From: a virus
Length of the DNA: 24,143 nucleotides
Direction: 5' to 3' (one strand)
IMG/VR virus record: IMGVR_UViG_3300042922_000347
Coordinates: 1-24,143 of that record
Shown here: in pieces, positions 1-24,143 of the stretch
Layout of the letters: each line of letters starts with the position of its first letter
Position numbering within the stretch: the first letter of the stretch is position 1
Position numbers and translations under genes: made by a program
The notes under the pieces: model-generated
Database searches by the model: none
What the model saw: the letters and a program-made list of their open reading frames with translations, nothing else
Told to the model about the DNA's origin: nothing

Positions 1-53
1 GAAAAATATAAACCGCCAACATTTGGGTAACATTGATAGGGAGATGGTAACAA

Positions 54-158
54 ATGAATGATGATTTAAGACCGGCGAGAGGACTATTAAATGGTTGCAT
101 GTTTAGCATTTTATTATGGTTGATTATCGGAGCAATTGCATATTGGCTATACAAATAG
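54..158 (+). CDS. Small single-pass membrane protein (34 aa)
   Basis: This is a 34-residue ORF with an ATG start and a GGGAG ribosome binding site about 10 bases upstream. The N-terminus is polar and basic (MNDDLRPARGLL) and is followed by one hydrophobic segment of about 18 residues (roughly residues 17-33) ending in YK, so it should be a single-span membrane peptide. The N-terminal DLRPARG pattern resembles small phage membrane proteins I have seen near lysis modules, but I cannot assign a function. It is convergent with the minus-strand lysis operon, and the shared hairpin just after its stop can terminate both. Confidence rests on the start signals and the clean membrane segment; no homology search was possible. 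Confidence 0.6.
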   Translation: MNDDLRPARGLLNGCMFSILLWLIIGAIAYWLYK

Positions 159-159
159 A

Positions 160-183
160 AAAGCCCCGGCAATTAAGCCGGGG
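160..183 (-). terminator. Terminator closing the late/lysis operon (possibly bidirectional)
   Basis: A perfect 7-bp GC stem (CCCCGGC / GCCGGGG) with a 6-base AATTAA loop lies at 164-183. On the minus strand it is followed by CTTTTCTATTT, a typical U-tract. It begins 7 bases after the stop of the last lysis gene (191). On the plus strand it follows the 34-aa gene, but the T-tract there is weaker (TTATGTT). Confidence 0.85.
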
Positions 184-190
184 TTATGTT

Positions 191-625
191 CTACCTATTT
201 ACAGCAAGATAGCCTATACCTGCCACAAGAAAAGCACGCTGCACTTTAAGCCATCTAATTTCCAGTTTTGTTTCTTTGCTTAATTTGTTCAACGATTCGT
301 TTGCCTTCTGCAATGAGGCTTGCGCTGTCGTTAGATTGGTCTTTGCTGCTGTCGATTCGTCTTTCAGTGCCAGCAATTGTATCTGCAATCTTGCCAAGTC
401 CTGTTGATACTCTTCCAGACTCAGCCGCGCTTGTGTCAAGTCCTGTTTTGATTGTGTCAAGTCGTTGAGCAGCTTGTTGTTGTTGATCTCCAGCTGATTG
501 AATATTATCTCTAACCTGGTCAACTCTTGCTCGTCCACCGAATAGGCCTGGGCCGAACATGTAGCAAACGACACACAGACAAACAGCAAGGACAATATAA
601 ATGATCGTTTTAGCGTTTGGTACAA
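191..625 (-). CDS. Nested spanin-like protein (candidate o- or u-spanin)
   Basis: A 144-aa ORF starts with TTG at 625, with an AAAGGGG ribosome binding site 10 bases upstream. It lies in a different frame from the overlapping 126-aa ORF (255-635) and shares 371 bp with it. It has a clear signal peptide (basic KR, hydrophobic core at about residues 9-20, SAQA-Y as a possible signal peptidase I site). Residues about 35-120 form a long Leu/Gln-rich coiled coil, followed by a short hydrophobic tail (AFLVAGIGYLAV). A Cys follows FAT near the end of the signal, but that is a poor lipobox. Position after holin and amidase, exported topology and nesting match Rz1-type spanins; the hydrophobic C-terminus also recalls unimolecular spanins. 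The role is inferred from topology and order, not from sequence homology. Confidence 0.6.
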   Translation of the reverse strand: MYQTLKRSFILSLLFVCVSFATCSAQAYSVDEQELTRLEIIFNQLEINNNKLLNDLTQSKQDLTQARLSLEEYQQDLARLQIQLLALKDESTAAKTNLTTAQASLQKANESLNKLSKETKLEIRWLKVQRAFLVAGIGYLAVNR

Positions 626-635
626 TTGGAATCAT
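255..635 (-). CDS. Rz-like inner-membrane spanin candidate
   Basis: This 126-aa ORF begins with an ATG overlapping the amidase stop (ATGA), which suggests translational coupling. Residues about 10-32 are one strong transmembrane segment (IIYIVLAVCLCVVCYMFG). The remainder is hydrophilic, Gln/Asp/Ser-rich and compatible with a periplasmic coiled coil, the N-in/C-out arrangement of an i-spanin such as lambda Rz. Almost its whole length is overlapped by the other-frame ORF at 191-625, and both ORFs look like genuine proteins. In phages of outer-membrane hosts such pairs bridge and fuse the two membranes in the last lysis step. The order holin - endolysin - this pair - terminator supports the call. 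A general structural coiled-coil protein is the alternative. Confidence 0.65.
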   Translation of the reverse strand: MIPIVPNAKTIIYIVLAVCLCVVCYMFGPGLFGGRARVDQVRDNIQSAGDQQQQAAQRLDTIKTGLDTSAAESGRVSTGLGKIADTIAGTERRIDSSKDQSNDSASLIAEGKRIVEQIKQRNKTGN

Positions 636-1309
636 CCCCTTTCACTCATCCTATTTCTTAATCCAGCATCTGACCAATCTTCGCGCGATTCTATCGGTTG
701 TGGCGGCTGCTCCTGTGGCGCTTGTATTTCGTCTGTGTGCGTATTTTCTGGCTCTTTGGTAGTTATGCCTAGGTAAGATTTAACCCCCTTCCAAATGGCG
801 ACTGCTGCGTTATATTGGAAGTTGTGATCTGCGAGTAATTGCTCTTCTTCCGGATTAGATATAAACGCCAATTCAACCAGTGCTGCCGGCGCATATGTAT
901 AGCGAATAACAAAGTAGTTAGCCATGCGAACGCCGCGGTCTTTGCGTCCTAGTTCTGCAAGGAGCTCACGTTGAATGTGTTGTGCTAGATCCATGCCGGC
1001 GGCAGATCCCGGGAAATGCCAAGTCTCTGTGCCTTCTGGTGCCGGCGTACTAAATGAATTACAGTGGATGCTAACAAACACGTCTGCACCGAAATTATTG
1101 CTCATGTTAACGATGTTTTTTAGATCGTCATTTGATGCATCTGTGCGTTCTGTGCGCGTAAGTAACACCTCATGCCCTTCTGTTCCTGCCATATTTGCAA
1201 GGAGCTCACTTACTGCAAGTGCTACATCAGACTCGTAAAGCCCCGTGGGACCAACGGCCCCTGGATCTATCGTTATACCGGCATGCCCGGGATTTATGCA
1301 AAGCTTCAC
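632..1309 (-). CDS. N-acetylmuramoyl-L-alanine amidase endolysin (Amidase_3)
   Basis: This 225-aa endolysin should cleave the amide bond between N-acetylmuramic acid and L-alanine in peptidoglycan. The Amidase_3 zinc-site residues are visible: His9 in NPGHAG, Glu26 in LYES and His82 in SIHCNS, with catalytic Glu146 in VELAFISN. The catalytic domain fills residues 1-180. The remaining 45 residues are a Pro/Glu/Gln-rich tail with no recognisable cell-wall-binding repeat. Single-domain endolysins of this kind are usual in phages of outer-membrane hosts. There is no signal peptide, so it should depend on the adjacent holin for release. The GTG start overlaps the holin stop (GTGA) and the ORF's stop overlaps the spanin-like ATG. 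Confidence 0.93.
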   Translation of the reverse strand: MKLCINPGHAGITIDPGAVGPTGLYESDVALAVSELLANMAGTEGHEVLLTRTERTDASNDDLKNIVNMSNNFGADVFVSIHCNSFSTPAPEGTETWHFPGSAAGMDLAQHIQRELLAELGRKDRGVRMANYFVIRYTYAPAALVELAFISNPEEEQLLADHNFQYNAAVAIWKGVKSYLGITTKEPENTHTDEIQAPQEQPPQPIESREDWSDAGLRNRMSERG

Positions 1310-1911
1310 GGTTGTTTCCCTTCTTCCACTTGAATTATCTCTTCTGCCTTTTGTGTTACTTGGGAAGTTAGCGGGAGCCCCGCCTTTTTCTCGTAATATT
1401 TATTGACAACAAAAGCAAATACTCTATATAACGGATTGCGCGAAGCTTTCAAATTCCTTGCTATGCTTTTCATCTCAGTCATTACAATATAAATAAGCAG
1501 TGCATATGCAATTTCATTAAACATATAAGCTTCAACAGACTTAAAAAGCTTCAGCAAGCCGCCGGCAAGCAACATCATTACAAAATAGTAACCTACTTTT
1601 GGAAAAAACTTTTTACGCATGGGCTCATCGTCAAAGACATCGTGCGTCCATGCTGCTATAAATCCGACAAAAGGCCACTTGCTATTTGGCGCATATTCTC
1701 GCCTTGCTTGATAGCATAGCGCGTTTAGTTTCGCCCATAGATCAAATAACACAACCGCGGCAATAAATAAAGATGGTTGCCAGATGTCGCTGAAGAAAAA
1801 CCCAAAAAATAAGCCAAGAACAGTTTTAATTTGCCAGTTTTCCAACAATCTATTGAAAACTTTGCACCATTCAGACACGGTATCGCATGATCTTTCGATA
1901 ATAATTAACAC
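1306..1911 (-). CDS. Phage holin (phage_holin_4 / toxin-secretion holin type)
   Basis: A 201-aa membrane protein with hydrophobic segments at about residues 29-60 (two closely spaced, LGLFFGFFF and LFIAAVVLF) and 105-145 (YYFVMMLLAGGLL and IAYALLIYIVM). It ends in a charged cytoplasmic-type tail (EEIIQVEEGKQP). Segment pattern and position directly before the amidase identify it as the holin that permeabilises the inner membrane. It is longer than the usual 130-150 residues of this family because of extra N- and C-terminal extensions. Translation probably starts at GTG 1911, nine bases after AGGAG. An ATG TGT TAA mini-frame lies one base before the GTG and is better spaced, which might lower holin expression. 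A terminator upstream separates it from the ejection genes. Confidence 0.85.
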   Translation of the reverse strand: MLIIIERSCDTVSEWCKVFNRLLENWQIKTVLGLFFGFFFSDIWQPSLFIAAVVLFDLWAKLNALCYQARREYAPNSKWPFVGFIAAWTHDVFDDEPMRKKFFPKVGYYFVMMLLAGGLLKLFKSVEAYMFNEIAYALLIYIVMTEMKSIARNLKASRNPLYRVFAFVVNKYYEKKAGLPLTSQVTQKAEEIIQVEEGKQP

Positions 1912-1936
1912 ATTTTACATCTCCTTTTAATAAATA

Positions 1937-1962
1937 AGAGGCCAGATTTCTCTAGCCCCTCT
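1937..1962 (-). terminator. Terminator between ejection genes and lysis cassette
   Basis: On the minus strand AGAGG and CCTCT arms enclose a second CTAGA/TCTGG pairing with a GAAA loop and a small bulge, followed by TTATTTATT. The reverse strand also ends in CTCTTT, so it may work in both directions. It lies between the 963-aa protein and the holin, which implies that lysis genes depend on read-through, antitermination or a local promoter. A TATAAT-like box occurs just upstream (1974-1979), with only a poor -35. Confidence 0.6.
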
Positions 1963-2016
1963 TTAAACACTGTATTATAATGGGAATAATTAACATATAA
2001 ACAAGGTGGTGATAAG

Positions 2017-2169
2017 ATGACTAGACATCCGTGGTCTTGTTTTTGGTTGTTAGTAGCTGTTTTCTTCTTTGTTCAAGGTTTTGCAATGACAAACATCGCA
2101 AGCGGCAGCAATTTAATGGTATTTTCTGCAATACTCGGATACTTTCAAATAAAAAAGATATTTAGTTAA
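2017..2169 (+). CDS. Small two-span membrane protein on the opposite strand (50 aa)
   Basis: This plus-strand ORF of 50 residues has an ATG preceded by AAGGTGGTGAT at good spacing. It has two hydrophobic stretches, about residues 8-25 (FWLLVAVFFFVQGFA) and 35-47 (VFSAILGYF), and ends in the basic KKIFS. It lies against the direction of the surrounding late genes and its 3' end overlaps the end of the 963-aa gene by 8 bases. A TATAAT box at 1976-1981 could serve it, but no good -35 is seen. Function unknown; a lysis-related accessory membrane protein is possible from its position. I am only moderately sure it is a real gene. Confidence 0.45.
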   Translation: MTRHPWSCFWLLVAVFFFVQGFAMTNIASGSNLMVFSAILGYFQIKKIFS

Positions 2170-5053
2170 TCTTTTTTTGCCGATCATATGCCTTTTTTGC
2201 TTCCTGCTGTTCTTGTGCTATCTTGCGCAACTGCTGTTGGAAGTCCATTAAAACTTGTTTTCGCTGTTCTGGTGTATACCGCTGATCTCGTTGTGCTTCG
2301 GCAATGCGTGCAGCGGTATCTCTTTTTTCTCTTTCAAGAGAACCAATTTTTTGCCGATAAAGTTCATCAACATTGAGCGGAACATTACGAACACCGCCAA
2401 AAACATCTGCAATAGAAGATGGTAGGTCATATTGCCTTCCCTTTGCATCTACTCCTCCTGTAGCCCCATTGTAGAGCTTATCAAAGGCGTATGTACCAGG
2501 TACAGGCGCTGAAGGTCCAATAGCATTAAATAGGTATTTAGCAAAGGCGTTGACTTTCTGCTCTTTTGTCATCCCGGGCTTGATAACGTCCATGCCTATT
2601 GCGTTCTGACCGGTACGGGCCAACATAACAGCATCAGAAATAGGATTTCCTAAAGAAACATCGTTGCTGAATGGTAGGATATAGGAAATATCAAGGTTGT
2701 TTTGTACCTTTTGTTCTTTTCCGTTTACGGTCCTTGTCCCTTCTCCTAGTGGGAGCAAAGTTTTGGATCGCATGTACTCAGGCAATATTTTATCCTGATC
2801 ATCGCTGTTTGTCTGGTTCTGCGGCTTAAGATACTTTGTAACCTGGGCAGGACGGTTATATAGGGCTCTGGCAGTCTCCTTAGTTGCGAAGTAAGGGAAC
2901 TTGGCAAAGGGGATTATACCGTTTTTAGATATAGTATTAATCCACTCTGGCGCTTGTCCGTAATTGAATAAGGCCCTGTCGGCTATCTTAGCAGCTTCTT
3001 TGGCTGTTTTCCCTTTGTCGCGGTGATAAGAATAGACAACAGCCCTCCAGTACTGATCCGGGGCCCCGAATGCTGACATAGCCTTATCAGCGAATTGCTT
3101 CACTGCATTTGGCTTGCCGCCTAAAATGTTCTTTAACTCCTGCTTGGTAAAGATATTGTCCATTATACCGGTTTGCATTAACTCGCGGATTTTGGGATCA
3201 TTCCACTTCTGTTTTGTGAAGATAGTCTTCATCTGCGCCATGTATTTAGGAAGCGCATACATAGGAACTTCCCCGAATACATTTGACATAGGAAGGCCGC
3301 TGTAGAAGTTTCTCATTATAGAGCTAGGGTTCGCTAATTTTGATATTTTCCACCAGCTAGTAAGCGTTTGTGCGGCTTTAAGGAGGCTGTCAGGAGCGGC
3401 GTTTGTGTTGGTTACGTTTAGGACTTGTTGGTACACGTCTCTAGGAACCCATTGACCAGCAAGAGCGCCATATCCTTTAGTTTCTGGTATTTGCAAGTAC
3501 CTGCGCCGTTCCGGTAAAGCACGAGATAACTCTGCTGCTTTTTCTGCACTGACTCCCCAGTCAGAGGCTACCTTTGATAGAAATTGATCTTCGCGCAATG
3601 TCTTTGATGCACGATTGAGCGTATCAGTCATGCGGTATTCTGCATTATTGATAACGCCCATCTTTTGAAGCGTAGCACTAGAAATGCTCTGCCGTTCAGC
3701 GAAATCTTTCATTGCAACGCGATGTTCTTGTCCAAACCCTTGGGCCCCGGCATTAGGAGTTTTAACGCTTGCCAAGTCTTTATAAGCTTTTGCGTATTCC
3801 TCTTGTGTGCCGTTCTTACGCAAATCTTCGAGGAAGTCAGCAGGGCTATCGTATTTCTCGTAGGAGCGCCTTAAATGGGATCCGTCAGGAAAATGTATTG
3901 CCGATTCATCTGCAAGCCTACTAGCGTTATAAAGCGCGTCAGATTGCTTTGTGTTTAGCTCGACAAACTTGTCACCTACCGATTGAATGGCCTTGCGTAG
4001 TCCGTTGTCAGGAATGGAGTTTAATATTTCATCCCGGTATTGATATGCAGGGAGCATTACATCTGCAACGCCATCAGCCCGGGCTTGTGTTTGGCGCACA
4101 TCAAGCAGGTAGTTCGGTATTTCTTCTCCACTGTTGCGGAAGGCATCTGCGGCAGTTTCTCTTGGAACGTTCCCGGCTTTAACTTCAGCAGCGAGCTTAT
4201 TATTTTTATGCAAGTCCAGTATGTCCGTTTGCATGTTAGGAGTTAGCTGCAATGTGCTTTGTGGCTTGTTTGCTGACTCAATATAATCAATCAATGGTTT
4301 ATCTGCTGCTGTTCCATACTGTGCTAACTCATCTTTTGCAAACTGTGTAACATCTCTTTGCGCTAGTTGATCCGTTGCTCGTCCTGCGTTAAACTCTGCA
4401 ATGTCGTCTGCAACGCGATTTTTGCCGAATATGTCCTCTAGTGTTGCAATACCTTTTTGCCCTGCTTCTGAGCCTTTTACGGCCTTTACAGCGGGGCTTA
4501 TTACATTGTCGGTTAATCCTATAGCTTTGCTTGCTTTAGCCGCACTGCCGACCATTTTGGCAGGAGTTGCAATCCACATTGGATCAAAAGCAATATCTAA
4601 TCCTAATCCTGCAACTGCTGCTGTTTTGGGATTTTCTTTTACCCAATCTTGATTAAAAGATTCTTTAAAAGATGGTTTTTCCTCCCACCCTCTTAGTGCA
4701 GCCTGCATTAATGTTTCATCTTGTGGAGAGTTACCGGATAAATTTCTTGTAACACCAGCAATAGCGCCTCTTGGTTTATCAAATACGCTAAGTGCATCAA
4801 GTGCCGCTATTACTGGTTTTGCGACTACATCAGCAACGCCAGAAACAACATCGTATAACCCTGTCCCTGATTGTTCTTGCTGCGGCTGTTGCTGTCCAAA
4901 TATTTGCCCTAATGACGGGCGCTGTTGTTCTGCTTGGATAGGTTGATAGTCGTACTGTTGCTGTGGTGGTTGAGAAAAAATCTGATCAAGAGAAGGGCGC
5001 TGGCCTTGTTGACCTGCGCCGCTGAATATTTCATCAAGTGATGGTCTGGGCAT
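2162..5053 (-). CDS. Large internal virion / DNA ejection protein (963 aa)
   Basis: The largest protein in the window. The ATG at 5053 fits an AGGTGAT ribosome binding site better than the GTG at 5062. The N-terminus carries three copies of RPSL[DG][EQ]IF at residues 3-10, 19-26 and 45-52 in a Gln/Pro-rich disordered tract. A long alpha-helical body follows. The region from about residue 570 to 760 (SWWKISKLANPSSIMRNF onward) resembles the domain found in large polyvalent phage proteins and ejection proteins. The last 60 residues are a charged Arg/Gln/Lys helix. It is third in a row of probable ejection proteins, as gp7-gp20-gp16 are in P22, and should be injected with DNA. Role is from position and general resemblance. 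Confidence 0.7.
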   Translation of the reverse strand: MPRPSLDEIFSGAGQQGQRPSLDQIFSQPPQQQYDYQPIQAEQQRPSLGQIFGQQQPQQEQSGTGLYDVVSGVADVVAKPVIAALDALSVFDKPRGAIAGVTRNLSGNSPQDETLMQAALRGWEEKPSFKESFNQDWVKENPKTAAVAGLGLDIAFDPMWIATPAKMVGSAAKASKAIGLTDNVISPAVKAVKGSEAGQKGIATLEDIFGKNRVADDIAEFNAGRATDQLAQRDVTQFAKDELAQYGTAADKPLIDYIESANKPQSTLQLTPNMQTDILDLHKNNKLAAEVKAGNVPRETAADAFRNSGEEIPNYLLDVRQTQARADGVADVMLPAYQYRDEILNSIPDNGLRKAIQSVGDKFVELNTKQSDALYNASRLADESAIHFPDGSHLRRSYEKYDSPADFLEDLRKNGTQEEYAKAYKDLASVKTPNAGAQGFGQEHRVAMKDFAERQSISSATLQKMGVINNAEYRMTDTLNRASKTLREDQFLSKVASDWGVSAEKAAELSRALPERRRYLQIPETKGYGALAGQWVPRDVYQQVLNVTNTNAAPDSLLKAAQTLTSWWKISKLANPSSIMRNFYSGLPMSNVFGEVPMYALPKYMAQMKTIFTKQKWNDPKIRELMQTGIMDNIFTKQELKNILGGKPNAVKQFADKAMSAFGAPDQYWRAVVYSYHRDKGKTAKEAAKIADRALFNYGQAPEWINTISKNGIIPFAKFPYFATKETARALYNRPAQVTKYLKPQNQTNSDDQDKILPEYMRSKTLLPLGEGTRTVNGKEQKVQNNLDISYILPFSNDVSLGNPISDAVMLARTGQNAIGMDVIKPGMTKEQKVNAFAKYLFNAIGPSAPVPGTYAFDKLYNGATGGVDAKGRQYDLPSSIADVFGGVRNVPLNVDELYRQKIGSLEREKRDTAARIAEAQRDQRYTPEQRKQVLMDFQQQLRKIAQEQQEAKKAYDRQKKIN

Positions 5054-5058
5054 GCTTA

Positions 5059-6717
5059 TCACCTGCCATATTTGTTACCTACATAGTTTCTAAGATCTTC
5101 TAACCAAGTGCCATTTTTTGCATAGTCTCGCAATGTTTCATTATTGCTGCCAAATGTAGGTGCCGATCCAACGTTAATTAGTCCATTGCTTGGCTGAATA
5201 GGCTGAGAGGCAGAAGCGTAATTAGGTGTAGATGGTTGCGGAGATCCATTAATAAATGCCTGTATTTCTTCATCGCTATATCCTGCTGCCCTAGCCTGTG
5301 CAATACGTGGGTCTATCTGTTGTTGTGAAGATTGTCCGCCAGGAAGCAGTCCGTCAATGATTGGCTGTAGCCTTTTAGCTAGTTCTGGGTTTTTAACACG
5401 CCTTGTCATTACTGGCCTACCGTTTATATCAAATTCTCCTGTAGCTTCTTGAACTGTTTCGGTGGCATCTTTATATAGAGCCAATAGGTTTGCAGATGTT
5501 AATCCATTTCCTCCACCGCCACCTGATGACGCTCTTGCAGCAGCAGCGGCGGCACGATTCTTTTCATTTTCACCAGCTTGGAACTCCTGATTAGCCCTTG
5601 TTTCTACGCTCACTTGTTTAGGGATGGAGAAATAAGGTTGCGGGCTTCCGTTTTCACCAGTGTCAATTGGATTGCCGAAATTATCAGTGCGGTAAAAGTG
5701 GATATTAGCACCGTCGTCATATTTTTGCGTATTGCTGGACAATAGCCCTTTTAATGTTGCAGGGTCCATATTGCCGGTTGCCTGTGCGTATTTGATAAAG
5801 GCTTTTTTCTGTGCGGCACTACCGTTAGCAGACAACACGTCTTGCAAAGCAGCATCGCCCTGTGATTTTTTATAGTCGCCTCTCGCCTGTTCGATTTCGC
5901 TGTTCATTTGTTGCTGTATCTGAGGCATATATTGGCGCAGCATGGTTGGGTTGATATTGCCTGATTTTATCGCTTCCTGCATGCGCGTAGCGTAGTTTTT
6001 GCGAATGTCTTTTTCTACATCTTTAATTGTGCGGTTTTTCTGCGTGATTGTTGGCTCTTGAATTTGTTGCGCAGGTTGTTGTAATGCAGTTTGTCCATTA
6101 AAAGCAGCCGGTTGTTGCAATTTTGGTCCATTACCGTACATTCCTGCCTGCTGATTATGCAATCCTTCAGCATACTTTGTAGACGCTTCTGGCGAAGAGA
6201 AAACGCCAAGATGCTGACCAGTTTGCCGGTAATTGTTCACCGCTTCATCATCTGACCATATCCGGCCGTCATTGCTTACCGTAGGAAGCAACACCTCTTT
6301 ACCGTCAATGTTAGCTCCCATAGAGCGGACTGTACTAATAGATCCATCAGAATTTTTAACAGTAGGGCGCATGGACAAATCAATGTTCCCCTGTTCAACC
6401 ATACCGGATGGATTACCTACGCTAAACAAACCTTGACCACCATAGATAGGCGGCGTTTGTCCTATTTTAGCGAAGTCGAATAGCCGTTTTGGCTGTTCAC
6501 CTCTAACGCTTTGCAACGCATGATCAAAGTTAACTTGGCTACGCATTCCGGTACCGGTGTCAACATCGGAAGGCTGAAGCAATCCAAACAGGCTCTGCGT
6601 AGATTGCAAGTCTTTTTTCTCTTGCGCCCGCTGCTGGTTTCTTTGCATTATGGCTGACGTTATTTGAGCAACAGCATCCCAAGGACCGCTTTCTTGTTGT
6701 TGATTAAACCAACGCAT
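5059..6717 (-). CDS. Internal virion / ejection protein with NIDLxxRPxVKNxDGS domain (552 aa)
   Basis: This protein is strongly Gln/Asn-rich and mostly helical. Residues about 106-190 (NIDLSMRPTVKNSDGS, then VLLPTVSNDGRIWSDDEA and the helix ending LHNQQ) match a small domain recurrent in phage internal and structural proteins, which I recognise but cannot name reliably. The rest consists of long coiled stretches and a Gly-rich linker (ASSGGGGGNG at about residues 397-406). It starts immediately after the preceding stop (TAAATG) and is followed by the 963-aa gene through a 7-base gap or overlap, so the three genes form one translational unit. By position it is the gp20-like ejection protein; no enzymatic motif was found. 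Confidence 0.65.
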   Translation of the reverse strand: MRWFNQQQESGPWDAVAQITSAIMQRNQQRAQEKKDLQSTQSLFGLLQPSDVDTGTGMRSQVNFDHALQSVRGEQPKRLFDFAKIGQTPPIYGGQGLFSVGNPSGMVEQGNIDLSMRPTVKNSDGSISTVRSMGANIDGKEVLLPTVSNDGRIWSDDEAVNNYRQTGQHLGVFSSPEASTKYAEGLHNQQAGMYGNGPKLQQPAAFNGQTALQQPAQQIQEPTITQKNRTIKDVEKDIRKNYATRMQEAIKSGNINPTMLRQYMPQIQQQMNSEIEQARGDYKKSQGDAALQDVLSANGSAAQKKAFIKYAQATGNMDPATLKGLLSSNTQKYDDGANIHFYRTDNFGNPIDTGENGSPQPYFSIPKQVSVETRANQEFQAGENEKNRAAAAAARASSGGGGGNGLTSANLLALYKDATETVQEATGEFDINGRPVMTRRVKNPELAKRLQPIIDGLLPGGQSSQQQIDPRIAQARAAGYSDEEIQAFINGSPQPSTPNYASASQPIQPSNGLINVGSAPTFGSNNETLRDYAKNGTWLEDLRNYVGNKYGR

Positions 6718-7863
6718 TTAATCACGCCCCTTTACGGCAAACCCGTCAGCAAAGTAAACATTAGCGCCTGTACATTTGAAGTCATATACCAGTTCTTTAG
6801 GCTGTCCACCTTGAACAGAGATAACTTCTTCTGTTTTGTCTATGCCAACAAGCTTTTTACCTTGCAATTGATGCGGCAATAAATACCCTTCAGTGGTCAT
6901 AAAAGGTTGTGTAGAAGTTGGCCTAATTTGCGCTGTTTTTGTCTTTATGAGCATATAGTCGTTAGGGGATATAAAAGGCTCTTGTAGCTCAATTACGGAC
7001 TCTACAGAGCCATTAAGCGAATACACTTTATCGCCTATTTTAATGTCTTCTATGTTTTTGTATCCGTCAGGTGTGGCTATTTTAGTTCCAGCAACAAAAC
7101 ACATTATCGCTGCTGATCCAATACTACCAAGTGCGCTCCAGGCTCCAGAATTGCCACCGCCACTTTGTGTTGTGGTTGATCCGCCAGTTCCCATACGCCC
7201 GTTATAGAGAGTATTGAATAGGTTTTGTCCTGCTCCAAGGCTATTATTTGCATAGTTGAATAGTTGATTAGGAGTATAATAGCTGTTTTGCTGTGCTTGT
7301 GCAGACGTGTTAAGTTGATTTGCTGCGTTATTGGCTGTATTGCCAAGGATGTTGGCGTAGTTGTTCATATCAGTTGAATAGCTAGCGTTAAGCGAATCTG
7401 CTGCTTTTTTACCAATGCTATCAAATGCCGTATCTTGCGATGAACTATTTATAATTCCGCGGCTTGCAAGGTTGTTTATTGCGTTGCCAAACGTGCCGGT
7501 AAGGTCATTTGTCAATGTCGCTTTTCTTGCATCGCTATAAGCTGTCGGCAGGTTTCCGCTCAACAAGTTTCCGTAGCCACTGTTTACGCCGTTCATTGTG
7601 TCCGTATAGCCGCCAAACGCCTTGTTCCAATCAAGATTGATTACTTTCCCTAGCGCAGAATTGGCTTGGTTCTGGTAATTTGTTGCGTTGTTAAGTCCGG
7701 TTGTACCGTAGTTAAACAAGCCGGTCTGCAATGCAGCCTCTTGCGCTGTTTGTGCAGGTATATTTCGAGTAGTTGTCTGTGTCTGTCCACCGCCTTTAAA
7801 CCGTACATGACGCATGCTAGGCAATCCGGAGCAATCAGACCATGTTTGTTTTCCTTGCATCAT
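6718..7863 (-). CDS. Virion protein with C-terminal degenerate Hint domain
   Basis: Residues 1-250 are an Asn/Gln/Ser/Gly-rich helical region typical of small ejection or tail-associated proteins. A Hint (Hedgehog/intein) module starts at Cys255 (CFVAGTKIATPDGYKNIEDI, block A) and runs to the C-terminus. Block B reads TSTQPF, where active inteins have TxxHPF. Block F-like sequence is VYDFKCTGANVYFADGF, and the end is VKGRD instead of a terminal His-Asn. The key His and Asn of splicing are therefore absent, so self-splicing is unlikely; Cys255 could still make a thioester. SD AAGGAGG serves either of two adjacent ATGs (7863, 7860) and overlaps the preceding gene's stop. By position it is the gp7-like member of the ejection set. 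Confidence 0.7.
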   Translation of the reverse strand: MMQGKQTWSDCSGLPSMRHVRFKGGGQTQTTTRNIPAQTAQEAALQTGLFNYGTTGLNNATNYQNQANSALGKVINLDWNKAFGGYTDTMNGVNSGYGNLLSGNLPTAYSDARKATLTNDLTGTFGNAINNLASRGIINSSSQDTAFDSIGKKAADSLNASYSTDMNNYANILGNTANNAANQLNTSAQAQQNSYYTPNQLFNYANNSLGAGQNLFNTLYNGRMGTGGSTTTQSGGGNSGAWSALGSIGSAAIMCFVAGTKIATPDGYKNIEDIKIGDKVYSLNGSVESVIELQEPFISPNDYMLIKTKTAQIRPTSTQPFMTTEGYLLPHQLQGKKLVGIDKTEEVISVQGGQPKELVYDFKCTGANVYFADGFAVKGRD

Positions 7864-8201
7864 ATTACCTCCTTATCGAAAATCCAATAGAATTCACCAT
7901 TTACTCTCAACCCACTAAGCGGAAGGTTTAATTTTGCCTTTGTTTTTCGCATGTATACAGCAGGAGAGCGCTTTGTTGCTGTACGCAGAAGAGTGCATCC
8001 TTGTTCTTTTGCAAACTGCATACATGCATTGTGCGCCCATGTAATGTCATTAGTGCAGGTATGGTCGATTTCAAATATGTGCCTGAATTTATGCCAGCAG
8101 AAAAAACCTTTGTCTGGTTCGTAGTAAATAGAAAAGCCGGGGAGTAAATTAAACTCCTCGGCTTTTTGTTCGTATTTTGTTATCCATTGTTGTAATGTCA
8201 T
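7860..8201 (-). CDS. Conserved-type phage protein after tail spike, possibly GNAT-like (113 aa)
   Basis: ATG at 8201 overlaps the tail-spike stop (TAATG); a GTG at 8213 would add four residues. The protein has a DHTCTNDITWAHNACMQFAKEQGCTLL-type helix-strand section followed by TKRSPAVYMRKTKAKL and an ending VNGEFYWIF, a pattern reminiscent of phage GNAT-fold proteins in which a residue run RxPxxYMRxTGAKL closes the acetyltransferase core. No acetyl-CoA loop is obvious, so activity is doubtful. It links the spike gene to the ejection genes. Its codons from about 12 to 23 form a textbook terminator hairpin (separate entry). Fold assignment is tentative. Confidence 0.6.
   Translation of the reverse strand: MTLQQWITKYEQKAEEFNLLPGFSIYYEPDKGFFCWHKFRHIFEIDHTCTNDITWAHNACMQFAKEQGCTLLRTATKRSPAVYMRKTKAKLNLPLSGLRVNGEFYWIFDKEVI
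8132..8167 (-). terminator. Terminator hairpin inside a coding sequence
   Basis: A 13-bp stem with one wobble (AAAAGCCGGGGAG at 8132-8144 against CTCCTCGGCTTTT at 8154-8166) has a 9-base AT loop. On the minus strand it is followed by TTCTATTT, and its tail GGCTTTTCTATTT equals that of the operon-end terminator at 160-183. It lies wholly inside the 113-aa gene, about 12 codons from its start. Confidence 0.75.
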
Positions 8202-9877
8202 TAACTTTGCCACACATCAAACGCCCACGGAACGCTCGCCGGATCTATCGCAGATGTTGTTACGTTAGCAACTCTGAGCTTTACTGTGTTAGTAGCAGAA
8301 ACATATGCGTTCCAAGTTAATCCGGCCTCTAAAGATTCTGGAGTAGCAATTACTAAGTCTCTTAATACTGCTCCTGTGATTGTTACCGTTAACTCTGCCG
8401 TGGAATTTGCAGGAATAGATGGAAAATTAAGGCTTGACTCTGCGTGTAGTCTAGCGGTTATGGGAAAAGATGTAGCGGGACCAACGTCAAGGCCATCAGC
8501 TTGAAGAATCAATTTACCTGAATTATTATGTTTTATTATTGCGCGTACCGGCGTACTGCTGCTGCCTTCGTATGTTATTTCCAAATCTTTTGTGCTGGAA
8601 TTTTGCACAAACCTATAATATCCAAGGGCGGTAGGATCTTCTATTATTAGGTCTTTGAATACAATCTGAGATTTTATAAAAGTTGGGTGGCCTGTTATCT
8701 GTTGCGCTCTGCCAGTAATGTAATTTCCCGTTCCGTTGTCAACTATATTATCAGATATGCTGTTGCGATAGCCAAATACTGTATTATAAAAAGATCCGGA
8801 CTCTAGAACTATTTCTCCGCTCGTTCCGCTTGTATTATCTTCTGTGTATGGATTAATAAAACAGTTTCCTTTTGCTCCTGATTTTATCCTTATGCCAATT
8901 CCATCGTTACTTTGGCTTACCACGCCAATAAAAGTATTATCAAAACAATTCTCCAAGCACAAACCATCAAGAGCATTGTCTCTCGAATCTAACCCTAAAA
9001 GATATCCAGCGTTGGCATTAGGCAATGGCGATCCTGTTCCGCTGTTTATATATACTCCATTTCCTCCATTCCCCAACGTAATTACATCTTGCAAGCGCCA
9101 TGCATTCACACTGCTACCGGTTAAATCGCCCACCTGGATACCGTGGCTTCCGTGGCTTGTTGCAGTTACTTTTCGCGCGTAGCTTCTTCCACCAATTAAA
9201 GATAATCCAAGTCCACCATTACCGGGAGCGCCGTCAATGATAAGGTTTTCTGCTCCTGCATTAACGTCTGATACGACAATTCCGGTAAAATTTCCGACCT
9301 TATATAGTCTTGTTGTTCCACCATCGCCTACATTAGTTCCAAATCCATCACCTAATAGTTGAACATTTTTAGTTATCGTTATACTATTATTTATCCAATA
9401 CATACCCCTTGGCGTTTTTGCAACACCACCACCACCATCATGAACAAAGTTTATCGCTTTTTGGATTACAGCCCAATCCATTTCATCTGTTAAATTGTTT
9501 GCATGCGGATAAACCGCTTGAGCTTCTACCAATGTTGAAAAACGCGTTGATAATGGTGTGCTTACTCCGGCAGGAGCTATTTGTGGCGGGAGATAAAATG
9601 CTCTAACATCAACATGAGGGCCTTTTGTTATAAAATCAGCGCTTTTTACTGTCCCGGAATAGTCAGAAAGAGCGGGAAGCATTGCATCGTCAGCTAATCC
9701 GTCAGTCCCTATTTTTGCGCCGTCACTACCGCTTCCGCTATGACCGTGTCCGTCTGATGCCATTAACCCAGATTGTATTTGATATAGCCTCTTTGTTTCA
9801 TTGTCAGTATTCTTTAAAACCTCTTGTGTTTGTTGCGTAGGACTAAATGTGTTCGGGAATGCTTGACTCCAACTCAA
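8201..9877 (-). CDS. Tail spike / receptor-binding protein with right-handed beta-helix
   Basis: A 558-aa protein with a TTG start and GGAGG eight bases upstream. The N-terminal 60 residues (including DGHGHSGSGSDG) look like a virion-attachment head of the type found in Firmicutes phages. From about residue 88 (VDVRAFYL) to about 400 the sequence has the short-turn Gly/Asn-rich repeats of a pectate-lyase-like beta-helix: an entry segment (AINFVHDGGGGVAKTPRGMYWI) followed by rungs such as NGVYINSGTG and DGLCLENCFDNTFIGV. The C-terminal 100 residues are a beta-rich domain ending DVWQS. It probably binds and may degrade a surface polysaccharide; active-site residues cannot be named. It follows the tail hub gene. 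Confidence 0.85.
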   Translation of the reverse strand: MSWSQAFPNTFSPTQQTQEVLKNTDNETKRLYQIQSGLMASDGHGHSGSGSDGAKIGTDGLADDAMLPALSDYSGTVKSADFITKGPHVDVRAFYLPPQIAPAGVSTPLSTRFSTLVEAQAVYPHANNLTDEMDWAVIQKAINFVHDGGGGVAKTPRGMYWINNSITITKNVQLLGDGFGTNVGDGGTTRLYKVGNFTGIVVSDVNAGAENLIIDGAPGNGGLGLSLIGGRSYARKVTATSHGSHGIQVGDLTGSSVNAWRLQDVITLGNGGNGVYINSGTGSPLPNANAGYLLGLDSRDNALDGLCLENCFDNTFIGVVSQSNDGIGIRIKSGAKGNCFINPYTEDNTSGTSGEIVLESGSFYNTVFGYRNSISDNIVDNGTGNYITGRAQQITGHPTFIKSQIVFKDLIIEDPTALGYYRFVQNSSTKDLEITYEGSSSTPVRAIIKHNNSGKLILQADGLDVGPATSFPITARLHAESSLNFPSIPANSTAELTVTITGAVLRDLVIATPESLEAGLTWNAYVSATNTVKLRVANVTTSAIDPASVPWAFDVWQS

Positions 9878-9890
9878 AAATACAACCTCC

Positions 9891-11333
9891 TTATTGCCCT
9901 GTTTCTACAACAAGGACTACTATATCTCTAACTGCCAACCGTCCTTCATTTACCGTTAAAATAACTTGAATATCTCTGCTACGTTTGCGCGTTCTCTTCC
10001 TAAAAACAGAAAACTCTTCGTAAGGAGTTACCGGATCAGTATCTGTATCTGCTATGTCATAATCGGTATCCGCTATATCACCAACCGAATTAAAAGTAAT
10101 AGGGAAATACTTGTTGCCAACCTTCAGCACATAATTACCATTGGTGAAGTTATAGGTAACAAACTTAACTCGTTTCATCACGTACTTTTTACTTGTTGGA
10201 ATGTACCTTTTTGTGCTAAGAGTGGCGAAGAACGCTTGTCCATCATCTGTGTAAACGTCTTCAACAAGCTTAGCTATCTTTGTACCATAAGCAATATAAA
10301 CGTCATTGCCTTTAACAACAACGTCATTTATCGGATACCGAAATTGCCGTTTACTCCACGCGTTAAGGCCGTAATGATAGATCAATATCTCATTTTGATT
10401 GCTTGTCTTGCACCACACTTGTTTTCGCGGGGTTACATGCCATACTCTCGCATTGTTCGCGTTATTGACAACATACCAGCCGTTGATCATATAGCCTGGC
10501 GCAGGATCGTCAACACGAACCGAACCATAGGCATCCGTTGTGCTGAAACTGTTAAAACCTTCCGGACCAATAAAATAAGCCTTGTTCATAAGAGCAAGGC
10601 CGCTGTAGTGGTTAATTGCACCGGATCTTTGCGCTGCCGGTACGACTGCTATATTGCTAAAATTGTTTTCGTTAAGGATTCGGTATACAGAACCGTTTGT
10701 TTTAATTACAATGCTGTCAGTAGCAAGCTTGATCGTACACGCTATTTGGCTTGCATCCTTATAGCCAACTTCTACATACTGACTACTTGATATGTCAGAT
10801 GGATTGTTAACCCATCCTGCATAATCGCCAATTGCGCTGTAATTCTTTACGTCAGATAGGATGTTGATTGCTTCAACCCTGCCGTTGTTATGCGCTACCC
10901 AGTGTGACAGCGGACTACCGGATACAGTTGCAAGAGTTGTACCGCTAGTTATCTTTTGTATCTGTCCACCGCTTGCCACTAGCACAACAGAGTCGTATAA
11001 TGCGTAGATTGGCCTGTAAGCACCCGTTAATGTTCCTAACAATGTTTTAGTCGAAAGGTCTGTACTGTACAAGCTGGTGCCTGTTGAGCAGTACCAAATG
11101 TCATGAACTTCATCATAAAAGAGCGTTTCTGCATCGGTTGTCATATCATACTGGCTAACCACACCAGGGCAAACCTGTGGCTGATTTAGCAAGGTTCCGT
11201 ATTCCCAGTTATCAAATTGGCTAAGCGTTCCCTCTGGTATGCTCTCTGGGTTCGCTATGAGGCACAGACCGCCCATAATGTTCTGCATAGATATAGTGAA
11301 TTGTGCAGGTGTTTTTGTGCTTTGTACGGGCAT
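9891..11333 (-). CDS. Tail hub / DNA-stabilisation protein, P22 gp10-like by size and position
   Basis: 480 aa, with ATG preceded by AAGGGGG at 8 bases. The N-terminus (about residues 16-45, MGGLCLIANPESIPEGTLSQ then DNWE and TLLNQPQV) has the loop seen in phage stabilisation proteins, in which a list of solution values is drawn from a propeller. The body (residues 60-340) is beta-rich with repeated aromatic turns (WYCSTGTSLY, RIWH/VWHV, NAWSKRQF), consistent with a beta-propeller. Length is close to P22 gp10 (472 aa) and it lies between adaptor/completion genes and the spike, as expected for a hub closing the DNA exit channel. Homology is inferred rather than demonstrated. Confidence 0.65.
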   Translation of the reverse strand: MPVQSTKTPAQFTISMQNIMGGLCLIANPESIPEGTLSQFDNWEYGTLLNQPQVCPGVVSQYDMTTDAETLFYDEVHDIWYCSTGTSLYSTDLSTKTLLGTLTGAYRPIYALYDSVVLVASGGQIQKITSGTTLATVSGSPLSHWVAHNNGRVEAINILSDVKNYSAIGDYAGWVNNPSDISSSQYVEVGYKDASQIACTIKLATDSIVIKTNGSVYRILNENNFSNIAVVPAAQRSGAINHYSGLALMNKAYFIGPEGFNSFSTTDAYGSVRVDDPAPGYMINGWYVVNNANNARVWHVTPRKQVWCKTSNQNEILIYHYGLNAWSKRQFRYPINDVVVKGNDVYIAYGTKIAKLVEDVYTDDGQAFFATLSTKRYIPTSKKYVMKRVKFVTYNFTNGNYVLKVGNKYFPITFNSVGDIADTDYDIADTDTDPVTPYEEFSVFRKRTRKRSRDIQVILTVNEGRLAVRDIVVLVVETGQ

Positions 11334-11336
11334 TTA

Positions 11337-11813
11337 TTAGCCCCCTTTCGCAGAGAAAAGAAGTGATTCGTCGGACGTAGCAAGCGTAATGTCTTGTGTA
11401 ACGTTGGACTCCAAATCGTTCTGTAATCTTATGCACACATAATCCACAAGCTCGCCTATGCAGTAGTCAGGCAGTGGTATTGTTTGATTTACTGCCGTTA
11501 GGAGTGGTTTTGATGTAGCATATTTAAACACCACGCTTGGAGGTGCGCCGTATGCCAGTGATATTGTATTGCCTTGCACAATCAAGGGATAGGCGCTTTT
11601 TTGAGGTATAAAACCAAAAAAATCACTCGGCTTTGTCGTTGTGCCGGTGATCGTCATTTGTTTTATAACCTCTGGATCATTCACTTTTATCATGCCGTTA
11701 TTGATTCTCGCAATTCCGCTATTGATATGCAGTATCATGACTTGATTGTCGTAATCATCAACATCTAAGTCCATACGCTTTGCGGCTAGGTTGATAACAT
11801 CAGAGACTAACAT
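11337..11813 (-). CDS. Head completion / tail accessory factor candidate (158 aa)
   Basis: ATG at 11813 with a strong AGGAGG six bases upstream. The N-terminal 40 residues form helices (VSDVINLAAKRMDL then VMILHINSGIARINN) of the type found in connector proteins, followed by a beta-rich middle (VIKQMTITGTT, GNTISLAYGAP) and a C-terminal helix (DYCIGELVDYVCIRLQNDLE). This helix-beta-helix plan, the length (P22 gp4 is 166 aa) and the location between adaptor and hub genes suggest a protein ring beneath the portal. It ends 3 bases before the hub gene start. No motif proves it; a general neck protein is the safe call. Confidence 0.6.
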   Translation of the reverse strand: MLVSDVINLAAKRMDLDVDDYDNQVMILHINSGIARINNGMIKVNDPEVIKQMTITGTTTKPSDFFGFIPQKSAYPLIVQGNTISLAYGAPPSVVFKYATSKPLLTAVNQTIPLPDYCIGELVDYVCIRLQNDLESNVTQDITLATSDESLLFSAKGG

Positions 11814-11823
11814 ATGTCACCTC

Positions 11824-12093
11824 CTATATGACCTTACCGTCTAGGCCTACAATCTCCATCTTAGGAAGTTTCTTTTTGTGCTTATCGCCGCGCATGTGGT
11901 ATCCAATCTGAGCGCCTACATAATCGGCAGCAAAGTCACGTATATCCATTTCACCGCGTCCCATCATTTTGTCATATACGACCTCTTTCGTTGCGCCGAT
12001 GATAATACATGTGTCCCTGGCCTGTTCTGCTGGCTGTGGGGATAACAGCGTGAATAATAGGCTGCCTACCAGGTGGATTACTTTGTCGTTCAT
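11824..12093 (-). CDS. Small protein resembling YfiM/DUF2279-type periplasmic proteins (89 aa)
   Basis: ATG at 12093 overlaps the preceding stop (TGATG). The N-terminus MNDKVIHLVGSLLFTLL is amphipathic to hydrophobic. The middle has GATKEVVYDKMMGRGEMDIRDFAADYVGAQIG, matching the general pattern 'DK..H..gs......GxxKExxD......DxxDxxANxxGa' that I associate with YfiM-like proteins of outer-membrane bacteria. I cannot say whether it is a virion component or acts on the envelope. The C-terminus is basic (RGDKHKKKLPK). It is embedded in the neck-protein genes, which argues for co-expression with structural proteins. The family match is from memory of a pattern and needs a profile search. Confidence 0.55.
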   Translation of the reverse strand: MNDKVIHLVGSLLFTLLSPQPAEQARDTCIIIGATKEVVYDKMMGRGEMDIRDFAADYVGAQIGYHMRGDKHKKKLPKMEIVGLDGKVI

Positions 12094-12701
12094 CAATAGT
12101 CTCTGCCTCCCAAATTGCAATTTGAATAATATCCATCTATAACGGTTGTCCCTGTTTCAATACCGCCAAGCAACTTGCCTATTTTGGCGTTATATTCAGC
12201 GACAAGATCAAATCCTTGCCCAGATAAAACGCTCACCATATAACGAACAAGCAACTGCTCAACGTCTGTCTGATAGCCGCTATCGTCTGTTTCTGCCATA
12301 ATTACGGTTTCCGGTATGTAGGTAATGTCGTAGTCATATGTCTTGTCTGTAGTTGGGTAAAACTTAACTGTTTTTGTATTTAAAAGGTAGTAGGCTCTAG
12401 GCTCTCCTGTTGTTGTCTTGTCCGGTATTTCAGTAATAGAAATCTTATTTACTCTTCGCTTATTGATCCTAAAGTCAATGATCTTTAGAGGATTTTTAGC
12501 CATTGTCAGACTATCGCCAGCATCTACTGTTCCGGTAATGTTTTCTTGCAACTGCATGGGGAAATGATCAAGTATTGTTTGTCTAAGAAGCTGGTTTCCT
12601 TTGTTGTACTGGTCCATCAGTACATAGGGGCTAAACAAGTCGCCTTCGATGTTTTTTAGTTCATAGTTGGCACTGAGCAATAAGCTGCTAATAAGTGTCA
12701 C
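12093..12701 (-). CDS. Head-tail adaptor protein (SU10/P22-like adaptor type)
   Basis: The likely start is GTG 12701, seven bases after GGAGG; an upstream TTG at 12719 would place the ribosome binding site inside the gene. The 202-aa protein opens with helices (LISSLLLSANYELKN, DQYNKGNQLLRQTILD). It then has the beta-strand section ENITGTVDAGDSLTMAKNPLKIIDFR and NTKTVKFYPTTDKTYDYDITYIPE, and a long C-terminal helix (VEQLLVRYMVSVLSGQGFDLVAEYNAKIG described here in outline). This layout is that of phage adaptor proteins that dock under the portal ring. Position downstream of capsid genes agrees. Confidence in the adaptor call is good. Confidence 0.75.
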   Translation of the reverse strand: MTLISSLLLSANYELKNIEGDLFSPYVLMDQYNKGNQLLRQTILDHFPMQLQENITGTVDAGDSLTMAKNPLKIIDFRINKRRVNKISITEIPDKTTTGEPRAYYLLNTKTVKFYPTTDKTYDYDITYIPETVIMAETDDSGYQTDVEQLLVRYMVSVLSGQGFDLVAEYNAKIGKLLGGIETGTTVIDGYYSNCNLGGRDY

Positions 12702-12725
12702 GGTTTCACCTCCATACAAATAAAA

Positions 12726-12743
12726 GGAGAGCCGAAGCCCTCC
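12726..12743 (-). terminator. UUCG-tetraloop terminator after decoration gene
   Basis: On the minus strand GGAGGGC and GCTCTCC form a 7-bp stem (one G-U pair) closed by a TTCG tetraloop, followed directly by TTTTATTT. It lies 4 bases past the stop of the 154-aa gene and before the adaptor gene. It would reduce transcription into the neck genes, fitting high expression of capsid-shell proteins only. Confidence 0.85.
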
Positions 12744-12746
12744 CCG

Positions 12747-13211
12747 TTAGGTTGTAAATGTGATTACGCAAGTTTTGCTTGCTGCAAGACCTGCAAGGCC
12801 CTGTGCTGCAACTAAGCTTGCTGTAAGCGTTACGGTTTCCGTATTAAGCCACGCTGCGGCACCACCGGACACCGTAACAGTCAATGCACCATCTGTCATA
12901 TAATGCGCACCTGCTGCCGGTGAAATAGTCGCCGTACCAGCCGAAGACGTATCAGCAATTGCTAATGTTACCGGACCGGAATACCACTTGTGCAACTCTC
13001 CATCTGCTGTTTCTAGCGTAACAACAACCTGTTGACTCCATGCTGAAGAAGTCGGCGCCGGAGCATATGTTGCTGGTGTGCATTTTAATACAACATCACC
13101 GCAAAAAGCCTTAATTAACGCTTGTACGTCAGTTACATCACCTGACATAGAACCGGTAAACAATCCGGTTCTAACTGTTTCCATTCCTGGGCTATACGTT
13201 ACTCCTGCCAT
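12747..13211 (-). CDS. Small Ala/Thr/Ser-rich beta protein, head decoration candidate (154 aa)
   Basis: ATG at 13211 with GGAGG seven bases upstream. After a 35-residue N-terminus (TGSMSGDVTDVQALIKAF) the protein is almost all beta-strand sequence of Thr/Val/Ala pattern (SAWSQQVVVTLETADGE, VTLAIADTS, DGALTVTVSGG, ETVTLTASLVA, KTCVITFTT), as in an immunoglobulin-like fold. Location directly after the major capsid gene and between two terminators suggests a head decoration or minor shell protein made in high amount. No family is assigned; the fold guess comes from strand periodicity only. Confidence 0.6.
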   Translation of the reverse strand: MAGVTYSPGMETVRTGLFTGSMSGDVTDVQALIKAFCGDVVLKCTPATYAPAPTSSAWSQQVVVTLETADGELHKWYSGPVTLAIADTSSAGTATISPAAGAHYMTDGALTVTVSGGAAAWLNTETVTLTASLVAAQGLAGLAASKTCVITFTT

Positions 13212-13230
13212 TATTAAACCTCCCTATTTT

Positions 13231-13257
13231 AAAATTAAAGGGAGAGTTTCCCCTCCC
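13231..13257 (-). terminator. Terminator/attenuator after the major capsid gene
   Basis: On the minus strand GGGAG (13257-13253) and CTCCC (13244-13240) form a hairpin, extendable by one G-U pair, followed by TTTAATTTT. The same CTCCCT can instead pair with the ribosome binding site of the next gene (AGGGAG at 13225-13220), so two mutually exclusive hairpins are possible. Stem is short, so strength is uncertain. Confidence 0.6.
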
Positions 13258-13263
13258 AGTTTT

Positions 13264-14238
13264 CTACTCTACTAAGCCGCCTGTAAGCACTTGGATAACG
13301 CCATAGTCCTTTTCGTTATAGACGGACTTTTCAATACCAGCCCAGAACGCAACGCCTTGTCCTAATACGTTTTCATAGTCATCAGTATCCTTAATAGGCC
13401 ACATATTACGCCCAATAGCGTGGCAGCAAGCCTGTTTGCCTAACAGCAAGTTATGAACAACATTCGCAGACGAAGCGCCAGTAGTGGTGTTTTTAATGCG
13501 TTCCCATTCGTACACTGCCACTCCATCCCAGAACCCAAGTGCGCCGCTAAAGATCGGATTCTTCATTGCATCACGCACCCCGGCCGACTGTTGAGCCGCC
13601 AACCAAACAGGATCCGCTTTAAGGTCACGTGCTGCCCACGTGCCAGCCAAGAAGATATAAGTGTCAACACCGTCAACCTTGACAGGAATTACTTTTGGTG
13701 CGTGCATTTGAGCGCGGCGTTTTGCTTTAGAAATAAGAGCGCAAGTCAATTTGTCATTAGCAGTAATAGCAACTTCGGTTCCAGCAGACGCAGCCGACAT
13801 CCACTCACCGGCCGAACTTGTGCCGGTAGGAGATGCGGTCATTTGATTTACAAACGTTTTTTCCTGCCAGTTACCATACCACCGAACAAGAGCATTTTTA
13901 ATCAAAGGCCATTGTTCATATGCCGGTTTTTGAGTATCCCATTCAGTGGACGATACAGCATGTCTAACTTGATCGATAGATACTTCAAAATCGTACACAG
14001 TGTGCGCTTCTTCATTTCCCTTAAGAGTGCTATTCCCGGTTACACCATCACCAACAAGATCCATTTCCAGGCCGAAGGTAATAGTTGTCCCCTTTTTATT
14101 AACAAGCTCAGTGTTTTTGTGGATAACATTTGATCCGTCAGAAGCAGTCAGTTTTGCTACCCAGTTTTCTTTGGCACCTTCAGTTTGTATCTTAGTTACC
14201 CATAGTTGAGGGATTAATGCAGGATTAATAGTGTTCAT
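13264..14238 (-). CDS. Major capsid protein, N4-gp56 family (HK97-fold)
   Basis: 324 aa, ATG start with GGAG ten bases upstream. The N-terminal third shows family features: a KKGTTITFGLEMDLVGDGVTG strand region in outline, then GNSTLKGNEEAHTVYDFEVSIDQVRHAV with the conserved GNEE and IDQxRHAV elements. The middle has W-rich helices (YEQWPLIKNALVRWYGNW). The C-terminal half carries IFLAGTWAARDL, SGALGFWDGVAVYEWERI and GRNMWPIKDTDDYENVLGQG. These match N4-gp56-type coat proteins, which build the icosahedral shell. It follows the scaffold gene, as usual, and is followed by a weak terminator consistent with its high expression. Confidence 0.9.
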   Translation of the reverse strand: MNTINPALIPQLWVTKIQTEGAKENWVAKLTASDGSNVIHKNTELVNKKGTTITFGLEMDLVGDGVTGNSTLKGNEEAHTVYDFEVSIDQVRHAVSSTEWDTQKPAYEQWPLIKNALVRWYGNWQEKTFVNQMTASPTGTSSAGEWMSAASAGTEVAITANDKLTCALISKAKRRAQMHAPKVIPVKVDGVDTYIFLAGTWAARDLKADPVWLAAQQSAGVRDAMKNPIFSGALGFWDGVAVYEWERIKNTTTGASSANVVHNLLLGKQACCHAIGRNMWPIKDTDDYENVLGQGVAFWAGIEKSVYNEKDYGVIQVLTGGLVE

Positions 14239-14254
14239 TTATCATCGACTCCTT

Positions 14255-15238
14255 TTATACCAATCTTTTATCAATTTGAGCTAACATGTCTTTTGGAATT
14301 TGGTCTGATTTGCCTTCTCTGATTAGCTGCTCTACTTGCGCCCAACTCATTGCCGAAGTCCTCGCTCCGCTCAAATTTGAGGCCCTAGGAAGGCTTGCTG
14401 CTTTATCAAGAGGGTTGATAGCAGGTGCTGGTTGTTGTGTTGGCGGCATAGAAAAAGCGCCCGTCATCGGCGCTGTATTTATACCTGACATTTTCTCTTT
14501 GCATTTACTGGCGAACTCTCGGATAATCACGAAATCATCTTTTGTTCCCCTGCCGGAATCAACACGTGCATAAGCGTCGTCAATCTTCTTTGCTTCCTTG
14601 CGCGGAAGTTCGTCAAGCTCTTGCTGTGCGAATTGAAACAGTACCGGGAAATCAGGAATTGCAACCAGTTCATTCACAAACGTTACGTTTTCGTTATATA
14701 CCTGCTGTTTTTGCTGGTATTCTGCTTCCATCCTAAACTCTTCTTTTGACACTTCTTTGACATACTGAAGATACTTCTTAGGATCAGTTAGGTTCAGCAA
14801 TTCTACGTCGTCTTCGGATATTCCAAGTTCCTTGCGTACCTTTTCATCAGCAGCCTTTGCAATTTGCTCGGAAACAGAAGCGTTCTGTTGAGGTTGTGCC
14901 TGTGGTGTTGGTTGTTGCTGTACAGCTTGTGGCTGTGGTTGTGCCGCCTTAAGTGCAGCCAATTCAGCAGCAAGTATTTTGTTCTTTTCATTTACTTCTT
15001 TGAACCGGTCATACGGAACATGTTTACTGGCTGTTTCGCCGCCAGGGGCGTTTTGTTCCGGTGCAGGTTCATTTACTTCTGGCTCTTGTGTTGGCTCTAC
15101 CGTAGGTTCCTGTGCTATTGGTTGTTCTTCTTTGGGGGAAATAGCTTGTAATTCTTCCTCTGAAAAGTGGTCTTTTAACGTGTCCACTGTCACGAAGTCT
15201 TCCGCAAATAATTGCAGGTCAAAGTCGTATTTACGCAT
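14255..15238 (-). CDS. Capsid scaffolding protein
   Basis: The ATG at 15238 has AGGAG eight bases upstream; an in-frame GTG at 15247 sits too close to that site. The N-terminus MRKYDFDLQLFAEDF is the typical leader of Firmicutes phage scaffold proteins. Residues about 35-75 are Glu/Pro/Gln-rich, followed by a coiled coil (VNEKNKILAAELAALKAAQ), a Gln/Pro linker and a helical domain (DEKVRKELGISEDDVELLNL to EFASKCKEKM). The C-terminus ends in a helix (SWAQVEQLIREGKSDQIPKD). Acidic, coiled and immediately upstream of the capsid gene, it should guide shell assembly and leave before DNA packaging. Confidence 0.85.
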   Translation of the reverse strand: MRKYDFDLQLFAEDFVTVDTLKDHFSEEELQAISPKEEQPIAQEPTVEPTQEPEVNEPAPEQNAPGGETASKHVPYDRFKEVNEKNKILAAELAALKAAQPQPQAVQQQPTPQAQPQQNASVSEQIAKAADEKVRKELGISEDDVELLNLTDPKKYLQYVKEVSKEEFRMEAEYQQKQQVYNENVTFVNELVAIPDFPVLFQFAQQELDELPRKEAKKIDDAYARVDSGRGTKDDFVIIREFASKCKEKMSGINTAPMTGAFSMPPTQQPAPAINPLDKAASLPRASNLSGARTSAMSWAQVEQLIREGKSDQIPKDMLAQIDKRLV

Positions 15239-15255
15239 TAGGTACACTCCTTTTT

Positions 15256-15300
15256 ACGTCACATGGACGAAGGTATTAGTTTAACGTCATTACGGACGAA
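15256..15300 (-). repeat. Paired direct repeats, each a small hairpin, in the scaffold leader
   Basis: Two copies of ACGTCA-N3/4-GGACGAA occur at 15256-15271 and 15284-15300, start-to-start 28 bp. In the minus-strand transcript each can fold as CGTC-loop-GACG. They lie between a TATAAT box and the scaffold ribosome binding site. Function unknown; protein binding to DNA or RNA is plausible. Confidence 0.6.
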
Positions 15301-15301
15301 A

Positions 15302-15310
15302 ATTATATCA
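15302..15310 (-). promoter_or_regulatory. Extended -10 promoter candidate for scaffold-capsid genes
   Basis: On the minus strand TGATATAAT is a perfect extended -10 element (TGnTATAAT). No good -35 hexamer is found 17 bases upstream, which extended -10 promoters can tolerate. It lies about 70 bases before the scaffold ATG, in a stretch (15248-15357) without a supported gene. A strong ribosome binding site (AGGAGG at about 15352-15357) in the same stretch is followed by no usual start codon. Confidence 0.4.
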
Positions 15311-15357
15311 TCCATCTATGTAAAGGCTTTCGCCGTTGCGCTGTAAATGAATACCTC

Positions 15358-15573
15358 CTATGCCTTAGTAACCATGCTTGCCTGTAGACCTCTAGGGCCT
15401 GTACCGTGAGTGAAATTAACCTCTGTTCCCGGTTCAAGATACATCACGCCGGGATGCTGTATTGCGCTGAAGTGAACGAAATACTTGTTCATTTGACCAG
15501 CTATGTTTTCATCAGGGGCCATAATATAGCCGTATCCCTTATTTACATCGAATTCTTTAACTATGCCTTTTAT
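15358..15573 (-). CDS. Cold-shock-domain protein with apparent AUA start codon
   Basis: This 71-codon reading frame encodes a complete cold-shock domain: KGIVKEF at the N-terminus, RNP1-like NKGYGYI (residues 11-17), RNP2-like YFVHFSAIQ (31-39), then LEPGTEVNF and GPRGLQAS. Such proteins bind single-stranded nucleic acid. No ATG, GTG or TTG exists at the expected start. The codon at the family's Met position (before KGIVK) is ATA, eight bases after a perfect AAGGAGG, and the preceding in-frame gene ends in TAA two codons earlier. AUA initiation is therefore the simplest reading. The first internal ATG (codon 18) would remove RNP1 and has no ribosome binding site. A sequencing error or read-through of the TAA are alternatives. 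The Trp usual after KGIVK is Glu here. Confidence 0.75.
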   Translation of the reverse strand: MKGIVKEFDVNKGYGYIMAPDENIAGQMNKYFVHFSAIQHPGVMYLEPGTEVNFTHGTGPRGLQASMVTKA

Positions 15574-15576
15574 CTC

Positions 15577-15741
15577 TTACACCTCCTTTGACGTAACAAA
15601 TCCAAGCATCTCAAGCGAGAATACCGCAATTGTATCGTCTGCTTGATCGCATAAAAAAAGAACGCCACCATCTGAATAGGCATCGTCCGCTTGTACTATG
15701 AATGTTCGATTGTCTTTTAGCGTAACTGTATATTCCTTCAA
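15577..15741 (-). CDS. Small acidic phage protein (54 aa)
   Basis: TTG start immediately after the portal stop (TAG then TTG), so probably translated by coupling; no strong ribosome binding site is seen. The sequence (KEYTVTLKDNRTFIVQADDA, then GGVLFLCDQADDTIAVF and LEMLGFVTSKEV) has the strand-turn-strand pattern of small phage beta proteins. The last three codons AAG GAG GTG double as the ribosome binding site of the cold-shock gene. Function unknown. Confidence 0.65.
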   Translation of the reverse strand: MKEYTVTLKDNRTFIVQADDAYSDGGVLFLCDQADDTIAVFSLEMLGFVTSKEV

Positions 15742-17727
15742 CTACGCACCCCCATTGCTTCTGGGAGCGCTTGCCATTTGTTGCTGCATCATCAGGCTTT
15801 GTGGATCTACTTGTATTCCCGCTTCAGCTAGAACAGCTATTTTACCCTCAATTGGCAGGTCTTTGAACGCAATTGACAATGAAGTCTTAGGCGGTTCTAT
15901 CTGCGCTTGTGATTGTGCCTGCTCCTGCAGCTTCTTCTTCAACTCTTGCTTGTTACCAATCGGCATAAATTCAAGCAACATTTCGGGAGGAACAGGTATC
16001 CCGGCTTCCTTCGCTGCAATAAGCTGCTCCAGGTTGGCCTGCATCAGCGTAGGAGTAGACGAACTAGGCAATACAACAATGTCAAATTCAAACTTGGATA
16101 GGTCATACAGCACTCGCCGCACAAGCTGCCCTTTTTCATCCATTTGCGGTTGTCCTGTCATCGGATCAATAACAGGTTGTACATTTGCTGCCTGCGGTTG
16201 ATTTGGTGCAAGCTGGATGAATTTGTTCTCTCCATCATCACCGATGATCCGCATTACCATTTCTTCCGTAAAATACTGTGGTATTAATCCCGGCCTATTC
16301 TTCTCACCCCATAGGAGGTCCAAAATCAGCCTCTCTGAGTAGTTTGCTTCATCCGCTAAGTCAGATACCTGCGTGAAGCTTGCACGCTGTCTCCGGTCAA
16401 TAGCAACGCCTGACATTGAACTGGGCGCATCAGCATTGCCCATTGTTTCCGGGTTTATTCCGCTTATTGTGTAGAAGTCTTCGCCTGATACGCGCTCCAT
16501 TTCAACGTTGGCTACACTAACACCGTCAGGCGTAATTCGTTCAACCTTGGTCACGCTAGGCGGCACATTAAGCTTTGCGCCAGGTGTTGTACCAAAAGCT
16601 TTCAGTTGTGCATCAAATTCAGGCGTGGAAGTGCCGTAAATCAGCCATATTCCGTTTGCCTGTGTGTTAATAATGTGCATCCTCTGGCTTCTGTGCTTGT
16701 TAACTTCGCGCTGTACATCCTTTAAATCACGAATAATACCAGCCGGTTCTAATGTTGCGTCGTTTTCGTCTTTCTCGCCAGTGTAATATGCAAACTCTTG
16801 TACTAACGGGAATCGCTTATGCTTATATGGACTATCGTTTTCCTCGAACAGCACATCGTCGCAGAAGGTCATGTATTTGTACTTGCACTCTGGTATGCGA
16901 TGCTTTTTAATTCCTGGGACTTTAAGCCTATACATTGATGCAAGTTCTTCTGTTTCGTTCTGCATGTCAGGCATGCCTTCTATTTGGTACACATTGCGGT
17001 AACTACGCTCTTTATACCAATACTGCACCACACGCAACTTTTTAAGCTGTTTGCTATACCATAGCGGCTCATTTGCTACTGTGTCTGCCGCTTTTTCCTC
17101 TGCGTCATATTGGTGATATAAACCTCCTATTTCATCAGCAGATTCCGGATATACCTGTTTCAGTTCATCAGGAGATTCCCACGAATACACACCGCAAAAT
17201 TCTGCATCTGACAAATCCTCTTTGAGTGACTCAGGATCGACAAACACCTCAAACGGGCTTCTGCGTTCAATCTTGATCATTCCGTCCATGCGGTCATAAT
17301 CAAAGTCATAAAATACCCAATAATAACCCTTGCCACATATCAGCCTGTCCCTGCCAACCTTCTTTTTATGCCTGGTAAACATGCATTTATCATAGACATA
17401 TTTGTTTACGCCCTTGGCAATGTTGCATATCTCGTCGTCTTCCTCTGAGCGTGGTAGGAAATTAGGTTCTGATAGATTCTGTCCAAAGTAGCCTGATACT
17501 TGATTAATCATCGGCCTGCATCGGTTAATCGTTATCGTAGGACGCTTCTGTTGCCTCATGTTTTGTACATCTTTGTCATCCCACTGTTTGCCCTGTACAA
17601 AACGAAAGTCTTCCCTTGCCTCTCTACGCCAGTCTACAGTGGCTTCTAATGCTAGGCGTACATTCTGCCTTGCCTTGATTACCTTACCAGTGTTTGTTGG
17701 CTGGTCTTTGATTGCGTCTTCGTCCAA
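15742..17727 (-). CDS. Portal protein, P22 type
   Basis: 661 aa starting with TTG, seven bases after AAGGAGG. The protein forms the dodecameric ring at the packaging vertex and DNA exit. Family features include the N-terminal ALEATVDWRREAREDFRFVQGKQWDD, then RPTITINRCRPMINQVSGYF with NLSEPNFLPR, and the WVFYDFDYDRMDG and RRSPFEVFVDPES segments typical of P22 portal relatives. Later come PAGIIRDLKDVQREVNKHRSQ and YTISGINPETMG, followed by a helical C-terminus ending in a Gln/Met-rich tail. P22 gp1 is 725 aa. The gene lies between terminase and scaffold genes as expected. The identification is secure at family level. Confidence 0.92.
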   Translation of the reverse strand: MDEDAIKDQPTNTGKVIKARQNVRLALEATVDWRREAREDFRFVQGKQWDDKDVQNMRQQKRPTITINRCRPMINQVSGYFGQNLSEPNFLPRSEEDDEICNIAKGVNKYVYDKCMFTRHKKKVGRDRLICGKGYYWVFYDFDYDRMDGMIKIERRSPFEVFVDPESLKEDLSDAEFCGVYSWESPDELKQVYPESADEIGGLYHQYDAEEKAADTVANEPLWYSKQLKKLRVVQYWYKERSYRNVYQIEGMPDMQNETEELASMYRLKVPGIKKHRIPECKYKYMTFCDDVLFEENDSPYKHKRFPLVQEFAYYTGEKDENDATLEPAGIIRDLKDVQREVNKHRSQRMHIINTQANGIWLIYGTSTPEFDAQLKAFGTTPGAKLNVPPSVTKVERITPDGVSVANVEMERVSGEDFYTISGINPETMGNADAPSSMSGVAIDRRQRASFTQVSDLADEANYSERLILDLLWGEKNRPGLIPQYFTEEMVMRIIGDDGENKFIQLAPNQPQAANVQPVIDPMTGQPQMDEKGQLVRRVLYDLSKFEFDIVVLPSSSTPTLMQANLEQLIAAKEAGIPVPPEMLLEFMPIGNKQELKKKLQEQAQSQAQIEPPKTSLSIAFKDLPIEGKIAVLAEAGIQVDPQSLMMQQQMASAPRSNGGA

Positions 17728-17739
17728 TATGTCACCTCC

Positions 17740-17922
17740 TTACTCTGTCAACTTAACGCCGCAAAACGGGCAAAAAGAAATTGGAATGCATTCGGTCTTG
17801 CTCGGATAAGGAAGACCAACAACCAATAATTCCCAGTCAAGCTCTGATTTGACAATATGGAATGAAAGCGCAGTTTTATTTTCAGATGGTTTTCTGTTTT
17901 CGCAATCATGTTGAGTTTCCAT
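17740..17922 (-). CDS. Small zinc-ribbon-like protein (60 aa)
   Basis: The ATG at 17922 (or a GTG at 17925) overlaps the preceding stop. The protein has one Cys near the N-terminus (HDCENRKP) and a C-terminal half zinc ribbon CPFCGVKL, with a central beta section (ELDWELLVVGLPYP). CPxCG-type small proteins like this occur often among phage packaging genes and may bind zinc. A specific function cannot be given. Confidence 0.65.
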   Translation of the reverse strand: METQHDCENRKPSENKTALSFHIVKSELDWELLVVGLPYPSKTECIPISFCPFCGVKLTE

Positions 17923-18116
17923 CACTGCACCATTCCTGTCTGATAGAACATCCCGTATATCTGCGTCAATTGTGCGCTGCTCAGTTGATCAACAAAAAAG
18001 CTTATCTCAGCAGGGCTAGTGCCGGGATAAGCTAGCTTAAGCGTATTGAATTCACTCATCATCACGCGATATGCGAAGTCGCGCAGGGCTTTGTCTGATA
18101 CTTGCGGAGAAATCAC
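17922..18116 (-). CDS. Small helical protein between terminase and portal (64 aa)
   Basis: GTG start overlapping the previous stop (GTGA). The sequence is helical (SDKALRDFAYRVMMSEFNTLKLAYPG and SAQLTQIYGMFYQTGMVQ) with no recognisable motif. The tight overlap on both sides supports a real gene. Unknown function; location suggests a packaging or portal-assembly accessory. Confidence 0.6.
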   Translation of the reverse strand: MISPQVSDKALRDFAYRVMMSEFNTLKLAYPGTSPAEISFFVDQLSSAQLTQIYGMFYQTGMVQ

Positions 18117-18307
18117 TTGCTATCACCTTCTATCTCATCATCATAAATATTGTCAAACTTATAACCAAGCTTGCGCAGCAATGGCCTTATTTTATCCCAT
18201 TCCCGATATTGCTCTCCATGCTCATGCATCTTGTAAGCAACTTCAGCAATTTCAAGCAATAGGATTTTAACCTCTTCATCCGTCAAATCGATTAACCTGT
18301 CATCCAT
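18113..18307 (-). CDS. Small acidic helical protein overlapping terL end (64 aa)
   Basis: ATG at 18307 lies inside the last codons of the large terminase gene (15-base overlap), with GGAGG close upstream. The protein is acidic (DLTDEEVKILLLEIAEVAYKM, ending DDEIEGDSK) and mostly helical. No family recognised. Overlap at both ends and good codon pattern support it as translated. Confidence 0.6.
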   Translation of the reverse strand: MDDRLIDLTDEEVKILLLEIAEVAYKMHEHGEQYREWDKIRPLLRKLGYKFDNIYDDEIEGDSK

Positions 18308-19602
18308 GATCCTCCATCATCCTCCCTTTGCCTGTCATATCTGTCGTAGTCTTTCGGCTTAGCCGGTTCTGCTTGTTTCTCTCTCCAGTAAACCATCTCC
18401 AACTCATTAGCATACCTGCATGCATCTATTAAATGGTTGTTCCTGTCAACAGGTTTAGGCAGCTGGTCGCCATGCTTGTCCTCTTCCCACTTATACGAAG
18501 AAAACTCATTCTTAGCATTCTGACAACGTATGTCAACAATAATTTCTTGTTGTTGCATCCATTGAATACCATAGTTTACGCTGTCCTTCCCTTTTATCGC
18601 CTCTACTGCTGTTATACCGCGCTGTGCGAGTTCCATTATGCTCTTAGGCTCTGCGCTGTCACATCGTATTGCTTCGCGCCCTATAAGCGGTTTAAGCGAT
18701 TTTGCTAGATCATCATTTGTTAAACCGCGCTCGTATATCTCATCAAGTATATATAGGCGGTTGTGCTTGCGGTCGTAGTGCGTTCGTATTGCTGCTGCCG
18801 GATCACTTGCGAAGCCGAAGTCGAGGCCATTGTTAAACGTAGAAAACGTATGCTTGATGCTAGACAAGTCTTCAACTTTCCAGTTCTTAAAGATTACTCC
18901 ACCAATAACTCCCCAGTTACCCAACGTGTATACGTTATAGAAGTAAGGGTCTTTTTCATTTTCTAACTGATAAATGTCTTCCGGTGACAAAAACTTATTG
19001 TCTTTGTATGTGGTCTTAACGATCAGCAGGGTATCATCGCGGTACACATTCTTGCTGTCGTCCCACCCACCAAAATACTCTTGATATATCCAATGTTGCT
19101 GCAAGATAGGATTAAACAACAATATTACTCTTTTCTTTACCTTAGAAAGACCTCTAAGGCGTTTGTACAGTTGCTTAACCACGGCATAATCAGTTTCAGT
19201 AGCTTCTTCAACAATTATGTCTGTTATTACACCCTTTGAAGGCGTAATGGACTTTATCTTTTCAACATCATCAAGCCCTGCAAACAATATCTGGTAACCA
19301 TTGGTACACGTAATAACTAAATCTGACTTGTTAATAGAGAAAAGATTATTAACCTTAAAAAAACTAATCGCCTTTGTTATTTCGTTAAACACAGACTTTC
19401 TTATTGTTAGCTGTACATTGCGCGTTACAAGGTAGTTATGACCGCCTTTTAGCATGTCCAGCACTGTTCTTTGTCCGACAATAGCGTATGACTTGCCGGA
19501 AGAAGATCCACCAAAAAATATCTGCGTATACGTTTCGTCGTTCAGATAAGGAAAGTACGCATCGTTAAACACCTTTTTGTTTATGTTTAGGTTAATCGCC
19601 AT
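18292..19602 (-). CDS. terL: Terminase large subunit, PBSX type
   Basis: 436 aa; the ATPase-nuclease motor that pumps and cuts DNA during packaging. Walker A is GGSSSGKS (residues 31-38), Walker B is DIIVEEAT (128-135, with catalytic Glu), and a motif III-like LLFNP occurs at 161-165. The RNase H-like nuclease domain starts at about residue 255, with Asp261 in GLDFGFASDP, a second acidic site in RCDSAEPKS and the last in HLIDACRYA. Motifs are complete, so it should be active. The ATG follows the 75-aa gene's stop by two bases with only a weak ribosome binding site (GAGG), suggesting coupling. The C-terminus overlaps the next gene. Confidence 0.94.
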   Translation of the reverse strand: MAINLNINKKVFNDAYFPYLNDETYTQIFFGGSSSGKSYAIVGQRTVLDMLKGGHNYLVTRNVQLTIRKSVFNEITKAISFFKVNNLFSINKSDLVITCTNGYQILFAGLDDVEKIKSITPSKGVITDIIVEEATETDYAVVKQLYKRLRGLSKVKKRVILLFNPILQQHWIYQEYFGGWDDSKNVYRDDTLLIVKTTYKDNKFLSPEDIYQLENEKDPYFYNVYTLGNWGVIGGVIFKNWKVEDLSSIKHTFSTFNNGLDFGFASDPAAAIRTHYDRKHNRLYILDEIYERGLTNDDLAKSLKPLIGREAIRCDSAEPKSIMELAQRGITAVEAIKGKDSVNYGIQWMQQQEIIVDIRCQNAKNEFSSYKWEEDKHGDQLPKPVDRNNHLIDACRYANELEMVYWREKQAEPAKPKDYDRYDRQREDDGGSWMTG

Positions 19603-19604
19603 TG

Positions 19605-19832
19605 CTATATGCCTCTATCAGCTCTCGATTTAGCCATAGAATTTATCTTGTTTATCAATGCTTCATAATCTCCAGGATTGTCAATCTTCAATTGTTCTTC
19701 TAGCATCTTGTTACGCATAATAAAATAACGCGTTACCTCAACTGTCCACTCAGCAAATTTATACCAAGTCCATCCGCGCTGGCTAATGCCTTCGCTTAGC
19801 TCTTTTATGTAATCGTCGTATGACTTGTCCAT
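19605..19832 (-). CDS. Small helical protein directly before terL (75 aa)
   Basis: The ATG at 19832 is eight bases after AGGAGG; an ATG six bases upstream is too near that site. The sequence is helical with several Trp/Tyr (QRGWTWYKFAEWTVEVTRYF) and a charged C-terminal helix (DYEALINKINSMAKSRADRG). Close linkage to the large terminase suggests a packaging accessory, but small terminase is already identified at 20986-21402. No family recognised. Confidence 0.6.
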   Translation of the reverse strand: MDKSYDDYIKELSEGISQRGWTWYKFAEWTVEVTRYFIMRNKMLEEQLKIDNPGDYEALINKINSMAKSRADRGI

Positions 19833-19844
19833 TTGCATCTCCTC

Positions 19845-19976
19845 CTAATCAAACAACGGCCTGTGTTTTAAGTGTTGTTTCAGCCAATTACGCCACCGCG
19901 CTTTATGCTTGTGCCTGAACAGCATATCCAACCCTTCTTGGCATCTATCATGATGAAAAACCATATTATCATCCAT
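19845..19976 (-). CDS. Small basic His-rich protein (43 aa)
   Basis: ATG overlaps the stop of the winged-helix gene (TGATG), implying coupling. The protein has six His and many Arg/Lys (HHDRCQEGLDM, FRHKHKARWRNWLKQHLKH), a basic amphipathic profile compatible with nucleic-acid binding. It ends just before the ribosome binding site of the 75-aa gene. No homology seen; I consider it likely because it fills an otherwise empty operon gap exactly. Confidence 0.55.
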   Translation of the reverse strand: MDDNMVFHHDRCQEGLDMLFRHKHKARWRNWLKQHLKHRPLFD

Positions 19977-20464
19977 CAAATTTCACCCCACTTTTGACCA
20001 TTCATGACCTTTATCCGGTAATTCTTAAACATCGTCTTCAGCACGTTCTGTATGCGCTGCCCTTTGCAAAACAACCAAGGATTAACAAAGTACTGTATGC
20101 CCTTGCTATTGCGACCCTTGTACATAATGTCTTTCTTAATAAGGCTGTTAATCGTTTCCTGTGTCTTTGTACGGCCCATTCTAGCCAATGCCACAAGACC
20201 ATCAAACCCCATACAATTGCCGTTATCGTGCTTAATGCAACAATCCTCATAACCTATATAGGTAACAATGGTAAATAAAAAAGCCTTCTCATAAGTTGAG
20301 AGGCTTTCAAGCTGCTTTCTTACTTCTTCGATATTCCCTTTGTAGAAGTTGTCAATCTTCCACACATGAGTATCTGACAAATGTTCGACACTCTTTTTGC
20401 GTAGGATTCTATCACCTTCATTTATCTGCGTCACAACTTGTCCATTATCGTCAACTACGTTCAC
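19976..20464 (-). CDS. Winged-helix DNA-binding protein, RepL-like
   Basis: 162 aa, GTG start five bases after GGGAGGTG. The C-terminal two-thirds fit a winged helix: a helix (STYEKAFLFTIVTYIGY), then GFDGLVALARMGRTKTQETINSLIKKD with a recognition-helix pattern, and a wing (MYKGRNSKGIQYFVNPWLFCKG). The NPWLFCKGQR motif recalls the Firmicutes plasmid initiator RepL. It lies between small and large terminase, an odd place for a regulator. Immediately upstream are two identical palindromic repeats, which may be its binding sites. It could regulate the late operon, control its own synthesis, or take part in replication; the sequence does not decide. Confidence 0.7.
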   Translation of the reverse strand: MNVVDDNGQVVTQINEGDRILRKKSVEHLSDTHVWKIDNFYKGNIEEVRKQLESLSTYEKAFLFTIVTYIGYEDCCIKHDNGNCMGFDGLVALARMGRTKTQETINSLIKKDIMYKGRNSKGIQYFVNPWLFCKGQRIQNVLKTMFKNYRIKVMNGQKWGEI

Positions 20465-20475
20465 TTTTCACCTCC

Positions 20476-20530
20476 CGAAAGTACTCAGTGGGTACTTTTA
20501 AGTGTCTCGAAAGTACTCAGTGGGTACTTT
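20476..20530. repeat. Two identical 23-bp palindromic repeats (operator- or iteron-like)
   Basis: CGAAAGTACTCAGTGGGTACTTT occurs at 20476-20498 and again at 20508-20530; I give it as arms AAAGTAC and GTACTTT around the 7-base centre TCAGTGG. Copies are start-to-start 32 bp, about three helical turns. The nearer copy ends directly at the ribosome binding site of the winged-helix gene. Exact identity implies selection or recent duplication. Confidence 0.85.
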
Positions 20531-20611
20531 GATAAACAGCCTTCCAGCCCATGTAATACGTGGCTCCAAGGCACTTTTTTTGCGATGTTGTCCCTCTTAG
20601 TCTTAATTCAG

Positions 20612-20716
20612 CTATCTGCGCCCTCCATTAACAAGAACCCAAGCTATAAACCCAAGAATAAAAAACCCAACAAAAATTGCACCAGCAACCATAATACACT
20701 GCCACAAAATATCCAT
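20612..20716 (-). CDS. Single-span membrane peptide (34 aa)
   Basis: ATG at 20716 with GAGAGGT at good spacing. The peptide is almost entirely a transmembrane segment (IMVAGAIFVGFFILGFIAWVL) given in outline, with a short Asp-containing N-terminus and a basic NGGRR end. A 7-bp-armed palindrome lies just upstream. Function unknown; small membrane peptides near terminase genes are common in phages. No terminator separates it from the previous gene. Confidence 0.55.
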   Translation of the reverse strand: MDILWQCIMVAGAIFVGFFILGFIAWVLVNGGRR

Positions 20717-20734
20717 TATTTACCTCTCAACTTC

Positions 20735-20753
20735 CGATAATCTTACATTATCG
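20735..20753. promoter_or_regulatory. Perfect palindrome, operator candidate
   Basis: CGATAAT and ATTATCG arms (7 bp each) flank CTTAC. It lies in the 50-base gap between the 72-aa membrane protein and the 34-aa peptide. There is no T-tract, so it is not a terminator. The arm ATTATCG contains a -10-like sequence, so repressor binding over a promoter is possible. Confidence 0.45.
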
Positions 20754-20767
20754 AACCTTAGAAAATA

Positions 20768-20986
20768 TCATCTTAACCAGTACGTTTTTACACCCCTATA
20801 CCAGCTAAAAGTATAAAAGATGCATAAAACAAAAATTCCCCATTGCTGGTTTATATAAGCCGTATAAAACCAGAATGGTTGTCCACACAAACCAAGCAAA
20901 GGAGCATATTTTCGCCTTTTCTCATCTTTGTCTTGACTTAACCATATTGCCGTCACGCCAAATAAAGCTAATGCAATTTGCTCCAT
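20768..20986 (-). CDS. Small membrane protein after terS (72 aa)
   Basis: ATG at 20986 overlaps the small-terminase stop by one base (TAATG) with GGAGG four bases upstream. It has three hydrophobic segments: residues 2-17 (IALALFGVTAIWL), 32-50 (GLCGQPFWFYTAYI) and 52-68 (WGIFVLCIFYTFSWY), and a basic loop (KDEKRRKY) between the first two, giving a defined topology. Widespread small phage membrane proteins have this look; the role is unknown. A longer reading from 21067 lies inside the terminase gene and is not favoured. Confidence 0.65.
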   Translation of the reverse strand: MEQIALALFGVTAIWLSQDKDEKRRKYAPLLGLCGQPFWFYTAYINQQWGIFVLCIFYTFSWYRGVKTYWLR

Positions 20987-21402
20987 TATTCCTCCACAAT
21001 ATTGACGTTTATCTCTATTGCGCCGCCATCTTTGCCGGTAAGCTCTGTTTCGTTCTTGTCTTTCCATCCGTAATTATTCTTCAGATTAAAGATAACGCCA
21101 GCAGCATTGCGGTTTGTGAATAGCTGTTCTTCAGCAAAATTGTGTATTCTCATCTTAGCTTTCTTTATCGTGCCGAAAAAATTAGGATCTTCTTGATAAT
21201 TCAAAAGCGAATCTCTATCCATATCCAAAGCCAAAGCCAGTCCCGTTATCGTCAACGGCCTAATCTGAACCTTAACCTTATTAACTTTTCCTTCCGAATC
21301 TTTCTCATCCATATATTGGTAACACGAATCAAAATATGCGTCAATCTTTACCTGCATATCTTCTGCATCAGTATATTTCTTTGGCCTTCCCGGTCCAGCC
21401 AT
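20986..21402 (-). CDS. terS: Terminase small subunit (P22 gp3-like)
   Basis: 138 aa from the ATG at 21402, which follows GGAAGGTGAT; the in-frame TTG at 21417 lies before that site. The N-terminus MAGPGRPKKYTD has a basic GRP motif. The core is a helix-turn-helix (RPLTITGLALALDMDRDSLLNYQED) followed by AKMRIHNFAEEQLFTNRNAAGVIFNLKNNYGWKDKNETE, the signature of this small-terminase family, and a short acidic tail. It recognises the packaging site and regulates the large subunit. It opens the minus-strand late operon and is divergent from the plus-strand accessory genes. Binding sites for it often lie in or near its own gene. Confidence 0.88.
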   Translation of the reverse strand: MAGPGRPKKYTDAEDMQVKIDAYFDSCYQYMDEKDSEGKVNKVKVQIRPLTITGLALALDMDRDSLLNYQEDPNFFGTIKKAKMRIHNFAEEQLFTNRNAAGVIFNLKNNYGWKDKNETELTGKDGGAIEINVNIVEE

Positions 21403-21446
21403 AACATCACCTTCCAAAACATATTAAAATAATTTGATAAAAAGCC

Positions 21447-21474
21447 TTGCATTAATTCTATAACGTGCTACAAT
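21447..21474 (+). promoter_or_regulatory. Sigma-A-type promoter of accessory cassette 1
   Basis: TTGCAT and TACAAT hexamers are 16 bases apart, 32 bases before the ATG at 21506. The region matches the promoter of cassette 2 (TTGCAA, 17 bases, TACCAT), including flanking AATTTGAtA and the leader CGAAACGGAGTGATT. Confidence 0.7.
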
Positions 21475-21505
21475 AAAGACAAATAAGCGAAACGGAGTGA
21501 TTTAA

Positions 21506-21712
21506 ATGGAAAATAAATACGCAATCGGACAACAATTTAAAACCAGAGGGAAAAGCCCTCGCATTTGTACGGTAATAGATGTTCTAAAAACATATAATTC
21601 TAAAGGCGAATTGGTTAAAATACGTTACGTTGCAACACATGAAGTACTTGGTCAAATAGTTACTGATTACGAAATACCAGAAACAACTATCACAATGGGT
21701 CTTATTTCATGA
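21506..21712 (+). CDS. Conserved small phage protein, cassette 1 first gene (68 aa)
   Basis: ATG eight bases after GGAG in the leader GCGAAACGGAGTGATT. The protein (YAIGQQFKTRGKSPRICTVIDVLKTYNSKGELVKIRYVATHEVLGQIVTDYE in outline) belongs to a type of small beta protein that I recognise as common in Firmicutes phages, with the segment TRGKSPRICTV typical. Function unknown. Its stop overlaps the start of the next gene (ATGA). It is expressed away from the late operon and so is probably an early or accessory gene. Confidence 0.75.
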   Translation: MENKYAIGQQFKTRGKSPRICTVIDVLKTYNSKGELVKIRYVATHEVLGQIVTDYEIPETTITMGLIS

Positions 21713-21864
21713 GAGGCGGCAAAAGAGAAGGCGCAGGCCGTCCCCCAATCCCCACTGGCAAGCCCACATTAAAAAACTGGACTGTGCGCGTCCACGAACA
21801 CGAAAAGCCACTTGTCAAAGCATTTCTAAAACAAATAAGGAGTGATAAAAATGAGAAACAATGA
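21709..21864 (+). CDS. GRP-motif small basic protein, cassette 1 middle gene (51 aa)
   Basis: The ATG overlaps the upstream TGA (ATGA). The N-terminus MRGGKREGAGRP is highly basic and Gly-rich like an AT-hook, followed by TLKNWTVRVHEHEKPLVKAFLKQIRSD, a strand-helix pattern that may form a ribbon-helix-helix-like or DNA-binding unit. It is a clear paralogue of 22630-22764 (shared MRGGKREGAGRP, then EHE..VK.F..K.RS). The 3' end overlaps the next gene by 14 bases and contains its ribosome binding site. DNA binding is inferred only. Confidence 0.75.
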   Translation: MRGGKREGAGRPPIPTGKPTLKNWTVRVHEHEKPLVKAFLKQIRSDKNEKQ

Positions 21865-22051
21865 AAATTATTGCAAATGGTTTTGCGTTGAATTAGTTGA
21901 TGATAATAAATATTTATTTCAAAGTAATTGCGAGGAAAAGAGAATTGTTTCAAAGTGGCAAAAATTTTATAAACACATCTATAAAGATAACGGCTTGAAT
22001 CTTTGCCCAAAATGTGGCAAACCTATTACTGTAGGAGAATTACTTTACTAA
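21851..22051 (+). CDS. Small zinc-ribbon protein, cassette 1 third gene (66 aa)
   Basis: ATG at 21851, eight bases after AGGAG; a GTG at 21842 falls in that site and is less likely. The protein contains CKWFCVELVDD and QSNCEEKRIVSKWQKFYKHIY, then LCPKCGKPITVGELLY, giving a CPxCG half ribbon plus further Cys residues. Likely zinc-binding. It has no sequence similarity that I can see with the third gene of cassette 2, though that one is also Cys-rich. Confidence 0.65.
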   Translation: MRNNENYCKWFCVELVDDNKYLFQSNCEEKRIVSKWQKFYKHIYKDNGLNLCPKCGKPITVGELLY

Positions 22052-22059
22052 ACTGCCCT

Positions 22060-22075
22060 AACCGGCGGTTTTTTC
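22060..22075 (+). terminator. Short hairpin with T-run ending cassette 1
   Basis: AACC-GGC-GGTT followed by TTTTC, eight bases after the stop at 22051. The stem is only 4 bp, so termination may be weak. Confidence 0.35.
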
Positions 22076-22268
22076 ACATCCCCGCCAACCTCTCCAACCC
22101 ATGACAATCCCTATACCTTTGCTCAATCCTCTTCGCCACATTCAATATACGACTAGCTTTGTCATAATCAGCTTCATTCGCTATATATTGCTGTTCATCA
22201 TACACCCATCTAAACAACTCAACAGCAACAGGGCTGCAAACCAGTACAGGCCCTTCTAAAATATCCAT
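22074..22268 (-). CDS. Small helical protein between the two cassettes (64 aa)
   Basis: ATG at 22268 with AAGG about 10 bases upstream. The sequence starts MDILEGPVLVCSPVAVELFRW and continues as charged helices (DYDKASRILNVAKRIEQRYRDCHGL). It faces cassette 1 and diverges from cassette 2. Composition is protein-like and no plus-strand gene occupies the space, but the start signals are mediocre. Unknown function. Confidence 0.5.
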   Translation of the reverse strand: MDILEGPVLVCSPVAVELFRWVYDEQQYIANEADYDKASRILNVAKRIEQRYRDCHGLERLAGM

Positions 22269-22290
22269 TCAATCACATCCTTCACAGCAT

Positions 22291-22323
22291 AAAACAAGCA
22301 ACTATACACTAATTGCCTGTTTT
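22291..22323. promoter_or_regulatory. Imperfect inverted repeat in the divergent region
   Basis: AAAACAAGCAA and TTGCCTGTTTT (10 of 11 paired) flank 11 bases containing TATACACTA. It lies between the divergent 64-aa gene and cassette 2 promoter, so it may be an operator or a hairpin in the minus-strand leader. Confidence 0.4.
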
Positions 22324-22355
22324 ACAATGTTAAAAAATAATTTGAATACAAGGTA

Positions 22356-22384
22356 TTGCAATTCAATTTGATTAGTGGTACCAT
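22356..22384 (+). promoter_or_regulatory. Sigma-A-type promoter of accessory cassette 2
   Basis: TTGCAA and TACCAT with 17-base spacing, 32 bases before the ATG at 22417. Upstream AAAATAATTTGA and the leader CGAAACGGAGTGATT are nearly identical to those of cassette 1. Confidence 0.65.
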
Positions 22385-22416
22385 TAAATCAAACAAACGA
22401 AACGGAGTGATTGCAA

Positions 22417-22626
22417 ATGGAAGTATGGGTTACATTGTGGGTTTCAGAAAGCGGATCAACTCTTGGTTGTGAGGTTTTTTCATCTAGGAAAGAGGCAGAA
22501 AACCACAAAAAATACTGGGAAAACAAAAACAGAGAAGATTCTTCCATATACATCCGTCACAAAATCATTGACGAACCAACAACATGGGACAACGAGCGAA
22601 ATAAATTTCTTAACGGACAAGATTAA
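22417..22626 (+). CDS. Small phage protein, cassette 2 first gene (69 aa)
   Basis: The ATG at 22417 is nine bases after GGAG; a TTG at 22411 is too close. The protein begins EVWVTLWVSESGSTLGCEVF, followed by SSRKEAENHKKYWENK and IYIRHKIIDEP. The strand-helix-strand plan recalls small phage proteins that copy a signal residue run 'VFSSREEAE'. It is unrelated to the first gene of cassette 1 although the leaders match, which suggests gene replacement behind a conserved promoter. Unknown function. Confidence 0.7.
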   Translation: MEVWVTLWVSESGSTLGCEVFSSRKEAENHKKYWENKNREDSSIYIRHKIIDEPTTWDNERNKFLNGQD

Positions 22627-22629
22627 GCC

Positions 22630-22764
22630 ATGAGAGGAGGTAAGCGCGAAGGCGCAGGCAGACCATCAACTGGCCGCAAACAGCGTAAATATTTTCTCAC
22701 CGACGAAGAACACGAACAAGTAAAGCAATTCGTATTAAAACTAAGGAGCGTTAAAAATGATTGA
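22630..22764 (+). CDS. GRP-motif small basic protein, cassette 2 middle gene (44 aa)
   Basis: ATG four bases after the preceding stop. The N-terminus MRGGKREGAGRPSTGRKQRK is very basic, and is followed by YFLTDEEHEQVKQFVLKLRSVKND. It shares the first 12 residues and the C-terminal EHE..VK.F..K.RS..N pattern with the cassette 1 protein, but is seven residues shorter and has a different linker. The 3' end encodes the ribosome binding site of the next gene (TAAGGAGCG) and overlaps it by 8 bases. Likely a nucleic-acid-binding peptide. Confidence 0.75.
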   Translation: MRGGKREGAGRPSTGRKQRKYFLTDEEHEQVKQFVLKLRSVKND

Positions 22765-22957
22765 CAGAATAATAGACTTCATTTTTGATGACATTCCTGC
22801 CTATTATCGACTGTTAATGCTTTACATTTTTACCCCTAAATGCTTTAAAAAATGCACATGCGGCGAAAGCCTAAAACACTGCACTGCATTACATGACAAC
22901 TGCAATAAAACCTGCAAATTTTACCACGGTAAGCTACTCTCACACAGGCCGGAATAA
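22757..22957 (+). CDS. Cys-rich small protein, cassette 2 third gene (66 aa)
   Basis: ATG eight bases after AAGGAG, same geometry as the third gene of cassette 1. The first 30 residues are hydrophobic to aromatic (IDFIFDDIPAYYRLLMLYIF). The second half has a dense Cys/His set (KCFKKCTCGESLKHCTALHDNCNKTCKFYH in outline, with seven Cys and several His), a possible zinc-binding knuckle. A terminator overlaps its end. Unknown function. Confidence 0.65.
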   Translation: MIDRIIDFIFDDIPAYYRLLMLYIFTPKCFKKCTCGESLKHCTALHDNCNKTCKFYHGKLLSHRPE

Positions 22958-22976
22958 CATCCGGTCTTTATTTATT
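22947..22976 (+). terminator. Terminator ending cassette 2
   Basis: GGCCGGA and TCCGGTC pair over 7 bp (one G-U) around ATAACA, then TTTATTTATT. It overlaps the last codons of the Cys-rich gene. Confidence 0.75.
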
Positions 22977-22979
22977 GCC

Positions 22980-23040
22980 ATGTTAAGGGATAGAGCGCCA
23001 AGCATGCACACCTGACGCTCATATGAGGAGGGGATAACAT
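22980..23040. other. Nested inverted repeats, structured element of unknown role
   Basis: Outer arms ATGTTA / TAACAT (6 bp) enclose inner arms GAGCGTCAG / TTGGCGCTC on the minus strand (9 pairs, two wobble). No T-tract and no ORF. It lies between the cassette 2 terminator and the tRNA-like sequence, in a gene-free stretch (22958-23264). It could be an RNA structure in a transcript that includes the tRNA-like element. Confidence 0.35.
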
Positions 23041-23071
23041 AATCATAGTGGGTATGGATTTGCACCACACA

Positions 23072-23138
23072 TTGCAAGGAAGGATTCGAACCTACAACAC
23101 AGGCTTTCGGCCCCGCTCTACCATTGAGCTACATGCAC
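23072..23138 (-). tRNA. Degenerate tRNA-like sequence
   Basis: On the minus strand the A-box-like TAGCTCAATGGTAGAGC (perfect 4-bp D stem) and B-box GGTTCGAATCC are canonical and correctly ordered. The T stem has one mismatch. The acceptor arms GTGCATG / CTTGCAA pair at only five of seven positions. The anticodon region is about 3-4 bases short, giving a 4-bp stem with loop CGAAA, so no anticodon can be assigned. Total length is 67. It is probably a decayed phage tRNA or a tRNA mimic. No CCA is encoded. Confidence 0.5.
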
Positions 23139-23264
23139 ATACAAAAGCTCCAGCATCCATTCAGTACACACGTACGCCTACATGTAATTTTTCAGCCGGA
23201 TAATCTAACCGTCATTAGATGTACTGCTCTGTAATTTGTCTACCTATTCCAGCACCACTATCTA

Positions 23265-23378
23265 CTACAACAACTTGCCAACAATAACCCCAATCGCAAA
23301 AGCGACACCATAACTTAAAAACGCCTTCTTCATTTCAACAAAAACACCATACAAATACTGTCCTAAAAACTTCTCCAT
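23265..23378 (-). CDS. Single-span membrane peptide (37 aa)
   Basis: ATG at 23378. The sequence is MEKFLGQYLYGVFVEMKKAF followed by a hydrophobic segment (GVAFAIGVIVGKLL). The strong AGGAGGT upstream is placed for a six-codon frame (GTG GGT AAC TGC GCT GAT TGA, 23401-23381) that ends two bases before this ATG, so translation is probably by reinitiation. Unknown function. Confidence 0.5.
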   Translation of the reverse strand: MEKFLGQYLYGVFVEMKKAFLSYGVAFAIGVIVGKLL

Positions 23379-23413
23379 GCTCAATCAGCGCAGTTACCCA
23401 CGCTGACCACCTC

Positions 23414-23722
23414 CTATTCCTTCCTAAAATCAGCTACATTGTACGTGTACGTCTTCAAACACGCCTGATTAACGCACTGCTTACCTACCGCATTACCATC
23501 ATTGCTAACGATATTCAGCGCATGTCCACACTCACATGTCGTTGGCATAACCGGCAATGGTGCCTTTGCTGTGATCTCTGTCACATACGCCTCGTACGCT
23601 TCCGCAATTGCCATATGCAGCTTGCTTGCCGCATTAGCGTGTCTTATTGCCTCATCTTTGTTTGGCACCAAATTAACGGGAATATTGAACCCCTTGACAT
23701 TCAGCAAATCATTCAATTCCAT
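23414..23722 (-). CDS. Zinc-binding-like phage protein (102 aa)
   Basis: ATG with GGGGGAGG eight bases upstream. The N-terminal 60 residues are helical (DEAIRHANAASKLHMAIAEAYEAYVTEI in outline). A C-terminal zinc-ribbon-like part has CECGHAL and KQCVNQACLKTY, giving two CxC/CxxxxC half sites. It overlaps the end of the 47-aa gene by 10 bases. Unrecognised family; the four Cys imply metal binding. It is part of a minus-strand cluster whose promoter must lie further right. Confidence 0.65.
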   Translation of the reverse strand: MELNDLLNVKGFNIPVNLVPNKDEAIRHANAASKLHMAIAEAYEAYVTEITAKAPLPVMPTTCECGHALNIVSNDGNAVGKQCVNQACLKTYTYNVADFRKE

Positions 23723-23856
23723 TTACTAACCTCCCCCTTGATCGTCTGCTCTATATTGCACTTTGATTTCCGCATGTCGTAATGTGCGCAGGTGCCGCAA
23801 TTGACCATCTTTTCTTTGTCTTTGCTTTTCACGTGGTATTTACAACCATTCACCAT
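23713..23856 (-). CDS. Small Cys-rich protein (47 aa)
   Basis: ATG at 23856, five bases after GAGGTG. The sequence has Cys/His at VNGCKYHVKS, NCGTCAHYD and SKCNIEQ, a pattern seen in small phage zinc-finger-like proteins. Its 3' end holds the ribosome binding site of the 102-aa gene and overlaps it. Function unknown. Confidence 0.6.
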   Translation of the reverse strand: MVNGCKYHVKSKDKEKMVNCGTCAHYDMRKSKCNIEQTIKGEVSKWN

Positions 23857-23893
23857 GCAACCACCTCGCATAAATAAAGCCGGACCATACCCA

Positions 23894-23961
23894 CCTAAGG
23901 ACCGGATTTGCGCCAGTACCCCAGCACTACTGGTGCTCCCAACTTTTCCACTAATCCTACA
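23894..23961 (-). tRNA. Weak second tRNA-like sequence
   Basis: On the minus strand a 5-bp T-type arm (ACTGG-CGCAAAT-CCGGT), a 5-base spacer and a 5-bp hairpin AGCAC-CAGTA-GTGCT occur at tRNA-like spacing within 68 bases. The D arm is not recognisable, acceptor pairing is poor, and the anticodon-position loop is 5 bases. Part of it can alternatively form a CCGGTCC/GGTCCGG hairpin followed by TTTATTTA (23871-23905). Treat as doubtful. Confidence 0.2.
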
Positions 23962-24002
23962 TTAACAAGGTAAACATAAACTTACCCTTTCGACTTAGCA
24001 GA

Positions 24003-24036
24003 ATAAAAAAGGAGCTATGCCTCACGCACAACTCCT
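24003..24036 (-). terminator. Strong terminator at the right edge
   Basis: On the minus strand AGGAGTTGTGC and GCATAGCTCCT form an 11-bp stem (two G-U pairs) with loop GTGAG, followed by TTTTTATTC. It should end transcripts entering from the right of the window. The last 100 bases (24040-24143) show no gene or motif that I can support. Confidence 0.8.
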
Positions 24037-24143
24037 ATAGTGACATAATACCACGGAAATACTGTATTTTGGCGCTGCACTATATTATTTTTTATCTATA
24101 AAACCCCTATTTTTATCCCAATTCTAACCGTAACATCGACGAT

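Follow-up and report, generated by a model that had tools for sequence, protein, structure and literature searches.

Two overlapping reading frames at the end of a lysis cassette

Two long open reading frames occupy almost the same stretch of DNA at the end of a phage lysis cassette, which raises the questions of whether both are genes and, if they are, whether their products could form a spanin-like pair in a phage of a Firmicute. The window, by which we mean the whole stretch of DNA that was analysed, is the entire 24,143-base IMG/VR record IMGVR_UViG_3300042922_000347. On its minus strand, an i-like gene (255..635, ATG start) encodes 126 residues and an o-like gene (191..625, TTG start) encodes 144 residues in the +1 frame relative to the i-like gene. 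The first-pass annotation had described frames of these lengths sharing 371 bp, and they were found where it placed them. It had also called them fully nested, which is slightly inaccurate, since the 126-residue gene begins 10 nt earlier, at a start codon of its own, and the 144-residue gene extends 64 nt further. A single Shine-Dalgarno-like AAAGGGG is followed by the ATG of the i frame (635) and the TTG of the o frame (625), all within 623..643 (minus strand). The DNA for the i-like transmembrane (TM) helix (i residues 11-32; 540..605, minus strand) also encodes most of the o-like signal peptide region (MYQTLKRSFILSLLFVCVSFATCSAQ; 548..625, minus strand), and the membrane signals of both proteins thus come from the same DNA. 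The C-terminal hydrophobic tail of the o-like protein (AFLVAGIGYLAVNR; 194..235, minus strand) is encoded past the end of the i-like gene.

The placement of the pair behind a holin and a single-domain amidase and ahead of a terminator, also claimed earlier, was borne out. In order along the minus strand, the cassette comprises a probable holin (1306..1911), supported by a weak match to Phage_holin_4_1 that is below cut-off (PF05105, E 0.02); an endolysin that is a single-domain N-acetylmuramoyl-L-alanine amidase (Amidase_3; 632..1309; PF01520, E 5.5e-44), the stop of which overlaps the i-like start; the pair itself; and an intrinsic terminator-like hairpin (164..183, minus strand), which is present in the nearest relative, L003, too. 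Across the family, an amidase or a GH25 lysozyme lies upstream of the pair in at least 41 of 61 loci, and a separate holin-like gene is found in several cassettes, the window among them. In L003 an extra small membrane-protein gene (~9660-9980) separates the amidase from the pair; the window has no such gene.

Both frames are retained and constrained

We assembled 68 complete homologous loci, made up of 60 fetched matches to a profile of the o-like protein and loci found earlier, and took 20 further divergent copies with an i profile, mainly ones that had escaped the o profile. In 68/68 complete loci the two frames are open and keep the same phase. The i frame is open across the whole o gene (317-401 nt) in all 60 fetched o-profile matches, and the third frame of the same 60 is open for merely about 50-210 nt. 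Among the divergent copies, both frames are open in 19 of 20 and both proteins are intact in 18. Relatives preserving only one frame would have refuted the original proposal; no intact relative of this kind occurs among the copies read (68 complete loci and 20 divergent ones), and the single divergent copy in which the frames are not both open is broken. Two individual copies deserve mention: L158 (G118:C80) is a broken copy of the pair, and L161 (G324:C34) has both frames open with an odd o N-terminus and is probably decaying.

When the codons of the o gene of the window were permuted synonymously, the i frame stayed open in 0.27% of trials; with random synonymous codons it was open in 0 of 10,000. 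Between the window and L003, the overlap differs at 16 of 371 nt (4.3%), compared with 127 of 678 (18.7%) in the adjacent amidase gene, and in the o-only tail region 8 of 64 nt differ, 7 of them at third positions. We also examined substitutions in 13 equal-length related pairs, some of which share members, so that the P values are approximate. Changes silent in o never produced a stop in i (0/231, versus 9.8% expected), and the i replacements that they caused were conservative (mean BLOSUM +0.73 versus -0.60 expected; P < 1/5000). Conversely, 159 changes silent in i gave o replacements with a mean BLOSUM of +0.19, versus -1.23 expected (P < 1/5000). On this comparative evidence, the i and o frames are both under purifying selection.

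The notion that a single frame is the gene, with the other a by-product of its codon bias, can draw only on the reverse permutation test, i to o, which gave P 0.06 for the window and is non-significant on its own in some loci. It retains virtually no credibility against the openness of both frames in every complete locus, the selection seen on either frame once the other is taken into account, and the conservation of the o tail, which lies past the i stop. The N-terminal membrane signals, which are distinct in the two frames, also speak against it, for either one exceeds in hydrophobicity what the amino acids of the other frame would lead one to expect (median P about 0.04 for the i TM helix and about 0.03 for the o signal peptide). 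Chance occurrence of the second frame was rejected on the codon-permutation tests, the 68/68 open loci and the constraint on either frame.

The unusual start geometry is shared by the family, in which start codons were assigned by rule. The i and o start codons are usually no more than 16 nt apart; in 58/68 loci a canonical i start codon is found at most 22 nt from that of o, most commonly 4 or 10 nt before it, and the o gene ends 34-85 nt past the end of the i gene. In 63/68 loci a Shine-Dalgarno-like motif is present in the 28 nt that precede the o start. In about 10 loci (L015, L013 and L056 among those named) the i frame lacks an ATG, GTG or TTG close to the ribosome-binding site that the two genes share, and several of these show the sequence AUUG, in which an AUU in the i frame overlaps a UUG in the o frame; this is unexplained. 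Overall, the pair represents an extreme case of dual coding, with about 365 nt specifying a membrane-targeting signal and a long helix in each of two frames, kept class-wide.

A detector of same-start nested pairs was run on the survey loci, on their opposite strands and on selected phages. It recovered 67/67 survey loci and returned nothing on the opposite strands (318 kb), nor in two Marinitoga phages (one record partial), cyanophage P-SSP7 or the lambda lysis region. This sample is small, and absence from other diderms without a Lol pathway is not shown.

Relatives in Negativicutes and the probable host

The closest viral contig, L003, shares 94% and 90% protein identity with the pair of the window. 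The only match among phage GenBank records (INPHARED) is an unannotated human-gut scaffold, MT836582, which bears the same pair; no annotated relative was found there. The profile of the 144-residue protein reaches more viral contigs and, within Negativicutes, a Sporomusaceae MAG and Acidaminococcus fermentans. Of 381 Negativicutes genomes, 87 are matched at E <= 1e-5 by the o profile and 118 by the i profile, which was built from the other frame; the weakest of these matches include generic coiled-coil proteins. By the profile of either frame, the family is present in about a quarter of these genomes. In a phylum-wide sample of 399 genomes, full-length matches (E 1e-13 or better) occur solely in genomes already listed as Negativicutes; the other matches are at E 1e-10 or weaker, and none of the 7 that were inspected has a nested frame, all being generic coiled coils.

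The window capsid has relatives in 29 Negativicutes genomes, at up to 54% identity, and in a Sporomusaceae genome a capsid relative and the pair lie on one contig. Because of these two observations, a Negativicutes host for the phage is, as inferred from homology, very likely. The first-pass annotation had predicted a diderm Firmicute, and the homologues in Sporomusaceae and Acidaminococcus agree with that prediction. A monoderm host was rejected, as the homologues sit in outer-membrane-bearing Negativicutes.

In bacterial genomes the family is carried by prophages whose activity is unknown. A single Negativicutes genome may hold as many as four copies of the pair at different places (G086 and G322; loci L067, L068 and L070-L072), presumably representing several prophages.

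Predicted features of the two proteins

The N-terminal TM helix of the i-like protein has, across the family, an uncharged run of median 20.5 residues. Hydropathy and the AF2 model of the window protein (helices 8-27 and 37-125, mean pLDDT 77) agree with the earlier description of one N-terminal TM helix and an Rz-like coil. It weakly matches PHROG 18860 (2e-6) and the Rz-like spanin PHROG 89 (0.008); matches of other members to Rz-like PHROGs are scattered, with best E values for Rz families of about 3e-4 to 8e-3, and the o protein and generic coiled coils give comparably weak matches. In the C-terminal region of the i protein, 32/68 loci have a Cys within a CxxI motif (e.g., DCQRIL), and Cys occurs in the o coils in 5/68. 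By analogy with known spanins, an i-i disulfide through the CxxI Cys is possible.

The signal peptide, coil and short hydrophobic tail attributed to the 144-residue protein were confirmed in the window. Signal peptides and tails were called by simple hydropathy, without dedicated predictors. The o protein carries a Sec-type signal peptide, the exit of which shows a small-x-Ala motif in 63/68 loci. Directly after it comes a conserved YxITExELTxLE segment; a second conserved region reads LxxANxSLxxYEKExK. In the AF2 model of the window protein (mean pLDDT 90), helices span residues 2-23 and 32-143, and DSSP assigns 32-143 to a single helix of 112 residues. The tail comprises 11-16 hydrophobic residues (median 12, versus 20.5 for the i TM run), and the terminal residue is K or R in 62/68 loci. 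The AF2 models were made from smaller alignments with one row excluded; as single chains forming single helices, they are uninformative on pairing.

Database searches add little to these assignments. PDB profile searches with the pair returned generic coiled coils alone, and the Pfam and NCBIfam matches of the two proteins are coil-driven. Weak matches to TIGR04211, an SH3-and-anchor family, occur in 46/63 members, the window o protein scoring 17.8 against a cut-off of 65 bits. Members of TIGR04211 resemble the o protein in having a signal peptide, a coil and a C-terminal anchor, but the window protein is far under the cut-off, has no SH3 domain and lies in a phage lysis context. The coil similarity may be generic.

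What was noted originally for the outer partner in the window, the absence of a good lipobox and a hydrophobic C-terminal end, is true of the whole family: no strict lipobox was found near the o signal-peptide exit in any of the 68 loci, and a relaxed one occurs in 3. A classical lipoprotein o-spanin was rejected on this basis. A Cys is nonetheless present near the exit in 40/68 loci, mostly as GTC or GIC, which leaves open a lipobox of non-canonical form in some of the members. The o protein could accordingly be a lipoprotein with an odd signal (GTC, GIC, AGSC), and the system a divergent form of the classical overlapping spanin; unusual lipoboxes such as AWAC can function (PMC6139136). This reading appears to us improbable, since 28/68 loci have no Cys at the exit, the residue at -1 is mostly T, I or L, the FATC of the window is likewise not canonical, and no Lol pathway is reported in the hosts.

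Comparison with known spanins

Like lambda Rz/Rz1, and the overlapped type represented by P2 LysB/LysC, the pair stands at the end of a holin-endolysin cassette. It also resembles Rz/Rz1 in having its second frame at +1 and in combining an inner-membrane protein with an N-terminal TM helix and a coil with an exported partner. In contrast to Rz1, which is a lipoprotein, the Negativicutes o protein is not one; it is predicted to form a continuous helix with a C-terminal hydrophobic tail, and is usually longer than its i partner. Its start is at nearly the same nucleotide as that of i, whereas the o genes of embedded spanins start 0.4-0.5 of the way into the i gene (PMC6139136). The Negativicutes pair further differs from Rz/Rz1 in that both membrane signals derive from the same DNA and in that the host class is without Lol. 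Unimolecular spanins, exemplified by T1 gp11, share with the o protein a C-terminal hydrophobic anchor behind a periplasmic domain; the o protein, however, has no lipobox, is all-helical rather than beta-rich, has a tail of just 11-16 residues and is always partnered with an i-like protein in the other frame.

Of the properties that define the Rz/Rz1 type, the pair has the holin/endolysin neighbourhood and an i protein with an N-terminal TM helix and a periplasmic helix, but neither a lipoprotein o-spanin nor an o start at about 0.4-0.5 of the i gene. It also fails the requirements of a u-spanin, namely an N-terminal lipobox with a C-terminal TMD and a beta-rich periplasmic domain. By strict membership, then, it is neither an Rz/Rz1-type two-component spanin nor a u-spanin.

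Catalogued o- and u-spanins were chosen by lipobox (PMC12596118, PMC6139136), and Kongari et al. (PMC6139136) noted that their criteria would overlook spanins with different anchors. The same 2018 survey lists many "spanin-less" phages, including phages of cyanobacteria and Thermus (Terrabacteria), and according to a 2025 survey (PMC12596118) phages of Gram-positives have no spanins. We found no published description of spanins in Negativicutes phages; subscription journals were mostly outside the search, and an unseen description is possible.

A spanin-like reading without a lipid anchor

We consider it likely that the pair is a two-component, lipidation-independent spanin-like system by which Negativicutes phages disrupt the outer membrane; its function, the pairing of the proteins and the membrane of the tail are inferred, without any experiment. 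The inference of spanin-like function rests on the cassette position, on one rod in the inner membrane and another that is exported and has a second anchor, on the restriction to outer-membrane-bearing hosts and on the +1 overlap. Thus the earlier proposal of a spanin-like pair of non-classic type stands as to dual coding, cassette and absence of a lipobox, while a functional spanin and an outer-membrane role of the 144-residue protein are still inferences. In the proposed mechanism, the 126-residue protein would sit N-in in the inner membrane by one TM helix and extend a long helix into the periplasm. The 144-residue protein would be exported by Sec and probably cleaved by signal peptidase I, leaving an approximately 112-residue helix, which would measure about 17 nm when straight, anchored by the short hydrophobic tail and not by lipid. 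Once the holin had opened the inner membrane and the amidase had stripped the wall, the two long helices would pair and draw the membranes together, as proposed for Rz/Rz1.

The hosts offer a context for the missing lipobox. Negativicutes have an outer membrane, and genome surveys find them without LolA or LolB (PMC5007114, PMC10665443, PMC5491611, PMC11784454); outer-membrane lipoproteins are unproven in the class, with none shown in Veillonella (PMC5007114, PMC10665443, PMC5491611), and diderm Terrabacteria are reported to be without Lol and outer-membrane lipoproteins (review, PMC11784454). LolA is present in Halanaerobiales. The missing lipobox fits such hosts, and because no Lol pathway is reported in them, a lipoprotein o-spanin would probably fail to reach the outer membrane.

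An alternative, which we regard as unlikely though slightly less so than the odd lipobox, is that the two proteins are accessories to the holin at the inner membrane, either XhlA-like or antiholins, and do not disrupt the outer one. Coil-bearing membrane proteins are common in holin modules, and single members of the family weakly match "holin" or "hemolysin" PHROGs. The separate holin-like genes of the window and several other cassettes argue otherwise, as do the o export signal with its exit motif and the restriction of full-length family matches, in the phylum sample, to an outer-membrane-bearing class.

The membrane that holds the o tail is the least certain part of the spanin-like reading. 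If the pair is spanin-like, we infer a location in the outer membrane with a little less than even confidence, the inner membrane being somewhat less favoured and another arrangement less again. The outer membrane is preferred because the 11-16 residues are much shorter than the 20-residue TM of the partner and because no Lol was found in Negativicutes. Helical outer-membrane anchors are rare, and this counts against it. By default, moreover, a protein that is exported by Sec and has a hydrophobic tail at its C-terminus would halt in the inner membrane as a type I protein, and both partners could sit there. The corresponding rival, a serious possibility albeit one that we doubt, is a spanin-like system with both proteins anchored in the inner membrane, the 144-residue protein being type I (N-out, C-in) and reaching an outer-membrane or wall component through YxITExELTxLE. 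The signal peptide, C-terminal hydrophobic stretch and terminal K/R follow the usual type I stop-transfer pattern; the conserved motif stands immediately after the signal peptide; the weak similarity to TIGR04211 hints at the same topology; and type I anchors are the case that Kongari et al. (PMC6139136) name as missed by their criteria. Against it stands the tail, which is short for crossing the inner membrane.

A bolder picture, which we offer tentatively, is a lipid-independent class of disruptor in which a helical rod, exported by Sec and held by its tail in the outer membrane, pairs with an inner-membrane rod made from the same DNA and ribosome-binding site (apparently with overlapping AUU/UUG starts in some loci). 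If the lipidation-independent reading is true, the pair would dispense with the lipid anchor common to all described phage systems of its kind. The family is a concrete candidate for how phages break the outer membrane of a diderm host without Lol, and genetic work is described as feasible in the Negativicute Veillonella parvula, which makes the question testable.

Other features of the window genome

The window encodes a P22-type portal, a Phage_capsid_3 capsid and Terminase_3, by which its genome looks podovirus-like. The terminase large subunit (18292-19602, minus strand) is closest to those of Marinitoga (Thermotogota) viruses, with 57% identity; set beside the P22/Phage_capsid_3-type portal and capsid, this similarity suggests a mosaic genome. 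A 381-residue virion-like protein (6718-7863, minus strand) has a C-terminal third, beginning CFVAGTKIATPDGYKNIEDIKIGDKVYS, that resembles a Hint/intein-type domain, which is unusual for a phage structural protein.

Follow-up and report, generated by a model that had tools for sequence, protein, structure and literature searches.

The stretch of DNA analysed here (the window; 24,143 nt, IMG/VR record IMGVR_UViG_3300042922_000347) carries a phage head operon in which a small cold-shock-domain (CSD) gene lies between the genes for the portal and the scaffold protein. The features of this region are listed below in the direction of transcription.

17727 to 15742, minus strand: portal protein gene (P22-like; PF16510, 7.8e-101).
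15741 to 15577, minus strand: gene for a 54-aa protein, TTG start; its TAA ends 3 nt before the ATA.
15588 to 15580, minus strand: Shine-Dalgarno (SD) sequence AAGGAGGTG, a 9-nt contiguous anti-SD match with a duplex energy of -15.5 kcal/mol.
15573 to 15571, minus strand: ATA, putative start codon, aligned with the ATG of an orthologue (L007) and identical to the ATA of a relative (L002).
15573 to 15358, minus strand: CSD gene, 71 codons, from ATA to the stop codon TAG (15360-15358); assigned by Pfam (PF00313, 2e-14), AlphaFold (pLDDT 90), Foldseek (Bc-Csp, CspB, CspA) and a dN/dS of 0.05 versus L002.
15298 to 15179, minus strand: a tandem array of three small hairpins around the scaffold start, with TTAAA or TAAAA after each.
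15238 to 14255, minus strand: scaffold protein gene with SD AAAAAGGAG and a probable ATG start at 15238; the assignment follows from its location and the acidic character of its product.
14238 to 13264, minus strand: major capsid protein gene (PF13252, 2.1e-36; PHROG 334, major head protein).

The scaffold gene is located between the portal and major capsid protein genes, at the same place as in the relatives, and its product gave no matches in Pfam and PHROG searches. The closest terminases belong to Marinitoga viruses (57%) and a Thermoanaerobacterium phage (42%).

The initial annotation of this DNA, made without database searches, had proposed that a full cold-shock domain is encoded between portal and scaffold, and this was borne out both by a Pfam search and by structure prediction. 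The protein matched PF00313 with an E-value of 2e-14 and 53.6 bits (the cut-off being 27 bits) over profile positions 2-65 of 66. The AlphaFold model, built from four orthologues, reached a pLDDT of 90 and has the five strands of an OB-type barrel (residues 2-9, 14-20, 28-34, 51-59 and 62-70), the first of which begins right after the ATA codon. Foldseek assigned it a probability of 1.00, with Bacillus Csp proteins (E ~2e-7 to Bc-Csp) and CspE/CspA as the top PDB matches. The sequence contains the RNP1 motif KGYGYI and an RNP2-like YFVHF, with surface aromatics, and the core residues are kept in all four orthologues aligned. Among phage families, PHROG 729 'cold shock protein' was matched at 6.9e-11; a search of a phage collection gave no matches at 60% identity or above, and a search of genome contigs gave two matches only, both distant and partial. 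Such a protein would be expected to bind RNA or DNA in single-stranded form; its probable role is that of an RNA chaperone for late mRNA of the phage.

On the minus strand the start region reads TTTGTTACGTCAAAGGAGGTGTAAGAGATAAAAGGCATAGTTAAAGAATTCGATG. No ATG, GTG or TTG able to start the whole domain in frame was found, as had been claimed: the CSD frame is closed upstream by a TAA (15579-15577), which is followed by GAG and then by the ATA, and the only ORF in this frame with one of these three start codons begins at an internal ATG (15522), comprises 54 aa and truncates the fold. A GTG at 15582-15580 was rejected as a start because it overlaps the SD sequence and is directly followed by the TAA. 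The AAGGAGG described by the initial annotation was found at 15588-15582, with 8 nt between it and the ATA, and the SD duplex ranks as the fourth strongest among 25 candidate genes of the window. We also considered a conserved RNA structure masking the SD in the window and L002, and discarded it, as the two start regions fold moderately (z of -1.3 and -0.65). A change of the genetic code (ATA as Met or TAA as a sense codon) was rejected too; ATA codons of the portal gene align mostly with ATT, ATC or ATA in relatives. Since ATA still encodes Ile elsewhere, and TAA, TAG and TGA each terminate genes here, no recoding is involved.

The initial annotation had called for a comparison of start codons among orthologues, and had regarded a near-identical relative with ATG as evidence against AUA initiation. 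The relative in question, phage contig IMGVR_UViG_3300042923_000200 (L002/L005), shows ATA. Its portal is 97-98% and its CSD protein 97% identical to those of the window, and its CSD gene, preceded by TTTAAGGAGGTGTAAGCGATAAAAGGC, has the identical SD, TAA and ATA, with one adjacent base that differs (GAGATA vs. GCGATA). The SD of L002 forms 10 contiguous matches (-16.0 kcal/mol). This genome has no 54-aa gene, and its portal gene terminates at the SD.

Two further orthologues start with ATG. In IMGVR 3300042922_000250 (L007; portal 78%), a 65-aa CSD at the corresponding place starts AAAGGAGTAATTC-ATG, and this ATG aligns with the ATA of the window; the ATA, with its third base at 15571, indeed occupies the position of the family's Met1. 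In IMGVR 3300042922_000129 (L154), a CSD that is 76-77% identical has its ATG two codons further upstream, where it overlaps with the stop of the preceding gene (TGATG). The L154 portal differs from that of the window, and L154 was not retrieved by portal searches; it has both the CSD and the 54-aa gene, flanked by a large gene in the place of the portal gene and by the putative scaffold gene. The 54-aa homologue, directly upstream of the CSD (3828-3992), is 57% identical and has a TTG start too, so that in both the window and L154 the CSD is accompanied, between the portal and scaffold genes, by a TTG-started 54-aa protein; a pattern scan of IMG/VR found no homologue of it beyond L154. Different small ORFs occupy the CSD position in L006, L008 and L009. 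As to the remark that a CSD protein is unusual in a capsid operon, the placement between portal and scaffold is not unique, since L007 and L154 have orthologues there.

As these more distant orthologues start with ATG, the ATA is the derived state. The SD duplex energies of the ATG orthologues are -8.2 (L007) and -17.5 kcal/mol (L154), and because of the latter a strong SD cannot be regarded as special to the ATA copies. Tight spacing to the upstream stop is common to the ATA copies and the ATG orthologues and points to translational coupling; translation of the CSD gene is thus probably coupled to upstream termination. Scanning IMG/VR for an SD followed by ATA and K-G-x-x-V-K returned 28 contigs, among which the L002 relative was the sole CSD, so no further AUA-started CSD was found with this pattern. 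The ATG version of the pattern matched 109 IMG/VR contigs, and 6 CSDs were present among 80 of them.

Judging from these comparisons, we favour, with a probability of about 0.8, the reading that the locus holds a genuine, selected cold-shock gene of a tailed phage, predicted to be translated from AUA. The alternative that survives best is a variant of this reading and differs only in the reason for the AUA: the start would be real but a neutral accident, tolerated owing to the strong SD and without any throttling role. We regard it as a serious contender, somewhat short of an even chance. The ATA copies come from two genomes of a single lineage, the relative being a metagenomic contig, and the orthologues have ATG; however, a single transition would regain ATG, and yet ATA has been kept to a dS of ~0.36.

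It is very unlikely that the gene is a pseudogene in decay whose start codon has been lost. The orthologues have ATG, hence ATG was lost in the lineage of the window; nevertheless, in comparison with the diverged relative L002 the CSD gene is under strong purifying selection. Of its 213 bases 16 differ, but only 2 residues change, which corresponds to a dN/dS of 0.05 at a dS of ~0.36, on a par with the portal gene (0.045). In neutral simulations keeping the observed numbers of transitions and transversions, the mean was 11.5 residue changes, none of the 20,000 runs was as low as 2, and a stop codon was present in 34%. The SD, moreover, is still intact. Because the common ancestor of the window and L002 had ATA by parsimony, this constraint acted while ATA was the sole available start.

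Less probable still is a start at the internal ATG (15522), leading to the truncated 54-aa product. Although this is the sole canonical in-frame start and is present in L002 too, a product made from it would lack the RNP1 motif together with strand 1 and the greater part of strand 2; no SD lies immediately upstream, the codon is GTT in L154, and codons 1-17 align with all orthologues. Read-through of the TAA, which the initial annotation had itself raised and which would yield a fusion of the 54-aa protein and the CSD, deserves hardly any credence. The 54-aa ORF, the TAA and the CSD do share one frame in the window; L002, however, retains CSD, SD, TAA and ATA while lacking the 54-aa gene, the upstream frame there being out-of-frame portal sequence, and so neither the fusion nor a dependence of the CSD on the 54-aa gene is a conserved feature. 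In addition, L154 has the two genes in different frames, and TAA terminates other genes. Finally, an assembly or sequencing error concealing a true G (ATG) has nothing but the rarity of ATA starts in its favour and is just as hard to credit, because the ATA recurs in the separate contig of the diverged relative, whose copy of the gene differs at 16 other bases and has another adjacent base.

If the CSD gene is translated from AUA, as we prefer, the initiator tRNA would pair with this codon despite the third-position mismatch, and initiation would be enabled by the near-perfect SD. Further help would come from ribosomes that complete the preceding gene (the 54-aa gene in the window, the portal gene in L002) a few bases before the ATA. 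Compared with AUG, the AUA may lower the yield to about one tenth or one third. The result would be a late single-stranded RNA/DNA-binding protein held low relative to the capsid proteins of the same message. The AUA start probably throttles the amount of CSD protein; with two ATA genomes to compare, a low yield may be selected or simply tolerated. A more elaborate proposal, in which the AUA is a selected throttle, perhaps one that responds to growth state or IF3 as has been suggested for ccpN, and the scarce CSD protein remodels the scaffold-leader hairpins, tuning the scaffold:coat ratio, seems to us a long shot.

The scaffold-leader hairpins themselves have the form CGNN-loop-NNCG followed by TTAAAA, and one of them stands directly before the scaffold SD. 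The tandem element also occurs in L005, L006, L007, L008 and L147, as well as in L157-L236, with compensatory stem changes (CATC/GATG and CGCC/GGCG in L005, CGAC/GTCG in L007, CGAT/ATCG in L147). One scan of IMG/VR for CGTC-N4-7-GACGTWAAA-N0-4-AGGAG matched 90 contigs. Most ORFs downstream of the scanned hairpins look like scaffold genes, coding for acidic proteins with little Cys; of 10 tested, 5 matched named families of head scaffolding proteins, and several of these families differ. A second such hairpin was close by in 28 of the 68 distinct cases, as compared to 10.5% of random stretches from the same loci. An Rfam search of the tandem hairpins gave no credible match. RNA motifs named GP20-a and GP20-b have been described upstream of the scaffold Pfam family formerly called Phage_GP20, and they may be the same element. 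We consider the tandem hairpins a candidate for an operator that controls the translation of scaffold genes in many phages. Co-occurrence of a CSD with the scaffold hairpin outside this phage group was not found in the loci examined.

At 15359-15300 (minus strand), a further SD (TAGGAGG) shares bases with the CSD stop but has no ORF behind it. The stretch after this SD, with a GGCGAAAGCC hairpin, is nearly identical in L002, and L154 has a comparable one after its CSD. Elsewhere in the window, a tRNA-like sequence at 23138-23071 (minus strand) scored 37.8 bits with the Rfam tRNA model; its anticodon arm is shortened, it is rejected by ARAGORN, and more tRNA-like stretches seemingly lie just upstream.

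The AUA initiation that the initial annotation had called very rare is rare indeed, but not unheard of, since it is established in combination with strong SDs in infC and ccpN of Bacillota (PMC13009471). In S. aureus, AUA start codons are used by infC, ccpN and citZ, the first two with extended SDs, and B. subtilis shares the AUA of ccpN; in reporter assays, the start codons of ccpN, citZ and cvfC1 (an AUU gene) yielded ~10% of the AUG level, ccpN reaching up to 30% in rich medium (PMC13009471). The class of mechanism is thus already known in bacteria, while the phage case is new within the literature searched, where no phage precedent for an AUA start was found. It provides a comparative case for the lasting use of AUA as a start codon in a phage, with selection measured while AUA was present. 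Gene callers limited to ATG, GTG and TTG would omit or truncate a complete, selected gene for an RNA-binding protein in the head operon.

The phage CSD gene shares the AUA start with infC, ccpN and citZ, and the extended SD at suitable spacing with infC and ccpN; as in ccpN, the codon is kept between relatives, here in one relative (L002) with a strong, intact SD. The bacterial examples are host genes supported by ribosome profiling, and by reporters for ccpN and citZ, whereas the AUA start of the phage gene is a prediction from sequence. With regard to the protein, it is a family match to the phage cold-shock proteins of PHROG 729, but its identity to members of the phage collection is below 60%. 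It resembles CspA/CspB (PF00313) in the whole domain, both RNP motifs and the five strands, and differs from them in an F that replaces the usual W8, in ~5-6 additional residues between strands 2 and 3, in its AUA start and in its location in a phage head operon.
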